The notes beneath the pieces are model-generated. The model saw only the letters and a list, made by a program, of their open reading frames with translations. It was not told where the DNA came from and did no database searches. From the NCBI RefSeq assembly GCF_009764355.1, contig NZ_LNUA01000061.1, positions 4,198 through 68,197 on the forward strand: a DNA stretch of 64,000 bases, given 5' to 3'. Made by a program: the position numbers and the translations under genes. The stretch is from Companilactobacillus bobalius (GTDB lineage Bacteria > Bacillota > Bacilli > Lactobacillales > Lactobacillaceae). Positions 1 to 64,000 of the stretch are shown here, piece by piece (position 1 is the stretch's first letter; each line of letters starts with the position of its first letter).

Positions 1-987
1 ATTCATCCAGAAACTCCTCAAATTGAAGAAAACATTCTTAATTATAAAAACTTATTGAAAGACGTTAAAAAAGATTTGGAATTGAATTATCCAAGACGTC
101 AGTGGGACCAAGCAATTGAACGATTAGAAAATTTATTACTGGATCGCCAATTATTTAGTACCTCCAAAAAGGCTTTGATTATTTTTGCTAATAATGAGGC
201 TATGGAAATTTCACGCATGGAACATCAAGTTTTACCTAAGGCACATGTTGGGACAACGTTCCTAGTTCAGGATCTGCTCTTGCCCGAAGAGAGTGGTGCT
301 GATCCAGAGTATTTGATCAACCTCAGTCGTGATCGAATCAATGTTTTTAATATGGATAATCTTAAAGAAGTTGAACTTGAGGGAGTTCATAGTAATTTTG
401 CGGACTATTATCCAGACTTTGATGTTAATGCTAATCTTAATTCTGGCTCCTACGGTGGGAAGAATGCGATTTATCATGGTCATCGAACAAAATCAGAAGA
501 GCAGCAGAAAGATCAATTGATCTATTACCAATATTTAGATCGTAAATTGGGATCAATGTATCAACGTGAGGGCACGACTTTTCTTTTAACAGGCTTACCA
601 GAAGTGTTAGATGTTTACTTAAATAATTATGGGAATAGCAAATATATCGATGGTGTGATTCACAGTTCAATGCTTAATTTATCACATAGAGAAATGTTGG
701 AAAAAGTTAATGAGTATAAGAATTTTGAAACTGTCGCATTGATAGAAAAAATCAAACATGATTTGCATAGGGCGGATAATCAGGAGCGTGTGATCAATGA
801 TTTAGATACAATTAATTTTGCTTTAATGAATCGAGATATTAAATCACTGATTTCATTCAATGATGGAACATCTTATTCTGTAGAGCATAATAAAATGCTA
901 GTTCAATCTATTTTGAATAAAACCAATTCGCAAGTGGTTTATTCAAAAGATGCAGCAGTACCAAGTATGAGTGCTATTGTGTACTAA
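1..987 (+). CDS. baeRF-family (archaeo-eukaryotic release factor-like) protein, 5' end outside window
   Basis: The reading frame is open from the first base of the window, so the start lies upstream; a TTG at 55 is internal. At least 328 residues are present. The segment around 460-530 encodes a YHGHRTKSEE stretch followed by a Q-rich helix and YQYLDRKLG. This resembles the G-H-G/R plus acidic helix seen in bacterial proteins related to archaeo-eukaryotic peptide release factor 1 (baeRF families). Those proteins are thought to act on the ribosome under stress, but none has a firmly established reaction. The gene ends in a strong terminator facing a convergent neighbour. The family call rests on a short motif and overall look, so it is moderate. 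Confidence 0.5.
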   Translation: MHPETPQIEENILNYKNLLKDVKKDLELNYPRRQWDQAIERLENLLLDRQLFSTSKKALIIFANNEAMEISRMEHQVLPKAHVGTTFLVQDLLLPEESGADPEYLINLSRDRINVFNMDNLKEVELEGVHSNFADYYPDFDVNANLNSGSYGGKNAIYHGHRTKSEEQQKDQLIYYQYLDRKLGSMYQREGTTFLLTGLPEVLDVYLNNYGNSKYIDGVIHSSMLNLSHREMLEKVNEYKNFETVALIEKIKHDLHRADNQERVINDLDTINFALMNRDIKSLISFNDGTSYSVEHNKMLVQSILNKTNSQVVYSKDAAVPSMSAIVY

Positions 988-988
988 A

Positions 989-1027
989 AAAAGGAATCTC
1001 AGTGAATAACTTGAGATTCCTTTTTTG
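989..1027. terminator. Bidirectional intrinsic terminator
   Basis: GGAATCTCA and TGAGATTCC form a 9 bp stem flanked by A-rich sequence on the left and T6 on the right. It lies between two convergent genes and can serve both. Confidence 0.85.
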
Positions 1028-1035
1028 CTGGTTAA

Positions 1036-1605
1036 TTAATCTTTAGGTTCATTTTTTCTTAAGATACGAGCGGGATTTCCGACAACAATAACGTTATCAG
1101 GGAAGGATTTTGTAACAACTGATCCTGCACCAACGATGACATTGTTTCCTAGAGTTACTCCTGGAAGAATACTTGCGCTGCCTCCGACCCAAACATCGTT
1201 TCCGATTGTAATTGGGGCAGTTCTTTCGGCTTCAGTACGACGAACGGCTGGGTCCATGGGATGTTTTGGTGTATATAAACCGACTTTGGGACCGAATTTA
1301 ACATCATTACCAATAGTAATTCTGCCTTCATCACAAAGCATGACATCGTGATTAGCATAGAAGTGATCACCGATAGTGATATTGACACCATAACTAAAGT
1401 AAATTGTTGGTTCAACGAAAAATCTATTACCAACTGATTTCATTAAACTTTTAATTTTGGTATTTCTTTGATCGTTGTCAGCAATCAAATTATATTCCAT
1501 TAATTTTGTTCGTACATCGTTACGCAAGTTAACCAAAGGTTTTGATTCTAAGTAAAGTTCTCCATTTATCATCTGCTGATACGCAGGGTCTTGTTCAATT
1601 TCCAT
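1036..1605 (-). CDS. Maltose/galactoside-type sugar O-acetyltransferase (hexapeptide repeat)
   Basis: An acetyl-CoA-dependent O-acetyltransferase of the LacA/Maa type, cytoplasmic, about 189 residues, which is normal for the family. The N-terminal part has the Maa-type helical cap (EQDPAYQQMINGELY). It is followed by a left-handed beta helix of hexapeptide repeats (ITIGDHFYAN, ITIGNDVWVGG, VTLGNNVIVGAGSVV). TPKHPMDP carries the likely catalytic histidine, matching the THPLDP motif of known members. The frame could open at a TTG at 1611, but the AGGAG box is 10 nt before the ATG at 1605 and only 4 nt before the TTG, so 1605 is preferred. Members acetylate free sugars or galactosides; the substrate here is unknown. 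Confidence 0.85.
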   Translation of the reverse strand: MEIEQDPAYQQMINGELYLESKPLVNLRNDVRTKLMEYNLIADNDQRNTKIKSLMKSVGNRFFVEPTIYFSYGVNITIGDHFYANHDVMLCDEGRITIGNDVKFGPKVGLYTPKHPMDPAVRRTEAERTAPITIGNDVWVGGSASILPGVTLGNNVIVGAGSVVTKSFPDNVIVVGNPARILRKNEPKD

Positions 1606-1797
1606 TCTCAAATCTCTCCTCTTTTAAATAAAAGTGTACATTAAGCATAGCATAACTTTTGAAAACACTGAAATATGAGTGAAAATAGGCCGGCCAATGT
1701 AAGAAATTGAAAATGAGTGATTAGGAATTTAGCTAGATTTCTTTAAAAGAGTTAGGATAGAGCTGGAACAAAATTTGGAAGTCGGGGGTAATTTGGT

Positions 1798-2415
1798 ATG
1801 ACAAACGTATTGGTAGTTGGTGCAACTGGAATAATTGGTCAAAAGGTTACAAGACAACTTTTAGATAAAACGGATGATTATTTAACATTGTTGGCTCGTA
1901 ATACTAGTATCTTATCAATCGATGAAAAACGTGAACGTGAGGTTCATGGGGATGTCTTAGACGATAAGGTTTTGAATGAAGCTTTAGATGGCAATGATAT
2001 TGTTCTAATGGCAACGGATAGCAATCTGGGCTTGTCGGTTCAAAGAATTATTGATGGGATGAAGATGAAAAAGATTAAGCGTCTGATCTTCATTACATCA
2101 ATGGGTCTTTACAATGAGATGCCCGTTACTGATGGTGCCTCAGGTAATTTAGCACAAGATGCTCTTTTACAGCCATATCGTACAGCTGTTAGTTTGATTG
2201 AGGATTCTGAATTGAATTATACGATCCTTCGAGCAACTCGTTTAGATGCTGGAAAAGATATTAATTATGATCTAGTTGATAAGGGTGAGGCACCAACTAG
2301 TGAGGATGTTTCTTATGATAGTGTTGTCGATTACGCAGTTAGATTAGTTAACAATGGTAAGTTGGAATCACATAAGAATGTAGAGATTAGTCGTAGGGCT
2401 GTTGCTGTTAAGTAA
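1798..2415 (+). CDS. NAD(P)-binding atypical SDR / NmrA-like protein
   Basis: A 205-residue Rossmann-fold protein. The dinucleotide-binding loop GATGIIG is at residues 8-14, followed by LLARN after the second strand, as in NAD(P)H-binding atypical short-chain dehydrogenases. No classical YxxxK pair is visible, as expected for NmrA-like members, which often act as redox sensors or reductases of unknown substrate. The start is set by GGGGGT a few bases upstream of the ATG. A related protein (3150-3746) lies two genes downstream with a flavodoxin between, suggesting a redox or stress role; that is inference from context only. Confidence 0.75.
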   Translation: MTNVLVVGATGIIGQKVTRQLLDKTDDYLTLLARNTSILSIDEKREREVHGDVLDDKVLNEALDGNDIVLMATDSNLGLSVQRIIDGMKMKKIKRLIFITSMGLYNEMPVTDGASGNLAQDALLQPYRTAVSLIEDSELNYTILRATRLDAGKDINYDLVDKGEAPTSEDVSYDSVVDYAVRLVNNGKLESHKNVEISRRAVAVK

Positions 2416-2430
2416 TGACTGTTTGACTTT

Positions 2431-2466
2431 AAGTGAAGCTGGATTTTTTTCTGGCTTCACTTTTTT
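2431..2466 (+). terminator. Intrinsic terminator
   Basis: AAGTGAAGC ... GCTTCACTT stem with T6 tail, 15 bp after the stop of the NAD(P)-binding gene. Confidence 0.85.
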
Positions 2467-2498
2467 GCTTTAAATAACCATTGTTCTATGTTTAATAG

Positions 2499-2624
2499 TG
2501 GAAACGAGCTCCACAAGGGCAACCCATTCCGGTTTGCTACAGTACTGAAATTGCCCGCCAAGTACGCGTTCGATTTCAGTACTTAGGCAAATTCTCGTGG
2601 GCTAAACGCCCCTGCTTCGCTCTC
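2499..2624 (-). repeat. Interspersed hairpin element, family 1 type A
   Basis: Read on the minus strand it opens GAGAGCGAAGCAGG and closes near GGAGCTCGTTTCCAC, like the copies at 51467, 52484 and 43252. The inner arms AGTACTGAAAT and ATTTCAGTACT pair, followed by the conserved GTAGCAAACCGG. It occupies almost all the space between the terminator at 2466 and the promoter region of the flavodoxin gene. Confidence 0.85.
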
Positions 2625-2682
2625 TTATCTCTTGACCTCAACCTGACTTGAGGGTATAGGATACTAAATAAGAGGTGTAATT

Positions 2683-3138
2683 ATGGCAAAATTAATCATT
2701 TATTTTTCACTCTCAGGTAACACTAAGAGGGTGGCTCAAAAGATTCAAGCGTTGACTGGCGCTGACATTGTCAATTTGGAACCAAAAACTCCTTATCCGG
2801 AGGGTTATAGTAATTATGTACCGGTGGCTCAAAATGAATTTGAACAACAGATTCATCCAGAGATAAAAGCGACGCTTCCAGATTTGAATAAATACGATAC
2901 AATCTATTTAGGATATCCAACTTGGAATGGTCGTGTGCCAATGATTTTTTATAGTCTTTTTGATAAATACGATTTTTCAAATAAGACTATTGTTCCTTTT
3001 ACAACGACTGCTGGTTCAAGTGTTAATGAATCGATGCCTTACGTTCAAGAATTGGCTGCTACAAGTAAGGTAACAGATGGTTTTAGATACAATAATAACG
3101 ATACCCAATTGAAAGAGTTTATTGAACAACTTGATTAG
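2683..3138 (+). CDS. Flavodoxin
   Basis: A 151-residue FMN-binding flavodoxin. The phosphate-binding loop SLSGNT is at residues 9-14, directly after the first beta strand. YLGYPTWNG matches the second FMN loop and the PFTTTAGSS segment the third. The length is that of a short-chain flavodoxin without extra domains. It would act as a small cytoplasmic electron carrier or NAD(P)H:quinone-type reductase partner. GAGGTG is 5-6 nt before the ATG. It sits 11 bp upstream of an NAD(P)-binding protein and probably shares its transcript, so the two may work as a redox pair (inferred). Confidence 0.85.
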   Translation: MAKLIIYFSLSGNTKRVAQKIQALTGADIVNLEPKTPYPEGYSNYVPVAQNEFEQQIHPEIKATLPDLNKYDTIYLGYPTWNGRVPMIFYSLFDKYDFSNKTIVPFTTTAGSSVNESMPYVQELAATSKVTDGFRYNNNDTQLKEFIEQLD

Positions 3139-3149
3139 GAGGTAGTCCT

Positions 3150-3746
3150 ATGAATATTTTGATTTTAGGAGCTAATGGTAAAGTCGCACGTCTAGTTGAA
3201 GAACAGCTATTGAGTGACAAAGCCTTCTCAGAAGTTAAATTAACGATGCTCTTGCGTAATAAAACTCGGGCTGATGATTTAATAGTTAATCGATCAATCG
3301 CTATTGAAGGGGATGTCAGGGACAACTCAGCTGTGGAAGCTGCAGTGGAGGATCAAGATATTGTTTTTGACTTAACGGGAGCTACGAAATCAATTGTTCC
3401 GACACAGAATATTATTAGGGCCATGCAGGCTAATGGTGTTATGAGAGTGATTTCTATCTGTGGTTTAGGAACTCATAGTAAGACAACTAGTCAAATTGGA
3501 ACGCAGGTTGCACATCTGTATGAGCAATCAGGACTGGATTACACGATTTTAAGATTGGCTTGGTTGAATAATGTTAATGAGGTACGTTATCAGGTTACAC
3601 AGCCTAATAAGCCGGTTCAGGGTAATAGTATTTCACGTAAGAGTGTAGCTGAACTTATTTTAAGAATAATCGACGATCCAGCATACTTATCGAAACAAAA
3701 TGTAGGTGTTAGTGACGGAATTAAACGTGATGCACCAATTCTTTAG
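3150..3746 (+). CDS. NAD(P)-binding atypical SDR / NmrA-like protein
   Basis: A 198-residue Rossmann protein with GANGKVA at residues 7-13, LLRNK after strand two (NADP-type basic residues) and DYTILRLAW near the centre, a signature of the NAD(P)H-binding NmrA-like group. It has a strong GGAGG box and follows the flavodoxin by 11 bp, so co-transcription is likely. It resembles the product of 1798-2415 in fold but is clearly diverged. The substrate is unknown; reduction of small molecules or redox sensing is plausible from the family. Confidence 0.75.
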   Translation: MNILILGANGKVARLVEEQLLSDKAFSEVKLTMLLRNKTRADDLIVNRSIAIEGDVRDNSAVEAAVEDQDIVFDLTGATKSIVPTQNIIRAMQANGVMRVISICGLGTHSKTTSQIGTQVAHLYEQSGLDYTILRLAWLNNVNEVRYQVTQPNKPVQGNSISRKSVAELILRIIDDPAYLSKQNVGVSDGIKRDAPIL

Positions 3747-3752
3747 GCAAAT

Positions 3753-3798
3753 CAAAAAGCTTCTCAAAACTATTTCTAGTCTTGAGAAGCTTTTTTTG
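3753..3798. terminator. Bidirectional terminator between convergent genes
   Basis: AAAAAGCTTCTCAA and TTGAGAAGCTTTTT form a long stem with T runs on both strands. It ends the flavodoxin transcript (+) and, on the other strand, oppA. Confidence 0.9.
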
Positions 3799-3811
3799 TC
3801 GGGATTCTTCG

Positions 3812-3858
3812 ATTAATTAACTGATTATGTGTGTAATGTGGGAGAAGAGTTAATTAAT
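3812..3858. repeat. 11 bp inverted repeat downstream of oppA
   Basis: ATTAATTAACT and AGTTAATTAAT are perfect inverted copies 25 bp apart. There is no T tract, so this is not a standard terminator; it could stabilise the 3' end of the opp mRNA. Confidence 0.5.
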
Positions 3859-3871
3859 GGAGTTGCATTGA

Positions 3872-5692
3872 CTACTTCAATTTAGAAGAAGTCAATGTTA
3901 GATCACTGAATAATTCGTTATTGGCAGGACTGAAGTCGAAGCCTTTAACACGATTATTAACTGGTTGCCATACGTAGTTGAATTCTTCTGGTACAACACC
4001 AGCTTGATCGTTCATGTATTCTTGCCATTGTTTGAATGTCTTAGTACGTGTCTTGTCATTCCAAGCAGATGAATCGTTCATCTTGTTGATCAATTCAGTA
4101 TTCTTCTTGGTTACGAAGTGACCCATGTTGAATGGAGCAGTTTCACCATAAAGTTGTGATTGTGATGGTTCAGATGATAATGACCATGCAGCTGTCCAAA
4201 GGTCAATCTTGTTTTGACTTGGTTTTTGTAGCAAGTCATAGAAGCTATTCATTTCCATTGGTTTGCCACCGTATAATTTAACGTTCAAACCAACTTTGTG
4301 CCATTGTTGTAGATAATCTTGGTATGTAGCTTCTGTAATAGAGTTACCACTCATACCACCGAAGTAGATAGTAAGTTTCTTACCCTTTGGATCTGAACGC
4401 CACTTGCTACCGTTACGCTTCTTGTATCCAGCGTCATCAAGTAACTTGTTGGCTTTCTTAAGATTCAATGAATAACCTTTAGCTGACTTATCGTAGTACT
4501 TAGTGAATACAGGTGGAATCAAAGTGTTACCACGCCATGCAACACCATTACCAAACTTCTTAGCAACATCATCGACGTTTAGAGCGTACATCATAGCTTG
4601 ACGTAGACTCTTGTTAGCCATCTTCTTATTAGAATCGGCAACGTTCTTACCAGTCTTAGTATCGAAATGGCCTAAGTTAAAGGCAAAGTAACTGTATGAT
4701 AGGGCAGGTTGACCAACTTTTGTATAACCTTTAAGGTTCTTCAATTTCTTGTATGAAGTACCACCAACTTCACCAGAAGCTGAAGGAACTACGGAGTCAT
4801 ACTTCTTAGATTGAATGGCCTTAACAATGTTGTTTGATGAAACAACGTTGATAGTAATGTGTCCGATTTGGGCTTTCTTACCATAGTAGAACTTGTTTGG
4901 TACCCAACTTGTTGATTCACCAGTAACAATCTTATCTAGCTTGTAAGGACCAGTGAAGATAGGGTTCTTACGGATTTGTTCTGAAGATGCAAGTTTAGCA
5001 ATAGGAACATTTTTGATGTATTCGTAAGGTTCAGCGGCGCCCCAAATGAATGAGTTACCAGAGAATTTCATACTTGGTGACATATGCTTGAAGTGAATAA
5101 CAACTTTCTTACCTTTTTCACCATCTGGCATTTCGATACCAGAGATAGTACTTGCTGTTCCCTTATGATATGCAGCCATACCTTCAATATTTTCAAAGTC
5201 AGATGAATATTGACTTGTTGTTGATTCTTTATTACCAAGAACTTCATATGCGTACTCAACATCCTTAGCAGTTACAGGGTCACCATTTGACCATTTACCA
5301 TTACTACGGATTGTAATTGTAGCTGTCTTAGCTTTACGATCAAGCTTTTGATTAGCAAGACCACCATCGATAATCTTGTAGTTCTTATCGACGTTGAACA
5401 AGTTGTTCAAACCACCAGGAGAGAAGACATGTGAGTCAGCGGCGTTTGAAGCAAGGACTGGATCTGAGATTCCTTGGAATGGTGAGTCAGCGACTTCGGC
5501 CAACTTCAAAGTACCATTCTTAGTTGCATTTTTATCTGTAGCAGCACTGTTCTTAAATGATGACTTTAATTTAATTTGAGCAGTTGTACCAGATGAAGAA
5601 CTGCTGCTATTTCCGTTAGAACAACCAGCTAATGTGACGGCAGCCAAAAGTGTCACAGCTGAGAGAATAACCTTATTTTTAGTTTTAACCAT
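3872..5692 (-). CDS. oppA: OppA, oligopeptide ABC transporter substrate-binding lipoprotein
   Basis: A 606-residue extracellular peptide-binding protein of the SBP_bac_5 family. It has a lipoprotein signal peptide: basic N-end, hydrophobic core and the lipobox LAGC with Cys24 as the lipid-modified residue, followed by an S/G/T-rich linker. The rest is the two-lobe peptide-binding domain (for example SNGDPVTAKDVEYAYEV near residue 135). It captures peptides released by extracellular proteolysis for import. It is last in the opp operon, separated from oppC by 141 bp, which suggests it may also be made from its own promoter or a processed mRNA, in line with the excess of binding protein usually needed. 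Start set by AAGGGGG before the ATG. Confidence 0.95.
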   Translation of the reverse strand: MVKTKNKVILSAVTLLAAVTLAGCSNGNSSSSSSGTTAQIKLKSSFKNSAATDKNATKNGTLKLAEVADSPFQGISDPVLASNAADSHVFSPGGLNNLFNVDKNYKIIDGGLANQKLDRKAKTATITIRSNGKWSNGDPVTAKDVEYAYEVLGNKESTTSQYSSDFENIEGMAAYHKGTASTISGIEMPDGEKGKKVVIHFKHMSPSMKFSGNSFIWGAAEPYEYIKNVPIAKLASSEQIRKNPIFTGPYKLDKIVTGESTSWVPNKFYYGKKAQIGHITINVVSSNNIVKAIQSKKYDSVVPSASGEVGGTSYKKLKNLKGYTKVGQPALSYSYFAFNLGHFDTKTGKNVADSNKKMANKSLRQAMMYALNVDDVAKKFGNGVAWRGNTLIPPVFTKYYDKSAKGYSLNLKKANKLLDDAGYKKRNGSKWRSDPKGKKLTIYFGGMSGNSITEATYQDYLQQWHKVGLNVKLYGGKPMEMNSFYDLLQKPSQNKIDLWTAAWSLSSEPSQSQLYGETAPFNMGHFVTKKNTELINKMNDSSAWNDKTRTKTFKQWQEYMNDQAGVVPEEFNYVWQPVNNRVKGFDFSPANNELFSDLTLTSSKLK

Positions 5693-5833
5693 TGTGTTTC
5701 CCCCTTAAGTTAAAAAACCCTATATTCACCAATTACAGAATTGGCTAAGAAAATTTGTATCCAGAAGACTTATAAAACCCGTGATTAGGAAAAGGCACCA
5801 TCTCCCTTAATTTTTTGTAAAATTACGAAATAA

Positions 5834-6787
5834 TTATTGTTCTGCAGCTCCTTGACGTTGAGATGCATCGGCTGAACGTCTAACAACTTGACCAATGTAA
5901 CTAATTGATAAACAAAGGACGATAATCAACAAGGCAGCTGGTAACCATGTCCACCAATATTCGGTGATGTTATTAGGATCATTAGCATTAGCAATCAAAG
6001 TACCAAGTGATGGAGTTTGAATTGGAAGACCAAATCCCAAGTAGGAAAGACCTGTTTCAACACCAATGTTTTCAGCAAATGATAAAGTTGTATCAACGAT
6101 GATCAATGATGAAATGTTAGGCATGATCTCTCGGAAAATAATCTTGAGACTGCTAGTACCAGAAGTCTTAGAAGCAGCAACGTAATCTTTTTCAGATTCT
6201 GAAAGAGTACGTGAACGAATCAAACGTGAAGTACCTTCCCAATAGAAGATAGAGAAGATAAGTGTCAATGAAACAGCATTGTAGTTTTTAATGATAGTAA
6301 CTAAAACAATGATCATCATTGTCATTGGTAACATCATCATGAAGTCGTACACACGTTGCATACCCCAATCAATGTAGCCACTGAAGTAACCTGAAATTAA
6401 TCCCCAGCAAATACCAAAGGTTGAAGAAATAATTGTAAGTCCGATAGCAATACCGATTGAATTACGTGAACCAACGATAAGCTGTTGAGCGATTGAACGA
6501 CCACCAGCATCAGCACCGAGAGTATAACCATTGGTTCCTGGACTGATATTGTAGTTCATGATGTTGGTCTCCATCATTTTTGGAGTATTAATGAATAGTG
6601 ATGCAATCATAACGAAAAGTATAAAGCCAACAACGATAAACAAGGCGATGAAAGCAGGTCGGTCAGCCTTGAACTCGTTCCAAACAATCTTGGCAGATGA
6701 TGGAGTAGCTTCTTCGCTAGCTTCTTTAGTTAAACGGTCTAAGTCAGCCGCTGAAATATTTGAATGTTTATTTAGATTCTCTTCCAT
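5834..6787 (-). CDS. oppC: OppC, oligopeptide ABC transporter permease
   Basis: A 317-residue inner-membrane permease with a 45-residue cytoplasmic N-terminus followed by about six membrane spans. The EAA loop that docks on the ATPase is visible in DYVAASKTSGTSS. It pairs with OppB to form the pore of the peptide importer. AAGGGGG lies upstream of the ATG, and the gene follows oppB by 15 bp. C-terminal QRQGAAEQ is unremarkable. Nothing appears truncated. Confidence 0.94.
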   Translation of the reverse strand: MEENLNKHSNISAADLDRLTKEASEEATPSSAKIVWNEFKADRPAFIALFIVVGFILFVMIASLFINTPKMMETNIMNYNISPGTNGYTLGADAGGRSIAQQLIVGSRNSIGIAIGLTIISSTFGICWGLISGYFSGYIDWGMQRVYDFMMMLPMTMMIIVLVTIIKNYNAVSLTLIFSIFYWEGTSRLIRSRTLSESEKDYVAASKTSGTSSLKIIFREIMPNISSLIIVDTTLSFAENIGVETGLSYLGFGLPIQTPSLGTLIANANDPNNITEYWWTWLPAALLIIVLCLSISYIGQVVRRSADASQRQGAAEQ

Positions 6788-6802
6788 AAATTAACGGCCC
6801 CC

Positions 6803-7762
6803 TTATTCGATTCTGATTCTAGGATCAACGATACTTAGGATGATATCTGAAAGTAGCGTACCCAATAGATTCAAAATTCCGTAAATTAAAACTAAAGCAG
6901 TGATAACGGTGTAATCACGATAATTGATTGAATTGATAAATAGTAGTCCCATACCTGGATAAGAGAAGACTGTTTCAGTAAAGATAGAACCATTTAACAA
7001 TCCAGTAATTGAATAACCGGCAAATGCGGCGATAGGTAATAATGAATTTCTAAAAATATGATGTTTGTAAATATCTTTTTCAGGAACACCTTTAGAACGA
7101 GCAGTTCTGACATAATCGGAACGTTTGGCGTCGATAACTTCTGAACGAAGGTATTGAACAACGTTGACAGTTCCAAATAGTGCACCCAAGATACTTGGTA
7201 ATAAGATGTGGTACAAATGAGATCCAGCGGTTGGAAGTCCTGGATTAGCGGTAGCTGAAACGGAACCTGTAGTTGGGAACCAGCCTAGAACGTAACCGAA
7301 GATCCAGATACCAATAACTAAAACAACGAAGAAAGGAATACTGTAAGTTACATATGTGTAAATTCTGACGATATTGTCAGGAAGTTTACCTTCATGCTTA
7401 GCAGCAAACATACCCATTGGTAGAGCAAAACAGTAAGTAAGAACTGTTGTAAGTAAGGCTAACCAAATGGTATTAACGGCACGGCTACCAATTAAACGAG
7501 TAACTGGTTCTTGATATTGATAACTGTTACCCAAGTTACCGTGGAATAGATGGACAACCCAATTCCAATATTGTTGATACCAAGGATCGTACAAACCATT
7601 CATTTTCATCAAATGATGAAGTTGAGCAGGATCAGATTTAGGATTAATGGAACCGGTGAAAGGATCACCAGGCATTGCCTTAGCTAATAGGAAAACTAAA
7701 AGACTAAGAATAATAACTTCAGGAATCATAATCATGATACGACGGAGAACTGTTTTCCACAT
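6803..7762 (-). CDS. oppB: OppB, oligopeptide ABC transporter permease
   Basis: A 319-residue permease beginning with a membrane span (MIMIPEVIILSLLVFLLA) followed by the MPGDPF motif characteristic of the DppB/OppB group. About six spans are predicted by eye, and the EAA loop is DYVRTARSKGVPEKD. The ATG at 7762 overlaps the TAA of oppF by one base, so translation is coupled. It forms the importer pore with OppC. Confidence 0.94.
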   Translation of the reverse strand: MWKTVLRRIMIMIPEVIILSLLVFLLAKAMPGDPFTGSINPKSDPAQLHHLMKMNGLYDPWYQQYWNWVVHLFHGNLGNSYQYQEPVTRLIGSRAVNTIWLALLTTVLTYCFALPMGMFAAKHEGKLPDNIVRIYTYVTYSIPFFVVLVIGIWIFGYVLGWFPTTGSVSATANPGLPTAGSHLYHILLPSILGALFGTVNVVQYLRSEVIDAKRSDYVRTARSKGVPEKDIYKHHIFRNSLLPIAAFAGYSITGLLNGSIFTETVFSYPGMGLLFINSINYRDYTVITALVLIYGILNLLGTLLSDIILSIVDPRIRIE

Positions 7763-8736
7763 TATGCCTTCACCTCTCCTTCTTGTTTGATGATCTTGTT
7801 GGCAACTTCTTTTGGTAGAGCAACTGAATGAGTTGGACTAATTGGAACTAGTGGGAAAGCTTTACCATCTTTGTCGTAATACTTGTCTTGTTGTTCACGA
7901 TAGACTTCTTCAACGGCTAAACGATTAGCACGATGTTGTTGTCTGTTGTTAACACTTGTTTCAGGAATGGCGGCTAGTAAACGCTTAGTGTAGATATGAA
8001 CGGGATGATTATAAATATCATCACGAGTTCCAATTTCAACTAGCCGGCCACGGTTCATGATAGCGATGTTGTTACACATATGTCTGACAACACCCAAATC
8101 ATGGGAGATGAATAGGTAAGAAATTCCAAATTCACGTTGAATTTTCTTCATGAAATTTAGAACTTGAGCTTGAACGGAAAGGTCCAAAGCGGAAACCGGT
8201 TCATCAGCGATGATCAATTTAGGGTTAGTGGCAACGGCACGAGCGACTCCGATACGTTGTCTTTGACCACCAGAGAATTGATGAGGATACTTGTATAAAG
8301 CATCAGGATCCAAACCAACGATATCTAGTAGTTGTAAAACTCTTAATTTCTCTTCATCTTTACTTAAATGCTCGAAATTTCTTAATGGTTCTGCGATAAT
8401 ATCTTCAATTCTTTTTCTAGGATTCAAACTAGAAAGGGAATCTTGGAAAATCATTTGAACATCATGGTTGTAATCAAGTTCTTTACGGTTGATCTTTTTG
8501 GTAATATCTTTACCTTGATACATGATTGAACCGCTTGTGATTTTTTCTAGGCCAACGACTGATTTACCAGTGGTTGATTTACCTGAACCAGATTCACCAA
8601 CTAATCCGTAAGTCTCACCAGCTTCAATATTGAAACTGATACCATCGACAGCCTTTACAGAATCAGTAATTCGATTCCAAAATCCAGAACGGATAGGGTA
8701 GTGAACTTTTAAATTTTTGATTTCAACTAAACTCAT
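7762..8736 (-). CDS. oppF: OppF, oligopeptide ABC transporter ATP-binding protein
   Basis: A 324-residue ATPase with Walker A GESGSGKST, signature FSGGQRQR, Walker B LIIADEPVSALD and H-loop ISHDLGVV. The C-terminal oligopeptide-transporter extension HPVHIYTKRLLAAIP is present. The frame stays open to 8790, but the ATG at 8736 overlaps the TGA of oppD as ATGA, and the family sequence starts at MSLVEIKNL, so 8736 is taken as the start. It powers peptide import as a heterodimer with OppD. Confidence 0.94.
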   Translation of the reverse strand: MSLVEIKNLKVHYPIRSGFWNRITDSVKAVDGISFNIEAGETYGLVGESGSGKSTTGKSVVGLEKITSGSIMYQGKDITKKINRKELDYNHDVQMIFQDSLSSLNPRKRIEDIIAEPLRNFEHLSKDEEKLRVLQLLDIVGLDPDALYKYPHQFSGGQRQRIGVARAVATNPKLIIADEPVSALDLSVQAQVLNFMKKIQREFGISYLFISHDLGVVRHMCNNIAIMNRGRLVEIGTRDDIYNHPVHIYTKRLLAAIPETSVNNRQQHRANRLAVEEVYREQQDKYYDKDGKAFPLVPISPTHSVALPKEVANKIIKQEGEVKA

Positions 8737-9746
8737 GCTTTCACACTCCCAACCTGATCTGGAAACGAGAAGTTCTTGTAACAAGTACAACGAACTTCAT
8801 GTCCAGGTTCTATTTCATGCATTGTTGGATTTTCTTCGTGTTCTTCAGGTTTGACCCAAGGAATACGTGGTGCAAATCGATCACCAATCTTAGACATCTT
8901 TTGTAATGAGGGAACATTACCTTGGATGACATATAAGTCATCGTTTTGATTGTCACGTTGAGGCATTGATCTTAATAGTGAACGTGTATAAGGATGCTTT
9001 GGAGTATTGAAGATTTGTTCGACGCTACCTTCTTCAACAATTTGTCCGGCGTACATAACTGCTACACGATCCGCTGTTTCAGCAACAACTCCTAAATCAT
9101 GAGTGATTAAGATGATACCGGCGTGATTTTCGGATTGAATCTTTCTTAGAACATCCAAGATTTGAGCTTGAATTGTTACATCAAGAGCAGTTGTTGGTTC
9201 GTCAGCGATGATTAAATCGGGTTTGCAAGCAATGGCAATCGCGATAATAACACGTTGACGCATACCACCGGAGAGTTGATGTGGAAATTGATGAGCAGTT
9301 CTTTTAGGATCAACAATTCCTACTTCTTTTAATAGTTCCAAAACTCGATCATGCTTTTGCTCGGCAGTCAATTTAGTATGGTAAGTCATGACCTCACTAA
9401 TTTGATCTTCAATCCTTTTTAGAGGATTTAAAGCAGATAGTGGATCTTGGAAGATCATTCCGATTTTGGCTCCTCGGAATTTGTTGTATCCAGCTTCATC
9501 AAGTTTTAAAAGGTTAGTGCCTTCAAAATCAATTTCACCTGAAATTTTTGTTTCGGATGGATCATGCAATCCCATAATGGTTGTGGCTAAAGTACTCTTT
9601 CCACATCCAGACTCACCAACAATGGCGAGAATCTCATCATGATGAACTGTGAGATTAATATGAGAAATAGCATCGTAATATTTACCGTTAATCTTAAAAG
9701 CAGTATTAACATCTTTAATATTTAGAAAATCTGATGTAGTTTCCAA
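8733..9746 (-). CDS. oppD: OppD, oligopeptide ABC transporter ATP-binding protein
   Basis: A 337-residue ATPase with Walker A GESGCGKST, signature LSGGMRQRV, Walker B LIIADEPTTALD and H-loop THDLGVV. The C-terminal domain has HPYTRSLLRSMP and a RCTCYKN cysteine pair, a region that holds an iron-sulfur site in some Opp/Dpp ATPases. The start codon is TTG at 9746, supported by an ideal AGGAGG 7 nt upstream and no better ATG. It is the first gene of the opp operon, with a promoter 100 bp upstream. Confidence 0.94.
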   Translation of the reverse strand: METTSDFLNIKDVNTAFKINGKYYDAISHINLTVHHDEILAIVGESGCGKSTLATTIMGLHDPSETKISGEIDFEGTNLLKLDEAGYNKFRGAKIGMIFQDPLSALNPLKRIEDQISEVMTYHTKLTAEQKHDRVLELLKEVGIVDPKRTAHQFPHQLSGGMRQRVIIAIAIACKPDLIIADEPTTALDVTIQAQILDVLRKIQSENHAGIILITHDLGVVAETADRVAVMYAGQIVEEGSVEQIFNTPKHPYTRSLLRSMPQRDNQNDDLYVIQGNVPSLQKMSKIGDRFAPRIPWVKPEEHEENPTMHEIEPGHEVRCTCYKNFSFPDQVGSVKA

Positions 9747-9847
9747 GATATCCCCTCCTGATTCTAATAATCTTCTTATTTAAACCCTAAGATGCAAAGA
9801 TACGTCTGTACCAGTGCTCTGTTGAACTTTTTTAATAATTGAGTTCG

Positions 9848-9876
9848 ATTATAGTTAATCATTTTCTAATTTACAA
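9848..9876 (-). promoter_or_regulatory. Promoter of the opp operon
   Basis: On the minus strand: -35 TTGTAA, exactly 17 bp, -10 TATAAT. It leaves a 5' leader of about 95 nt before oppD. Confidence 0.75.
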
Positions 9877-10310
9877 CCCCCAATATTAAAATAATATTAA
9901 AAAACTTTATTATTTATTCATAATCGGGCTATAAACTTTGTTTTATCTGTATGAACAGACTATACAATTAAATTAGAAAGATTAGAAAAAAGTTAACTTA
10001 TAAATGACGATACGTATATTTTCAGGTCACTGGTCTAATTATTGATACCAAAGAGATTCATAGAATATAGGAGAAGATAGAATAGACTAATTAATTGACG
10101 TTATAACGGCAATGGTTTGAACCAATTATCTTAGAAATAAAAAAGAGTTTCAGAAAAATTAGTTTCTGAAACTCCTTTAAAGAAAATTTTTATTATTTTC
10201 ATGAAAAATTAGTTAGTAAAATAAGTTGAAACGCTATCATTGACGTGTCAGAATATGAAAACACGGTATTAAAAAAATGAATTCTGAATGAAAATGGTGG
10301 TAATATATCC
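9877..10310. other. Non-coding region between the opp promoter and the next gene
   Basis: Very A/T-rich. No open frame with a credible ribosome binding site was found on either strand. The only clear structure is the hairpin at 10135-10174. Confidence 0.5.
10135..10174 (-). terminator. Orphan intrinsic terminator
   Basis: GAGTTTCAGAAA and TTTCTGAAACTC form a perfect 12 bp stem. On the minus strand it is followed by TTTTTTATTT, a good terminator, yet no minus-strand gene ends here. On the plus strand the tail is weaker (CTTTAAAG). Confidence 0.6.
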
Positions 10311-10328
10311 GTGAAGAAGGGTGATCTT

Positions 10329-10835
10329 ATGCGTCAACAAATGCGTCATCAAAAGAAAACTAAGAAACCATTAATTTTAACAATCATCATTTCACTACTA
10401 GTCTTAATAGTTTTATGTGTTGTTTTCTTTTTCCCATTAAACAATATGTTGCGCAGTGCGACAGGTAATGATACTCCTAGCGATAAAGCTGTGAAGTCCG
10501 AGCTGGTCAAAAGAGTTAAGGCTCGTAAAACCGGTGATGCCAAGAATGACGAGAAAATCAATCGAGCTGCTTCGGTTTTGGGTAAGAAAAAGATGTCTGA
10601 AATTATGTCAGCTGCGGATAGTCAGAAAAAGACAGCTACACTTATTGAGGATTCGTCTGCTTTGACAAAGGAACAATCCCAAAAGGCTGCGCAGGAAATT
10701 TTTTCTAATGATGAGTATTCTGGATTGAGAACTGCGATTAATAATGGAAATTGGTATCAAGCATATCAACAATATCAGAAACTTTCTAATAATGGAGAGT
10801 TAAATCAATTGCAACAAGATATCAATCAGAAATGA
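10329..10835 (+). CDS. Membrane-anchored protein of unknown function
   Basis: About 168 residues. A basic N-terminus (RHQKKTKKP) precedes one membrane span (LILTIIISLLVLIVLCVVFF), and the rest is a charged, mostly helical extracytoplasmic domain with repeated YQ near the end. No cysteine or catalytic motif is visible outside the span. A GTG at 10311 is in frame, but AAGGGTG is well placed before the ATG at 10329. It may be an exported cell-surface or envelope protein; I do not recognise the family. It is monocistronic, with its own terminator. Confidence 0.7.
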   Translation: MRQQMRHQKKTKKPLILTIIISLLVLIVLCVVFFFPLNNMLRSATGNDTPSDKAVKSELVKRVKARKTGDAKNDEKINRAASVLGKKKMSEIMSAADSQKKTATLIEDSSALTKEQSQKAAQEIFSNDEYSGLRTAINNGNWYQAYQQYQKLSNNGELNQLQQDINQK

Positions 10836-10844
10836 AGATAACAA

Positions 10845-10876
10845 AAAAGTGCAAATCAAAATTTGCACTTTTTTTG
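10845..10876 (+). terminator. Intrinsic terminator
   Basis: AAAGTGCAAAT / ATTTGCACTTT stem with a 4 nt loop and a T run. Confidence 0.9.
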
Positions 10877-10924
10877 TAATTTGAAATAAACTATCTAGTG
10901 ATGGCATATTTCAAATGAATAATT

Positions 10925-11161
10925 TTAAGAATTTTCTGGAAATGTGGAATTATCCGTATTATCGTTATCGGCATCATAGAAGAATGCTTGAATGGGGATG
11001 TTGTATTTATTATGAATTAATAATATCTCTTTTTGAGTGAACCCTAAGTCATCATTCTTTCTACGAATAGTAGATGTTGATTTGTCGAGAAGTTTGGCAA
11101 TATCACTTTGTTTGATGTTCTTTAACGTAAAATATGCTTTTAAATATTGATTACTATACAT
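10925..11161 (-). CDS. Small HTH protein (XRE/Cro-like)
   Basis: A 78-residue protein. Residues 17-45 (KQSDIAKLLDKSTSTIRRK) have the spacing of a helix-turn-helix, and the following stretch continues as a Cro-like five-helix fold; the C-terminus is acidic (DADNDNTDN). AAAGGGAA precedes the ATG. It is divergent from another small HTH gene at 11307, an arrangement like a simple regulatory pair, but there are no other phage genes nearby. The target is unknown. Confidence 0.65.
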   Translation of the reverse strand: MYSNQYLKAYFTLKNIKQSDIAKLLDKSTSTIRRKNDDLGFTQKEILLIHNKYNIPIQAFFYDADNDNTDNSTFPENS

Positions 11162-11244
11162 AATAAATTCCCTTTTTTTAAGTTTTCCTTAATCAAGGAC
11201 AAGAACATGGTAAACTAGAAATTCTTTTTTTTCAATAACTTTTT

Positions 11245-11272
11245 TTGAAAAAACCATATTTTAAGTTAAAAT
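11245..11272 (+). promoter_or_regulatory. Promoter of the small HTH gene at 11307
   Basis: TTGAAA, 16 bp, TAAAAT. The start codon follows about 35 bp later with no clear Shine-Dalgarno sequence. Confidence 0.5.
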
Positions 11273-11306
11273 ATCATATATGAAAGGTATAGGTTGTATT
11301 TGACAC

Positions 11307-11549
11307 ATGATAACGATTGGAAAGTATTTGCGTAAAAAAAGACTTTTGAAAGATTTGACGCTCCAACAAGTGGTTGATTCTACAAAAACAGTGTATGGTT
11401 GCACGACATCAACTTCGGTTTTGAGTGCAATTGAAACGGACAAAAATAAGATCATCGATGGTGAACTCTTATTTGTATTATCCGATTTTTACGAGATTGA
11501 TTTAAAAGAATTACAAGGATTAATTCTAAAAAATTTGCAGATTAAATAA
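11307..11549 (+). CDS. Small XRE-like HTH protein
   Basis: An 80-residue protein starting ITIGKYLRKKRLLKDLTLQQV, the usual first helices of an XRE DNA-binding domain, ending in FYEIDLKELQGLIL. No additional domain is present. The ATG at 11307 lacks a convincing ribosome binding site (nearest AAAGG is about 20 nt away), yet there is no better start in frame. It is divergent from the HTH gene at 10925. Its function as a repressor is inferred from the fold only. Confidence 0.6.
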   Translation: MITIGKYLRKKRLLKDLTLQQVVDSTKTVYGCTTSTSVLSAIETDKNKIIDGELLFVLSDFYEIDLKELQGLILKNLQIK

Positions 11550-11666
11550 AAAATTTACTTTCAAAAATTAGTTGTATTAGCAGATACTTCTATATAAATA
11601 AATCTATATTGTTTAATAATTATATTAAATATGGTCAAAAACAAAATAAATGAATATTGAATTATG

Positions 11667-11708
11667 GCTCACTCGTAGGAATATCTTGAATAACGAGTGA
11701 GCTTTTTT
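11667..11708 (+). terminator. Intrinsic terminator
   Basis: GCTCACTCGT / ACGAGTGAGC stem followed by T6. The remaining part of the 11550-11855 gap holds only this and the promoter below. Confidence 0.88.
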
Positions 11709-11739
11709 AGTTGCCAAAAGTTTGAATGATAAATCACAA

Positions 11740-11776
11740 GTGAAATAGTTCACATCTACAAAAAAATAAGTACAAT
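11740..11776 (+). promoter_or_regulatory. Promoter with operator-like dyad upstream of the GH65 gene
   Basis: -35 TTCACA (11749), 16 bp, -10 TACAAT (11771). The dyad GTGAAATAGTTCAC (11740-11753) overlaps the -35, as expected for a repressor site. Confidence 0.5.
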
Positions 11777-11855
11777 AAAGGCAGAGGATTCGATTTATGT
11801 GAACGACATTACTGATATTGAGGGCAAAATATCTTTAATGAACGGATGATGACTT

Positions 11856-14192
11856 ATGGAATATTGTGTAACCACCAAAAATAATGACAGTTGGTATATT
11901 GGTACCAACGACTTCGACCTCTTCAAGGCTGATAAAACCGAAGCAATAATGTTTCAAGGCAACGGTTATCTAGGTATAAGAGCAACTGCTGAAGAAAGAA
12001 ACTTGAACGAAAGACGTGATATGTTCGTGGCCGGAACGTTTGATGCGTTCAACGATGAAGTCACAGAACTTCCTAATTTACCTGATCTATTAAATATGGA
12101 AATCGTAATCAATCAACGAGCGTTTTCTTTAAGCACGGGATTGATAGAAAACTATCATAAACATCTCAATTTAAAGAATGGTGAGTTAGTTCGGTCATTT
12201 GATTGGCTAATTGACGGTAATAGAATCAGTTTTAAGTTTTCACGTTTTGTTTCAATGAGTGATGTTCATTTATTTGTCTCCAAATTGGAAATCACCTCTG
12301 ATCAAAGTGACTTAAGTATTAAGCTCAATTCGGGGATTGATGGTCAATATTCCAATAGTGGAACTCAACATTTAGTTGAAGGCGATAAACGTTTATTTGA
12401 TGGTAAAATTCTGCAAATGCAGGAAAAGACGCAACAGACGAATATTGGTTTTGCTTTTAATGTGACACAAAAGGCCTACATAGATGAAGTATTGTTAAAA
12501 GTTAAACCCAATATTAGAATGGATCGCCGCCAAATTTTTGACGAATACAATGTTGATTTAACTAAAGGTGAGAAATTTACTTTTGTTAAATATGCCAATG
12601 TTTATACGACTATTGATAATGATGTGGGTCATGACACTATCTCAGACATATCAATGGATGCGATTAAACGTTCCAGTTTACTCAATTATGATGAATTATT
12701 GAATAAATCAACTAATGCTTGGAATATCAACGTTTGGCAACGTAGTTTGATCAGTATTGATTCAGATGATGTCAAACCACAAGTAGCGATTAACTTTGCT
12801 CGTTACCAGTTAGCAGCTAATACTCCAAAGGATTCAAGGATGAATATTGGGGCTAAAGGTTTAACTGGTGAAGGATATAAAGGACATACTTTCTGGGATA
12901 CAGAGATCTATATGTTGCCATACTTTACCTTTACAATGCCGGAGATGGCTCGTAATCTTTTGAAATATCGTTATTTAGGACTAGATGGTGCTAGAAAGAA
13001 AGCTAAAGCCAACGGTTACTGGGGAGCTCAATTTCCTTGGGAGTCTGCTTGGTCGACGGATGGTGAAATGACACCACCTTGGGGTTCAGTTGATATCGTA
13101 ACTGGGAAACCAATGCGGATTCTTTCTGGTTCTTTGGAACAGCACATTACCAGTGATGTAGTTATTGCCGTAATGCAATACTTATCAATTACTAAAGATG
13201 AGCGATTTGCTGAGGAAATGGGCTATGAAATTATTTTAGATGCTGCTAAGTTCTGGGCTAGTCGTCTAGAATGGGACCCCGCACGTAAGAAGTTTGTGAT
13301 CGATAATGTGATTGGACCTGATGAGTACAAGGAGCATATTGATAACAGTGCGTTTACTAACTACACGGCTTTCTGGTGTATTCAAAAAGCCATTGCTGTG
13401 GTCGGTCTATTGAGGAACTCTAATCCAGAAATATATAACGAATTGAATTTGAGATTAAAACTCGATGACGCTTATCAGGATTGGATATCTAAGGTAGATT
13501 TAATTTTTCTACCAAAGCCTAATGAATTCGATGTTATTCCAGAAGACGATACATATTTACAAAAGAAAATAATTGAAACAACTCAGTACCAATCCGATGG
13601 AGGTCATGCAAAGATCTTCAAGGATTACAATTTGCAACAAATCAATGACTTACAGGTTACTAAGCAGGCTGATGTCTTATTGTTAGTCTTCTTATTTGAA
13701 GATTTATTTAGCGACGATATTAAACTTGCCAATTGGAATTACTATGAACCCAAGACTACACACGATTCATCACTATCTTTCTCAACTCATAGTATTTTGG
13801 CCAGTGATTTAAATTTGGCTGATAAAGCTTATGATTATTTTGAGAGAGCATGTGAGGTCGATTTAGGGACAGGCGTCGGTAAATCAGCTCAAGGGTTACA
13901 TATGGCCTCAATTGGTGGTATTTGGAACATGATTGTTGAAGGATTCGGTGGTATCAGAGTTCTTGATGGTCAATTGAGAATCGAACCGCATCTTCCAAGC
14001 AAATGGAATAGTTTGCATTTTGAAATTAATTGGCATGGCAGTCTGTTGAAGATTGATGTGTACAAGGATACCTTCCAAGTATCTGTTTTAGGAGACGCCA
14101 TTACTTTTATTAACCACAATGAGATTTATCACGTTGCTGCTAATTCAAAAATAGAAATCCCTATATCGATTGAAGTGAACGTAGAGGATTAA
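11856..14192 (+). CDS. Glycoside hydrolase family 65 sugar phosphorylase
   Basis: A 778-residue cytoplasmic enzyme of the size typical for GH65 (maltose, kojibiose, nigerose and trehalose phosphorylases). The N-terminal beta-sandwich domain contains GNGYLGIRA. The (alpha/alpha)6 barrel has FWDTEIYMLPYF and GPDEYKEHIDN, whose Glu490 is the general acid. HDSSLSFSTHS provides the phosphate site and a small C-terminal beta domain follows. The reaction is phosphorolysis of an alpha-glucosyl disaccharide to beta-glucose 1-phosphate. The disaccharide cannot be told from sequence by eye. Family genes often sit beside beta-phosphoglucomutase, but none is present here. GGATGA precedes the ATG. Confidence 0.88.
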   Translation: MEYCVTTKNNDSWYIGTNDFDLFKADKTEAIMFQGNGYLGIRATAEERNLNERRDMFVAGTFDAFNDEVTELPNLPDLLNMEIVINQRAFSLSTGLIENYHKHLNLKNGELVRSFDWLIDGNRISFKFSRFVSMSDVHLFVSKLEITSDQSDLSIKLNSGIDGQYSNSGTQHLVEGDKRLFDGKILQMQEKTQQTNIGFAFNVTQKAYIDEVLLKVKPNIRMDRRQIFDEYNVDLTKGEKFTFVKYANVYTTIDNDVGHDTISDISMDAIKRSSLLNYDELLNKSTNAWNINVWQRSLISIDSDDVKPQVAINFARYQLAANTPKDSRMNIGAKGLTGEGYKGHTFWDTEIYMLPYFTFTMPEMARNLLKYRYLGLDGARKKAKANGYWGAQFPWESAWSTDGEMTPPWGSVDIVTGKPMRILSGSLEQHITSDVVIAVMQYLSITKDERFAEEMGYEIILDAAKFWASRLEWDPARKKFVIDNVIGPDEYKEHIDNSAFTNYTAFWCIQKAIAVVGLLRNSNPEIYNELNLRLKLDDAYQDWISKVDLIFLPKPNEFDVIPEDDTYLQKKIIETTQYQSDGGHAKIFKDYNLQQINDLQVTKQADVLLLVFLFEDLFSDDIKLANWNYYEPKTTHDSSLSFSTHSILASDLNLADKAYDYFERACEVDLGTGVGKSAQGLHMASIGGIWNMIVEGFGGIRVLDGQLRIEPHLPSKWNSLHFEINWHGSLLKIDVYKDTFQVSVLGDAITFINHNEIYHVAANSKIEIPISIEVNVED

Positions 14193-14197
14193 AGAAG

Positions 14198-14238
14198 AGT
14201 CTTATCAATTCTGTTGAGGAGTTGATAAGACTTTTTTG
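14198..14238 (+). terminator. Intrinsic terminator
   Basis: AGTCTTATCAA / TTGATAAGACT stem with a T run, directly after GH65, so that gene is monocistronic. Confidence 0.88.
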
Positions 14239-14322
14239 TTATTAACTAATTAATTTTATATTTTTGAATAATTAAACCGCTTTCTATAATAGAATTGACG
14301 TAATAGTATAGGAGGGGAAATT

Positions 14323-15141
14323 ATGAAAAAAGTAGCGATAATCACAGGTATTTCTTCAGGGATGGGAAAAGCGGCGGCTTTGTACTTTAAGGAACAAGGT
14401 TTTGAAGTCTATGGTGGCGCACGTCGAATTGAGAGATTAACTGATTTAAAGGAACAAGGTATTCACACACAGAGTTTGGATGTGACTGATGCTATTTCAG
14501 TGCGTGCCTTAGTCGATCGTACTATTAGTGAACAAGGCCAAATTGACGTCTTAGTAAATAACGCTGGTTATGGTGAATTTGGTCCGATTGAAGAGGTGCC
14601 AATTGAGAATGCTAAAAAGCAATTTGATGTCAATGTCTTTGGAGCTGCTCAAATAACAAAATATGTTTTGCCACAGATGAGACAACAAGGTTCAGGCCGT
14701 ATCGTCAATATTTCTTCAGTTGGTTCTAATATTTACAGTCCTCTTGGTGGTTGGTATTACACAACTAAAGCTAGTTTGAATATGTGGAGTGATGTCTTAG
14801 ATCAAGAGGTCAAACAATTTGGAATTCGTTCAGTTATCGTCCAACCGGGTTTGACTAAGTCTGAATGGAGCAAGATTGCCTTTGAAAATGCTAAGAAGAA
14901 TTTAGTTGAGAATTCACCCTATGAGAATATGCTTGATAAAACAGAGGAACTCTTTTCAAAGATTACTTTCAGTGAAGCAACGGCTGAGGATTTGGCAAAA
15001 GTATTCTATAGAGCTGCAACTGATATTAAGCCAAAACGTCGATACTATCATTCAATCGTTGATCATGGGATGGTCCTAGTGGCTAGAACGATGCCTAATA
15101 CTTATCGAGCAGTTTTATCCAAGATGATGAAGGGGATTTAA
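14323..15141 (+). CDS. Classical short-chain dehydrogenase/reductase
   Basis: A 272-residue NAD(P)-dependent oxidoreductase. The cofactor loop TGISSGMG lies near residue 8, with GARR after strand two favouring NADP. The conserved NNAGYG, catalytic Ser in VNISSVGS and YYTTKAS (Tyr-x-x-x-Lys) follow. Length and order are those of a complete classical SDR. It has a strong GGAGGGG box and is followed at 2 bp by an RpiR regulator, so the two are co-transcribed. The substrate cannot be inferred. Confidence 0.88.
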   Translation: MKKVAIITGISSGMGKAAALYFKEQGFEVYGGARRIERLTDLKEQGIHTQSLDVTDAISVRALVDRTISEQGQIDVLVNNAGYGEFGPIEEVPIENAKKQFDVNVFGAAQITKYVLPQMRQQGSGRIVNISSVGSNIYSPLGGWYYTTKASLNMWSDVLDQEVKQFGIRSVIVQPGLTKSEWSKIAFENAKKNLVENSPYENMLDKTEELFSKITFSEATAEDLAKVFYRAATDIKPKRRYYHSIVDHGMVLVARTMPNTYRAVLSKMMKGI

Positions 15142-15142
15142 T

Positions 15143-15886
15143 ATGGCATTTTTTGGATTTAAAGATATTGATAAATTGTCAGAAGTCGATATGGCTATTT
15201 ATCGATATATCGTTGATCACGATGAACAAGTTCCTTTAATGAGAGTACGTGACTTGTCTCAGGGAGCACATGTATCAAATTCTTCCGTTATGCGCTTTAT
15301 TCATAAGATTGGCTATAGTAGTTTTCCTGAGTTCAAGGTTTCATTTAAAAGTGAGAATCAGGATTTAATGCGTTCAAAGAGTGATGTTTTGAATATTATT
15401 GATCGAAATGCTTTTCCCAATGATATTGAAAAGACAATTAAGTTGGTAGCTCATTTGATGTTAGATGCTGATAATATTGTCTTCTTTGGAATGGGGGGAT
15501 CTGGTGCAATTGCTGAATATGCCTCCAGACAAGCGGCGTCATTAGGATTCAATTCATATGCGGTTAAAGATCCGTTTTATCCTTTGATTCAACAATTACA
15601 CAATACTTCCAATAATGTTATTGTTACCCTGTCAGTTTCGGGACGAACTAGTGAGATTTTGGAAACTTTAAATAATTTTGTTAATAGTCCGGATACAATT
15701 TTGGTCAGCGTGACGGGAAATATTGAGAGTCCCATCGCTAGAATTGGTCGCTATGCGCTTAGCTATAATATTCCAGAAACTAGAATTCATAAATACTATG
15801 ATTTAACAAGTCAGGTACCGTGTGTTTATATCGTTGATGGTTTATTGATGGAACTGCATAATCAAGATATTAGTCGAAAAATATAA
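15143..15886 (+). CDS. RpiR-family transcriptional regulator
   Basis: A 247-residue regulator. The N-terminal HTH_6 domain (residues about 1-75) includes GAHVSNSSVMRFIHKIGY, a typical RpiR recognition segment. The C-terminal SIS sugar-phosphate domain (about 105-235) contains FFGMGGSG and LSVSGRTSE. Such proteins sense a phosphorylated sugar and control neighbouring PTS or catabolic genes. It overlaps the SDR transcript by a TAATATG junction and precedes the EIIC-GH1-ROK cluster, the likely target (inferred). Confidence 0.9.
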   Translation: MAFFGFKDIDKLSEVDMAIYRYIVDHDEQVPLMRVRDLSQGAHVSNSSVMRFIHKIGYSSFPEFKVSFKSENQDLMRSKSDVLNIIDRNAFPNDIEKTIKLVAHLMLDADNIVFFGMGGSGAIAEYASRQAASLGFNSYAVKDPFYPLIQQLHNTSNNVIVTLSVSGRTSEILETLNNFVNSPDTILVSVTGNIESPIARIGRYALSYNIPETRIHKYYDLTSQVPCVYIVDGLLMELHNQDISRKI

Positions 15887-15896
15887 TAAGGAACAT

Positions 15897-15938
15897 GCTG
15901 TACCACGATTGGAATATCATTCAAAGCCTAGGTACAGC
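15897..15938 (+). promoter_or_regulatory. Stem-loop after the RpiR gene
   Basis: GCTGTACC and GGTACAGC pair over a 26 nt loop immediately before a terminator. It might be an operator or an mRNA 3' structure. Confidence 0.4.
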
Positions 15939-15943
15939 AATTC

Positions 15944-15982
15944 AAAACGCTTACAAAGTATTCACATCTTGTAAGCGTTTTT
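15944..15982 (+). terminator. Intrinsic terminator with partial cre similarity
   Basis: AAAACGCTTACAA / TTGTAAGCGTTTT stem with a T run. The right arm, TGTAAGCGTTTTTC, also resembles a CcpA cre box except for the last bases, so it could be both. Confidence 0.7.
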
Positions 15983-16024
15983 CTATACTAGTATTTGTAA
16001 TCAAATAAAGGGGGATTCAATATT

Positions 16025-17404
16025 ATGATGAACAGTTTCAATGCGTTCATGGAAAAACACATTGTTCCGTTTGCTACTAAGTTAAACGAACAACGTCACA
16101 TCGCTGCTATCCGTGATGCTTTCATGTACACATTTCCAATCACAATGGCTGCTTCACTGGTTATTTTGATTAATAATCTTATTTTTTCAAAACAAGGTTT
16201 CATTGCACAAATTTTATTCTTACCGAAATTTTTCCCACATTTGGAAGAAGCACAAAAGCTTCTTACTTCTGTAACTAACGGAACAATGAATATTCTTTCA
16301 ATCTTCATTGCCTATCTAGTTGCTAGAAACTTGGCTAAGTATTTCAAAGCCGATGATATGCTAGTTGGTATGACTGGTATCGCAGTATTTATGATTATGT
16401 ACACACCTTCAATCATGAAGGGTGGAGTTACATATCTACCAACAACATACCTTGGTGCTCAAGGTTTGTTCGTTGCTATGCTCTGTGGTGGTTTAGTTGG
16501 TGAATTCTTACCAAGACTAACAAAGATCAAGAAACTACAAATTAAGATGCCTGAAATGGTTCCACCTGCTGTTGCTCGTTCATTCAACGGCTTGATTCCA
16601 ATTGTTTTTGTTATTATGGTTGCTTCAATTTTGAATTATCTTATTCAATTAGTTGCACCCGGTGGTATTAATGATGTTATCTACAAATCAATTCAAACAC
16701 CATTAACACATATCGGAGTTAACTTGTACGGTGTTATCATTATTGCCATTGTTCAAAACTTACTATGGCTTGTAGGTATTCATGGTCCAAATACTTTGAA
16801 TGCTTTGAGATCAATGATCTTTACTGAAGCTGATATGAGTAATCAAACATATATCAACCTTCATGGTGTTGTAGGTGTTCCACATCGTGTTACATGGGGA
16901 ATTCTAAACGATGTATTTGCTAACATGGGTGGTTCTGGTATGACTTTAGGTCTTATCATTGCAATTTTCTTAGTATCAAGAAGAAAAGATTACCGTGCTA
17001 TTGCTAAATTGGCTTTTGTTCCAGGACTATTCAATATCAATGAACCTTTGATGTTTGGTCTACCAATCGTTTTAAACCCAATCATGGCTATTCCATTTGT
17101 ATTAACACCTGTTGTTAATATCTTGGTTGGTTACTTTGTAACTGTTGTCTTTAATTGGATACCATCGCCGGCCATAGGTATGACGTGGACGACCCCTGGA
17201 CCTTTAATGCCGTTCTTAGGAACTGGTGGTAATTTGTTAGGGTTAGTAATTGGATTTGTTTGTTTAGCAATTTCCGTAGCTATGTACTTCCCATTCGTAT
17301 TGGCAGCTAACAAGATGGCTGTTCCTGACGATGATGAAGACAAAGATGAAAAAATTGAAAAAGGTGCCGAAGATGAAGACATCAACGGTACTGTAGAAGC
17401 TTAA
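16025..17404 (+). CDS. PTS EIIC permease, lactose/cellobiose family
   Basis: A 459-residue membrane protein, about ten spans, with only the EIIC domain. Family features are an N-terminal amphipathic segment (LNEQRHIAAIRDAFMYT), PEMVPPAVARSFNGLIP, WLVGIHGPN and GLFNINEPLMFG, the last two forming the substrate site. It imports and, with EIIB/EIIA encoded elsewhere, phosphorylates a beta-glucoside or related disaccharide. The C-terminal tail is strikingly acidic (DDDEDKDEKIEKG). GGGGG precedes two adjacent ATGs (16025, 16028). It leads a cluster with GH1 (48 bp) and a ROK kinase. Confidence 0.92.
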   Translation: MMNSFNAFMEKHIVPFATKLNEQRHIAAIRDAFMYTFPITMAASLVILINNLIFSKQGFIAQILFLPKFFPHLEEAQKLLTSVTNGTMNILSIFIAYLVARNLAKYFKADDMLVGMTGIAVFMIMYTPSIMKGGVTYLPTTYLGAQGLFVAMLCGGLVGEFLPRLTKIKKLQIKMPEMVPPAVARSFNGLIPIVFVIMVASILNYLIQLVAPGGINDVIYKSIQTPLTHIGVNLYGVIIIAIVQNLLWLVGIHGPNTLNALRSMIFTEADMSNQTYINLHGVVGVPHRVTWGILNDVFANMGGSGMTLGLIIAIFLVSRRKDYRAIAKLAFVPGLFNINEPLMFGLPIVLNPIMAIPFVLTPVVNILVGYFVTVVFNWIPSPAIGMTWTTPGPLMPFLGTGGNLLGLVIGFVCLAISVAMYFPFVLAANKMAVPDDDEDKDEKIEKGAEDEDINGTVEA

Positions 17405-17424
17405 TTATAAATATATAACGATGA

Positions 17425-18888
<1,464 letters not shown>

Positions 18889-18889
18889 G

Positions 18890-19789
18890 ATGAAAAATTA
18901 TGTAGGTTTAGATATTGGAGGAACTTCAGTCAAGTATGGTTTAGTTGATGAAAATGGAGTTGTATCCAATAAAGGACATTTTAAAACTAACGTCGATGAT
19001 CAAGCTGGGTTATTAAATGACTTGGTGACCGCTGTTAAAGAAATTCAATCACTTGATAAGGACGTTTTAGGAATCGGTGTCAGTATGCCTGGTGTCGTTC
19101 AAGTAGATGGCTTCCTAACAACTTCTGGTGCTGTGAAATGTTTTACAGGTATCAATTTGGCTCAATTATTAGAGGAAAAAACAGGCTTGCCTGCTAAAAT
19201 CGAAAATGACGCTAATGCTGCAGCAATCGCTGAAAAGTGGATTGGTTCAGCTCAAGGAGTCCACGACTATATTGGCTTAGTTCTAGGAACTGGAGTCGGT
19301 GGTGCGATGATTATTAATGATCAAATCTATCGTGGTGCTCATGCTCGTTCTGGTGAATTCGGTTGGATGATTGTTGAAGATGATGATATTGATGTTGAGA
19401 TGGGCAGTCTAAATTTCCGTGGTGCAACTGTCATTGGCTTGATCAGACGATATAATCAGTTCAGTAGTCAACCAGTTGAAGATGCCCGCCTAATCTTTAA
19501 ACGTGCTGATGATGGGGAAGTTTTAGCTCAGAACGTTTTGAAGAGTTACTATCATAGTCTGGCAAAGGGAATTATCAATTTGGAAGTTTCTTTTGATCCA
19601 GCAGTAGTAATTGTTGGTGGTGGAATTAGTGCCAATACTGAATTCATCGATAATCTAAATAAGACGATTAAAGAAGTTAAAGCTACACATAATAGTATTA
19701 AGGATATAGATTTACCACTTGTCAAAGCAGCAAAGTTAAAGAATGATGCTGGGATGATCGGTGCAGTTTATCAATTGATTCACGCCTAA
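18890..19789 (+). CDS. ROK-family sugar kinase
   Basis: A 299-residue kinase of the ROK group. GLDIGGTSVKYG near residue 5 is the ATP phosphate loop, ENDANAAAIAE carries the catalytic Asp, GTGVGGAMI and VGGGIS complete the fold. The zinc-binding CxCGxxGCxE cluster common in glucokinases and NagC-type ROK proteins is absent; the equivalent region reads GEFGWMIVEDDD. No N-terminal HTH is present, so it is an enzyme, probably a glucokinase or beta-glucoside kinase acting on the glucose released by the upstream GH1. It starts 2 bp after the GH1 stop. Confidence 0.88.
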   Translation: MKNYVGLDIGGTSVKYGLVDENGVVSNKGHFKTNVDDQAGLLNDLVTAVKEIQSLDKDVLGIGVSMPGVVQVDGFLTTSGAVKCFTGINLAQLLEEKTGLPAKIENDANAAAIAEKWIGSAQGVHDYIGLVLGTGVGGAMIINDQIYRGAHARSGEFGWMIVEDDDIDVEMGSLNFRGATVIGLIRRYNQFSSQPVEDARLIFKRADDGEVLAQNVLKSYYHSLAKGIINLEVSFDPAVVIVGGGISANTEFIDNLNKTIKEVKATHNSIKDIDLPLVKAAKLKNDAGMIGAVYQLIHA

Positions 19790-19823
19790 AAATTATGAAG
19801 ATAATGAGGGGATATTGATAACA

Positions 19824-19904
19824 ATGATTTTGGTTACTGTATTATTCAAATTGAATGGTGTGTTGTTCTATGGAAATCGTATTTTAGACTGTGTTCCAAC
19901 ATAA
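19824..19904 (+). CDS. Possible 26-residue small ORF before the EIIC gene
   Basis: ATG-to-TAA frame of 26 codons, starting MILVTVLFKLNG and ending LDCVPT, with GAGGGG about 12 nt before the ATG. The spacing is long for a ribosome binding site. It could be a leader peptide or chance; nothing else supports it. Confidence 0.25.
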   Translation: MILVTVLFKLNGVLFYGNRILDCVPT

Positions 19905-19938
19905 AATGATTTCATTCATTTTGAGGATTCAAAATTTA

Positions 19939-19956
19939 AGTGTTTGCAAAAACACT
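19939..19956 (+). promoter_or_regulatory. Hairpin abutting the EIIC ribosome binding site
   Basis: AGTGTTT-GCA-AAAACACT forms a tight 7 bp stem ending directly at the GAGGGG box of the following gene. It could modulate translation start or be an operator. Confidence 0.45.
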
Positions 19957-19970
19957 GAGGGGTGAAATTT

Positions 19971-21308
19971 ATGAAAACATGGTTTAACGAAAAAGTTATG
20001 CCGGGTATGATGAAGTTTGTCAATACTCGAGCTATAACTGCCATTAAAAATGGTATGTTAGTATCATTGCCATTTATTATGATTGGTTCTGTTTTCTTAC
20101 TATTGGCTTCATTTCCAGTTCCAGCAGTTGCTCACTGGATGGATGCTACGGGGTTAACTCCATATTGGAACCAAGCATATAATGCTTCATTCGGAGTTAT
20201 GGCAATTTTTGCTGTTGTTGGTATTGCATATAATTGGGCTAAGGATGCTGGTTTTGAACCACTTCCAGCCGGAATGACTGCTTTGGTCAGTTTCTTCTTA
20301 ATTATGCGTCCCACAACTGCTGTTTTAAACGGAACAAAGACTGTTATCTCAGCCAATCAAGCACCAACAATGCTTGGTGGATTCATTGATAGAACTTGGC
20401 TAGGTGGTCAAGGTATGATTGCCGCAATTCTAGTTGGTTTGATTACTGGTTGGGTATATTCATGGTTCCTAAAACATCACATTACTATCAAATTGCCTGA
20501 ACAAGTTCCACCTGCAGTTGCAGAATCATTTATTGCATTGATTCCTGCGTTTGTAATTGTGTGTGGTTTCTTGATTATCTATATCTTCTTTGATTTAGTA
20601 GCACATCAAACTGTTACACAATGGATTTATACAACAATTCAAACACCTCTACAAGGTTTGACTGATTCTGCCGGTGGTGTCTTCTTAGTTGGTATTTTAA
20701 TTCCATTCTTATGGTTCTTTGGTGTTCATGGTTCAACTATTGTTAGTGGTATTATGAGTCCATTACTACAAGCTAATGCTTTACAAAATGCAACTATTTT
20801 CAAAGCACATGGAGTTGTAACACAAGCCTTAGGTGGCCATATCTTTACACAATCATTACTTGATCAATTTGGTACCGTTACAGGTGCCGGAATGACATTT
20901 GGACTTGCTATTTATATCTTATTCTTCTCCAAATCAGCGCAACTTAAAGGTATTGGTAAATTAGCATTTATTCCAGCTATCTTTAATATTAATGAGCCAA
21001 TTCTCTTTGGTATGCCAGTTGTTTTGAACCCTATTATGGTTGTACCATTTATGTTCATGCCAACATTTTCAATGCTTTCAACATACTTCTTAATTAAGAT
21101 TGGTATTCTTCCATATCTAAATGGTGTGCAGGTACCATGGACTACTCCACCAATTGTTTCAGGATTCTTAGTTGGTGGTTGGAAAGTTATGGTTTGGCAA
21201 GCAATTATTATTGCTTTATCATTCTTCGTTTACTATCCATTCGTACACAAGCAGGATATGATTCTTTACAAGCAAGAAAAAGATGAAGCTGCAGGTATTA
21301 AAGCTTAA
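19971..21308 (+). CDS. PTS EIIC permease, cellobiose family (tandem copy 1)
   Basis: A 445-residue EIIC-only permease. The frame opens at a GTG at 19962, but that GTG is part of the GAGGGGTG ribosome binding site, so the ATG at 19971 is preferred. Features: TRAITAIKNGMLVSLPFIM at the N-terminus, PEQVPPAVAESFIALIP, WFFGVHGST and IFNINEPILFG. The copy at 21480 is almost the same protein. There is no EIIA/EIIB or glycosidase adjacent. It has its own terminator, so the two copies are probably separate transcription units. Confidence 0.92.
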   Translation: MKTWFNEKVMPGMMKFVNTRAITAIKNGMLVSLPFIMIGSVFLLLASFPVPAVAHWMDATGLTPYWNQAYNASFGVMAIFAVVGIAYNWAKDAGFEPLPAGMTALVSFFLIMRPTTAVLNGTKTVISANQAPTMLGGFIDRTWLGGQGMIAAILVGLITGWVYSWFLKHHITIKLPEQVPPAVAESFIALIPAFVIVCGFLIIYIFFDLVAHQTVTQWIYTTIQTPLQGLTDSAGGVFLVGILIPFLWFFGVHGSTIVSGIMSPLLQANALQNATIFKAHGVVTQALGGHIFTQSLLDQFGTVTGAGMTFGLAIYILFFSKSAQLKGIGKLAFIPAIFNINEPILFGMPVVLNPIMVVPFMFMPTFSMLSTYFLIKIGILPYLNGVQVPWTTPPIVSGFLVGGWKVMVWQAIIIALSFFVYYPFVHKQDMILYKQEKDEAAGIKA

Positions 21309-21317
21309 TAAAAACGG

Positions 21318-21357
21318 AAAACTCATAAACCACAATTCATGGTTTATGAGTTTTTTT
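21318..21357 (+). terminator. Intrinsic terminator between the tandem EIIC genes
   Basis: AAAACTCATAAACC / GGTTTATGAGTTTT stem with T8. Confidence 0.9.
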
Positions 21358-21479
21358 GTCCAATTTGTATGTTTCCCCCTTGTCATAATAACTATCAATA
21401 ATAAATAAAGATGATAGGATTTGTGTCGAACCAAAATAATTTTAAATATTAAATATTTTTATCTGATGGGGGTGAGAAT

Positions 21480-22814
21480 ATGAATGATTGGTTCAATAAA
21501 AGGATTATGCCAGGTATGATGAAATTTGTTAATACCCGTGTCATAACCGCAATCAAAAATGGTATGTTAGTTTCCTTACCATTCATCATGGTGGGTTCTG
21601 TTTTCTTGCTACTTAGTTCATTTCCAGTTCCAGCGGTTGCTAATTGGATGAACAAGGTTGGTTTAACGCCATATTGGACACAGGCTTATAATGCTTCATT
21701 TGGTGTTATGGCAATCTTTGCTGTTGTTGGTATTGCCTATAATTGGGCAAAGGATGCTGGGTTCGAACCACTTCCAGCTGGAATGACAGCTCTAGTCAGT
21801 TTTCTATTGATTATGCGTCCAACTACAGCAGTTATGAATGGTACTAAAACAGTTATTGCTGCAAAACAAGCACCTACAATGTTAGGTGGATTTATTGATA
21901 GAACTTGGCTAGGTGGTCAAGGGATGATTGCTGCAATCCTAGTTGGATTGTTGACAGGTTGGATCTACTCTTGGTTTTTAAAACATCATATAACAATTAA
22001 ATTACCTGATGCCGTACCACCCGCAGTTGCTGAATCATTCATCGCTTTGATTCCAGCTTTTGTAATCGTGACAGGCTTCTTGCTCGTTTATATCTTCTTT
22101 GATTTAGTAGTACATGAAACTGTAACACAATGGATCTATACAACAATTCAAACACCTTTACAAGGAATAACTGATACAGCCGGAGGTGTCTTCTTAGTTG
22201 GTATTTTGGTACCATTCTTGTGGTTCTTTGGTGTTCATGGTTCCATCATTGTTGGAGGAATTATGGGACCACTACTACAAGCTAATGCACTCCAAAATGC
22301 TCAAATTTTTAAAGCTCACGGTGTTGTAACCCAAGCTTTAGGTGGACATATCTTTACACAATCATTAATGGATCAATTTGGTACCGTTACGGGGGCCGGA
22401 ATGACGTTTGGATTAGCTGTCTATCTTTTGTTCTTCGCTAAGTCAGTACAATTAAAGAGTATTGGTAAATTGGCATTTGTTCCAGCCATATTCAATATCA
22501 ATGAGCCAATCCTCTTTGGTTTACCAGTCGTTTTGAATCCAATCATGTTGTTGCCATTCATGTTCATGCCAACATTTTCAATGCTTTCAACATACTTCTT
22601 AATTAAGATTGGTATCTTACCATACCTGAATGGTGTACAAGTACCATGGACTACACCACCAGTAATTTCAGGATTCTTGATTGGTGGTTGGAAAGTTATG
22701 ATTTGGCAAGCTATCATCATTACCGCATCATTCTTTGTTTACTATCCATTTGTACACAAACAAGATGCAATCCTTTATAAACAAGAACAAGCTGAGGCTA
22801 GTGCTAAAGCTTAA
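21480..22814 (+). CDS. PTS EIIC permease, cellobiose family (tandem copy 2)
   Basis: A 444-residue EIIC, collinear with the preceding gene without gaps beyond the N-terminus; by eye more than four of five residues are identical, and one DNA stretch near 22561 matches 21052 for over 50 bp. The same substrate-site motifs occur (WFFGVHGSI, IFNINEPILFG). Differences cluster in loops such as the segment after residue 55 (MNKVGLTPYWT against MDATGLTPYWN). GGGGGTGAG precedes the ATG. It probably arose by local duplication and may have a shifted specificity or regulation. Confidence 0.92.
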   Translation: MNDWFNKRIMPGMMKFVNTRVITAIKNGMLVSLPFIMVGSVFLLLSSFPVPAVANWMNKVGLTPYWTQAYNASFGVMAIFAVVGIAYNWAKDAGFEPLPAGMTALVSFLLIMRPTTAVMNGTKTVIAAKQAPTMLGGFIDRTWLGGQGMIAAILVGLLTGWIYSWFLKHHITIKLPDAVPPAVAESFIALIPAFVIVTGFLLVYIFFDLVVHETVTQWIYTTIQTPLQGITDTAGGVFLVGILVPFLWFFGVHGSIIVGGIMGPLLQANALQNAQIFKAHGVVTQALGGHIFTQSLMDQFGTVTGAGMTFGLAVYLLFFAKSVQLKSIGKLAFVPAIFNINEPILFGLPVVLNPIMLLPFMFMPTFSMLSTYFLIKIGILPYLNGVQVPWTTPPVISGFLIGGWKVMIWQAIIITASFFVYYPFVHKQDAILYKQEQAEASAKA

Positions 22815-22831
22815 TATATTAGGTTGTTAAA

Positions 22832-22866
22832 GACTCATGGGTATTGTAAGCTCATGAGTTTTTTTA
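22832..22866 (+). terminator. Intrinsic terminator
   Basis: ACTCATG / CATGAGT stem followed by T7. Confidence 0.85.
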
Positions 22867-22953
22867 TTTACTGCAATTTATTAGAGTATGTATACATTAC
22901 TTTTATTAATCGTTATATTGATTAAGTGAAAAATTAAGGGAAAGGATAAAGCA

Positions 22954-23805
22954 ATGTCTATAAATCATGAAATTATAACTAATAAAAATAATTTACCCGT
23001 TAATATATTTTCTTTTTCTGCTCAAAATTTGGATAGATATATTCCCAAACATTGGCATCAAAATACCGAGTTATTATTTTGCATCGAAGGTAGTTTAAGA
23101 GTATGGGAGGGAAGCTCAGAATATTTATTGAAAAGTAATGACGTCATAGTGATTAATCCTAATCAAATACATGCTACGCAAAGTCCAGAAAAGAATTTGG
23201 TTTTAGTTATTCAATTTCCGTTGGATTTTATGAAGACGGTTTCGACGGGTGAATATAATCGATTATGGCTTTTTGACGTTAATACTCTTAAAAGTCCTTT
23301 AAAGAACAAATCAATATTTAAATATTTAAATAATCTCGTAGAGGAGGTTAATTATGAGTCATCGAATAATATAGAAAATAATTTGAAAAAAATGGCCAAT
23401 GTTTATAATTTATTAGCACGACTGGTTGTCACTTCAATAATTGAGGTAGACGATGCAACTATTAAAAAGAATGATAAAAATTTGAGTCATTTATCTAAAG
23501 TTGTTACATACATAAACGAAAATTATAAACAAGAGATCAGTTTAGATGATGTATCAGCAAAATTTAATTATTCTAAAGAATATTTTTCACGTTATTTCAA
23601 AAAATATTTGGGAATTAATTTCACTGATTATGTCAATGCTATTAGATTAGATGATGCCTTTAAAAGGTTGATAAACTCAGATCAAAATTTGTTAGAAATT
23701 TCTTTAGATGTCGGGTTCGTTAATTACAGAAATTTTTATAATCTATTTAAAAAAACGTACCAAGTGTCTCCTAGAGAATATCGAAACTTATATCAAAAAA
23801 AGTAG
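22954..23805 (+). CDS. AraC-family transcriptional regulator
   Basis: A 283-residue regulator. The N-terminal half is a cupin-type sensing domain (HWHQNTELLFCIEGSL, then NQIHATQS). The C-terminal hundred residues are the double HTH, with ISLDDVSAKFNYSKEYFSRY and the second-helix signature VGFVNYRNFYNLFKKTY. It resembles AraC regulators of disaccharide or beta-glucoside utilisation. It stands just upstream of an EIIC and a GH3 gene, which it probably activates. GGGAAAGGAT precedes the ATG. The gene is notably A/T-rich compared with its neighbours. Confidence 0.9.
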   Translation: MSINHEIITNKNNLPVNIFSFSAQNLDRYIPKHWHQNTELLFCIEGSLRVWEGSSEYLLKSNDVIVINPNQIHATQSPEKNLVLVIQFPLDFMKTVSTGEYNRLWLFDVNTLKSPLKNKSIFKYLNNLVEEVNYESSNNIENNLKKMANVYNLLARLVVTSIIEVDDATIKKNDKNLSHLSKVVTYINENYKQEISLDDVSAKFNYSKEYFSRYFKKYLGINFTDYVNAIRLDDAFKRLINSDQNLLEISLDVGFVNYRNFYNLFKKTYQVSPREYRNLYQKK

Positions 23806-23849
23806 ATATATTACATGTTTTTGGTAAATATAGAGCAAGATTCAGTATA

Positions 23850-23863
23850 TGAAAGCGCTTAAT
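23850..23863 (+). promoter_or_regulatory. Candidate CcpA cre site
   Basis: TGAAAGCGCTTAAT contains the symmetric GAAAGCGCTT core and differs from the ideal TGAAAGCGCTTTCA in three end positions. It lies 44 bp before the EIIC start. Confidence 0.6.
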
Positions 23864-23906
23864 ATAAGGAATGTAATAAAGAAATATTATTTAGGGGGAC
23901 AAAATA

Positions 23907-25172
23907 ATGAAAGATAAAATACAAGCGTTTTTCAATAAGATAACTCCGGCGCTTGATAAGTTTAGTACTAATAAATATTTACAGACCATAATGGGTGCAA
24001 TGATGGCAACCCTTGGTCCAGTAATTTTAGGTTCTATAGCGGTATTATTATCTATTTTCACCGGTAAATTAAAAATTGCTCCGTTAACAAATGTTTTGAC
24101 AGCAATTAACACATTTACAATTGGATCTTTAGCCTTATATATTGCCTTTTTAATGGCTAAGTTTTTAGTACCACATTTCTTAAAAAATGATGATGGTTCA
24201 ATGGCCGGAATTATTTCAATAATGTCATTTTTAATTTTGACTCCATTAGGTCAAATAACTCATAAAGGTGGCGATATTGCCGCCATTCCGACAACATGGT
24301 TATCAGCACAAGGTGTGTTCTCAGCAATGATTGTTGGTTTAATTGTAGGAAGATTTTACGTTTATATTAAACAACATGGATGGACAATTAAAATGCCATC
24401 TAGTGTTCCACCAATGGTTTCAGATGCTTTTAGTGCTCTAATTCCCGCAGTCGTAATTGGTGCCGTCTTTGGTGTCATTAGTTATCTATTTGCTTTAACA
24501 AGTTGGGGTAGCGTCCATCAGATGATCTTCTCACTTATTCAGCAACCATTACGTAACGTGGGTGGCTCTATCTGGGCAATGATTTTAGTCAGTTTGTTGA
24601 TGCAAATCTTATGGTTCTTTGGAATCCATGGTACAAATGTTATCTTGCCATTAGTTACACCTATTTGGCTTTCAATGGATATGGAGAATTTGAGTGCGGT
24701 TGCCAAAGGCCAAACACCTCCAAATATTATTGGCTTAGCATTCTTTAATGTTATTACTTGGAGTGGTTTAGCACTAGGTTTGGTTCTATTGATGATGTTC
24801 GCTTCTAAGAGTAAACAATATAAAGAATTGGGACGTCTATCGATAGTTCCAGCATTATTCGGTATTACAGAGCCAGTTATATTTGGAACACCATTAGTAT
24901 TAAACTTTGATTTAGCCGTACCATTCATTACAAATAATACAATTGCTTTAGTTATTTCATATCTGTTAACAAAAGTAGGAATTGTTTCTAGATTTATTGG
25001 TGCACAGGCCGTCTTTGGATTGCCATTAGGTTTCCATGCTGCAGTTGAAGGACATGTTTCAATTATCATCTTACAAGTTCTTTTACAATTAGTTCTTTCA
25101 CCATTGTTATGGTATCCATGGTTCAAACATCTAGATAATAAAGCATATAAATTGGAACAAGAAAGTAAATAA
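23907..25172 (+). CDS. PTS EIIC permease, lactose/cellobiose family
   Basis: A 421-residue EIIC, shorter than its neighbours and clearly more distant from them. Conserved features are MPSSVPPMVSDAFSALIP, WFFGIHGTN and the site loop FGITEPVIFG (T instead of N before EP, unlike the FNINEP of the other copies). The product is an inner-membrane sugar channel needing EIIA/EIIB from elsewhere. GGGGG precedes the ATG. It lies between the AraC regulator with a cre site and the GH3 gene (21 bp away), so the three form a glucoside-use unit. Confidence 0.9.
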   Translation: MKDKIQAFFNKITPALDKFSTNKYLQTIMGAMMATLGPVILGSIAVLLSIFTGKLKIAPLTNVLTAINTFTIGSLALYIAFLMAKFLVPHFLKNDDGSMAGIISIMSFLILTPLGQITHKGGDIAAIPTTWLSAQGVFSAMIVGLIVGRFYVYIKQHGWTIKMPSSVPPMVSDAFSALIPAVVIGAVFGVISYLFALTSWGSVHQMIFSLIQQPLRNVGGSIWAMILVSLLMQILWFFGIHGTNVILPLVTPIWLSMDMENLSAVAKGQTPPNIIGLAFFNVITWSGLALGLVLLMMFASKSKQYKELGRLSIVPALFGITEPVIFGTPLVLNFDLAVPFITNNTIALVISYLLTKVGIVSRFIGAQAVFGLPLGFHAAVEGHVSIIILQVLLQLVLSPLLWYPWFKHLDNKAYKLEQESK

Positions 25173-25193
25173 TTAGTAAAGGATTTGTGATTC

Positions 25194-27419
25194 ATGGAAG
25201 AAAGAAAATTACGAGAATTACTAAATAGTTTAAGCTTAGATGAAAAGATTGGGCAATTAATTCAATTATCAGGTGAATTTTTTAGTGCTAAAGATGTTTC
25301 GCTTGGTCCACAGAAGAAGTTAGGTATCACAAAGGAAATGGTTGATTTATGTGGGTCGGTTATGAACGTCGTTGGTGCCAAGGAAACACATAGAATTCAA
25401 GATGATAATTTGAAAAATAAGAAACATCCAATTCCTTTGATATTTATGTCAGATATTATTTATGGATTAAAGACTGTTTATCCAATTCCATTAGGGTTAG
25501 GCGCTACATGGGATCCGGATTTGATTCAAAAGGCATATCGTAATACAGCTGAGGAAGCTTATGCGAGTGGTAATCAGGTAACATTTGCTCCAATGATAGA
25601 TTTGGCACGTGATGCCAGATGGGGGAGAGTTCTAGAGTCTACTGGAGAAGATCCATACTTGAATTCTAGATTTGCAGAATCTATGGTAAAGGGATTTCAA
25701 GAGGATTTACCTAAGTATGGGATAGCCTCTTGTATAAAACACTTTGCAGCATATGGTGCCGTTGAATCAGGTAGAGAATATAATGCCACAGATATGTCTG
25801 AAAATAGATTGAGACAATATTATTTACCATCATATAAGGCTGCTGTCGATGCGGGTGCCAAGATGGTCATGTCATCATTTAATACTCTAAATGGTGTTCC
25901 AGTAACAGGAAATAAATGGATTTTAAAAGATATACTCCGTAAAGAATGGAATTTTGATGGAATTATTATCAGTGATTATGCGGCTATTTCTGAATTAGTA
26001 GCACATGGTTTTGCACAAGATAATAAACAAGCTTCAAAATTGGCAATGAATGCAACTGTTGATATTGATATGAAGTCTCCCTGTTACGCTAACGAATTGA
26101 AGCCATTAGTTAGTGAAGGAGAATTAGATGAAAAGAAAATTGACGATGCCGTTTGGAGAGTACTAAAACTCAAGAATGAATTAGGATTATTTGAGGATCC
26201 ATATCGTGGTTCATCTGAAGAACTTGAAAAGAAATCTGTTTTAACTCCAGAGAAGAGACAATTGGCTCGAAAAGTTTCCACTGAAGCAATGGTGCTACTT
26301 AAAAATAAGAATAACATCTTGCCATTAAATCCTAAGGATAATAAAAAGATTGCGCTCATTGGTCCATACGAAAATGAACATGAATTACTTGGACTATGGG
26401 CAGTACACGGTGATAGAAAAGAAACAGTGACAATTGAGGATGGATTTAAAACATATTTGAACTCAGATAAATTGTTGACTGCCAAAGGAACTGATATTTT
26501 ACGTGATAAGGCAATGTTTAAAGGCATTGGTTTGAATGAAGAACAAATCAAAAAAATAGTTTCATCAGATGCAGTTGAAAAAGAAAATAACGATAAAGCA
26601 CTAGAAGCTGCCCAAAAGGCTGACATTATTGTATTTGCTGGTGGAGAGCATACTATTGAAAGTGGTGAAGCTGGTAGCAGGGGGAATTTGACATTACCTG
26701 ATAATCAATTGCATTTGTTGAATAAATTATTTGAATTGAATAAACCAATCATTTTAGTAAATATTAGTGGTCGTCCTATGATTTTAACCGATATTGAACC
26801 TAAGTTAGAGGCAATTATTCAGGCGTGGTTCCCAGGAACAGAGGGTGGTAATGCCATTTCCGATATTATTTTTGGTAAGGCCAACCCTTCAGGGAGATTA
26901 TCAATGAGTTTCCCTTATGCAGTGGGGCAATTGCCAGTTTATTATAGTCAATTCAGTACAGGTAGATCAGTAAGAACATCTACTCACAGTAGTAGATTTA
27001 TGTCTAAATATTTGGATATTCCTAATGATCCATTGTATCCATTTGGTTATGGTCTTTCTTATAGCGAAGTTTGTTACGATAACTTAAGACTATCATCCAA
27101 AGAAATGAATGGTGAGTCAGATAAAATTGTGGCTACTATAGATTTACAAAATAAAAGCAATGTTGATACTACTGAAATAGTTCAGCTCTATTTACAAGAT
27201 AAATTTGCTTCGGTAGTTTAACCAATTAAGGAATTGAAGAGTTTCAAGAGAGTTAGTTTAAAAGCAAAGGAACAAAAAAATGTTTCATTTGATATAACCT
27301 CAGATATGCTTAAATTCTATGGGACTAATAATAAGTTGACGCTTGAACCTGGAGAATTCAATGTGTTTGTTGGACCGAATAGCGATACTGATCAATATGA
27401 TTCATTTGAATTGAAATAG
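25194..27419 (+). pseudogene. GH3 beta-glucosidase interrupted by an in-frame TAA
   Basis: The frame runs 675 codons to a TAA at 27219-27221 and then continues open, in the same frame, for another 66 codons with family sequence (PIKELKSFKRVSLKA, later LEPGEFNVFVG). Read together it would be about 741 residues, normal for BglX-like GH3 enzymes. The N-terminal barrel has IISDYAA with nucleophile Asp261, the second domain SGEAGSR with acid/base Glu492, and the fibronectin-like C-terminal domain is where the stop falls (after KFASVV). Catalytic domains are intact, so the 675-residue product might keep some activity. No frameshift is needed. It has no signal peptide, so would act in the cytoplasm. 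Confidence 0.85.
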
Positions 27420-27433
27420 AAAATAAATAAAAG

Positions 27434-27467
27434 AGTGAATGGAATTTTTTATCCCGTTTACTTTTTT
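27434..27467 (+). terminator. Intrinsic terminator after the GH3 gene
   Basis: AGTGAATGG pairs with CCGTTTACT using two G-U pairs, followed by T6. Confidence 0.65.
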
Positions 27468-27566
27468 ATTTATCTAAAAATAAAATTAAGAAGAAATTGT
27501 GTGTGTATTTTCCAATTACATTTAAAAAAAATAAAATGATATAATATTTTTTAACATTAATATTGA

Positions 27567-27594
27567 TTTACATGACCAATAGTAATAATATAAT
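27567..27594 (+). promoter_or_regulatory. Promoter of the ABC exporter gene
   Basis: TTTACA, 16 bp, TATAAT, 45 bp before the start codon. Confidence 0.6.
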
Positions 27595-27639
27595 GCCCAA
27601 GGAAACACGAAAACAACGTGCTGAAAGTGGGGAGATTAT

Positions 27640-29229
27640 ATGGGGAAATATTTGAATACTAAAAATCATTGGTTAAATATAATTTGGATCATTATTAATG
27701 CAGTGTTATCAGCATTCACAGCAGTTTTATTAACATATTCAACGAATGCCATTTTTGATAGAAATATCAAGAAATTGTTTTTCTGGTGTTTAATCAATCT
27801 TGCAGTATGGATTCTATTATTATTGAGTGATTACTATCAGGCATTCTTTCAAGAAAAATTTGTTCAAAAGATCTGTGCAGATTTGCGTGTGAAGATTGCT
27901 ACCGATATGTCAGAGGATACTTATTCACATTTTCATAAAATGAATACGGGGCAATATATTTCTCAATATACAAATGATGTTGGGATGATCGAAAAAAATT
28001 ACTTGAACAATCTTTATTTGGTTTTATCCAACATCTTTGCGATCATATCATCGGCGATTGCGTTGGCTCTTTATAGTTACTATTTATTGGCGGCAACTGT
28101 AGTATTAGCAGGAATTCTCATGACTTTGCCTAATTTACTTTCCAAGCCAATGGGGAAGGTTACTGAAGAATTGTCCAGTTCCAATGAAAAATTAAATAGT
28201 AAAATTTCTAATATTTTGAATGGCTTTGACGTACTTTATAGTTATAATCGTTTATCAGTTTTGCCTAAATTGGTTAATAAATATTCTCGACAATATTCGA
28301 AAAATAAGGTTGATTATATAAAGACTTCTAAGCGCGTTGAGAATTCCATTGGTAGTATAAGTATTTTCTGTCAGATAGGGATAGATTTATTAACGGGGAT
28401 TCTAGCAATTGGGCAAATAATTCCCATGGGAGCTATTAGCTCTACTGGTAATTTGGCAGCGACTTTATTTAATTCGTTATCTCAAATTGGCAGTGAATAT
28501 ACGCAAATTAAGGCAATCAATCCTATCATAGAAAAATTAAAAGTTAATTTAACTCGCCAAAAGGAAATTACGAATTCTCAGTCAGAATTACCTAACTTTG
28601 AAAAGAATATTCAGATTAAAAATTTATCTTATTCGATTGGTGGAAAGGATATTTTAAAAAATCTTAATTTATCAATAAATAAAGGTGAAAAAGTGCTGAT
28701 TACTGGGAATAGTGGGGTCGGTAAAAGCACTCTCTTAAAGATAATTAGTGGACAGATTAAGAACTATGAGGGGCAAGTTTTAATTGATGGATTAGATTTG
28801 AAAGATATTGATTATAAATCATTAAATAAAAATGTTACATATATTGATCAGAAACCATATCTTTTCGCTGAGAGTATTAAGAATAATGTGACTCTCTGGA
28901 AACAAAATATTGAGGAGAAACTATTCAAAGAATCTCTGAATATGGCAAAAGTAGATTTTCTTAATAACGATGATGTAGTTGTTCAAGACGATGGCTTGAA
29001 TCTATCGATAGGGCAACAACAAAGAGTGGCTTTGGCCAGGTATTATATTAAAGGAACGCCGATTGCATTGTTAGATGAAGGTACGTCGGCATTAGATTAC
29101 GATACGTCTTCAATAGTAGAAAGAAACTTGCTTGATGATCAGAAGAGAACAGTAATAGAGGTGGCTCATAAGTTTAATAAGGAGAACAAAAAGTATTTTA
29201 CTCAAACTATAAATTTGGAAAATATTTAA
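27640..29229 (+). CDS. ABC transporter, fused permease/ATPase half-transporter
   Basis: A 529-residue exporter-type half-transporter. Residues 1-300 hold about six spans in the type 1 exporter arrangement. The nucleotide domain has Walker A GNSGVGKST near 356, signature LSIGQQQR near 454 (Ile replaces the first Gly of LSGGQ), Walker B ALLDEGTSALD and the switch His in VAHKF. It probably works as a homodimer or with a partner encoded elsewhere, since no second half is adjacent. The substrate could be a peptide, lipid or drug. It is monocistronic with its own promoter and terminator and A/T-rich. GGGGAG precedes the ATG. Confidence 0.88.
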   Translation: MGKYLNTKNHWLNIIWIIINAVLSAFTAVLLTYSTNAIFDRNIKKLFFWCLINLAVWILLLLSDYYQAFFQEKFVQKICADLRVKIATDMSEDTYSHFHKMNTGQYISQYTNDVGMIEKNYLNNLYLVLSNIFAIISSAIALALYSYYLLAATVVLAGILMTLPNLLSKPMGKVTEELSSSNEKLNSKISNILNGFDVLYSYNRLSVLPKLVNKYSRQYSKNKVDYIKTSKRVENSIGSISIFCQIGIDLLTGILAIGQIIPMGAISSTGNLAATLFNSLSQIGSEYTQIKAINPIIEKLKVNLTRQKEITNSQSELPNFEKNIQIKNLSYSIGGKDILKNLNLSINKGEKVLITGNSGVGKSTLLKIISGQIKNYEGQVLIDGLDLKDIDYKSLNKNVTYIDQKPYLFAESIKNNVTLWKQNIEEKLFKESLNMAKVDFLNNDDVVVQDDGLNLSIGQQQRVALARYYIKGTPIALLDEGTSALDYDTSSIVERNLLDDQKRTVIEVAHKFNKENKKYFTQTINLENI

Positions 29230-29242
29230 TAGGTTATTACGC

Positions 29243-29287
29243 AAAAAAATCGTATCAGTAGATGGATTCTACTAATACGATTTTTTT
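29243..29287. terminator. Bidirectional terminator
   Basis: AAAAAATCGTAT / ATACGATTTTTT with an inner AGTAG/CTACT pair. It serves the ABC exporter (+) and overlaps the stop of the EIIC gene (-). Confidence 0.9.
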
Positions 29288-30605
29288 AATCTAATGCTTG
29301 TTCAGCTTGTTTTGCTTGAACACGTTCACTTATCTTCATAAATGGTAAGTAGAAGAACACGCCAATTATAATTGTAAGTATTTGAACTAAGACGGCTCGC
29401 CAATCGCCAGCAGTTGCTAGATAGGCTGATAACAATGGTGGAGTAGTCCAAGGAACCATTACGACAACTCGATTCATAAATCCAATTGCAGTAAAGAAGT
29501 AAGCAATTAGGATACCAATAACTGGAGTTAATACGAATGGAATCATCATAGGAATGTTGAAGACGATTGGATATCCAAAGATAACTGGTTCGTTAATGTT
29601 GAATAGTCCGGGAGCAATGGCTAGTTTGCCTAATTCTCTACCTGATTTTTGTTTGGAGAATAAGAAAATGGCAATCAATAAACAAATTGTTGATCCAGTT
29701 CCACCCATCATTCCGAAAGTATCACGGAAAGTATTAGTTAAGATGTATGGTGCTTGATGTCCAGCAGCAAAAGCGGCTGTGTTTTTGTTCATATTTATTA
29801 ATAGAACGGGATCAAGCAAGGTACCATTGATAACTGTTTGGTGAATACCAAGTGTGAATAGAAAGTTACCAATTGAGTAAATAAATAACATTCCGAATAG
29901 ACTGGTATTAACTTTTCTAAGAGGCTCTTGGATTACATTAGTAATCAATGTAACAAGATCAGTATTTCCAAAAACGGCTAGGAGTGCAGCAATTAATGCA
30001 AAGAGACTAGCTGTTAAAATTGCGGGAATTAAAGAGTTGAATGATGCAGATACAGCAGGTGGAATATTATCACCTAAATTGATTTGTAAATGTTTAATAT
30101 TTGATAGTTTAATAAAAACTTCAGTAGCTAATAAACCAACGATAATACCACTAAACATACCGGTTGTTCCTAAATTACTAAATGAAAGCATGCCAGACAC
30201 GTCAACAGCCTTTTTAGCACCTGTAGGGATTACGCTTAATGAAATAGGCATTGTCATAATTAAACTGGCTAATGAAATAATTGCAGCTGCGATAGGGTTA
30301 CTATAGCTTTTGTTACGTGCTAAACAGAATCCGATTGCGGGAGCCAACATTAGACCGGCAATGTTTAAAGTACCGTTAGAAATTAAATTTCCCCAAACTT
30401 GTAGATTGGTTAAAGTAGTGCCACTTGCTAATTTAGGGAAAACTACGTTATTAATCAGAACTCCGACACCAGCTAGGATGAATAGGGGCATGATAACGGC
30501 GAAAGCATCACGTAATGATCTTAAGTGAACTTCAGATCCAATACGTGCGGATACAGCGGCAAATTTATCAAAGAATTTTTGACCTTTGCTTTTACTAGCA
30601 TCCAT
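29286..30605 (-). CDS. PTS EIIC permease, cellobiose family
   Basis: A 439-residue EIIC. The frame opens at a GTG at 30614, but that lies inside the GGAGTG ribosome binding site; the ATG at 30605 has ideal spacing. Motifs: VHLRSLRDAFAVIMPLFIL, GDNIPPAVSASFNSLIP, FTLGIHQT and LFNINEPVIFGYP. It follows its GH1 partner by 15 bp and is the second gene of that operon. Its closest relative in the window is the EIIC at 58095, which has the same LRSLRDAFA and IHQ motifs. Confidence 0.92.
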   Translation of the reverse strand: MDASKSKGQKFFDKFAAVSARIGSEVHLRSLRDAFAVIMPLFILAGVGVLINNVVFPKLASGTTLTNLQVWGNLISNGTLNIAGLMLAPAIGFCLARNKSYSNPIAAAIISLASLIMTMPISLSVIPTGAKKAVDVSGMLSFSNLGTTGMFSGIIVGLLATEVFIKLSNIKHLQINLGDNIPPAVSASFNSLIPAILTASLFALIAALLAVFGNTDLVTLITNVIQEPLRKVNTSLFGMLFIYSIGNFLFTLGIHQTVINGTLLDPVLLINMNKNTAAFAAGHQAPYILTNTFRDTFGMMGGTGSTICLLIAIFLFSKQKSGRELGKLAIAPGLFNINEPVIFGYPIVFNIPMMIPFVLTPVIGILIAYFFTAIGFMNRVVVMVPWTTPPLLSAYLATAGDWRAVLVQILTIIIGVFFYLPFMKISERVQAKQAEQALD

Positions 30606-30620
30606 CTTGATCACTCCATT

Positions 30621-31991
30621 CTATAGAATATTTCCATTTGATTTGATAACTTCTTTAAACCAATTGAAACTCTTTTTAGGGACACGTTTCATATCTCTAA
30701 GATCATGATTGCCACGATTTACATAAACTATTCCGTAACGTTTTTCCATATTTCCTTGTGAACTAGGAATATCAATCAATCCCCAACCGAGATAACCCAT
30801 AACATCAACACCATCAATGCTTACGGCATCTTTCATAGCTTGAATATGGTCTCTGTGATATTTAATACGATAATCATCGTTGATAGGATTCTTGCCGTCC
30901 CATTTTTCACTAACACCAATTCCGTTTTCAATTGGGAAGAGTGGAAGGTGGGTTTCATTAGAAATAGTAGTTAAAACAGTTCTGAAACCTAATGGATCAA
31001 TTTGCCAATCCCATTCGTTAGTCAAGAGATAAGGATTAGGTTTATGACCTTCGATACTGTAGAAGTTAGGGCAGGTATTTATTGGAATCAAAGTACTGTC
31101 GATAGTTGAAGTTGAATAATAGCTGAAACTGATAAAGTCACTCTTAGTATGAGAAATGATTTCCATTTCTTTAGGATCTAAAATATCGTCAAGTTGATTT
31201 AATTTCATATAGTGAACAACTTCGTCGGAGTACTTTCCTTCAGTAAACAGACGAATTAGGTTGTTATCTGCAAATTCGAGGAATTTTCGTGTAGCGGCAA
31301 CATCTGTAGGTAATGCTGTTGCAGGATAAACTTCTTGATAGGCTAGCATGCCACCAATTTGTGTATTTGGATAATTTTCATGAACTTCATTAGCAACGGC
31401 AGCGTGGCAAAGGAATACATGTTGTTGAATTTGATATAGATCTCTAATTGAATTGTCACCTTTGTAACCACTAATTTTGAAAGCTTCAGGAACACTGTAA
31501 AGATTTTGTTCGTTAAAAGTGATCCAGTATTTAACTTTGTTACCAAAGCGTTTAAGCATTTCTTTTCCATAACGGATAAAAGCGTCGACTACGTGTTGAC
31601 TGACAAAACCATTATATTTTTCAGCCAAGTGTAGTGGCATATCAAAATGGTATAAACAAATCATTGGTTGAATGTCATTGGCCAATAATTCATTGATTAA
31701 ATCGTCGTAAAATTTGATACCTTCTTCGTTAAAGTCGCCATCACCATCAGGATTTACACGACTCCAAGAAATTTGAAATCTGTAGCAGTTCATACCTATG
31801 TCTTTCATCAATTTGATATCTTCTGGATAACGATGATATTCATCGATAGCTACTTTCCAATCTGAAGCGTCATCAGTGGCTTTTCGAATATCGTAAACTG
31901 ATTTACCCTTACCACCTTCGTTATAGGCACCCTCTGTTTGCATACTAGATGTTGAGTTGCCCCATAAAAAGTCTTTTCTTAATTCATTCAT
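30621..31991 (-). CDS. GH1 6-phospho-beta-glucosidase
   Basis: A 456-residue GH1 enzyme when begun at the ATG at 31991, which has AAAGGAGG at good distance; the longer frame to 32027 would add a poor MYNSCCKRR tail. WGNSTSSMQTEGA opens the barrel, TFNEQN has the acid/base Glu161 and FPIENGIG the nucleophile Glu355, and EKRYGIVYV the phosphate-site Lys/Tyr. It cleaves the phosphorylated disaccharide imported by the EIIC downstream. It is divergent from a GntR regulator, and its product is much closer to that of 56676 than to that of 17452. Confidence 0.92.
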   Translation of the reverse strand: MNELRKDFLWGNSTSSMQTEGAYNEGGKGKSVYDIRKATDDASDWKVAIDEYHRYPEDIKLMKDIGMNCYRFQISWSRVNPDGDGDFNEEGIKFYDDLINELLANDIQPMICLYHFDMPLHLAEKYNGFVSQHVVDAFIRYGKEMLKRFGNKVKYWITFNEQNLYSVPEAFKISGYKGDNSIRDLYQIQQHVFLCHAAVANEVHENYPNTQIGGMLAYQEVYPATALPTDVAATRKFLEFADNNLIRLFTEGKYSDEVVHYMKLNQLDDILDPKEMEIISHTKSDFISFSYYSTSTIDSTLIPINTCPNFYSIEGHKPNPYLLTNEWDWQIDPLGFRTVLTTISNETHLPLFPIENGIGVSEKWDGKNPINDDYRIKYHRDHIQAMKDAVSIDGVDVMGYLGWGLIDIPSSQGNMEKRYGIVYVNRGNHDLRDMKRVPKKSFNWFKEVIKSNGNIL

Positions 31992-32020
31992 AAAAATTGT
32001 CCTCCTTTTACAACACGAAT

Positions 32021-32034
32021 TGTACACGCTTACA
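32021..32034 (-). promoter_or_regulatory. cre-like site before the GH1-EIIC operon
   Basis: On the minus strand TGTAAGCGTGTACA matches the cre consensus TGWNANCGNTNWCA at all but one position. It lies 30 bp upstream of the GH1 start, suggesting CcpA repression. Confidence 0.65.
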
Positions 32035-32074
32035 GTTAACTTGTAAACCCAAATTATTAAATTGAATTATCACG

Positions 32075-32103
32075 TTTTCAAACCAGTTAAACACGGGTAT
32101 TAT
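32075..32103 (+). promoter_or_regulatory. Promoter of the GntR regulator
   Basis: TTTTCA, 17 bp, TATTAT, with the start codon 31 bp later. Confidence 0.5.
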
Positions 32104-32134
32104 AAGGTTAAAGATAAGATTGAGGTAGAGAACC

Positions 32135-32860
32135 ATGTCAAAATATGAGGAAATAGCTAACGATATCATAGAAAAAATTAGATCCGGTGCTTATAAATCT
32201 GGTAGTCCACTTCCTGATCAAAAAACGATGGCAACGGAATATTCAACGAGTCGAATGACACTGCAAAAGTCTTTGGCGATATTAAAAACTAAAGGGTATG
32301 TCTATAGTCAACAGGGCTCAGCAACTTATGTGAAGAATAATGCCGACAGCATCGCTAACATGGATATTGGTGTGGATCAGTACGTTGGTACTTCTAGTCT
32401 TTTAGGAAAAGATCACAAAGTGGTTAGTAAAATAATTGAATTTAATTTGAGATATCCCAGTGATGATGAACAGAAGGATCTGAAGATTTCAGCTACTGAT
32501 GCGATTTATGATATAAAAAGATTGCGAATAGTAGATGGAGAACCATATGCATTAGAGTTCACCAAGATGCCAGTAAATGTCATTCCGGGAGTTAACGATG
32601 ATGTTTTACATAAATCAATCTATGGATATATTCAAAAAGATCTGAAATTAACAATCGGTGCGGCAGATAGGACCATTATGGCAAAAAAGCCTAATAGTGA
32701 AGATATTAAGTATCTGAAGATAGATAAAACAGATCCTATTTTGAATGTAAGCCAAGTAGTTTATTTAGACGATGGAACTCCATTTGAAAAGTCTTCGACG
32801 GATAGATCTTATGACACTGGTGGTTATAGGGTATTTCTTTCACATAAAAGTGATTTTTAA
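32135..32860 (+). CDS. GntR-family regulator with UTRA domain
   Basis: A 241-residue HutC-subfamily regulator. The winged HTH (residues 1-70) includes YKSGSPLPDQKTMA, STSRMTLQKSLAIL and GYVYSQQGSATYV. The UTRA sensor domain (about 95-235) contains PYALEFTKMP and VVYLDDGTPFE. It normally represses a divergent sugar operon and is released by a sugar phosphate; here the divergent GH1-EIIC operon is the obvious target. It is paralogous to the GntR at 55790, which has the same partner genes. Confidence 0.92.
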   Translation: MSKYEEIANDIIEKIRSGAYKSGSPLPDQKTMATEYSTSRMTLQKSLAILKTKGYVYSQQGSATYVKNNADSIANMDIGVDQYVGTSSLLGKDHKVVSKIIEFNLRYPSDDEQKDLKISATDAIYDIKRLRIVDGEPYALEFTKMPVNVIPGVNDDVLHKSIYGYIQKDLKLTIGAADRTIMAKKPNSEDIKYLKIDKTDPILNVSQVVYLDDGTPFEKSSTDRSYDTGGYRVFLSHKSDF

Positions 32861-32867
32861 TAAAAAT

Positions 32868-32927
32868 AAAAGAGTGTTCATATCATTTCCAATGTAAATA
32901 TTGGTTGATATGAACACTCTTTTTTTA
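32868..32927 (+). terminator. Intrinsic terminator
   Basis: AAGAGTGTTCATATCA / TGATATGAACACTCTT long stem with an inner CCAAT/ATTGG pair and T7. Confidence 0.9.
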
Positions 32928-32954
32928 TTTTTGGTAACAAATAATAGAACAACT

Positions 32955-33002
32955 CATTAGTCCAGACCAATCGGCTTTTTGTGGAGGACGGCACGCATCT
33001 AA
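32955..33002 (-). repeat. Interspersed repeat family 2, partial copy
   Basis: Read on the minus strand TGCCGTCCTCCACAAAAAG (32975-32993) and GTCTGGA (32961-32967) match the copy at 43428-43462 (one difference in the first 19 bases). The 3' half of the element is missing. Confidence 0.6.
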
Positions 33003-33048
33003 GAATTTCTTATTTTAACCTTAATGAATCATCAAGACCATACTACTG

Positions 33049-33100
33049 TTGCGATGCTATAACTTAACTATGCTTTTTAACAGCAAGTAAATAATCGCAA
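33049..33100. repeat. Inverted repeat before the acyltransferase gene
   Basis: TTGCGAT and ATCGCAA at the ends of a 52 bp segment that finishes just before the GAGGTG box. It may be an operator or leader hairpin. Confidence 0.35.
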
Positions 33101-33113
33101 TAGAGGTGAACTC

Positions 33114-34313
33114 TTGGCAACGAAGAAAAAAAAGAAATACTTATATGAAGTCGATTTAATGCGAGTTCTCTTTATCGGCGGAGTTCTACTTAACCATACA
33201 ACAACCGCTTTTAAGAATAATGTTGGTAATGGTTCAGGTAGTCAATTATTTATTGAAGCGACTCACTTGATGCTTCACTTTACCAGAATGGGTTTTATGT
33301 TCATGACCGGACTCGTTTTGGTTTTAAATTATTACAATCGAGATAATCATTGGCTGCACTTTTGGAAGAAACGTTATATCAGCGTAGGTATACCGTACAT
33401 TGGGTGGAATGCAATCTTAATGTGGTTTGCCACCGTTACAGCTGGTGTAGCGATAAATTGGCCGGATTATTATAAAAATTTAATTGATGCCATCATTCAT
33501 GGTAACAAGTATTACATGTACTACATCTTGGTGACGTTCCAGTTGTATCTAATTTTTCCATTGATAGTTTATATGTTTAAGAAATTACCCAAACATCACA
33601 CGGCTATTTTAGCGGTGAGTGCCATTATTCAATTGTTACTAGTGATAGGAATTAAGTATTGGTTGCCTGGTGTCGATCGTGACAGTTGGTGGTACCTATT
33701 TAGAGCCTACGGAATGAACGTTTTGGTTTACCAATTCTACTTTATAGCTGGAGCCTTCGTGGCAATTCACTATGATCAGGTAGATAAATTCATTGAAAAG
33801 AATCATCGTGTAATCGGCTGGTCGACTTTGGTTATGGCAATCGGAACGGTGTTCTTATTCTTTGGTAACCAGAACATTTTAAAGCTAAGTATGAGTGCAA
33901 CTGAATCGATTCATCAACCATTTATCTTCATTTACGATACATTCATGATTGCTTTTGTTTTCTGGATTGGGCGGCAATATGCTCATGCTAGAAACAACGG
34001 CTTGCCAAAGATAATTGATCGTATGGTAAGTAATATGGCTAAAGTGTCCTTTGGAATTTATCTAGTTCAGACAATTCCGATTACATTGTTATATGGAATT
34101 CTCAGCATGATTAAGCTTCCATCAATCGTCATGTTGTTACTATTACCATTAGGATACGCATTTGTATTAGGTGGAGCCTTTCTTATCTCATGGTTCTGCT
34201 ACAAAGTTCCTCCATTTGGAATCTTAATTGGACGTCCACAATGGCATCTAACAAAAGGAGTTAAAAAATATGTCAGAAATAACGAATCTATTAAACAAAC
34301 AGTTAAAGAATAA
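33114..34313 (+). CDS. Membrane O-acyltransferase, acyltransferase 3 family
   Basis: A 399-residue integral membrane protein with about ten spans. The family signature is at the N-terminus: YLYEVDLMRVLFIGGVLLNH, giving Asp, the conserved Arg17 and the catalytic His27. These enzymes move acyl groups onto sugars, peptidoglycan, teichoic acids or small molecules at the membrane. No SGNH domain is attached. The start is TTG with GAGGTG ahead. Its 3' end overlaps the following CoA ligase by 44 bp, and a binding protein follows, so all three are one coupled operon. Confidence 0.85.
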   Translation: MATKKKKKYLYEVDLMRVLFIGGVLLNHTTTAFKNNVGNGSGSQLFIEATHLMLHFTRMGFMFMTGLVLVLNYYNRDNHWLHFWKKRYISVGIPYIGWNAILMWFATVTAGVAINWPDYYKNLIDAIIHGNKYYMYYILVTFQLYLIFPLIVYMFKKLPKHHTAILAVSAIIQLLLVIGIKYWLPGVDRDSWWYLFRAYGMNVLVYQFYFIAGAFVAIHYDQVDKFIEKNHRVIGWSTLVMAIGTVFLFFGNQNILKLSMSATESIHQPFIFIYDTFMIAFVFWIGRQYAHARNNGLPKIIDRMVSNMAKVSFGIYLVQTIPITLLYGILSMIKLPSIVMLLLLPLGYAFVLGGAFLISWFCYKVPPFGILIGRPQWHLTKGVKKYVRNNESIKQTVKE

Positions 34314-35787
34314 TAAAAATGAAAAAATCATTAAAGATGAAACTACAAATAAGTGGTTTACAGGACTTGAATTTGCGGAGGATGTTAATGACTTGAAAAA
34401 GACATTGATTGATCTGCACATTGGTTTAGGTGATGTTGTCTTGGTATGTTTACCCAATACAGCCGCTTACCCAGTCTTAACGCAAGCTCTTTGGGAAGTG
34501 GGAGCAATTATGCATCCTGTTTCTGCCACAACACCTGAAAGAGAACTACAACAAGAACTGAGTGATCACGATTATGTGGCCTCAATCGTAGGTGAAAATT
34601 TAGTTAATGCCGTTTTAGATGAAAGAATGGCAATTGTAACGGTGTTACATTTACAAACTTATTCAATTCTGCACGTCATTCGTGACCGTCAATTGATGGG
34701 ACACGAGCCGGCATTACCAAAAGAAGATGATTTGGCCTTGATTCTTAATACTTCCGGTACTACGGGAAAGCCTAAACGAGTAGGGTTAACACATCGTATT
34801 TTGAAGAATGCCGCTGAACATGATATTGAAAGTCATAATATGAATGCTCAAGATACGACAATGATAGTAATGCCAATGTTTCATATTAATGCTCAAGCTA
34901 TTTCGATTCTTTCAACCAGATTGTCCGGTGGCAAGATTGTTATAACTGAGAAGTTTAGCGCTTCTAAATTTTGGAATCAAATCCGTGATAACGGCGTTAC
35001 GTGGGTTTCAGTGGTTCCGACAATTGTAAATATCTTATTGATAAATAAAAATGCGCTAGCTGCCTATGATCAAAATATTAAATTACGCTTTGTGAGATGC
35101 TCATCATTTGCTTTACCACTTGATAAACTAACTGAATTTCAAACTAAATTCCATACGAGAATCCTTGAGGGATACGGTATGACGGAGACTGCCAGTCAAT
35201 GTACAATTAATCCTTTCGATGCACCTAAGGTTGGTTCAGCCGGTAAGGCATTTAAGACTGATGTCGCTATTATGATTGATGGAAAAGTGGTATCTGAAAG
35301 TAATCAATTAGGTGAAATCGTGGTTAAAGGTGATCATGTTATCAGCGATTACTTAGATCCACATCCAGATTCATTTAAGGATGGTTGGTTCTTAACTGGT
35401 GATTTAGGTTATCTGGATAATGACGGTTATCTTTTTGTTAAAGGTCGTAAGAAAGATATTATCAATCATGGTGGGGAAAAAGTTGCGCCTGCCCAGGTTG
35501 AGAATATCCTGAGTCAATTAAATTTTGTCAGAGAAGTTTCAGTTATTGGAACTCCTGATACTCTATATGGTGAAGCTGTTACGGCAGTTGTTATCACTCG
35601 TGGAGACCAAGATGAAGAATTGGAACGTCGAAAGATTATGGCACATGCTAAAGCTAGTTTGGCTAACTACGAACAACCAACTCGGATCTTCTTTGTAAAG
35701 GATTATCCTCGTAATGCTACTGGCAAAGTAATTCGCTTGAAGTTACGTGAACAAGTAATGTCAGCGTTAGTAGGTAAGCGTGCATGA
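34270..35787 (+). CDS. AMP-binding acyl-CoA ligase/synthetase (copy 1)
   Basis: A 505-residue adenylate-forming enzyme that would activate a carboxylic acid with ATP and join it to CoA. It has the P-loop TSGTTGKPKRVGLTH, MFHINAQ, the GYGMTETASQ adenine motif, the hinge TGDLGYLDNDGYLFVKGRKKD, written here only in part as GDLGY, and the catalytic Lys in NATGKVIR. Overall it resembles oxalyl-CoA/short-acid ligases rather than long-chain enzymes, but the substrate is open. AAAGGAG precedes the ATG inside the upstream gene. A paralogue is encoded at 41639 on the other strand. Confidence 0.88.
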   Translation: MSEITNLLNKQLKNNKNEKIIKDETTNKWFTGLEFAEDVNDLKKTLIDLHIGLGDVVLVCLPNTAAYPVLTQALWEVGAIMHPVSATTPERELQQELSDHDYVASIVGENLVNAVLDERMAIVTVLHLQTYSILHVIRDRQLMGHEPALPKEDDLALILNTSGTTGKPKRVGLTHRILKNAAEHDIESHNMNAQDTTMIVMPMFHINAQAISILSTRLSGGKIVITEKFSASKFWNQIRDNGVTWVSVVPTIVNILLINKNALAAYDQNIKLRFVRCSSFALPLDKLTEFQTKFHTRILEGYGMTETASQCTINPFDAPKVGSAGKAFKTDVAIMIDGKVVSESNQLGEIVVKGDHVISDYLDPHPDSFKDGWFLTGDLGYLDNDGYLFVKGRKKDIINHGGEKVAPAQVENILSQLNFVREVSVIGTPDTLYGEAVTAVVITRGDQDEELERRKIMAHAKASLANYEQPTRIFFVKDYPRNATGKVIRLKLREQVMSALVGKRA

Positions 35788-36761
35788 GCAAAAGAAAACG
35801 GACTCTAAAAAAGATTTTAATCAGTGTCGTTCTACTTTTCTGGGCTGTAGTTGCTTTGTATGGTTTTAAACAGACTGATACAAGTAGTTCCAGTTCAGGC
35901 TTACAAACGGTGACAATTGGTTATCAAAAAGGTGATCCTTTCGATATTGCCAAACAACGTGGTGAGTTTGTTAAGAAGATGAAGGCTAAAGGCTATAAAG
36001 TGGTCTTCAAAGAGTTCCAAGACGGTAATTCTCTAATGCAAGCTTTGAAAGCAGGGAGTGTCGATTACGCTAGAACTGGTGATACACCTCCCGTTTCTGC
36101 CCTATCAACAGGAACTAAGTTGACCTATGTAGCGGCTGGATCTTCTAAAGCCAAAGGTTCAGGAATCTTGGTTAAGAAATCTTCAAGTATTTCTTCAGTA
36201 AAAGACCTTAAAGGTAAGAAGGTTGCTTATACCAAAGGAACTAGTTCACAGTACATGTTATTGGCAGCTTTGAAGAAGGCTGGAATGAGTGCTAGCGACG
36301 TTACTTGGGTCAATATGGACCAATCAAGTGCCAGTGTAGCCTTTTCTAAAGGTAAGGTAGATGCTTGGGCCACTTGGGATCCTTACACTTCACAAGCTGA
36401 AACTAATCAGAATGCTAAAGTGATAGTTGATGGCTCTGGAATTACTAATAATCGTGATTTTGTTCTATCAACACAAAGTTATGCTAAAGAAAATAAAGAG
36501 GTATCTAAGTACTTAATTAAATACCTTGAAGAAGATATGCAATGGGCTAATAATAACCATAACGAGCTCATAACGATGATGAGTAAGTCCTTGAAAGTTT
36601 CTAAAACAGTAGTTAAAAGAATGGTGGAACGTCGGACTTATGGTATTTACACTATGAATGCCAGTTATGCTAAGGAAGAACAAAAGATTGCAGATACCTT
36701 CTATGATGCAGGACTGATCGATAATAAAGTAACTGTTAGCGATTCAGGTGATTATAAGTAA
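35784..36761 (+). CDS. SsuA/TauA-type ABC substrate-binding protein, membrane-anchored
   Basis: A 325-residue binding protein of the NMT1/SsuA group. An uncleaved-looking N-terminal anchor (KKILISVVLLFWAVVALYGF) is followed by a Ser-rich linker; there is no lipobox cysteine, unlike most Gram-positive binding proteins. The mature domain has VTIGYQKGDPFDIAK, GDTPPVSAL and DAWATWDPY, typical of sulfonate/nitrate/aromatic-acid binders. ATG overlaps the ligase stop as ATGA. The matching ATPase and permease are 3.3-4.9 kb away on the opposite strand, next to a second CoA ligase. Confidence 0.85.
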   Translation: MSKRKRTLKKILISVVLLFWAVVALYGFKQTDTSSSSSGLQTVTIGYQKGDPFDIAKQRGEFVKKMKAKGYKVVFKEFQDGNSLMQALKAGSVDYARTGDTPPVSALSTGTKLTYVAAGSSKAKGSGILVKKSSSISSVKDLKGKKVAYTKGTSSQYMLLAALKKAGMSASDVTWVNMDQSSASVAFSKGKVDAWATWDPYTSQAETNQNAKVIVDGSGITNNRDFVLSTQSYAKENKEVSKYLIKYLEEDMQWANNNHNELITMMSKSLKVSKTVVKRMVERRTYGIYTMNASYAKEEQKIADTFYDAGLIDNKVTVSDSGDYK

Positions 36762-36780
36762 AAATAATATTGAATTAAGG

Positions 36781-36806
36781 AAGTCGACTAAATAGTCGGC
36801 TTTTTT
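36781..36806 (+). terminator. Intrinsic terminator
   Basis: AAGTCGACT / AGTCGGCTT stem with a G-U pair and T6, after the three-gene operon. Confidence 0.8.
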
Positions 36807-36840
36807 GTTATGATGTTAAAGATATAAGGGGGAGTATTGT

Positions 36841-37356
36841 ATGAGAATAGGTGAACAACTTCAAAACCAACGTAAATTAAATGGTATGTCACAAGATGAA
36901 TTGGCGGATGAGTTGCATATATCGAGACAATCGATCTCTAAATGGGAGAATGGAAAATCTTTGCCAAGTTTCAGTAATGTTGTGGCTATAAGTGATCTAT
37001 TTGATATTTCATTAGATGAGTTGATTAAAGGTGATAGCGAGTTGATGGATCAATTTGAAACCAATGAGCCTAAAATTAGTAAAACTTGGACGATTGTAAT
37101 CATCAGTTTCACGATTGCCATAATTATAATGGGAATTCTTAGGGCCTTTCGTATATCAGATGATCGAATTGATACCTTATTTAGTGTTCCTGAAATTATT
37201 GCTTTCGGTTTTTTAATGTATAACATTAATTGGAAAAAATTTAATAAGGGAATAAGTAAGAAACTTATCTTTTGGGGAATTATTTGGTTAGGGTTGTATT
37301 TGATTCCTATAATAAATGATTTTATTGCTGGCTTCATTGTCGGATACAATGGTTAA
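36841..37356 (+). CDS. XRE regulator with C-terminal membrane domain (copy 1)
   Basis: 171 residues. The XRE DNA-binding domain (1-65) reads IGEQLQNQRKLNGMSQDELA and SRQSISKWENGKSLPSF. After a linker come three membrane spans (about 80-97, 115-125 and 142-165), so the DNA-binding domain is tethered to the membrane. Two paralogues follow at 38305 and 38992. Unlike them it lacks the GCAACC-N6-TTCT promoter motif. Such HTH-membrane proteins occur in Firmicutes, mostly uncharacterised. GGGGGAG precedes the ATG. Confidence 0.85.
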   Translation: MRIGEQLQNQRKLNGMSQDELADELHISRQSISKWENGKSLPSFSNVVAISDLFDISLDELIKGDSELMDQFETNEPKISKTWTIVIISFTIAIIIMGILRAFRISDDRIDTLFSVPEIIAFGFLMYNINWKKFNKGISKKLIFWGIIWLGLYLIPIINDFIAGFIVGYNG

Positions 37357-37447
37357 GATATGGATTTAATTAAATCTATAGTTTTGATAAGAGCATAACG
37401 ATATTAAAACGCCCAATCGATGAATTTTTAGATTTACATTGATTGAT

Positions 37448-37491
37448 GCAACCATAGGCTTCTATTGTAAACAGCACATTATCGATAAGAT
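37448..37491 (+). promoter_or_regulatory. Promoter with GCAACC-N6-TTCT motif (site A)
   Basis: GCAACC at 37448, TTCT ending at 37463, -10 TAAGAT at 37486-37491, start codon 28 bp later. The inner AACC-ata-GGCTT is a rough dyad. The -35 is poor, suggesting an activator. Confidence 0.6.
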
Positions 37492-37519
37492 TTGATTATC
37501 AAAAAACGAGGTGTTGTTT

Positions 37520-38197
37520 ATGAACATTAAAGAACGAAACTATTCAACTGGGAAAAAGATACTATTAATGATTTGGTTTTACTTTTTATATCAGGTATCG
37601 TCAGTTCTAATGGCAATTCCATCTGTTAAAACTGTAAAGGAATTATGGCTTAGGTTAGTATTATTTATTTTAGGATTTGTCTTATCCATATTACTGATAA
37701 GGCACCTCTGGAATTACTTTGCAGGTGATTTTCATCCAGAAATTAAATTTCTACCTTCTTTTAATAGAAAACAGAAAATTATCATTTATATAATCTTAAT
37801 GATATTACTTATTGGACTAGTAGGCTGGAGTTCAAGCGTCGTTCCGACTTCTGATAATCAGACAGAGATTAATAGTATGTTTGGAAAAGATAAATGGAGT
37901 ATGACAATTTCTGTTGTGATTTTAGGACCGGTAATTGAGGAATTGATTTTTCGTGGAGCCCTGCAAAAATTATTCTTTAATCAAATTAAAACTAAGTGGC
38001 AAATGATATTGTATGTTATTGCTTCGACAGCACTTTTTGTATGGATTCACGGAACACCATTTAATTCACAGATGGTTCCTTATCTTGTAATGGGAGTTAT
38101 TTTTTCTATATCGTATGTGTTATTAGATGATATTAGGTACGATATTTCACTACATGTGCTTAATAATTTGATTGCTGTTATTTTAATGTTCTTATAA
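37520..38197 (+). CDS. CPBP family intramembrane metalloprotease
   Basis: A 225-residue membrane protein with about six to eight spans. The CPBP (CAAX protease/bacteriocin-processing, Abi) motifs are complete: EELIFRG (Glu140, Glu141, Arg145), His177 in VWIHG and HVLNN (His212, Asn216). Members cleave membrane proteins or give self-immunity to bacteriocins. The frame opens at GTG 37511, but this is part of the GAGGTG ribosome binding site, so the ATG at 37520 is used. It lies between the first and second membrane-XRE regulators, which could be substrates (inferred). Confidence 0.87.
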   Translation: MNIKERNYSTGKKILLMIWFYFLYQVSSVLMAIPSVKTVKELWLRLVLFILGFVLSILLIRHLWNYFAGDFHPEIKFLPSFNRKQKIIIYIILMILLIGLVGWSSSVVPTSDNQTEINSMFGKDKWSMTISVVILGPVIEELIFRGALQKLFFNQIKTKWQMILYVIASTALFVWIHGTPFNSQMVPYLVMGVIFSISYVLLDDIRYDISLHVLNNLIAVILMFL

Positions 38198-38234
38198 CTA
38201 TACTATAACGTCAAAAATAAACTTTATTGTAATT

Positions 38235-38278
38235 GCAACCGGGGGTTTCTGTTCAATGAGATCCACTTAAGATAAGCT
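38235..38278 (+). promoter_or_regulatory. Promoter with GCAACC-N6-TTCT motif (site B)
   Basis: GCAACC at 38235, TTCT ending at 38250, -10 TAAGCT at 38273-38278, ATG 26 bp later. Dyad AACC-ggg-GGTT. Spacing equals sites A and C. Confidence 0.6.
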
Positions 38279-38304
38279 TTTAAATATTAAATGAGGTGGA
38301 CTTA

Positions 38305-38838
38305 ATGAAAATAGGCAAACAATTACAGGATCAACGTAAGCAACATAATATGTCACAAGAGGATTTAGCAGCTAAATTAAATATTTCTCGTCAAGCAATT
38401 TCTAAATGGGAAAATGGAACTTCTTTACCTAGTTTCACCAATGTGATCGCTATAAGTAATTTGTTTGATATTTCTTTGGACGAGCTTATCAAAGAGGATC
38501 CGGCATTGATCAAAAAATTTGAGCATGAAAAAATAGGATTAACTAAAGTAGAAACAATTATTACGGTCGGATTTGTGTTGGCATTTATAGTCTTAGGAGT
38601 TTGTTATTTTTATGGAGTTACTTCACATGAGATGATGGATTGGATTTCGTTATTTGAATTAGTTACTGGTATTGGTTTTTTAACTAATATTAAATGGAAA
38701 TTATTCAACAAATCACTCAATAAAAGAGCAGTTATTTTTGGAATATTGCTATTGGCTTTATTCCTGATACCCCAGATTATGAATGCTATTCCTGAAATTA
38801 TTAAAGGAATAGATCAAGGTATTTCTTACGGTAGTTAA
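38305..38838 (+). CDS. XRE regulator with C-terminal membrane domain (copy 2)
   Basis: 177 residues. XRE domain (IGKQLQDQRKQHNMSQEDLA, SRQAISKWENGTSLPSF) followed by three membrane spans (about 90-108, 117-127 and 143-162). It is a paralogue of the proteins at 36841 and 38992 with high identity in the HTH and little in the loops. GAGGTG precedes the ATG at 38305; a GTG at 38296 is within that box. Transcribed from motif site B and ended by the hairpin at 38872. Confidence 0.85.
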   Translation: MKIGKQLQDQRKQHNMSQEDLAAKLNISRQAISKWENGTSLPSFTNVIAISNLFDISLDELIKEDPALIKKFEHEKIGLTKVETIITVGFVLAFIVLGVCYFYGVTSHEMMDWISLFELVTGIGFLTNIKWKLFNKSLNKRAVIFGILLLALFLIPQIMNAIPEIIKGIDQGISYGS

Positions 38839-38871
38839 TAACGAATGCATAACGATATATTTTTTATAAAG

Positions 38872-38899
38872 GAGTCGACTTTAGGTCGATTCTTTTTGT
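38872..38899 (+). terminator. Intrinsic terminator
   Basis: GAGTCGAC / GTCGATTC stem with one G-U pair and T5. Confidence 0.7.
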
Positions 38900-38921
38900 A
38901 TATTTAAGTGACAAAGTAAAA

Positions 38922-38965
38922 GCAACCTCTAGGTTCTCGTCCAATTAGATAATTACATCTAGAAT
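38922..38965 (+). promoter_or_regulatory. Promoter with GCAACC-N6-TTCT motif (site C)
   Basis: GCAACC at 38922, TTCT ending at 38937, -10 TAGAAT at 38960-38965, ATG 26 bp later. Dyad AACC-tcta-GGTT. Confidence 0.6.
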
Positions 38966-38991
38966 TGTAACTAAATAAAGGGGGCACCAAA

Positions 38992-39525
38992 ATGAAGATT
39001 GGTGATCAGTTACAAAAACAGCGAAAATTACATCATATGTCACAGAACGAATTGGCAGAGAAACTTCATTTAACCAGACAATCGATTTCAAAGTGGGAAA
39101 ATGGAACGACGTTGCCTAGCTTTGCTAACGTAATTGCCATTAGTGAAATATTTGGTGTCTCTTTGGATGAGTTAATCAAAGGAGATGCTGCTCTAATGGA
39201 TAAACTTAAAGATGATGGAAAGATTAGATTGACCAAGCTGGAAACGATTGTCATTACGGGACTCGTATTCGTAGCTATTGCTCTGGCAATTATTTATGGA
39301 ACGGGAATATCCATGGATGATGTGAGTGATTGGATGTCAGGATTCTCTTTAATATTTTTTATTCTCTTTGCTAATAGCATTAATCGAAAGAAGTTTAATG
39401 AAAGTCTTAATAAGAAGACCGTGATTTTTGGAATATTATTATTAGTTACAATTTTGGTGCCATTTATCATAGGAATTTTTAGTGGTTTCTTACAGGAATC
39501 GATTAGATTACAGAAAAATGTTTAA
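38992..39525 (+). CDS. XRE regulator with C-terminal membrane domain (copy 3)
   Basis: 177 residues. XRE domain IGDQLQKQRKLHHMSQNELA and TRQSISKWENGTTLPSF, then membrane spans at about 83-98, 112-126 and 142-160. The HTH helices are nearly the same as in copies 1 and 2, so all three probably bind similar DNA. The third in the array, it ends in a terminator shared with the convergent SecB-like gene. GGGGG precedes the ATG. Confidence 0.85.
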   Translation: MKIGDQLQKQRKLHHMSQNELAEKLHLTRQSISKWENGTTLPSFANVIAISEIFGVSLDELIKGDAALMDKLKDDGKIRLTKLETIVITGLVFVAIALAIIYGTGISMDDVSDWMSGFSLIFFILFANSINRKKFNESLNKKTVIFGILLLVTILVPFIIGIFSGFLQESIRLQKNV

Positions 39526-39528
39526 AAA

Positions 39529-39570
39529 AATAGACCTAATAGCTCAAAATCGAGTTATTGGGTCTATTAT
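39529..39570. terminator. Bidirectional terminator
   Basis: AATAGACC ... GGTCTATT with an inner CTC/GAG pair, T/A runs on both sides, between convergent genes. Confidence 0.8.
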
Positions 39571-39572
39571 CG

Positions 39573-39983
39573 TTAATCTTCAGAATTAAAGTCAATCATG
39601 GGAAGTGTCATAGCTGGGAAACCACTTGCTGCAGTCATCATTGAGACTAATGGGCGTAAATAAGATAATAAAATTGTTGCAGCATCTGTTTGTAAAATTT
39701 GTAAGGCATCTACATTGGATATTTCATCATCGACTTTGAAATATGAAGATATTTTGCTAGATATTTTATACGGTACTTGATCCCGGTCTAGGTTAACAAA
39801 GAGGCTCAAGTAAACTGGAACAGCCGAACTCCAGTCGATTTCTAATTCCGGAGGCATTTCGATCATCGTTTTAATGTCTAATTGTTCGAGACCGTCGACA
39901 ATATCGAACTGTTCATTAACTTTGAGATCGAATTCTGAAACAGTGGGATCATCAAATTGTAAATATCGATCAATTTTATTCAT
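39573..39983 (-). CDS. SecB-like chaperone
   Basis: 136 residues from the ATG at 39983, which has GGAGG 7 nt ahead; the longer frame (from 40019) adds a poor leader. The end is strongly SecB-like: ILLSYLRPLVSMMTAASGFP followed by PMIDF, the counterpart of the proline-bounded C-terminal strand of proteobacterial SecB. The middle (VNLDRDQVPYKI) fits the second beta strand. Canonical SecB is rare in Firmicutes; Gram-positive SecB-like proteins are known mainly as chaperones of toxin-antitoxin systems, but no toxin is adjacent here. Function is open: export or protein-folding chaperone. Confidence 0.6.
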   Translation of the reverse strand: MNKIDRYLQFDDPTVSEFDLKVNEQFDIVDGLEQLDIKTMIEMPPELEIDWSSAVPVYLSLFVNLDRDQVPYKISSKISSYFKVDDEISNVDALQILQTDAATILLSYLRPLVSMMTAASGFPAMTLPMIDFNSED

Positions 39984-40056
39984 GATTTTTCCTCCATATA
40001 TTTTTCGTAAGTTTAGCATGTTGCCGAAAAAAGAGATATTTATTTGCTATTCCAAT

Positions 40057-40087
40057 AAAAAAATCGACTTTGAGAGTCGATTTTTTT
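40057..40087. terminator. Terminator at the end of the ssuB-like gene
   Basis: AAAAAATCGACT / GAGTCGATTTTTTT, overlapping the stop codon. It points mainly minus-strand. Confidence 0.85.
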
Positions 40088-40811
40088 AGGCAGTCTGTTT
40101 TTGAATTTCCTTTTCACCCAGAATCTCATTGAGGACTCGATCGGCCACGATACCAATTTGACCGGCATTGCGATTTTTAGGACAAGTTTCCTCATAATAA
40201 TTAGTGGATTCTTTCATAACGACGATACGGTCTGCCATACGAGCAGCTTCATCGACATCATGGGTTACAAGGATAGTGGTGAGATGTTGCTTTTGACAAA
40301 CATCAAGGATCAAATCTTGCATTTTTCTTCTAGTCAAAGCATCTAAGGCACCAAGCGGTTCATCCAACAATAAGACTTTAGGATTAGTCATTAAAGCTCT
40401 AGCTAGAGCGATTCGTTGTTTTTGACCACCTGACAATTGATTGGGAAAGTGGTCGGCATAGTCGCCTAGTTCAACAAGATTTAATAGTTCTTTGGCATGT
40501 GCTTTAGTATTTTTATCTTTAGAACCAAATGATAAATTGTCTAAAACATTCATCCAGGGAAGTAAACGATCTTCTTGGAACATCATTCTCATAACGGAAC
40601 GAGAGTTGTCTTCACCAACAGTGATCGATCCGCTAGTTGGTTTTTCCAATCCGGCAATCAATCTCAAGAGGGTACTTTTACCGCCACCACTCATACCAAC
40701 TAAGGCAATGAATTCGCCTTGATTAATATTGAGATTCACATTTTTCAAGGCAGTTAGGTCTTGATACATTTTATTAACATTTTTAATTTCAATCATTGAA
40801 TTTTTAATCAT
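40086..40811 (-). CDS. SsuB/TauB-type ABC transporter ATPase
   Basis: 241 residues from the ATG at 40811. Walker A GMSGGGKST, signature LSGGQKQRIALARAL, Walker B VLLLDEPLGALD and H-loop THDVDEAARMAD are all present. MMFQEDRLLPW is the typical SsuB Q-loop. ATG overlaps the permease stop (TAATG) with GGAGC ahead; frames extending to 40841 lack this. It powers import by the permease upstream and probably works with the binding protein at 35784. Confidence 0.9.
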   Translation of the reverse strand: MIKNSMIEIKNVNKMYQDLTALKNVNLNINQGEFIALVGMSGGGKSTLLRLIAGLEKPTSGSITVGEDNSRSVMRMMFQEDRLLPWMNVLDNLSFGSKDKNTKAHAKELLNLVELGDYADHFPNQLSGGQKQRIALARALMTNPKVLLLDEPLGALDALTRRKMQDLILDVCQKQHLTTILVTHDVDEAARMADRIVVMKESTNYYEETCPKNRNAGQIGIVADRVLNEILGEKEIQKQTA

Positions 40812-41620
40812 TAAACGTTGCTCCTTCCGGTCTTTTGCCATTCAAGCAGTAAACTTTCAAAACTCTTTGCAACTAAGTCAGAAATTTTACCTAAGACAGC
40901 GTAGACGACGATACATAAAATAACAGTTTCCATATCCATAAAGTCTTCAGCATTATTAGCCATATAACCAATACCAGAACTGGCTGAAATAGTTTCAGCG
41001 ACGATTAATGTGGTCCACATCACACCTAAGGCATAACGGATACCAACGAGAATTTGTGGTAAGGCAGCTGGAAAAATAATTTTGAAGAACATTTGGCCTT
41101 TGGAAAGTTCATAAGATTTTCCCATTTCAATCAAATCAGGGTCGACGGAACTGATACCGTGGAATGTATTGATATAGACTGGGAACATTGTTCCGATAGC
41201 CACTAGAGAGATCTTGGCTGATTCATTGATACCAAGCCATAAAATAATTAATGGGATAAGTGCCAAATGAGGAATATTACGAAACATCTGAATAGAGGAG
41301 TCGAATAGTAAACGACAAGTCTTTGACATTCCGTTGATAAATCCGAGGATAAAACCAACACCACCACCAATCAAAAGACCGACGGTAGCACGATAAAGAC
41401 TGATACTTAAGTTTTTAGGCAGTTCGCCACTTTGGGTTAACTTGATTCCGTCTTGAAACACCGCTAGAGGTGATGGTAAAACGGAACTCGATAGCCAACC
41501 AAGGGTAGAACTGACCTGCCAAAAGAGAATCAGAATAATCGGCAAGAGAAATGGCAATAGTTTGGTTACAGGAAGAACAAATTTCCTTTTTTTGCGTGCT
41601 ATAGTCAAAGAATCTTGCAT
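40811..41620 (-). CDS. SsuC/TauC-type ABC transporter permease
   Basis: A 269-residue permease, about six spans after a basic N-terminus (ARKKRKF). The EAA loop reads MGKSYELSKGQMFFKIIFPA, and the FPAALPQILVG following it is characteristic of sulfonate/nitrate/taurine importers. It pairs with the adjacent ATPase. It follows the CoA ligase by 18 bp. Substrate unspecified; the two neighbouring CoA ligases suggest a carboxylic acid rather than a sulfonate (inference). Confidence 0.9.
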   Translation of the reverse strand: MQDSLTIARKKRKFVLPVTKLLPFLLPIILILFWQVSSTLGWLSSSVLPSPLAVFQDGIKLTQSGELPKNLSISLYRATVGLLIGGGVGFILGFINGMSKTCRLLFDSSIQMFRNIPHLALIPLIILWLGINESAKISLVAIGTMFPVYINTFHGISSVDPDLIEMGKSYELSKGQMFFKIIFPAALPQILVGIRYALGVMWTTLIVAETISASSGIGYMANNAEDFMDMETVILCIVVYAVLGKISDLVAKSFESLLLEWQKTGRSNV

Positions 41621-41638
41621 CGACTAAGCCTCCTTTAA

Positions 41639-43138
41639 TTATTGAGTCACTTCTTGAGCTAGAAGTGTACGTTGAATTTTTCCAGTAGCATTCTTTGGTA
41701 ATTGACTACTAAAGATATACTTTGTAGGACGTTCAACAGGTAATAACTGCTCATTTGCTAATTCATTCAACAATGCGAGTTGGTGTCGATGATCTTGACT
41801 GATTTCATTTGGAACAATAACAGCAGTAACGGTTTCACCATAAATTTTGTCAGGAACACCAATTACAGCCATTTCACGGACAAATTTCAAAACGTTAAGA
41901 CAATCTTCAACAGCAAGTGGATTAACGTTTTCGCCACCACGGATGATCATTTCTTTACTACGTCCAGAAATTTGAAGATAACCATTTTCATCTAGGGAAC
42001 CTAAATCTCCAGTTAAAAGCCAACCATCATGGAAAGCCTCCGGTTGTGGATCGAGATAGTGTGTAATAATACTTTCACCTTTAATGGCAATTTCACCTAC
42101 TTGACCGACAGCCATCTCTTCATAATTGGCGCCAAGAATCTTTAATTCAGTACCAACTGGCAAACCGACACTATTTTGAAGAGGTTTGTTCAACGGATTC
42201 TGAGCAATTTGACTAGCTGCTTCCGTCATACCGTAACTTTCAATTAAAGGAACGTTGAAACGACGATTGAATTCTTCGTGAGTACTTGGTAATAAAGGTG
42301 CCGAAGCAGTTCTGAGAAATCTTAAATTGTTGTCAGTGGGTTGTTCGTCACGTTGTAACAAAATGGCGATAATAGCCGGTGTGAGTGAGACCCAAGTTAT
42401 CTTTTCACTACTGACTTCCTTCCAGAATAAATGGGCACTGAATTTTGGACGGAATAGTAATTGTCCATGAGATAAGCAGGTAGCTAAATTAGAGATTACC
42501 AAGGCATTGATGTGAAACATTGGCATCAAGATAAAAGTACTATCGTGACTGGTGAGTAACTCACTATCAATAACGTGGAAGGCACCAGCTAAGAGTTGAT
42601 AATGTGTTAAACCGACCCGTTTAGGTTTTCCCGTTGTACCAGAAGTATGCATGATAACCGCCAATTGATCATCATCAGGAGTTTCATTAAGATGAGCAAT
42701 GTGTTTGTTACGGATAAAGATTTGAACCTCAGATTCATGTAAAGTAGTTAAACGAGGTTGATTAGTAAAAGTATCTTTTAAGATGGAAAGTTCTTTAATG
42801 TTTTCATTTAGAATAATTGCTGAATAATGATATTGATCTTCCAGTTCACTGATTTGAATTTCAGTAGAAACGGGATTAATAGGTTGTACAATAGCACCAA
42901 TATCCCAGAGACTTTGAATAACGATAGAGTAAGAAACTGAATTAGATAAGGCGACTAAGACGATATCGTTATGACCAATACCCTTGTTTTGCCAATAGTT
43001 TTTCCAAACATTTTCTTCTAAGTTAAGTTGACTACCCGTGTACCAGTGTTGACCGGCATCTTGCATCAAAGGACGAGAAGAGCCAGCAATCAATTGTTGT
43101 TTTAATCTTTCTGTAAGTTCTGACATAAGTAATACCAA
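41639..43138 (-). CDS. AMP-binding acyl-CoA ligase/synthetase (copy 2)
   Basis: A 499-residue adenylate-forming ligase, paralogue of the enzyme at 34270 (same domain order; many shared motifs). HTSGTTGKPKRVGLTH is the P-loop, SYGMTEAASQ the adenine motif, GDLGSLDENGYL the hinge and NATGKIQR the catalytic-Lys segment. It would make an acyl-CoA from an acid imported by the downstream permease/ATPase. The start is unclear: ATG at 43126 (MSELTERL) is best by homology with copy 1, but AAAGGA is 14 nt away. First gene of a three-gene operon. Confidence 0.87.
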   Translation of the reverse strand: MVLLMSELTERLKQQLIAGSSRPLMQDAGQHWYTGSQLNLEENVWKNYWQNKGIGHNDIVLVALSNSVSYSIVIQSLWDIGAIVQPINPVSTEIQISELEDQYHYSAIILNENIKELSILKDTFTNQPRLTTLHESEVQIFIRNKHIAHLNETPDDDQLAVIMHTSGTTGKPKRVGLTHYQLLAGAFHVIDSELLTSHDSTFILMPMFHINALVISNLATCLSHGQLLFRPKFSAHLFWKEVSSEKITWVSLTPAIIAILLQRDEQPTDNNLRFLRTASAPLLPSTHEEFNRRFNVPLIESYGMTEAASQIAQNPLNKPLQNSVGLPVGTELKILGANYEEMAVGQVGEIAIKGESIITHYLDPQPEAFHDGWLLTGDLGSLDENGYLQISGRSKEMIIRGGENVNPLAVEDCLNVLKFVREMAVIGVPDKIYGETVTAVIVPNEISQDHRHQLALLNELANEQLLPVERPTKYIFSSQLPKNATGKIQRTLLAQEVTQ

Positions 43139-43251
43139 GTCCTTTCACTTGTTTAATTGTTCGATTGAATAAACATAGTTTACAAGGAAGATGGCGAAGT
43201 AACTACTTAGGTTCGATAAGGTTTTTATAAGAAAATCTTAGAAAGAGGAGA

Positions 43252-43366
43252 GGGTTCCACAGACCCGGGAATTTCCGAGGATTTGCCTAAGTCCTGGAAT
43301 CGCCCGCGAATTGTGCGAGCAATTTCAGGACTGTAGCAAACCGGAAGAAATTGGTCTGTGGAACCC
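43252..43366 (+). repeat. Interspersed hairpin element, family 1 type A
   Basis: Perfect 14 bp outer arms GGGTTCCACAGACC / GGTCTGTGGAACCC. Next come AATTTC / GAAATT and the inner arms AGTCCTG / CAGGACT around GCCCGC...GCGAGC. The outline equals that of the other copies, but the arm sequences differ in a paired way. Confidence 0.9.
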
Positions 43367-43427
43367 GTTTAAGCAGCATACTTGAGAAACATAGCCAGAC
43401 CGAGAAGATTTAAATCAATAAAAGAAC

Positions 43428-43505
43428 TGCCGTCCTCCGCAAAAAGAAAATTTGTCTGGAACGCCATGGGCTGAGCCAATTTTCTTGTTGCTTCGGACTA
43501 AATCC
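43428..43505 (+). repeat. Interspersed repeat family 2, longest copy
   Basis: TGCCGTCCTCCGCAAAAAG at the left end and GAGCCAATTTTCTTGTTGCT... at the right (43473-43505). Inner AGAAAATT and AATTTTCT form an inverted repeat. The right part recurs at 46244 (30 of 33 bases); the left recurs at 32975 reversed. Confidence 0.7.
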
Positions 43506-43544
43506 AGCTTTGTTTATCAGTTATTGTAAAATTCAAACCAATAA

Positions 43545-43578
43545 AAAAATCCAATCCTAAGGAAGGATTAGATTTTAT
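43545..43578 (-). terminator. Terminator of the two-component operon
   Basis: AATCCAATCCT / AGGATTAGATT stem containing the histidine-kinase stop, followed by a T run on the minus strand. Confidence 0.75.
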
Positions 43579-44947
43579 CAAAAGTAATTTTAAAAATACT
43601 ACCACGAGGTTGATTATCCAAAACCTCGATAGTACCGTTATTCAATTTAACCAGTTGAGCCACGATAGATAGTCCCAGACCGCTACCCTTAATTTCGGTA
43701 GAGTGAGAAGTATCAACTCGGTAGAATCTTTGGAAAATAAGTTTTTTCTGATCATCGGGAATACCCATGCCTAAGTCAGCAACTGATAATTCAACCTTAT
43801 CAGCGATATTTTTCAAACTTAAACTAATAGGGGTATTGTCATCAGAATATTTATTAGCATTATCCAAAAGAGCCACAATAATCTGTTTCAAGGTGTCACA
43901 ATTACCTGAAATATGTAAGTCGGGATCAATGTCTAATTTCATTTCATGGGGAATAGATGGTTCATAGTGCTGACCGATTTGTTCAGTGATCTCTGATAGA
44001 TTTTCATCCTGCAAAATGACTTTAGCTCGGTCGGCTCGAGACAAATGTAGGAGATTTTCAATTAAATTCTGCATTCTCAAAGATTCTTCGTCGATAAAAT
44101 CAAGTGATTCAGGAATGACTTCGGGATGTTTGTCACCATGACGCTTGATTAGATTAATATTGCCTCGAACTGCCGCTATCGGTGTACGCAGTTCATGTGA
44201 AGCGTTAGAAACGAAATCTTTTTCACGTTGTAATCTTTGATTCTGAGCAGTCAGCAATTCGTTGAAAGCATTACCCAATTCATTGATCTCTTGAGGACTC
44301 TTGGGAACAGTTAGAGTTGGTTGATCGACTTCGGAATCTTTAATGGTACTTCTAGTTTCATTAACTAATTGAATAGTAGGGGCACTTAATTTGGCAGCTA
44401 ATTGCTGAGCCCACCACGTTCCAAAACCCAACGTAATGAAGACAACGATACTGATAATGATGATTAGTAGAATCATACTATTGATCAGACGGTTCAAACT
44501 GACCCATATTTGATAAGTTGTGTTGGAATCCTTTTGTGAAAAGAATAAAAAAAATCCAAAACCGTCAACGTAAACAACGTTTTTACCAAAAATACTGAAT
44601 TTCTTTTGAGCAATAAATTTTTTGGAAGCTGAAGAAGTCATGATAATCTGTCCTTCACGACCAGATGTTGCCGTAATGGAGGATTGATTAGTTTTAACTC
44701 TAATAACAGTATTTTGCTTGGAATGACGATTGTTCTGGTTGTTCCAGTGGATAAAACTGGGGATATCGTCAATATTAGCTCGATTCAAACTCATCATTTG
44801 TCCTTGAGCTTCGTGGACTGTCAGCAAAGATTGCTGCACACCAACAATAATTAAAATTAAGGCACTGATTGATAAAGTAATGATGATGACTAATTTTTTG
44901 ATACCATTGTTAATTAATTCTTGATAAGTAAGTTGCTTGTCATTCAT
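43568..44947 (-). CDS. Sensor histidine kinase
   Basis: A 459-residue membrane kinase. Two spans (about 17-38 and 157-182) bracket an extracytoplasmic sensor of about 120 residues. HAMP follows, then the phosphoacceptor SHELRTP, the N box LLDNANKYS, G1 DLGMGIP and the G2 region GSGLGLSIV. It belongs to the HisKA class and phosphorylates the OmpR-type regulator encoded just upstream. Their ATGA overlap couples translation. The signal is unknown; envelope stress is common for this type. Confidence 0.93.
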   Translation of the reverse strand: MNDKQLTYQELINNGIKKLVIIITLSISALILIIVGVQQSLLTVHEAQGQMMSLNRANIDDIPSFIHWNNQNNRHSKQNTVIRVKTNQSSITATSGREGQIIMTSSASKKFIAQKKFSIFGKNVVYVDGFGFFLFFSQKDSNTTYQIWVSLNRLINSMILLIIIISIVVFITLGFGTWWAQQLAAKLSAPTIQLVNETRSTIKDSEVDQPTLTVPKSPQEINELGNAFNELLTAQNQRLQREKDFVSNASHELRTPIAAVRGNINLIKRHGDKHPEVIPESLDFIDEESLRMQNLIENLLHLSRADRAKVILQDENLSEITEQIGQHYEPSIPHEMKLDIDPDLHISGNCDTLKQIIVALLDNANKYSDDNTPISLSLKNIADKVELSVADLGMGIPDDQKKLIFQRFYRVDTSHSTEIKGSGLGLSIVAQLVKLNNGTIEVLDNQPRGSIFKITFDKI

Positions 44948-45636
44948 TCTGTCACGTCCTCGAGTGAGTAACCAACGCCTCTGATAGTTTGAATAAGAGG
45001 CTTATTTTTTTTGCCATCAATTTTACTTCGTAAGTAACCGACGTAGACATCAACGACATTTTGTTGACCTAAGAAATCTTCGCCCCAAACATTGTCTAAT
45101 AATTCGTCACGAGTGAAAACTTTGCCAATATGTTGAAGGAAGAATAGCAAAAGATCGTATTCTCGTCTAGTTAATTGAACGATTTCGTTATTTCTTGTTA
45201 CTTGATGTGATTTAGTATTCAAAATTAAATCAGCAATTTGATAGGTTTGGTCAGGTTCTGATAAATGTTCAGCGCGTCTTTGAATAACACGAACCCTTGC
45301 CAATAATTCTTCGATTTCAAACGGTTTGGTAATGTAATCGTCAGCACCATTATCTAATCCGGCAACCTTGTCACCAATGTAATCACGAGCTGTCATAACG
45401 ATAACGGGAACTTGATCGTGTTTTCTGATCCGACGTAGAACTTCCATACCGTCGAGTTTAGGCAACATCCAATCTAATAGAATCAGTAACAAATCATTTT
45501 GATGTTTTTCATATAAGTCCATAGCTTCAGCACCATCATTGGCGATAACTGTTTTAAAATCCTCAAACTGTAATTCCTTACTAACGTAACTTGAAAGACT
45601 GCGTTCATCCTCAACGATTAAAATTGTGTTTTTCAT
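44944..45636 (-). CDS. OmpR/PhoB-family response regulator
   Basis: 230 residues from the ATG at 45636 (GGGAG upstream; a longer frame to 45651 begins MGDLL and is less likely). Receiver domain with VEDE at 8-11, phospho-acceptor Asp55 in LLDWMLP, MTARD and the Lys in TKPFE. The winged helix DNA-binding domain ends with QTIRGVGYSLE. It is partner of the histidine kinase immediately downstream. Confidence 0.94.
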   Translation of the reverse strand: MKNTILIVEDERSLSSYVSKELQFEDFKTVIANDGAEAMDLYEKHQNDLLLILLDWMLPKLDGMEVLRRIRKHDQVPVIVMTARDYIGDKVAGLDNGADDYITKPFEIEELLARVRVIQRRAEHLSEPDQTYQIADLILNTKSHQVTRNNEIVQLTRREYDLLLFFLQHIGKVFTRDELLDNVWGEDFLGQQNVVDVYVGYLRSKIDGKKNKPLIQTIRGVGYSLEDVTE

Positions 45637-45812
45637 CAATAAATCTCCCAATAATTATTTAGTTCATTATAAACATCTTTTATTAAAGAAAGCTAAAAAT
45701 TCCATTGCGTATGATATTTGTTTCCGAGAAAACTGTGGGTAAGAGAATATATCATTTTTTTGAATCGGTTTATGTTACACTACCAATTGATCAGTTAAAA
45801 AGGATGACTTAA

Positions 45813-46244
45813 ATGGAAAAAGCAATTGAGATTCTCAAAAAAAATAATTACAAGGTAACTAAACAGAGAACAGATTTAATTAGTTATCTCAAAAATTTTA
45901 CAATTCACTACGTTGCCATCAACGATATTGTCAACTACATGCGCAATCTTTATCCCGGAATGAGCAATAATACAATTTATCGTAATCTAAAAGAGTTTGC
46001 AGATATTGGGTTAGTTGAATATCAGGAAAAAAATAAAACACTGGTAAAGTATCAATGTGATTTTGAACATCGTCATCATCATCACTTTGTCTGTAAAAAC
46101 TGCGGTCGAGTGACAGAGTTAAAAGCCTGTCCAATTGAGTTTTTCACCGATCAATTACCAGGGTATACAGTTGAAGGGCATGCGATAGAAGTTTATGGAT
46201 TGTGTGCTGACTGTACTAAGAAGTTGGAGAAGAAAGAAGCGTAG
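45813..46244 (+). CDS. Fur-family metal regulator
   Basis: A 143-residue Fur-superfamily protein. N-terminal winged helix (KVTKQRTDLISYL, SNNTIYRNLKEF), then a dimerisation domain with HRHHHHFVCKNCGR and a second CxxC (CADC) forming the structural zinc site. A stretch of histidines before the first Cys pair is notable. The convergent neighbour is a zinc/manganese-type ABC importer, which makes a zinc sensor (Zur) attractive, but PerR or Fur cannot be excluded. The TAG stop overlaps the start of a family 2 repeat. Confidence 0.85.
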   Translation: MEKAIEILKKNNYKVTKQRTDLISYLKNFTIHYVAINDIVNYMRNLYPGMSNNTIYRNLKEFADIGLVEYQEKNKTLVKYQCDFEHRHHHHFVCKNCGRVTELKACPIEFFTDQLPGYTVEGHAIEVYGLCADCTKKLEKKEA

Positions 46245-46276
46245 AGCCAATTCTCTTGTTGCTCCGGATTAAATCC
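46244..46276 (+). repeat. Interspersed repeat family 2, right-end fragment
   Basis: GAGCCAATTCTCTTGTTGCT and the following 13 bases match 43473-43505 at 30 of 33 positions. It starts inside the TAG stop of the Fur-family gene. Confidence 0.7.
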
Positions 46277-46316
46277 TATTTTGCTAAGTAATATCATAAA
46301 ATCTAAATAATAAATA

Positions 46317-46388
46317 AGAACGGTCTCTATTAAGTGATTCAAGTACAGGATATGTCTTGAATGCTTAATGGAGGCCGTTCTTTTTTGA
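46317..46388. terminator. Long bidirectional terminator hairpin
   Basis: AAGAACGG / CCGTTCTT at the ends, then ATTAAG / CTTAAT and ATTCAAG / CTTGAAT; T run to the right and A run to the left. Between convergent genes. Confidence 0.85.
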
Positions 46389-46404
46389 TTGATAGTTTGA
46401 TTTT

Positions 46405-47202
46405 TTAGTGATTTAAGCGCCAGTTTTTATAACTTAACCCTAGGAAGTAAGCAATTACTTCAAAAGTTGAAATAAAGAAGGTTACGGGCCAATTTGTTAT
46501 AAAGGCTAAGTATAATCCTAACCAAACTCCGATCAACGAAAGTCCCACTGAAACGATGATCATCTTTGGAACGGAGTGAACGATATATTTAGCGGTAGCG
46601 GCTGGTAATGTTAATAGTACGAAAACTAGTAATGAACCAACAATTTGAGCACCGATACTGACACTCAAAGCGAGAGTAACTAAGAAAGTAATTGAGAGTA
46701 GTCTGGTTTTAAGCCCAGCTGCTTGGGCACCAATGTGGTCGAAGGAATCAAAGGATAGAGGTTTGTAAAAAATGATGAAAATCAAGATGACAAAGATAGC
46801 CAAAATCATTAGTTGATGAACTTCTTTAGCACTGATACCGACGATACTTCCGAATAAAATATTTGTGGCATAACTACTTGATTCAGAGGATAACGATAAG
46901 AACAGAATTCCTAGACCTATGAATAATGAAGAAATGGCACTGATTGAAGCTTCACGTCGTGATGATTCAGTACTTAAACTACCGACAGCAATTGAACTAA
47001 TTAGGGTGAAGAGAATCATTCCAGCTAAAGGAGAAATTCCAATTAAGATACCAAATGAAGCTCCAGCAAATCCAATTTCTGATAGTGTGTGAGAAAGAAA
47101 TGACATATTTCTTGAAACTACGAAAACTCCCACTAATCCAGCTGTTATTGCAATGAAAGTACTGGCAATAAAGGCCTCACGCATAAATTCATATCCAAAC
47201 AT
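46405..47202 (-). CDS. Metal ABC transporter permease (ZnuB/MntB-type)
   Basis: 265 residues from the ATG at 47202, which has GGAGGGG; the frame to 47262 overlaps the ATPase and is unlikely. Seven or more spans of the ABC-3 family, with FVVSRNMSFLSHTLSEIGFAG and the LTLPAATA segment, both typical. It forms the membrane channel for Zn or Mn import with the ATPase and lipoprotein upstream. Last gene of that operon. Confidence 0.9.
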   Translation of the reverse strand: MFGYEFMREAFIASTFIAITAGLVGVFVVSRNMSFLSHTLSEIGFAGASFGILIGISPLAGMILFTLISSIAVGSLSTESSRREASISAISSLFIGLGILFLSLSSESSSYATNILFGSIVGISAKEVHQLMILAIFVILIFIIFYKPLSFDSFDHIGAQAAGLKTRLLSITFLVTLALSVSIGAQIVGSLLVFVLLTLPAATAKYIVHSVPKMIIVSVGLSLIGVWLGLYLAFITNWPVTFFISTFEVIAYFLGLSYKNWRLNH

Positions 47203-47206
47203 AAAA

Positions 47207-47872
47207 TTACCCCTCCATCTCGAACATATCTTTAGAAACTTTTTGTACATCGATGGGCTCAATGGTCTTATTTTTAAAGAGAAGAGCTCGTTTGGTGTAT
47301 TTTTTGGTTAAATCATAATCATGAGTGATGAAAATGACAGTTAGATGATATTTTTGATTCAATTCTTGAACTAAATCCATTAGTTGGGTTTTGACTTCTA
47401 CATCTAAACTGGCCGTTGATTCATCCAAAATTAAAGTTTTAGGGTCATTCAGTAGTGCTTGAGCCAGATAAGCTTTTTGTTTTTCACCACCAGAGACCAA
47501 ACCTAATGGTCGATCCTTGATTTCCGTTAGCCCAGTTCTTTGAAGAATTGTATTGATCAAATTATTATTTTGACGACGCTTTTCAGGATTTAACGTTACT
47601 TTTAGATTCAAACGAATGAATTGTTCAATACTGAGCGGATAATCAGAATCGATATTTCGGAACTGTGGAACGTAACCAATCGTTTGTCCGGAAGTCTTGA
47701 TGGTTCCGCTAGACGATTTTTCTAAGCCAATAATTATTTTAACTAAAGTGGTTTTACCTGAACCATTGGGACCGACAAGACTGATGAAGTCACCATCATT
47801 AATTTGAAAATTAAGGTTCTCAAAGACTAATTGATTGCCAAATCTTTTTGATAAATTTTCTGCTTTAATCAT
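47207..47872 (-). CDS. Metal ABC transporter ATPase (ZnuC/MntA-type)
   Basis: A 221-residue ATPase. Walker A GPNGSGKTT, signature VSGGEKQKAYLAQAL and Walker B LILDESTASLD (Ser follows the catalytic Glu where Pro is common). VPQFRNIDSDYPLS is the typical metal-transporter Q-loop. It begins 3 bp after the binding-protein stop and ends 4 bp before the permease, so the operon order is binding protein - ATPase - permease. Confidence 0.91.
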   Translation of the reverse strand: MIKAENLSKRFGNQLVFENLNFQINDGDFISLVGPNGSGKTTLVKIIIGLEKSSSGTIKTSGQTIGYVPQFRNIDSDYPLSIEQFIRLNLKVTLNPEKRRQNNNLINTILQRTGLTEIKDRPLGLVSGGEKQKAYLAQALLNDPKTLILDESTASLDVEVKTQLMDLVQELNQKYHLTVIFITHDYDLTKKYTKRALLFKNKTIEPIDVQKVSKDMFEMEG

Positions 47873-47875
47873 ATG

Positions 47876-48781
47876 TTATTTCTCACTTTGTAAAATTTTG
47901 TTGAGGTCCTTATATTGTGATAACATCCATTGTTTATAAGTTTTACCCTTAGGGAGAGTCTCTGTAACCTTTAGAATCGGGATGTTATTGGCTTGAGCCT
48001 TTTTGACAAAATTATTGATGATCTTGCTGTCAGTCTGTGTGTTAAGGACGAAGAAAGCAATTTTCTTATTCTTGATACCTTGGTTCATCTGTTTAATGTT
48101 GGCTGGAGTTGGATCTGTACCATTCTCAATAGCTTTTTCGAAGGATTTGTTAGCAACCTTAAAGCCGGTCGATTTCAGTGAGTAATCGAAAACTGGTTCA
48201 CTGACATAAACATTTTTGTTTTTGGAATTTTGTGATTTTTGACGTAACTTAGTTAATTCATTTTGAATAGGTTGAAGAGAACTGATATATTTTTGAGCAT
48301 TGTTTTCGAAATAAGTTTTGTCGTCGGGATATTTTTTAGCTAATTCTTTGGCTAAATATTTAGCATACTTAGGCATAGTCTGTGGCTCGTACCAAATATG
48401 AGGATTGTCACCGACCTTTTTATTCATGACATTTTCACCAATTTTGATGTAAGTACTATTGTCATCTTGATTCAATTTGTTCATCCAAGAGTCATAACCT
48501 AAACCGTTAGCAACGGTGATATCTGCATTGCTAACTTGCTTGGCCACATTAGTGGTTGGTTCGTAGTCATGGGGATCAATAGCGGGATTATTAATAATAG
48601 AAGTAACAGAACCCTTGTTACCTACAACGGCTTTAGCGACTTCAGCGTAAAAATCAGTAGTAGTAACGATTTTAATTTTAGAATCATTAGACTTAGTGGC
48701 TGATTTATTTGAACAGCCAGTTAAAACAAATAGAAAAATTAGAAGAGAGAAACCTAGTAGACGGTATTTTTTTAAATGCAT
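47876..48781 (-). CDS. Metal ABC transporter substrate-binding lipoprotein (ZnuA-like)
   Basis: A 301-residue lipoprotein with lipobox LTGC (Cys23). Metal ligands are likely His in DPHDYEP and His in NPHIWYEP; the third position is in SEPVFDY, where a Glu stands instead of the third His of typical zinc binders, and the fourth an Asp near TQTDSK. The His/His/Glu/Asp pattern is known from Mn binders, so Zn or Mn import are both possible. It leads the operon. Upstream is a long palindrome that fits a Fur-family operator. Confidence 0.87.
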   Translation of the reverse strand: MHLKKYRLLGFSLLIFLFVLTGCSNKSATKSNDSKIKIVTTTDFYAEVAKAVVGNKGSVTSIINNPAIDPHDYEPTTNVAKQVSNADITVANGLGYDSWMNKLNQDDNSTYIKIGENVMNKKVGDNPHIWYEPQTMPKYAKYLAKELAKKYPDDKTYFENNAQKYISSLQPIQNELTKLRQKSQNSKNKNVYVSEPVFDYSLKSTGFKVANKSFEKAIENGTDPTPANIKQMNQGIKNKKIAFFVLNTQTDSKIINNFVKKAQANNIPILKVTETLPKGKTYKQWMLSQYKDLNKILQSEK

Positions 48782-48839
48782 ATTAAAACTCCTTAATGAT
48801 AAATATTACTATTCAATCATAAATTAAGTGTCTTTAAAT

Positions 48840-48864
48840 GTAAATGATAATATTTATCATTTAC
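48840..48864 (-). promoter_or_regulatory. Fur-family (probably Zur) operator
   Basis: A near-perfect 25 bp palindrome: GTAAATGATAA and TTATCATTTAC around three bases. A half-site TGATAAATATT recurs nearer the gene (about 48797). It lies 59 bp before the start of the binding-protein gene. Confidence 0.7.
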
Positions 48865-48932
48865 TCTGTTACCAAAAAATAATTATAACTCCTTATAGCA
48901 CAGAAAAAACTAAAATCCCAACATTGTGCACC

Positions 48933-48970
48933 AAAAAAGCCTGCCAATTCGTGATTGAATTGACAGGCCA
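48933..48970 (-). terminator. Terminator of the fur-arsC operon
   Basis: On the minus strand GCCTGTCAATTC / GAATTGGCAGGC followed by T6. Confidence 0.85.
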
Positions 48971-48977
48971 CGTTTAC

Positions 48978-49400
48978 TTATTCAGAATATTTTTGAATAT
49001 TTTTAGCCAATTTAATTATTCTACTTTTAATGTCATCACGAGCGTCACGAAAATCTTCCATAACTTCCGTTTCATCACCAGTACTTTCAGCGGGATCATT
49101 GATAGGCCAATGTAGCCAACGAGTTGACTGGGGAATAATACATTTATCGCGTGCTTCACCACAAAGAGTCACGACAAGATCGGCTTGATTCATAAAGTCA
49201 TTGTCGATTAATTTGGATGTTTGTTGTGAAATATCAACACCATCCTCAGCCATAACTTTAACAGCTAATGGATTGAGACCACCAATGCGGATACCAGCAC
49301 TTCTAACGTCCCATGTTGGTAAATATTTCTTAGCATAACCTTCAGCTATTTGACTCCGACAGGAGTTTCCGGAACAAAGAAAATATAATTTTTTATTCAT
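48978..49400 (-). CDS. arsC: Arsenate reductase, thioredoxin-coupled (ArsC)
   Basis: A 140-residue enzyme of the low-molecular-weight phosphatase fold. CSGNSCR (Cys9 to Arg15) is the CX5R phosphate loop, and the redox pair Cys80 / Cys87 has the seven-residue spacing of the thioredoxin-dependent arsenate reductases. DPAEST follows the expected catalytic Asp loop. It reduces arsenate to arsenite. The start overlaps the Fur-family gene upstream by 8 bp, so they are translationally coupled, which is unusual because ArsR normally controls arsC. No arsenite efflux pump is seen nearby. Confidence 0.88.
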   Translation of the reverse strand: MNKKLYFLCSGNSCRSQIAEGYAKKYLPTWDVRSAGIRIGGLNPLAVKVMAEDGVDISQQTSKLIDNDFMNQADLVVTLCGEARDKCIIPQSTRWLHWPINDPAESTGDETEVMEDFRDARDDIKSRIIKLAKNIQKYSE

Positions 49401-49857
49401 TATTTTTTATTCCTAGTTTGATTTGACATTCAGGGCAGAGACCATAAACTTCCATGTGATTACCAGAAATCATGTATCCAGAAATTTCAGCGGTCTTTTC
49501 TTCGAGCCCTTTTTCGGTATCACTGAAACCTGGATACGTAACGTCTACAATACGTCCACAATTAGTACAAATAGCGTGGTAATGGGGTGTTCCGAAGTAA
49601 TCATAGTGAGTACTTCCGTCACCATTTTGAAGCTCCACGACTAAATGGTGGTCAACAAAGGTATTGAGGGTATTATAAATCGTAGATGCCCCCATATTAG
49701 GTAGTTCTTTACCTAAGGCATCACGAATTATTTCAACAGTAGGATGATTATGATGACTAACTAAGTAGGCCAAGATAATGTGACGTTGGGGAGTAACCCG
49801 AAGCTTGTGATCCTTTAGGATTTGTAACGTTTCTTCCATTACGGCATTACTAGCCAT
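49393..49857 (-). CDS. Fur/PerR-family regulator
   Basis: 154 residues from the ATG at 49857 with AAGGAAG ahead; the frame could also open with TTG 49863. Winged helix (RVTPQRHIILAYL, GASTIYNTLNTF) and two CxxC pairs (CTNCGR, CPEC) for structural zinc, plus HYH and GNHMEVYG metal-site residues. PerR or Fur-like. It is followed by arsC. A 21 bp sequence upstream is repeated before the VIT genes, so the protein probably controls both promoters. Confidence 0.87.
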   Translation of the reverse strand: MASNAVMEETLQILKDHKLRVTPQRHIILAYLVSHHNHPTVEIIRDALGKELPNMGASTIYNTLNTFVDHHLVVELQNGDGSTHYDYFGTPHYHAICTNCGRIVDVTYPGFSDTEKGLEEKTAEISGYMISGNHMEVYGLCPECQIKLGIKNNE

Positions 49858-49877
49858 GAGCAATCTTCCTTTCTACT

Positions 49878-49898
49878 TGAGAATCATTACAAGGTAAT
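49878..49898 (-). promoter_or_regulatory. Candidate Fur/PerR operator (fur side)
   Basis: TGAGAATCATTAC ... GTAAT read on the plus strand, 21 bp upstream of the regulator gene. Same pattern at 50014 with four differences in 21. Confidence 0.6.
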
Positions 49899-50013
49899 TA
49901 TATTACTAAAGTTTGAAGAATGGCAATAATTTGAGTTTAATTGTGAAACCATTTTAATGACGTGAATAGTTTACTTTTCAGAAAATAAGCGTTATTATGT
50001 ATTCGTTAATAGA

Positions 50014-50034
50014 TGAGAACCATTCCAATGTAAT
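50014..50034 (+). promoter_or_regulatory. Candidate Fur/PerR operator (VIT side)
   Basis: TGAGAACCATTCC ... GTAAT, 23 bp before the ATG of the first VIT gene, in the divergent region. Confidence 0.6.
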
Positions 50035-50056
50035 GAAAAATTAAGGAGTGAGCACC

Positions 50057-50746
50057 ATGCCTAAGACAAAGAAGAAACAGAGCTTAGCCGAGAAGATCAA
50101 CGTAATGCGTGCCAGTGTAATGGGCGCTAATGATGGAATTATTTCTGTTGCCGGAATCGTTATCGGTGTTGCTAGTGCACAAAGTAATAATCATGCTATT
50201 TTTCTATCTGGAATTGCCGGTATGTTAGCCGGAACCATTTCAATGGCAATGGGTGAGTGGGTTTCTGTAAGTACGCAACGTGATACTGAAAAACGTGCGA
50301 TTGAAAAGGAATCTGCTCAATTAGATGGTCATTATGATGAAGAATTTGGCTATATCCGCGACAAATATCAAGCTACTGGTATTTCAAAAGAATTAGCTAC
50401 TCAAGCCACAACGGAAATGTTGAGCGATGATCCTTTAGATGTGGCAGTTCGTGAAAGATATGGCTTCAATCCCAAGGAACAAACAAGTGCCATCGCGGCG
50501 GCATTGGCTTCGATGATTTCGTTCCCAACAGGATCAATTTTACCTTTGGTATCAATTACGATGTTTCCTCAAAATATTAAATTATTTGCGACTGTGATTG
50601 CCGTTATTATCGCTTTAATGATTACAGGATACGCTGCTGCAACTCTTGGTGGAGCTAAACGTAGCAAGGCTGTTATTAGAAATGTTGTTTCAGGATTGTT
50701 AACAATGTTTGTAACTTATGCAATTGGATCACTATTTGCACATTAG
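50057..50746 (+). CDS. VIT1/CCC1-family Fe/Mn transporter (copy 1)
   Basis: 229 residues from the ATG at 50057, which has AAGGAG; a GTG at 50048 in frame overlaps that box. About five spans with GANDGIISVAGIVIGVA in the first and MAMGEWVSVSTQRDTEK in the second, the metal-exchange motifs of this family. The cytosolic loop carries the Glu-rich region (EKESAQLDGHYDEE). Family proteins move Fe2+ or Mn2+ out of the cytoplasm. It is followed 15 bp later by a paralogue; an iron-stress role fits the Fur-type operator. Confidence 0.9.
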   Translation: MPKTKKKQSLAEKINVMRASVMGANDGIISVAGIVIGVASAQSNNHAIFLSGIAGMLAGTISMAMGEWVSVSTQRDTEKRAIEKESAQLDGHYDEEFGYIRDKYQATGISKELATQATTEMLSDDPLDVAVRERYGFNPKEQTSAIAAALASMISFPTGSILPLVSITMFPQNIKLFATVIAVIIALMITGYAAATLGGAKRSKAVIRNVVSGLLTMFVTYAIGSLFAH

Positions 50747-50761
50747 TAAGGAGGAAGAAGA

Positions 50762-51463
50762 ATGAAAACTATGTCAGTTTCAAAACCAAAGAAGCAAAAG
50801 AAAACAATGGCGGAACGTTCGAATACCCTTCGTGCTGGTGTATTAGGATCTAATGATGGGATTTTAACCGTTGTCGGAGTACTATTTTCCGTTGCTGTTG
50901 CTACAACCAATACCTTTACAATTTTTATTGCCGGTTTGTCAGATCTTTTAGCATGTGCTTTTTCAATGGCTTCTGGGGAATACGCCTCAGTTAGCTCTCA
51001 AAAGGATACTGAAAGAGCTGCAATTGAAAAAGAACGTGAATTGATCAAAACTAATTATCAAGACGAACTAGACGTAGTAGCTAATTACTATGTAGAACGT
51101 GGCGTTAAAAAAGATACTGCTAACAGCATTGCCAAAGAATTGATGGAAAAAGATGCTTTAGGAACAGTAGTAAGAGTTAAGTATGACCTACAATTAGGAC
51201 ATTACATGAGCCCATGGGATGCAGCCTTCTCATCATTAGTGTCAGCTGCGTCAGGTGGTATTTTCCCATTAGTAGCAATGACATTGTTACCAGCAGCAAT
51301 AAAATGGCCAGGAACAATATTAGCCGTAACATTATCAGTTGCTCTAACCGGATATTTAAGTGCCAAGTTAGGAGACGGATTAGTTAAAACCGCCATTATT
51401 AGAAATGTTATTGTAGGAATAATTACCATGGCAATACACTATTCAGTCGGATTAATGCTATAA
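50762..51463 (+). CDS. VIT1/CCC1-family Fe/Mn transporter (copy 2)
   Basis: A 233-residue paralogue of the preceding protein with GSNDGILTVVGVLFSVA and MASGEYASVSSQKDTER, and the same five-span plan. The two may form a heterodimer, since the pair is coupled on one transcript. AAGGAGG precedes the ATG. A family 1 hairpin element begins 3 bp after its stop. Confidence 0.9.
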   Translation: MKTMSVSKPKKQKKTMAERSNTLRAGVLGSNDGILTVVGVLFSVAVATTNTFTIFIAGLSDLLACAFSMASGEYASVSSQKDTERAAIEKERELIKTNYQDELDVVANYYVERGVKKDTANSIAKELMEKDALGTVVRVKYDLQLGHYMSPWDAAFSSLVSAASGGIFPLVAMTLLPAAIKWPGTILAVTLSVALTGYLSAKLGDGLVKTAIIRNVIVGIITMAIHYSVGLML

Positions 51464-51466
51464 AGC

Positions 51467-51590
51467 AGAGAGCGAAGCAAGCCCGGGAATTTCCGAGGAT
51501 TTGCCTAAGTACTGAAATCGCCCGCGAACTATGCGGGCAATTCCAGTACTGTAGCAAACCGGAAGAAATTGGCTTGCGCAGCTCGTTTCC
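51467..51590 (+). repeat. Interspersed hairpin element, family 1 type A
   Basis: AGAGAGCGAAGCAAGCC to GGCTTGCGCAGCTCG. GCAAGCC / GGCTTGC, AATTTC / GAAATT, AGTACTG / CAGTACT and GCCCGC / GCGGGC all pair. It starts 3 bp after the second VIT gene's stop. Confidence 0.9.
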
Positions 51591-51677
51591 ACTATATTGC
51601 CAAGTACATTGGTTATTCTAAAATAGAAGGAAAACACATTACGGAATGAAAGAACTACAACATTAAATAAAATAGAA

Positions 51678-51726
51678 GAAAAAATAGGATGTACCCAATC
51701 AAAAGAAGAAAGGGTAGCATCCTATT
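51678..51726 (-). terminator. Terminator of the CsoR-family gene
   Basis: On the minus strand ATAGGATG-CTACCC / GGGTACATCCTAT stem with T6; it overlaps the stop codon. Confidence 0.8.
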
Positions 51727-51994
51727 ATTTTGTCTTCAACATAAGATCCAAAGATTTTTGTAATTCGGCCAATTGTTTTTCGTCAGTACAATTAGAGTTG
51801 CGACGAATATTTTGTGCGATAACTAATTTCATGGCCTTATCGACACTAGACTTAACAGCGGATAATTGCATAAGGACCTCATTACAAGCCTTACCTTCAT
51901 CCATCATTCTAAGCACAGCATCAAGTTGACCACGAGAACGTTTAAGACGACTAGTAATTTTTTTACTAGCAACTTCTTCGGGCGTTTGTGTCAT
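51725..51994 (-). CDS. CsoR/FrmR-family metal or thiol-sensing repressor
   Basis: An 89-residue all-helical DUF156 protein. RLKRSRGQLDAVLRMMDEGKAC includes the family's first helix. Cys37 matches the first ligand of copper-sensing CsoR, but where the following His and Cys are expected (25 and 29 residues on) there are Asn62 and Asn66; the second cysteine is Cys69. This speaks against a typical Cu(I) site and favours a thiol-based or persulfide-sensing (CstR-like) role, or other metal. It is divergent from thioredoxin, with G-rich operators between. Confidence 0.85.
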   Translation of the reverse strand: MTQTPEEVASKKITSRLKRSRGQLDAVLRMMDEGKACNEVLMQLSAVKSSVDKAMKLVIAQNIRRNSNCTDEKQLAELQKSLDLMLKTK

Positions 51995-52029
51995 AATTAA
52001 CCTCCCAAATTGATTTCATGTCATAATTA

Positions 52030-52043
52030 TACCTATGCGGGTA
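52030..52043 (-). promoter_or_regulatory. CsoR-type operator, repressor side
   Basis: TACCTATGCGGGTA, related to the site at 52110; CsoR-family sites are typically TACCC-N-GGGTA. Confidence 0.55.
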
Positions 52044-52109
52044 CCGGGTAGCAAATAATTACTTTATTTTTTCCTTAATCATTGATAAAACAAAATAGTT
52101 GCCAAAAAT

Positions 52110-52123
52110 TACCCTAGGGGGTA
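52110..52123 (+). promoter_or_regulatory. CsoR-type operator, thioredoxin side
   Basis: TACCCTAGGGGGTA, a clear CsoR-family operator pattern, 36 bp before the thioredoxin start. Confidence 0.7.
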
Positions 52124-52159
52124 TATTATTTTACATAGATATGAGAAGGAGATTGAATG

Positions 52160-52483
52160 ATGGCTAATATTACAGAATTATCAGATAAGACATTCAATGA
52201 CGAGACAAGCAAAGGTCTAGTTATTACAGATTTTAATGCAGACTGGTGTCCTCCATGTAAAATGATGAACCCAATTCTTGAGAAGTTATCATCAACAGAT
52301 GAGTTAGGCGATAAGATCAAGTTTACATCAATGAATGTAGATCATAATCCAGATACACCAAATAACTTTGGAATCCAAGGAATTCCTACATTTATCATCA
52401 AGAAAGATGGTAACGTAGTAGGACGTATGGTTGGATATCAACCAGAAGAGAAGTTCCGTTTAGAACTAGAGAAATATATGTAG
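52160..52483 (+). CDS. trxA: Thioredoxin
   Basis: 107 residues with the active site DWCPPCKMM (WCPPC instead of the more usual WCGPC), the cis-Pro segment QGIPTF and KKDGNVVGRMVG. A small disulfide reductase of the cytoplasm. Two consecutive ATGs (52157 and 52160); the second has better spacing from AAGGAG. The divergent CsoR-family repressor with operators in between suggests control by reactive sulfur or thiol stress. A family 1 element begins at its stop codon. Confidence 0.93.
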   Translation: MANITELSDKTFNDETSKGLVITDFNADWCPPCKMMNPILEKLSSTDELGDKIKFTSMNVDHNPDTPNNFGIQGIPTFIIKKDGNVVGRMVGYQPEEKFRLELEKYM

Positions 52484-52602
52484 AGAGCGGAGCAGGGGCG
52501 GTCAGCCCACGAGGATTTGCCTAAGAATTGGAATTAGCCGCTGAACTTGCGGATGATTTCAATTCTGTAGCAAACCGCAATGGGTTGCCCCTGCGCAGCT
52601 CA
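52484..52602 (+). repeat. Interspersed hairpin element, family 1 type A
   Basis: GCAGGGGC / GCCCCTGC outer arms, AGCCCA / TGGGTT next, AGAATTG / CAATTCT inner arms. The TAG stop of thioredoxin runs straight into AGAGAGCGG. Confidence 0.9.
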
Positions 52603-52610
52603 TTTAAAAC

Positions 52611-52735
52611 AGAGAGCGAAGCAAGCCTGGTTAGATTCTGAGCAATTTGCAGGACTTTGCGAAATGACTGCGCAGCAGCCAGTTTGTGAAGTCAGGCAAA
52701 GCACAGGAATCTGGCTTGCATAACTCGTTTTCACT
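52611..52735 (+). repeat. Interspersed hairpin element, family 1 type B
   Basis: AGAGAGCGAAGCAAGCC left end shared with type A, right arm GGCTTGC. Interior differs: AGATTC / GAATCT, TTTGC / GCAAA, GACTT / AAGTC. It is directly after the type A copy. Confidence 0.85.
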
Positions 52736-52884
52736 ACAAACCATAGAACCATGGTTATTAAAAAAGTAACCATTCTACTCCAAGATTAAAAGCTCCTCCA
52801 AAAGAAATTGTTAAACCAATAAATATAAAAACTACTTAAATATAAGAAATACACTAAAAATTAGACGAATATAAGTAATAAAGT
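52736..52884. other. A/T-rich spacer without a gene
   Basis: Only a 12-codon frame and a short TGGTTA / TAACCA hairpin can be seen. Together with the two repeats it fills the 540 bp gap after thioredoxin. Confidence 0.5.
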
Positions 52885-52921
52885 ATGGGCAAATCAGTAG
52901 GCGGGTTTGCCCATTTTTTTG
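52885..52921 (+). terminator. Intrinsic terminator
   Basis: GGGCAAA / TTTGCCC stem with T7, after the repeats; probable end of the trx transcript. Confidence 0.85.
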
Positions 52922-52989
52922 TCCTTAAAATGAACTTTTGGCACGTAAAAATAAATTAGAACTTAATTGTAAATAGCTACAAATGTTGG

Positions 52990-52998
52990 TGCTATAAT
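52990..52998 (+). promoter_or_regulatory. Extended -10 promoter
   Basis: TGCTATAAT, a TG-extended perfect -10, 30 bp before the next start codon. The -35 is weak. Confidence 0.6.
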
Positions 52999-53027
52999 GA
53001 TCCTGAAAAATAATAGAGGCGATTATT

Positions 53028-53585
53028 ATGATGCAATTTGGAAAAAAAGTTAGTCTCAGACCATTATTGATTAGTCTGATTATTGGTTTTATACCCGGCA
53101 ATGTTGCTTATGTATTTTCTCAAAATGGATGGGTAGGTTTTTTCATTGGACTTTGTTTCTTCAGTATTATATTTTTTGCTCATTATTACCCAGAATTACC
53201 TGAATTGTTCAGTTACTGGCAATTCGATGGCGAAACTCTTAGATACAATAATATGACTAGTCCCAAGAAGAGATTAGGTATGATGCTTTTTCCGAGTTTT
53301 ACTAAAATGGATACAATTAAAAAGAATCAGATAAAGTCAGTTAAATTGATGGGAAATGTTCAGAATCAAACAGAACTTCCTTCAATGGTGCCATTTTCTA
53401 ATGCTTATAGTATTTTCTATTCTCGCTTGTCAATGATGAAGAACCCTGTAGGCATTGAGATTACAACTACTGACAATAAGAAAATTCATTTGAATGCTTC
53501 CAGAGATTACGCTTATAACAAAGAAAAGACGGTTAAAGAAATTAATAGTTTTATGGGTGATTTCTCAGGCTTGAAGAGTGTATAA
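53028..53585 (+). CDS. Membrane protein of unknown function
   Basis: 185 residues. Two membrane spans close to the N-terminus (about 12-30 and 35-53) are followed by a cytoplasmic domain of about 120 residues whose pattern of short strands (WQFDGETLRYNN, VGIEITTTDNKKIHLNASR) recalls a bacterial PH-like domain. I do not recognise the family. GAGGCGA precedes two adjacent ATGs. Monocistronic. Confidence 0.65.
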   Translation: MMQFGKKVSLRPLLISLIIGFIPGNVAYVFSQNGWVGFFIGLCFFSIIFFAHYYPELPELFSYWQFDGETLRYNNMTSPKKRLGMMLFPSFTKMDTIKKNQIKSVKLMGNVQNQTELPSMVPFSNAYSIFYSRLSMMKNPVGIEITTTDNKKIHLNASRDYAYNKEKTVKEINSFMGDFSGLKSV

Positions 53586-53700
53586 GGATTTGTCCCAATT
53601 GTCATAAATACTTTGAATCTGAATATTTTTTCATAGTAAAACGTGGTATATTGTCATATGGAAAAACGGTTACATAATTTATTCAAAGGGATGATGAATA

Positions 53701-53970
53701 ATGGATGATGTACCAAAGACGGTTGAACAAATAAGCTGGTTTGAGGGAGAAATCATTACGATTGATTTTGGTCGCTCAGTTGAATTTGATCCAAAACAGT
53801 ATTCGGAACTAACTAAGTTGGGGCGCTGGATAGATGCTGATGATCTATCGAAGTTTTATTTAGTTAAAAAGGCTGAGGCAGTCTTTCCGGATGATACTAT
53901 CAATCAAGTTTTAGGTAGGTTGAACTTGAATGGTTACGAATTGATTCACAGTAACGCTACATATGCATAA
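53701..53970 (+). CDS. Small protein of unknown function
   Basis: 89 acidic residues, no membrane span or cysteine, with a beta-rich first half (WFEGEIITIDFGRS) and a helical end. AAAGGGATGATG precedes the ATG. It lies between an unknown membrane protein and a convergent hydrolase gene, and has a good terminator, which supports it as a real gene. Confidence 0.6.
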   Translation: MDDVPKTVEQISWFEGEIITIDFGRSVEFDPKQYSELTKLGRWIDADDLSKFYLVKKAEAVFPDDTINQVLGRLNLNGYELIHSNATYA

Positions 53971-53977
53971 GATTAAA

Positions 53978-54023
53978 CTAAATAGGAGCAGGTAATCGTA
54001 ATTGATTACTTGCTCCTATTTGT
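53978..54023. terminator. Bidirectional terminator
   Basis: AAATAGGAGCA / TGCTCCTATTT with inner GTAATC / GATTAC, between convergent genes. Confidence 0.88.
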
Positions 54024-54033
54024 TATTGAAAAG

Positions 54034-54510
54034 TTACATATTTTTGATCCAGATATTTTCAAAAAATGAAATTGTATTTTCAGCAATCATATAATTATTG
54101 TCAAAAGTGGTCGTCATATCATGTTCCATAATGATTTTGTATCCTAATCCATGAGCCATGATAATCGTGGCGTTACAGCAATATTCTGTTTGAGCACCAC
54201 AGATTTCGATTGTTTTGATGCCATTATCCTTGAGAACCTTTTCCAAATCAGTTTTGTAAAAGGCATTAGGATGAGTCTTCTCGACAATTTTGTCGTCATC
54301 TTTTCGGTCTAATTTGTCGGATAGTTGCCACAAATCACTGTCACGTTCTAGGTCTTGGTCGTGATGCTGAATAAAAATGATAGGCAAATTAGCTTGTCGA
54401 TATTCTTTGATACGTTGATTGATATTATTAATCAGATTATTGAAATTGTAACTATATTGTTGAGCTTTCTGCATATCTATAACTAAAAGTGCTTCCGCCA
54501 TTTTTGGCAT
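54034..54510 (-). CDS. Isochorismatase-family cysteine hydrolase
   Basis: A 158-residue alpha/beta hydrolase. The triad is visible: Asp in LLVIDMQ, Lys in IVEKTHPNAF and Cys in TEYCCNAT, with the cis-peptide CGAQTEYC. The family contains nicotinamidases and amidohydrolases of small N-acyl compounds; no specific substrate is indicated. GGAAG precedes the ATG. It stands alone on the minus strand, with a shared terminator. Confidence 0.87.
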   Translation of the reverse strand: MPKMAEALLVIDMQKAQQYSYNFNNLINNINQRIKEYRQANLPIIFIQHHDQDLERDSDLWQLSDKLDRKDDDKIVEKTHPNAFYKTDLEKVLKDNGIKTIEICGAQTEYCCNATIIMAHGLGYKIIMEHDMTTTFDNNYMIAENTISFFENIWIKNM

Positions 54511-54605
54511 AAGACCACTTCCTTAAAGTTTTTTTATAACTTGAGACTAACATTAACGTAATCAATATGGAAGCGATATCCGTTGCTTTTCATCGCATTA
54601 AAAAA

Positions 54606-54635
54606 TTGGCGACTGTGATTAATTCGTTTTATAAT
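54606..54635 (+). promoter_or_regulatory. Promoter of the LCP gene
   Basis: TTGGCG, 18 bp, TATAAT, 28 bp before the start codon. Confidence 0.65.
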
Positions 54636-54663
54636 GGGGAATAATAAATTTTAAGGTAAAAAA

Positions 54664-55686
54664 ATGAAAAAATTAAAAATAGTTTCTATTATTATAGGTG
54701 TAATTCTTGTCATTGTTTTGGCGATAGGGGGAGTTTTCGTCTACCGGACTCAACAAGCGTTGAATTCTTTGGATACAAATAAAACCAGTGTCTCGCAGAA
54801 GATCAGTCAAGGTAAGCCGTTTTCTATCTTACTTCTAGGGGCTGATACAGGGGCTGACGGTCGTGTTGATCGTGGTAACTCGGATACAATGATGTTATTG
54901 ACTTTGAATCCAAAGAAAAAGAATACCGTTGCCTACTCGATTCCACGTGATGCTTTGGCTGAAATGGTCGGCGATAAGCAAAAGAATGTTCAAAAAATCA
55001 ATGCGGCATACAATATTGGTTTGTCCGATATGGCTAAAAACACAGTTGGTAGTTTACTAGGTGTGCCAGTTGATTATCACGTTGCAATCAACATGGATGC
55101 ATTGAAGAAGACAGTTGACTTTGTTGGCGGTGTAACGGTTAAAAGTGATTTGAAGGTTTCTTTTGACGGTATAACGATTCCTAAAGGAACACATCATTTG
55201 AACGGTAAACAAGCATTAACTTATGCTCGAATGCGTTATCAAGACCCACGTGGTGACTATGGTCGTCAAGTTAGACAGCAACAAGTTTTAAAAGCGGTTG
55301 TTGATAAATTAGAATCACCAAAATACTTAGTGAAGATTCCAGATTTGATTAAGGATTTAGGTAAGGATATAAGCACAGATTTAACTTCAAAAGAAATCGA
55401 TGAGATTATTATGAAATATCATAGTAGTGCTGACAATATGGACTTTAATCAGATTCAAGGGAAAACGGCTTGGATCAATCAAAGTTCTTATCAAATCTTA
55501 CCAACTTCAACTATGCAAAATGCCTCTAATAATTTGAGAGATAACCTAGGTTTGGAACCTCAAACTTTGAGTAATACTGAAACAAAACTGAATGCTAAAA
55601 ATAAAAAATTCTTCGCAGATGAAGATGATATTGACTATGATACATTTGGTTTAGATACTACGCATTATACTGATAGTACTTATTAA
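54664..55686 (+). CDS. LytR-CpsA-Psr family cell-wall glycopolymer ligase
   Basis: A 340-residue type II membrane protein: one N-terminal span (residues 5-26) and an extracellular LCP domain. LLLGADTG, RGNSDTMMLLTLNP, YSIPRD, and the Arg-rich YARMRYQDPRGDYGR RQ region (shown only in part) carry the pyrophosphate-binding residues. These enzymes attach teichoic acid or polysaccharide to peptidoglycan. The C-terminal tail is acidic and Thr/Asn-rich. Only weak AAGG is seen before the ATG. Monocistronic. Confidence 0.93.
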   Translation: MKKLKIVSIIIGVILVIVLAIGGVFVYRTQQALNSLDTNKTSVSQKISQGKPFSILLLGADTGADGRVDRGNSDTMMLLTLNPKKKNTVAYSIPRDALAEMVGDKQKNVQKINAAYNIGLSDMAKNTVGSLLGVPVDYHVAINMDALKKTVDFVGGVTVKSDLKVSFDGITIPKGTHHLNGKQALTYARMRYQDPRGDYGRQVRQQQVLKAVVDKLESPKYLVKIPDLIKDLGKDISTDLTSKEIDEIIMKYHSSADNMDFNQIQGKTAWINQSSYQILPTSTMQNASNNLRDNLGLEPQTLSNTETKLNAKNKKFFADEDDIDYDTFGLDTTHYTDSTY

Positions 55687-55693
55687 GAAAACA

Positions 55694-55780
55694 AAAAATA
55701 ACGACATCTATTTAGAATATAATCTTCCGGTACCTTAATATGGAAAATTGAATTCTTGTAATAGATGTCGTTTTTTATTT
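55694..55780. terminator. Long bidirectional terminator
   Basis: AACGACATCTATT / AATAGATGTCGTT separated by about 48 bp, with A and T runs on the sides. It serves the LCP gene and the convergent GntR gene. Confidence 0.85.
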
Positions 55781-55789
55781 TTAAATTAT

Positions 55790-56515
55790 TTATAGCGTTA
55801 TATCGGCAGTGATTGAACTGGTTTTGTAAGGGAAACGAGATTCAGAAATTTCGAATGGCTGGCCATCGTCAAGATAACTTAATTGACGGATAACTAGGAC
55901 AGGTTGTTCTACTTTAGTAGCAATACCATTTTCAACGTCTTCTTCAGTAGCGGCCCCGGCACTAATGATTCTGTGTGAGCCCTCAATACTTAAACCATCT
56001 TTTTGAAGATGGGCATAGATTGAACCCTCAAGGACAGTTTTAGTCAACGTCGTAATGGAAGTAGGCATAATAGTATGTTCATACGCGAAGACTTCACCAT
56101 TAACGAAACGTACACGACGAATAACATAGACTGGCTCGGTTGGTGCAATGATTAATTGGTCAGCTTCTTTAGCAGTAGGAATGCGAGCCGATAATTCGAG
56201 AACTTTACTGGTAACTTTTTTACCTTGGTTAGTTAAAGTAGCACCAAATGGCTTATCAATGGGTGAAACCTTTCCAAATTTACTGGAATTTTTTCCCGGT
56301 TCGTAATCTTTTTTTACGAAAGTTCCAGAGCCACGCTTTGAATAGACCATACCTTCAACTATTAAAAGCTGTAGTGCCTTATGAACGGTAATTCTTGTTG
56401 TATTGTAATCTGCTGCAATTTGGTTTTGGTCGGGCATCAATTCCCCGGGTGCGTATTTTCCGGAATTGATCTCTTTTCTTAAACCGTCAGCAACTTCCTT
56501 ATATTTGTACGCCAT
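55790..56515 (-). CDS. GntR-family regulator with UTRA domain
   Basis: 241 residues. Winged HTH with YKYKEVADGLRKEI, YNTTRITVHKALQLL and GSGTFVKK, then the UTRA sensor with YEHTIMP and SYLDDGQPFEISES. Paralogue of the regulator at 32135, with the same length and adjoining the same kind of operon (GH1, EIIC). A perfect 16 bp palindrome lies in the divergent region, the likely operator. GAGAAG precedes the ATG. Confidence 0.92.
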   Translation of the reverse strand: MAYKYKEVADGLRKEINSGKYAPGELMPDQNQIAADYNTTRITVHKALQLLIVEGMVYSKRGSGTFVKKDYEPGKNSSKFGKVSPIDKPFGATLTNQGKKVTSKVLELSARIPTAKEADQLIIAPTEPVYVIRRVRFVNGEVFAYEHTIMPTSITTLTKTVLEGSIYAHLQKDGLSIEGSHRIISAGAATEEDVENGIATKVEQPVLVIRQLSYLDDGQPFEISESRFPYKTSSITADITL

Positions 56516-56585
56516 GATATCTTCTCCTAAAACTCACTCTTCGTCCTAAGTTTAGCATTAAAATAAAAGTTTTTCGCTTTAATTT

Positions 56586-56601
56586 AAAAGTATATACTTT
56601 T
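56586..56601. promoter_or_regulatory. GntR-type operator palindrome
   Basis: AAAAGTATATACTTTT, perfect 16 bp palindrome, between the divergent GntR and GH1 genes and 14 bp upstream of the -35. Confidence 0.7.
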
Positions 56602-56614
56602 TCAAAATAAAGTG

Positions 56615-56642
56615 TTTACATGATGAAAAAATATTGTATACT
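56615..56642 (+). promoter_or_regulatory. Promoter of the GH1-EIIC operon
   Basis: TTTACA, 16 bp, TATACT. GTTTAC at the -35 and GTAAAC after the -10 are inverted and may be a second regulatory element. Confidence 0.6.
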
Positions 56643-56675
56643 GTAAACGTATTCAAAAAACGTGGGGTGAAAAAA

Positions 56676-58058
56676 ATGACAAATAAATTACCGGAAAACT
56701 TCTTTTGGGGTAATTCAACTTCAAGTATGCAAACTGAGGGTGCTTGGAATGTCGATGGTAAAGGTAAATCCGTTTATGATGTAAGACCTGCTACAGAGAA
56801 TTCTTCCGATTGGCACGATGCTATTGATGAGTATCATCGTTACAATGAAGATTTTGATTTGATGGCTAAGCAAGGGATGAACTGCTATCGTTTCCAAATT
56901 TCTTGGAGTCGTGTAAATCCTACTGGCGATGGTGATTTCAATGAAGAGGGTATTGAATTTTACAATAAATTAATTGATGCCTTGTTAGCAAAGAACATTA
57001 CACCGATGATTTGTTTGTATCATTTCGATATGCCATTGAATCTGGCTGAGAAATATAATGGATTTTTGTCACGTCATGTAGTGGATGCATTTGTTCGTTA
57101 TAGTACTGAAATGGTTAAACGTTTTGGTGATCGTGTAAAATATTGGATTACGTTTAATGAACAAAATCTTTATTCCATGAGTGAAGCTTTCAGAATTGCC
57201 GGTTATTTAAAGGGTGACGAAACTGACGACGAATTATATCAAATCAGTCATCATGTTATGTTAGCTCATGCTGGTGTAGCTAATTACATTCATGAGAATA
57301 CTGATTGTTTAATCGGTGGGATGTTGGCATACAGTGAGGTTTATCCAGCATCACCAAATCCTAAAGATATTTTGTACGCGCGTCAAATCAATGAATTTCT
57401 TAACCGTAATTTGTTGGACGTATTCGTTTATGGACGTTATTCAAATGAAGTTTTGACCTTTGTTAAAAATCATCATATTGATATGGACTACCAACCGGAC
57501 GATGACAAAGTTTTGATCAAGGTAACATCTGATTTCATTGCTTTCAGTTATTACCGTAGCGATACGATCAGTTCTGAAATGGTTCCTGAAGGAACACTTC
57601 CTAATTATTACCTTGATAAAGGTGTTAAGAAGAACCCATTTTTGGAGATATCAGAATTTGGTTGGCAAATTGATCCATTAGGCTTCAGAGATATTTTGAC
57701 AAAAGTCTACAACGAATATGGTGTACCAATGTTCCCAATTGAAAATGGAATCGGTGTTCGTGAAGAATTCGATGGCAGTGAAATTGAGGATGACTATCGT
57801 ATTAAATATCATCGTGACCATATTCAAGCTATGGAAGACGCAATCTTTGAAGACGGCGTTGAAGTCTTAGGTTACTTGGGATGGGGGTTAATTGATATTC
57901 CTAGTTCAAGTGGAAATATGGACAAGCGTTACGGAACTGTTTACGTCAACCGTACGAACCATGATCTTAAGGATATGAAACGTGTGCCAAAGAAGAGTTA
58001 TTGGTGGTTGAAGCACGTTATTGAGACTAATGGGGGTGATTTATCAGATTTGAAGTAA
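56676..58058 (+). CDS. GH1 6-phospho-beta-glucosidase
   Basis: 460 residues from the ATG at 56676, which follows GGGGTGAAAA; an upstream start at 56634 would fall in the promoter. WGNSTSSMQTEGAW, acid/base Glu162 in TFNEQN, nucleophile Glu356 in FPIENGIG and DKRYGTVYV near the end. By eye about two-thirds identical to the enzyme at 30621, and distinct from the third GH1 at 17452. Its EIIC is 36 bp downstream. Function: cleavage of imported phospho-beta-glucosides. Confidence 0.93.
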   Translation: MTNKLPENFFWGNSTSSMQTEGAWNVDGKGKSVYDVRPATENSSDWHDAIDEYHRYNEDFDLMAKQGMNCYRFQISWSRVNPTGDGDFNEEGIEFYNKLIDALLAKNITPMICLYHFDMPLNLAEKYNGFLSRHVVDAFVRYSTEMVKRFGDRVKYWITFNEQNLYSMSEAFRIAGYLKGDETDDELYQISHHVMLAHAGVANYIHENTDCLIGGMLAYSEVYPASPNPKDILYARQINEFLNRNLLDVFVYGRYSNEVLTFVKNHHIDMDYQPDDDKVLIKVTSDFIAFSYYRSDTISSEMVPEGTLPNYYLDKGVKKNPFLEISEFGWQIDPLGFRDILTKVYNEYGVPMFPIENGIGVREEFDGSEIEDDYRIKYHRDHIQAMEDAIFEDGVEVLGYLGWGLIDIPSSSGNMDKRYGTVYVNRTNHDLKDMKRVPKKSYWWLKHVIETNGGDLSDLK

Positions 58059-58094
58059 GTAATTGATTTAAAAAACTTTTTCGGGGGCGAAAGT

Positions 58095-59414
58095 ATGTCA
58101 TTACAGAATTCAAAAGCTGCGGATAAATTTGCAACATTTGCAGCCAAAATGGGTGCCCAAATTCATTTACGTTCATTACGTGATGCGTTTGCCACTATCA
58201 TGCCGCTTTATATCCTTGCTGGATTAGCGGTTCTATTAAATAACACAGTCTTTACTTGGATTTTCAAGGGTAAGACATTATTGCATGTTCAATATTGGGG
58301 AACCTTATTGAGTAATGCGACACTAAATATTTCAGGTATTTTAATTGCAGCTATGATTGGTTACTGCTTAGCTAAAAACAGACGCTTTGATAATCCAATT
58401 TCTGCTGCATTAGTATCAATGTCTGCTTTGGTAACAATGATGCCAAACACAGTTAAATTGATTCCAGATGGTGCTAAAAAAGCAGTCGATGTTTCAGCTG
58501 TTTTACCATTTACTAACTTAGGTACAGGGGCAATGTTCGCCGGTGTTATCGTTGGTTTGATTGCTACTGAGGCCTTTGTCAGAATTTCTAGAATTAAGAA
58601 ATTACAAGTTCACTTAGGTGAAAATGTTCCACCAGCTGTTGGTAAGTCATTCGATGTTTTGATTCCTATGATCATCGTTTTATCATGTTCAGCTATTATT
58701 TCAGCACTACTTTACAATTTATCAGGAATGAACTTGATCAATTTGATCACAACATTCATTCAAGAACCACTTCGTCATATCGGAACAGGTATCTGGGGAG
58801 TTATTATTCTTTACTCACTAGGTAACTTACTCTGGTTATTCGGTATTCACCAATCAGTTATTTACAGTTCAATTCTAGAGCCACTTTTGATCATCAATAT
58901 TACACAAAATATTGCCGCATACAACGCTGGTAAAGCAATTCCTAATATCATCAACGTTTCCCAAGTTCAAACTTATGGTTTGATGGGTGGTTCCGGTTCA
59001 ACACTTTGTTTACTAGTTGCTACATTCCTAGTTGGACACAGTGCCGTAACTAAGAACGTTGCTAAATTATCAATTGCACCTGGATTCTTTAACATCAACG
59101 AACCTGTTATCTTCGGTTACCCAATCGTTTATAACATTTCACTAGCTATTCCATTCGTACTTGTACCTGTTATGGGTCTTGTAATTAGTTATGTAACAAC
59201 TGTATTAGGTTGGATGAGCCCTTGTGTTATTCAAGTTCCATGGACTACGCCAATTGGATTCAGTGCTTTCCTAGCTACAGCTGGTGACTGGCGTGCTGTT
59301 GTTATTCAACTGATCACCTTTGTATTAGGCGTTCTAGTATACATTCCATTCGTTATGATCAACGATAAGGTTCTTTCAAAGGAAAACCAAGATATGGACG
59401 TCAAAGAAGCTTAA
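58095..59414 (+). CDS. PTS EIIC permease, cellobiose family
   Basis: 439 residues, EIIC only. IHLRSLRDAFATIMPLYIL, GENVPPAVGKSFDVLIP, WLFGIHQSV and FFNINEPVIFGYP are the family hallmarks. Same length and arrangement as the EIIC at 29286, and both have IHQ instead of the IHG/VHG of the other copies, a possible specificity mark. GGGGGCG precedes the ATG. Second gene of the operon, ended by a terminator. Confidence 0.92.
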   Translation: MSLQNSKAADKFATFAAKMGAQIHLRSLRDAFATIMPLYILAGLAVLLNNTVFTWIFKGKTLLHVQYWGTLLSNATLNISGILIAAMIGYCLAKNRRFDNPISAALVSMSALVTMMPNTVKLIPDGAKKAVDVSAVLPFTNLGTGAMFAGVIVGLIATEAFVRISRIKKLQVHLGENVPPAVGKSFDVLIPMIIVLSCSAIISALLYNLSGMNLINLITTFIQEPLRHIGTGIWGVIILYSLGNLLWLFGIHQSVIYSSILEPLLIINITQNIAAYNAGKAIPNIINVSQVQTYGLMGGSGSTLCLLVATFLVGHSAVTKNVAKLSIAPGFFNINEPVIFGYPIVYNISLAIPFVLVPVMGLVISYVTTVLGWMSPCVIQVPWTTPIGFSAFLATAGDWRAVVIQLITFVLGVLVYIPFVMINDKVLSKENQDMDVKEA

Positions 59415-59438
59415 TTAGATGTTTTAATCACTTAACTT

Positions 59439-59476
59439 ATACTCTATGAATTTAAAAATTCATAGAGTATTTTTTT
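59439..59476 (+). terminator. Intrinsic terminator
   Basis: ATACTCTATGAATTT / AAATTCATAGAGTAT, perfect, followed by T7. Confidence 0.92.
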
Positions 59477-59934
59477 GTTTAAAAAAGTTAATTAACTTGG
59501 TGGATAATGTGTGAAATTAATATGCCATCTGTAGTGAATGCTAATAATAGATAGATAAGAAGTCAGTTTCATGACACTAATTATTAATAAAAGTACACCT
59601 TAAAAAATGAACAAAGTTTTGTATATATAATGAAACTCTCAAACTAATTAATGATTAGTCAAATCATAGAGGTACTTTATTCATATTCTTTGAAGAAATA
59701 GATATGAAAACAACAGACCAGAAATTTATGAAAAAGTTTGTGATAAATATGGCTTTATTAGTAAAAAGCTAATATACGTATATTTAAAATTAAAATTCTT
59801 AGACCATGATTAATAAAAGACAAGCGCCAAACCCTATGCTAAATAGGAAAGACAAGTGTTTACTAACTGTGAACACTCTGAAAAAGTGTTGTTTATGTTT
59901 GAAATGTTAATGTGAGCTATGTCACAAAATTCTA
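59477..59934. other. Long A/T-rich region with no intact gene
   Basis: No frame with a start and ribosome binding site. Around 59703-59809 one frame reads ENNRPEIYEKVCDKYGFISK and continues to a stop, looking protein-like without a start; it may be the tail of a lost gene. Confidence 0.4.
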
Positions 59935-59963
59935 TTGATTTTTGCAAATGTAACCGTTATCAT
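59935..59963 (+). promoter_or_regulatory. Promoter of the OPT-pqqD-pepD operon with overlapping cre site
   Basis: TTGATT, exactly 17 bp, TATCAT. TGTAACCGTTATCA (59949-59962) matches every position of the CcpA cre consensus TGWNANCGNTNWCA and covers the -10, so catabolite repression is expected. Confidence 0.75.
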
Positions 59964-60015
59964 GAAAATGAATCGACAGAAAAAAGGAGGAAATTAATAC
60001 TCATAGGTGTTGTTT

Positions 60016-60102
60016 ATGAATAAAGGCTATGAAGAACCTTCTATAAATAATTGGAATTATCACAAAAGAGTCAAGTGTTTTCCCCTAGTGGTTTTGGGAT
60101 AG
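60016..60102 (+). CDS. Possible 28-residue leader peptide
   Basis: Frame from ATG 60016 to TAG 60100-60102 starting MNKGYEEPSINN and ending FPLVVLG. The nearest Shine-Dalgarno is weak (AGGTG), while a strong GGAGG at 59986 is 25 bp away with no start at the usual distance. The end of the frame lies beside a sequence able to pair with the OPT ribosome binding site. Confidence 0.35.
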   Translation: MNKGYEEPSINNWNYHKRVKCFPLVVLG

Positions 60103-60124
60103 CATAAGTTGACTTAAGGGGAGG
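60079..60124 (+). promoter_or_regulatory. Possible ribosome-binding-site sequestering helix
   Basis: TTTCCCCT (60079-60086) can pair all eight bases of AGGGGAGG (60117-60124), the OPT Shine-Dalgarno, using two G-U pairs. Confidence 0.4.
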
Positions 60125-60131
60125 TATCGAG

Positions 60132-62048
60132 ATGAAAAAGAGTTTATCTCAGTCCGCTTACGGTGGTGTATCGGGTGAAAAATATGTACCGTATGTGACT
60201 GATAAAGATAATCACGGTGGCAGCTCAGTCGTTATGATTATGGGTGCCATACTAGCAGTTATTTTTGCCGCTTCAACAGCATATTCTGGTATGAAAGCTG
60301 GATTAACCGTTGCTGCGGGGATTCCAGGATCAATTATTGGTTCTGGACTTATTGCCGCCTTTGCTAAAAAGAAAGGCATGCTGGGTAAGAATTTACTCCA
60401 AGGAATGTCCAGTGGTGGTGAATCTATTGCCAGTGGAATGATTTATGTTTTACCTGCCATTATCATTATTGGTGGCCGGGTCAACTTTATTGCCGGAGTT
60501 TTAGTTGGGGCTTTGGCTGTACTGTTTGCAATCGGAACGGCTTCACTGGTTGAAAACTACTTGGTAGTTGAAGAACACGGAAAATTAGTTTATCCAGAAT
60601 CTATGGCTATTTCTGAAGCTTTGGTTGCCTCCGAAGCCGGAGGGGATTCCTTGAAATTTATGGGAATTGGTTTTGGAATTGGTGGTTTATTGACACTTTT
60701 GACAACTCAAGTTTTTGGTTGGGTTAATAGTGTAATCACTTATGTTGGTAATTCTTTCTATCGTTGGAAGATGTCGACTGAAGTCAATCCAATGTTAGCT
60801 GGTATTGGATTCGTGGTTGGACTAGATGTTTCTTTAACGATGTTTGCTGGTTCAATTCTATCTAACTTTGCTATAACGCCATTAATTGCTAACTTTACTC
60901 AAATGGCAACTAACAATGCTAAAGATTGGAACGATGTGACAATTGCTGTAAATCAAATGGGTGTTGACCAAGTTGCCGGTTCTTATTCGAAATACATTGG
61001 TGCCGGTATGATGCTCTGTGGTGGTATTGTCGGAGCCATTAAGTTGATTCCTGTTATCGTCACATCAATCAAGAAAACTTTGAATGCTAGAAATGGTGGC
61101 AGTGATGATCGTAATATGTTAGGTATTTGGTCATTAGTTATTGCTGTTATTGCAATTTTTGTTGTTGGATTCTTCATTTCTGGCAACATCGCCATGGCTA
61201 TTGTAGGCGGTATTCTTTCTATTATTTTGGCACTATTATTCGTAATTGTTTCCGCTAGATTGGCTGGAACAATTGGTTGTTCAAATGCGCCAGTATCAGG
61301 GATGACCATTGCTTCACTAGTTATCATGACATTAGTCTTCGTTATCTTCGGATGGAAGAGTAATGCAGATAATCAAATTCTTCTATTATTTGGAGTCTTC
61401 ATTGTTACTGCCATTTCAGTTGGTGGTGCTTATATGCAGACTCAAAAAGTTAGTTATGTCATTGGTGGCAACAAGAATGAAATGATGAAGTATTTCATGG
61501 TTGCTGCAATGATTGGTGTCATCGTGGTTGTCGGAACGACTGTACTTCTTGAACCTCAATTAAAAATTACAGGTTCAAATCCACCATTTGGTTTACCACA
61601 AGCTAATTTAATTGCCACTTTGACAACTGGTATCATGTCAGGAAATCTTCCTTGGATCATGATTATTATCGGTGTTGTCATGGCTATTGTTTGCTGGATG
61701 TTAGGTCTATCAATTATGACTGTTGCTTTAGGATTCTATCTACCAATCTCAACAACTTCAATTATTTTAGTTGGTGCCTTAATCAAATTATTGATTGATA
61801 AAGTTACAAAAGATAAGGCTCTAAAAGACAGACGTATCCAAAGTGGTGTCAGTTTATCATCAGGTTTAATTGCTGGTGGTTCAATTATTGGTTTAATCGG
61901 AATTATTCTACATGTGACCGGTGTGCTTGGAGATAAAGCTCCAGCTGGATTTGCCGGTAGTAACGAAATGGGACTGATTTTGTTGGCAATCTTAGTAATT
62001 GCTATCGTAGCTCCATTGTTAAATATCAAGAAGGAAACAAATAAGTAA
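60132..62048 (+). CDS. OPT-family oligopeptide transporter
   Basis: A 638-residue polytopic membrane protein, roughly 14 to 16 spans, of the bacterial OPT family. The first span region AVIFAASTAYSGMKAGLTVA and the following GIPGSIIGSG are characteristic. LLEPQLKITGSNPPFGLPQAN near residue 475-495 is a conserved loop (quoted in part: NPPFGLPQAN). It likely imports small peptides with protons. It is first in an operon with a PqqD-like protein and a dipeptidase that would degrade imported peptides. Ideal AGGGGAGG site. Confidence 0.9.
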   Translation: MKKSLSQSAYGGVSGEKYVPYVTDKDNHGGSSVVMIMGAILAVIFAASTAYSGMKAGLTVAAGIPGSIIGSGLIAAFAKKKGMLGKNLLQGMSSGGESIASGMIYVLPAIIIIGGRVNFIAGVLVGALAVLFAIGTASLVENYLVVEEHGKLVYPESMAISEALVASEAGGDSLKFMGIGFGIGGLLTLLTTQVFGWVNSVITYVGNSFYRWKMSTEVNPMLAGIGFVVGLDVSLTMFAGSILSNFAITPLIANFTQMATNNAKDWNDVTIAVNQMGVDQVAGSYSKYIGAGMMLCGGIVGAIKLIPVIVTSIKKTLNARNGGSDDRNMLGIWSLVIAVIAIFVVGFFISGNIAMAIVGGILSIILALLFVIVSARLAGTIGCSNAPVSGMTIASLVIMTLVFVIFGWKSNADNQILLLFGVFIVTAISVGGAYMQTQKVSYVIGGNKNEMMKYFMVAAMIGVIVVVGTTVLLEPQLKITGSNPPFGLPQANLIATLTTGIMSGNLPWIMIIIGVVMAIVCWMLGLSIMTVALGFYLPISTTSIILVGALIKLLIDKVTKDKALKDRRIQSGVSLSSGLIAGGSIIGLIGIILHVTGVLGDKAPAGFAGSNEMGLILLAILVIAIVAPLLNIKKETNK

Positions 62049-62060
62049 GGGGCGATGGAG

Positions 62061-62417
62061 ATGGCTAAACGTCCAGAATTAACTGAAGAAGATTTGAAAC
62101 ACATGGTATTTCAGAAGAATCCTGAAGTTACCTATAAGAAAAAAGCAGGAATTGTAACAATTGTTCGCGAACAGAATCATCCGATTCAGAAGCTTTTCCG
62201 TAAGTTACACATGCATATTCCTGAAAAATCTTATTTAGAGATGGATGAATATGGTAGCTATGTTTTTACTAAGGTTAATGGACGTCGCAATGCTTACGAA
62301 ATCGGAAAAGAGCTTGCTGAAAAGTTTCCAGACGCCGATAAGTATCGTTACACAAGATTGATTTTGTTCCTGCAGCAAATTGAGAGTGTCGATCACCTAA
62401 TAGAACGAGTATCATAA
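62061..62417 (+). CDS. PqqD-like small protein
   Basis: 118 residues from the ATG at 62061, for which AAGGGG is well spaced; an ATG at 62055 is too close. The C-terminal half has the PqqD fold signature: LEMDEYGSYVFTKVNGRRN and IGKELAEKFPD, then LILFLQQIE. PqqD-type domains bind leader peptides of ribosomally made, modified peptides, as a chaperone for a modifying enzyme. No radical-SAM or other modifying enzyme is present, and it is flanked by a peptide transporter and a peptidase. It may instead bind peptides for PepD or regulate the transporter. Confidence 0.7.
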   Translation: MAKRPELTEEDLKHMVFQKNPEVTYKKKAGIVTIVREQNHPIQKLFRKLHMHIPEKSYLEMDEYGSYVFTKVNGRRNAYEIGKELAEKFPDADKYRYTRLILFLQQIESVDHLIERVS

Positions 62418-62458
62418 TAATTAAATAATCATAATTTTTATTAATGGGGGATATTAAA

Positions 62459-63886
62459 ATGACAGATCGTATTGAATTATCAGCATGTACATCAATCATG
62501 GTTGGTAAGAAAGCTTCGATGGATGGAGCAACTTATATTTCAAGAAATGAAGATCGATTGAATGCTATTTATAGAAAACGTATCATCGTTCAACCAGCTG
62601 TTTCTGGACGTGACGAAACTTATGTTTCACCATATAACAAGATGACAGCACCATATCCTACAAGTGGCTATCGTTACACGTCAACACTTGATGCCAACCA
62701 AAGTACAGGACCTAACGAAGAAGATGGTTTCAATGAAAAGAACGTTGGTATGAGTGCTACTGAAAGTGTTTACGCTAATGAAAAAGTTTTAGCTTTTGAT
62801 CCATACGTAAAGAATGGACTAGCTGAAGATTCACTTGCAACCTTAGTTTTGCCATACATTAACTCAGCACGTGATGGAGTTAAATATCTTGGTAGATTAG
62901 TTGCTAAATATGGTTCTGCTGAAGGTAATGGACTTCAATTCAATGACAAAGATGAAGTTTGGTACATGGAAGTAGTAACAGGACATCAATGGGTTGCCGT
63001 ACGTATTCCTGATGACTGCTATGCCGTAGCCGCTAACCAAGTAGCCATTCAAGATATCGACTTCAACGATCCTGACAATTACATGTGGGCCGATGGAATC
63101 CAAGAATTTGTATCAGAACATAACTTGAATCCAGACTTCGACCGTTGGGACTTCAGACATATTTTTGGAACAGATACCGAAAAAGACCATCATTACAACA
63201 CACCAAGAGTATGGTTTGCACAACGTTATTTGAACCCATCAATTGAACAAGATCCAGAGTCAGCAGAACTACCATTTATCAGAAAAGCCGAAAAGAAGAT
63301 TGCTGTAGAAGACATTCAATATCTATTGAAGTCACATTACAACGAAACAAAATACGATCCACTAGGCAGTGGTAGTGAACATGACAAGAAGACATATCGT
63401 GCTATTTCACTATCAAGAACAGCCAACTCCCATATCCTTCAAATGAGAGATTCAGATAAGAATGGAGCAGCCGGAGTAGAATGGACAGGATTCGGAATTC
63501 CAAGCTTCTGCCCACAAGTACCATTCTTTACAAATGCCAATGACATTGATGAGTCATACAGCTACACACCAGAGAAGATGGATCTAAAGAGTGCATATTG
63601 GATGTATGAAGCCTTAGCAATGGTAGTAGAAAGTCACTACAAAGAATTCGTAGAACCAAACCTAGATTATCAAAAAGCATTGTCAGAATGGGCAAGAAGA
63701 AAGATTGCAGCAGTAGATGAAAAAGCAGTCAAAATGACAGGAGATGCCCTAACAGATTACCTAACAGAGCAAAACCATGAAATTGTAAAACATTACAATG
63801 AAGAGACAATGAAACATCTAGCAGATTTGGTAACACAAGGAACAGAGTTAAGTAAGTTAACATTCAAGATGGATCCAAATCTTTAG
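62459..63886 (+). CDS. pepD: C69-family dipeptidase PepD
   Basis: 475 residues from the ATG at 62459, with GGGGG at the right distance; the ATG at 62444 overlaps that box. Cys10 in ELSACTSIMVGKKASMDG is the N-terminal-nucleophile cysteine of the C69 family, followed by SRNED. The bulk is the Ntn-hydrolase fold (for example WYMEVVTGHQWVAVRIPDD). It hydrolyses a wide range of dipeptides in the cytoplasm, complementing the OPT importer. Its stop overlaps a family 1 element. Confidence 0.92.
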   Translation: MTDRIELSACTSIMVGKKASMDGATYISRNEDRLNAIYRKRIIVQPAVSGRDETYVSPYNKMTAPYPTSGYRYTSTLDANQSTGPNEEDGFNEKNVGMSATESVYANEKVLAFDPYVKNGLAEDSLATLVLPYINSARDGVKYLGRLVAKYGSAEGNGLQFNDKDEVWYMEVVTGHQWVAVRIPDDCYAVAANQVAIQDIDFNDPDNYMWADGIQEFVSEHNLNPDFDRWDFRHIFGTDTEKDHHYNTPRVWFAQRYLNPSIEQDPESAELPFIRKAEKKIAVEDIQYLLKSHYNETKYDPLGSGSEHDKKTYRAISLSRTANSHILQMRDSDKNGAAGVEWTGFGIPSFCPQVPFFTNANDIDESYSYTPEKMDLKSAYWMYEALAMVVESHYKEFVEPNLDYQKALSEWARRKIAAVDEKAVKMTGDALTDYLTEQNHEIVKHYNEETMKHLADLVTQGTELSKLTFKMDPNL

Positions 63887-64000
63887 AGAGCGAAGCAGGC
63901 CCGCTTAGATTCTGAGCATTTGCAGGACTTTGCGAATTGGCTGCGTAGCAGACAGTTCGTGAAGTCAGGCAAAGCACAGGAATCTGGCCTGCGCAGCTCG
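63885..64000 (+). repeat. Interspersed hairpin element, family 1 type B
   Basis: GCAGGCC / GGCCTGC arms, AGATTC / GAATCT, TTTGC / GCAAA inner pairs, as in the copy at 52611. It begins in the PepD stop codon and reaches the window end, so its right flank is not seen. Confidence 0.85.

Follow-up and report, generated by a model that had tools for sequence, protein, structure and literature searches.

A large stop-proximal hairpin repeat of Lactobacillaceae, REP-like and probably kept as a structured RNA in mRNA 3' untranslated regions

Introduction

The EFAR repeats of Enterococcus faecalis, a member of the Lactobacillales, are palindromic and modular, lie near gene ends and replace stem-loop targets. 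Among bacterial dispersed repeats, those of the REP type are as a rule short palindromes of DNA linked with a transposase. According to the accessible text of PMC12306157, which cites Liang 2015 on this point, ribosomes have been reported to stall at E. coli REPs that lie near a stop codon, with cleavage of the mRNA as a consequence; in the same text, only 446 of 4,072 predicted REPs of E. coli are within 15 nt of a stop, and 260 of 496 are quoted from an earlier study. In the available part of PMC3733652, GTAG REPs are described as often providing the TAG stop codon, and EFAR is listed among the MITEs. The BOX repeats of Streptococcus pneumoniae follow the sequence order boxA-boxB(n)-boxC. 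In the portion of PMC3049150 at hand, they are presented as modular elements whose central part varies in copy number, whose transcripts are predicted to fold and which are over-represented between convergent genes; their hairpins at 3' ends have been proposed there to block exonucleases.

In the present work, an interspersed hairpin element was analysed in a window, i.e. the whole 64-kb stretch of Companilactobacillus DNA under study, and in related genomes. In contrast to the usual REP-like repeats, this element has a large, multi-loop fold that is mainly one-stranded. We consider it probable (about 0.68) that the element is an interspersed, REP-like repeat and that Lactobacillaceae keep it as a structured RNA in the 3' UTRs of their mRNAs, and a modular repeat that is gained and lost is the best reading of the data.

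Results

Copies in the window

The window was searched with a covariance model, R1, the seed of which consists of 43 units. The six copies of a 115-125 bp element listed in the first-pass annotation were all recovered, at 83-130 bits (Table 1). The four copies that belong to the seed match by construction, and the two type-B copies lie outside it. R1 gave 11 matches in the window; the other five, on the opposite strand, are echoes with weaker scores, and one of them spans the interior alone. The inner arms quoted in the first-pass annotation are right for the four copies with a type-A interior; 52612 and 63886 carry a different, type-B interior. When each copy was compared with 100 dinucleotide shuffles of itself, all six folded better than every shuffle (z -4.0 to -9.0).

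Table 1. Units of the element, their tails and the adjoining genes in the window
Feature	Position	Strand	Sequence features	R1 score
Conserved 3' tail of unit 2502	2473..2501	-	CCACTATTAAACATAGAACAATGGTTATT	
Unit 2502, type A	2502..2624	-	Outer arms GCAGGGGC/GCCCTTGT; inner arms AGTACTG/CAGTACT	114 bits, in seed
Unit 43250, type-A interior	43250..43370	+	Outer stem a continuous variant, GGGTTCCACAGACC/GGTCTGTGGAACCC; inner arms AGTCCTG/CAGGACT	118 bits; 43258-43370 in seed
VIT1 family gene (PF01988), ORF upstream of unit 51468	50762..51463	+	Stop TAA	
Unit 51468, type A	51468..51588	+	Starts 4 nt past the TAA stop; inner arms AGTACTG/CAGTACT, as in 2502	130 bits, in seed
3' tail after unit 51468	51589..51617	+	CCACTATATTGCCAAGTACATTGGTTATT	
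Thioredoxin gene (PF00085)	52157..52483	+	G of the TAG stop is the first base of unit 52483	
Unit 52483, array unit 1, type A	52483..52605	+	Inner arms AGAATTG/CAATTCT	122 bits, in seed
Linker joining units 52483 and 52612	52606..52611	+	AAAACA, six bases	
Unit 52612, array unit 2, type B	52612..52730	+		83.5 bits, outside seed
3' tail after unit 52612	52731..52759	+	TCACTACAAACCATAGAACCATGGTTATT	
Peptidase C69 gene (PF03577)	62444..63886	+	G of the TAG stop is the first base of unit 63886	
Unit 63886, type B, incomplete at the window end	63886..64000	+		89 bits, outside seed

A covarying fold

With a strict pattern, 236 units (234 of them distinct) were collected in 168 clusters; copies that have decayed escape this pattern, as does 43250 with its variant shell. 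In 230 of the 234 distinct units the length is 112-127 nt, and the unit forms one long hairpin. Its outer part consists of a 4-bp helix P1 (GAGY/RCTC), a 3x3 purine-rich internal loop (GRA/GNA) and a helix P2 of about 7 bp. Further in come a one-sided bulge of 4-5 nt, helix P3, more internal loops and an inner hairpin. The covariance alignment of 43 units covers type A and its relatives in Companilactobacillus and one related bin, the Levilactobacillus and pantheris types being set apart, and some of its internal-loop positions carry invariant letters. Both sides have changed in 30 of the 39 predicted pairs. Pairing is kept in 95.6% of cells, a share that falls to 74.7% after column shuffles and to 32-40% on sliding one side, and cells with a double change number 379, against a mean of 113 in the column shuffles and 31-67 in the slid controls.

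Covariation was then assessed by a tree-preserving, R-scape-like test of our own, based on an average-product-corrected G statistic, in which the null came from 40 simulations redistributing the parsimony substitutions along a FastTree tree. Fifteen of the 6903 column pairs exceeded every null score and 14 of these fall within the 39 predicted pairs; the fifteenth (columns 40-90) involves an internal-loop position beside a helix. The first-pass annotation had proposed that the structure is kept while the sequence changes, and this is borne out by the kept pairing, by the both-side changes and by the significant covariation of 14 helix pairs in this home-made test. A lack of significant covariation, named at first pass as a refuting outcome, was not what the test gave. 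The helices drift or are exchanged with compensation.

Strand preference of the fold

The two arms of each of the 234 distinct units were aligned in a strand-neutral way, and the isolated mismatches were counted. On the GAGAG..CGTTT strand, G.T outnumbers A.C by 273 to 61, a ratio that is raw with respect to kinship; G.A was found 94 times against 5 for C.T, and A.A 43 times against 3 for T.T. Folded as RNA, the same strand is the more stable one for 215 of 230 units and, among representatives of less than 75% identity, for 37 of 38; DNA folding parameters give the same bias (223/230 units). The window copies 51468 and 43250 are exceptions in which the minus strand folds more stably. A double-stranded cruciform would give no strand bias, so that the strand-specific retention of mismatches disfavours a DNA cruciform, whereas single-stranded RNA or single-stranded DNA would fit. 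Among the three options offered at first pass, a structured RNA and a REP-like repeat fit the data and the cruciform is disfavoured.

Placement behind stop codons

Gene neighbours could be assigned for 149 of the 168 clusters, the other 19 being dropped for want of a called neighbour on one side; 20 of the 149 overlap a mechanically called ORF. A co-directional gene precedes 135 of the 149 clusters, and 110 begin at most 10 nt after the stop of such a gene or overlap it: 68 start after the stop, 38 share one base with it (the G of TAG) and 4 overlap by 10-22 nt. In a random intergenic control drawn from the named loci (at least 120) and the window, in which one-base overlaps are impossible, 2.7% of 9018 trials were equally stop-proximal; when the clusters are restricted to the named loci and the window, the figure is 81 of 111. 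The adjacent stops, in 108 listed cases, are TAG 67 times, TAA 40 times and TGA once, for a background of 27%, 63% and 10%, respectively. In the C. kimchii genome (G046, 1.83 Mb), 10 of 16 clusters are stop-proximal and, by the RefSeq annotation of one L. plantarum plasmid, celB ends on the first base of the element. In the window, units 51468, 52483 and 63886 abut a stop. The other three of the six units, and two of the five clusters, do not start at one: 2502 sits between two + strand genes and has no co-directional gene upstream, 43250 also has none, and 52612 follows another unit in its array.

A terminator was detected within 260 nt behind the element in 47 of the 135 sense copies, against 1 of the 14 others and 3 of 745 shuffles; where one is detected, the copy lies upstream of it. 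The simple terminator scan detected none behind the other 88 of the 135.

Arrays, tails and exchange of modules

Units occur singly or head to tail, and the last one is often followed by a clade-typical tail. Sixty-one of the 168 clusters are multi-unit, 54 with two and 7 with three strict-pattern units, joined by linkers of 1-9 nt. By eye, the 5' junction is an A, with mixed bases before it, followed by GAGAG. Around C. paralimentarius the tail reads CCACTAT(N5)ATAGAACNATGGTTATT and in others TAGAGCCACTGCC; tails of other kinds occur in Levilactobacillus and L. pantheris, and the C. suantsaicola copies have no common tail (all by eye). The tails, of which three are in the window (2473-2501 on the minus strand, 51589-51617 and 52731-52759), are similar within a clade and differ between clades, a pattern which suggests, from sequence comparison, that they may have been replaced in concert at many copies.

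Modules also differ at orthologous sites. At the site of 2502, the 5' arm of the outer module ends in GGGGC or AGGGC in the window and in G046, and in AGGCC in another genome (G001), while the inner arms AGTACTG/CAGTACT are common to all three, with a few substitutions closer to the loop. The seven genomes compared all have the element behind the C69 peptidase gene, with differing interiors. The first-pass annotation did not mention that the element is tightly linked to stop codons and lies in sense orientation, that units form head-to-tail arrays with a clade-specific 3' tail, or that whole modules are exchanged.

As a separate observation, three loci (L240, L242 and L244, in G008, G021 and G006, respectively) carry behind the C69 peptidase gene or a paralogue a variant shell, AGCGT.. 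/ ..CGCGTTT, that is devoid of the 3x3 purine loop by eye.

Filled and empty sites

Upstream flanks from other species were compared with G046. Of 26 comparisons, 3 were excluded as C. kimchii against itself, and among the 23 alignable flanks that remained two (L016 and L089) match one and the same G046 site. Behind nine of them, G046 has a unit that fits the strict pattern. Behind the other 14 it has none that fits; judged by eye, these 14 comprise 6 truncated, decayed or pattern-missed copies and 8 empty sites. The empty-site comparison suggested at first pass thus yielded both the 8 empty sites and one clean filled/empty pair (L015). In C. paralimentarius this site consists of the stop, two units, a degenerate tail and then a terminator; in G046, about ten bases separate the stop from the same terminator, which is intact behind the element in the filled partner. 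No target duplication is evident in this pair.

The orthologous site of 2502 is filled in G046 and G001. At that of 43250, G043 and G019 have units with the ordinary shell, and the copies of G046 and G001 are truncated by eye; the VIT1 site is filled in four genomes and holds remnants in two (by eye). Three elements (G043 32336, G019 59510 and G019 71964) were found in a single genome among those compared. Recurrent internal deletions leave mainly the shell.

Two other dispersed sequences were noticed in the same surroundings. One begins with TGCCGTCNTCCG, has GGAACGC further in, and is found in the window from 43428 and at 21 other loci, including L286, L333, L358 and L370; in G046 it occupies three sites where relatives bear the hairpin element, once a few bases past a likely stop. 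The other is long and structured-looking, contains motifs including GACCGGTTCGAGCC and CTCGATTTTGAGCTT, and was seen at L295 (G044), L200, L205 and L213, at or near stop codons where relatives bear the hairpin element.

Distribution

R1 found copies in 35 of the 36 genomes of the genus, and in 70 of 151 genomes and 20 of 40 genera of the family, with a single match in several genera. The element, for which confinement to the window had been named at first pass as a refuting outcome, is thus widespread. These genome counts include opposite-strand echoes and were taken among the best 100 candidates per genome for the genus and the best 23 for the family; within the genus, the matches per genome range from 0 to at least 100, echoes included. 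By BLAST, relatives were found in 19 of the 36 genomes of the genus, against 35 by R1, so that conservation is stronger for the fold than for the sequence. A pattern scan of the named genomes, over at least 120 stretches, placed the element in Companilactobacillus species, Levilactobacillus parabrevis and fuyuanensis, Lacticaseibacillus pantheris and two uncultured Lactobacillus bins.

Among 395 genomes of the order, 21 contain the bare outer-shell pattern, 8 of them at least 10 times, and the reversed control is found at most once per genome. Two other families of the order account for three of these 8 genomes (G147, G171 and G089). At six loci inspected by eye, the units of the other families have unlike helices and a common geometry, i.e. 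2 nt, 4 bp, a 3x3 loop, 6-7 bp and a one-sided bulge, the 6-7 bp helix being interrupted in one of the six. Of 30 order-wide pattern loci, 12 matched the pattern without the fold and were rejected by eye as chance matches.

At gathering scores, Rfam 15 gave no match on the window and none on the copies in 20 further loci, where it detected three known RNAs elsewhere than on the copies. Eleven low-threshold Rfam matches in the window are all under the gathering score and were discarded; a microRNA-like one, at 63912, corresponds to the interior of a unit. No description of the element was found in Rfam 15 or in the open-licence literature searched, as judged by listings.

Plasmids were searched with four queries: one of type A matched 2 L. 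plantarum plasmids, one of type B matched 5, and the two others matched none; one query gave no match among phages. On mobilizable plasmids of L. plantarum, NZ_CP046664.1 and NZ_CP073269.1 among them, the element lies behind celB, which codes for a PTS cellobiose transporter. Mobilizable plasmids are a possible route between genera.

Candidate movers

Two families were examined as candidate movers. Y1/HUH transposases (PF01797) are encoded in 18 of the 36 genomes of the genus and do not track copy number: no match was obtained in the copy-rich G003, G007, G009, G010 and G016, and full-length ones are present in the copy-poor G049, G013 and G002. Reverse transcriptases (PF00078) do not follow copy number either. 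Both families were set aside as movers for this lack of correlation. A classical MITE has terminal inverted repeats, a target duplication and a cognate transposase; at the ends of the present element, complementarity is limited to the 4 bp of P1.

Discussion

In the reading that we favour, in which a REP-like repeat persists as structured RNA within 3' UTRs, the element would be transcribed together with the upstream gene and would fold at the terminating ribosome. Once folded, it could alter the fate of the mRNA, most likely either by shielding its 3' end from exonucleases or by slowing ribosomes at the stop, or both; this effect is proposed by analogy with what has been reported for stop-proximal E. 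coli REPs. Copies may be spread or homogenised by recombination or by an enzyme acting in trans.

It is unlikely, but worth serious attention, that the element is purely selfish, a MITE or REP moved as folded single-stranded DNA by a hairpin-recognising transposase and having no role as RNA. Its closeness to stops would then be a choice of target, with a 5' junction ending in A and followed by GAGAG that often completes a TAG. The presence or absence of the element among relatives and the clean filled/empty pair agree with this view, as does the excess of TAG at adjacent stops (67/108 against 27%), which is partly made by the junction itself; TAG stops are also provided by GTAG REPs (PMC3733652, in the part available), and single-stranded DNA would account for the strand bias obtained with DNA parameters. 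However, several copy-rich genomes gave no PF01797 match, several copy-poor ones have it in full length, other intergenic occurrences of this short motif would be expected to serve as targets too, and one site is filled in the seven genomes compared.

A bolder proposal, which we hold to be quite unlikely, is an order-wide and as yet unnamed class of mobile structured RNA, comparable to SINEs, in which the folded transcript rather than the DNA would be the recognised unit. An equally speculative part of this proposal is that the recogniser would be the translation-termination machinery, or else a dedicated RNA-binding or RNA-templated enzyme. If true, it would explain the precise placement at stops, the sense orientation and the RNA-type covariation.

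Doubt is greater still about a regulatory or stabilising 3'-UTR RNA adopted by the host, inherited vertically at set genes and homogenised by gene conversion, with mobility playing a minor part. The C69 peptidase site, filled in 7 of 7 genomes, the VIT1 site, with 4 filled and 2 remnant copies by eye, and the invariant internal-loop letters of the 43 units are in agreement with such a role, whereas by eye G046 lacks the element at 8 of the 23 alignable sites, some elements are found in a single genome, and the R1 matches vary from 0 to at least 100 per genome, echoes included, within one genus.

The palindrome could in principle be maintained without selection, template switching in a DNA cruciform copying one arm to the other and giving a false compensation. 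At the site of 2502, both outer arms do change type between G001 and the window or G046 while the inner AGTACTG/CAGTACT stays constant, as arm-copying would have it, but this process would remove mismatches, and internal loops and wobble pairs persist, mainly on one strand; the strand asymmetry largely refutes it and we give it very little credit. An ordinary intrinsic terminator would also be a hairpin positioned behind a stop codon, but the element ends in CGTTT and a clade-specific sequence with no U-tract, and a separate terminator lies behind 47 of the 135 sense copies, so that this last explanation can practically be discarded.

The repeat preferred here, REP-like and kept as RNA, is of interest in several respects. 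One model finds its fold in 20 of 40 sampled genera of lactobacilli, with tens of copies in many genomes, mostly abutting a stop. More than 200 distinct, alignable natural variants offer a test of the action of stop-codon hairpins on termination, ribosome rescue and mRNA decay. The hosts are bacteria of food and gut, and the spread of such a repeat without an evident transposase is itself a question.

In comparison with known systems, the element resembles the structured RNAs of Rfam in its covarying helices and conserved internal-loop letters, and neither the window copies nor those of the 20 further loci correspond to a family there at gathering score. It shares with BOX, compared by description alone from the portion of PMC3049150 at hand, a modular build and an occurrence in Lactobacillales; it differs from that description in that every unit makes up a whole hairpin, shell included, and lies in sense orientation behind stops. 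EFAR replaces its stem-loop targets, whereas in the one clean pair the terminator is intact behind the present element. The element also resembles REPs and BIMEs, which are likewise high-copy intergenic palindromes, occur in arrays and lie close to stop codons. REPs and BIMEs measure 20-40 nt, against about 115-125 nt here, and the units stand head to tail, unlike the alternating orientation of BIMEs in the descriptions available. The REP carries a GTAG/CGTC tag at one end, whereas TAG occurs here with a preceding G that is not fixed (by eye). RAYT-associated REPs have a cognate Y1 transposase, and the present element shows no correlation with Y1; its fold is mainly one-stranded, multi-loop and common to several genera. 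The element works like a stop-proximal REP, yet it stands outside the tagged, RAYT-linked REPs by its length, its tag and its relation to a transposase.
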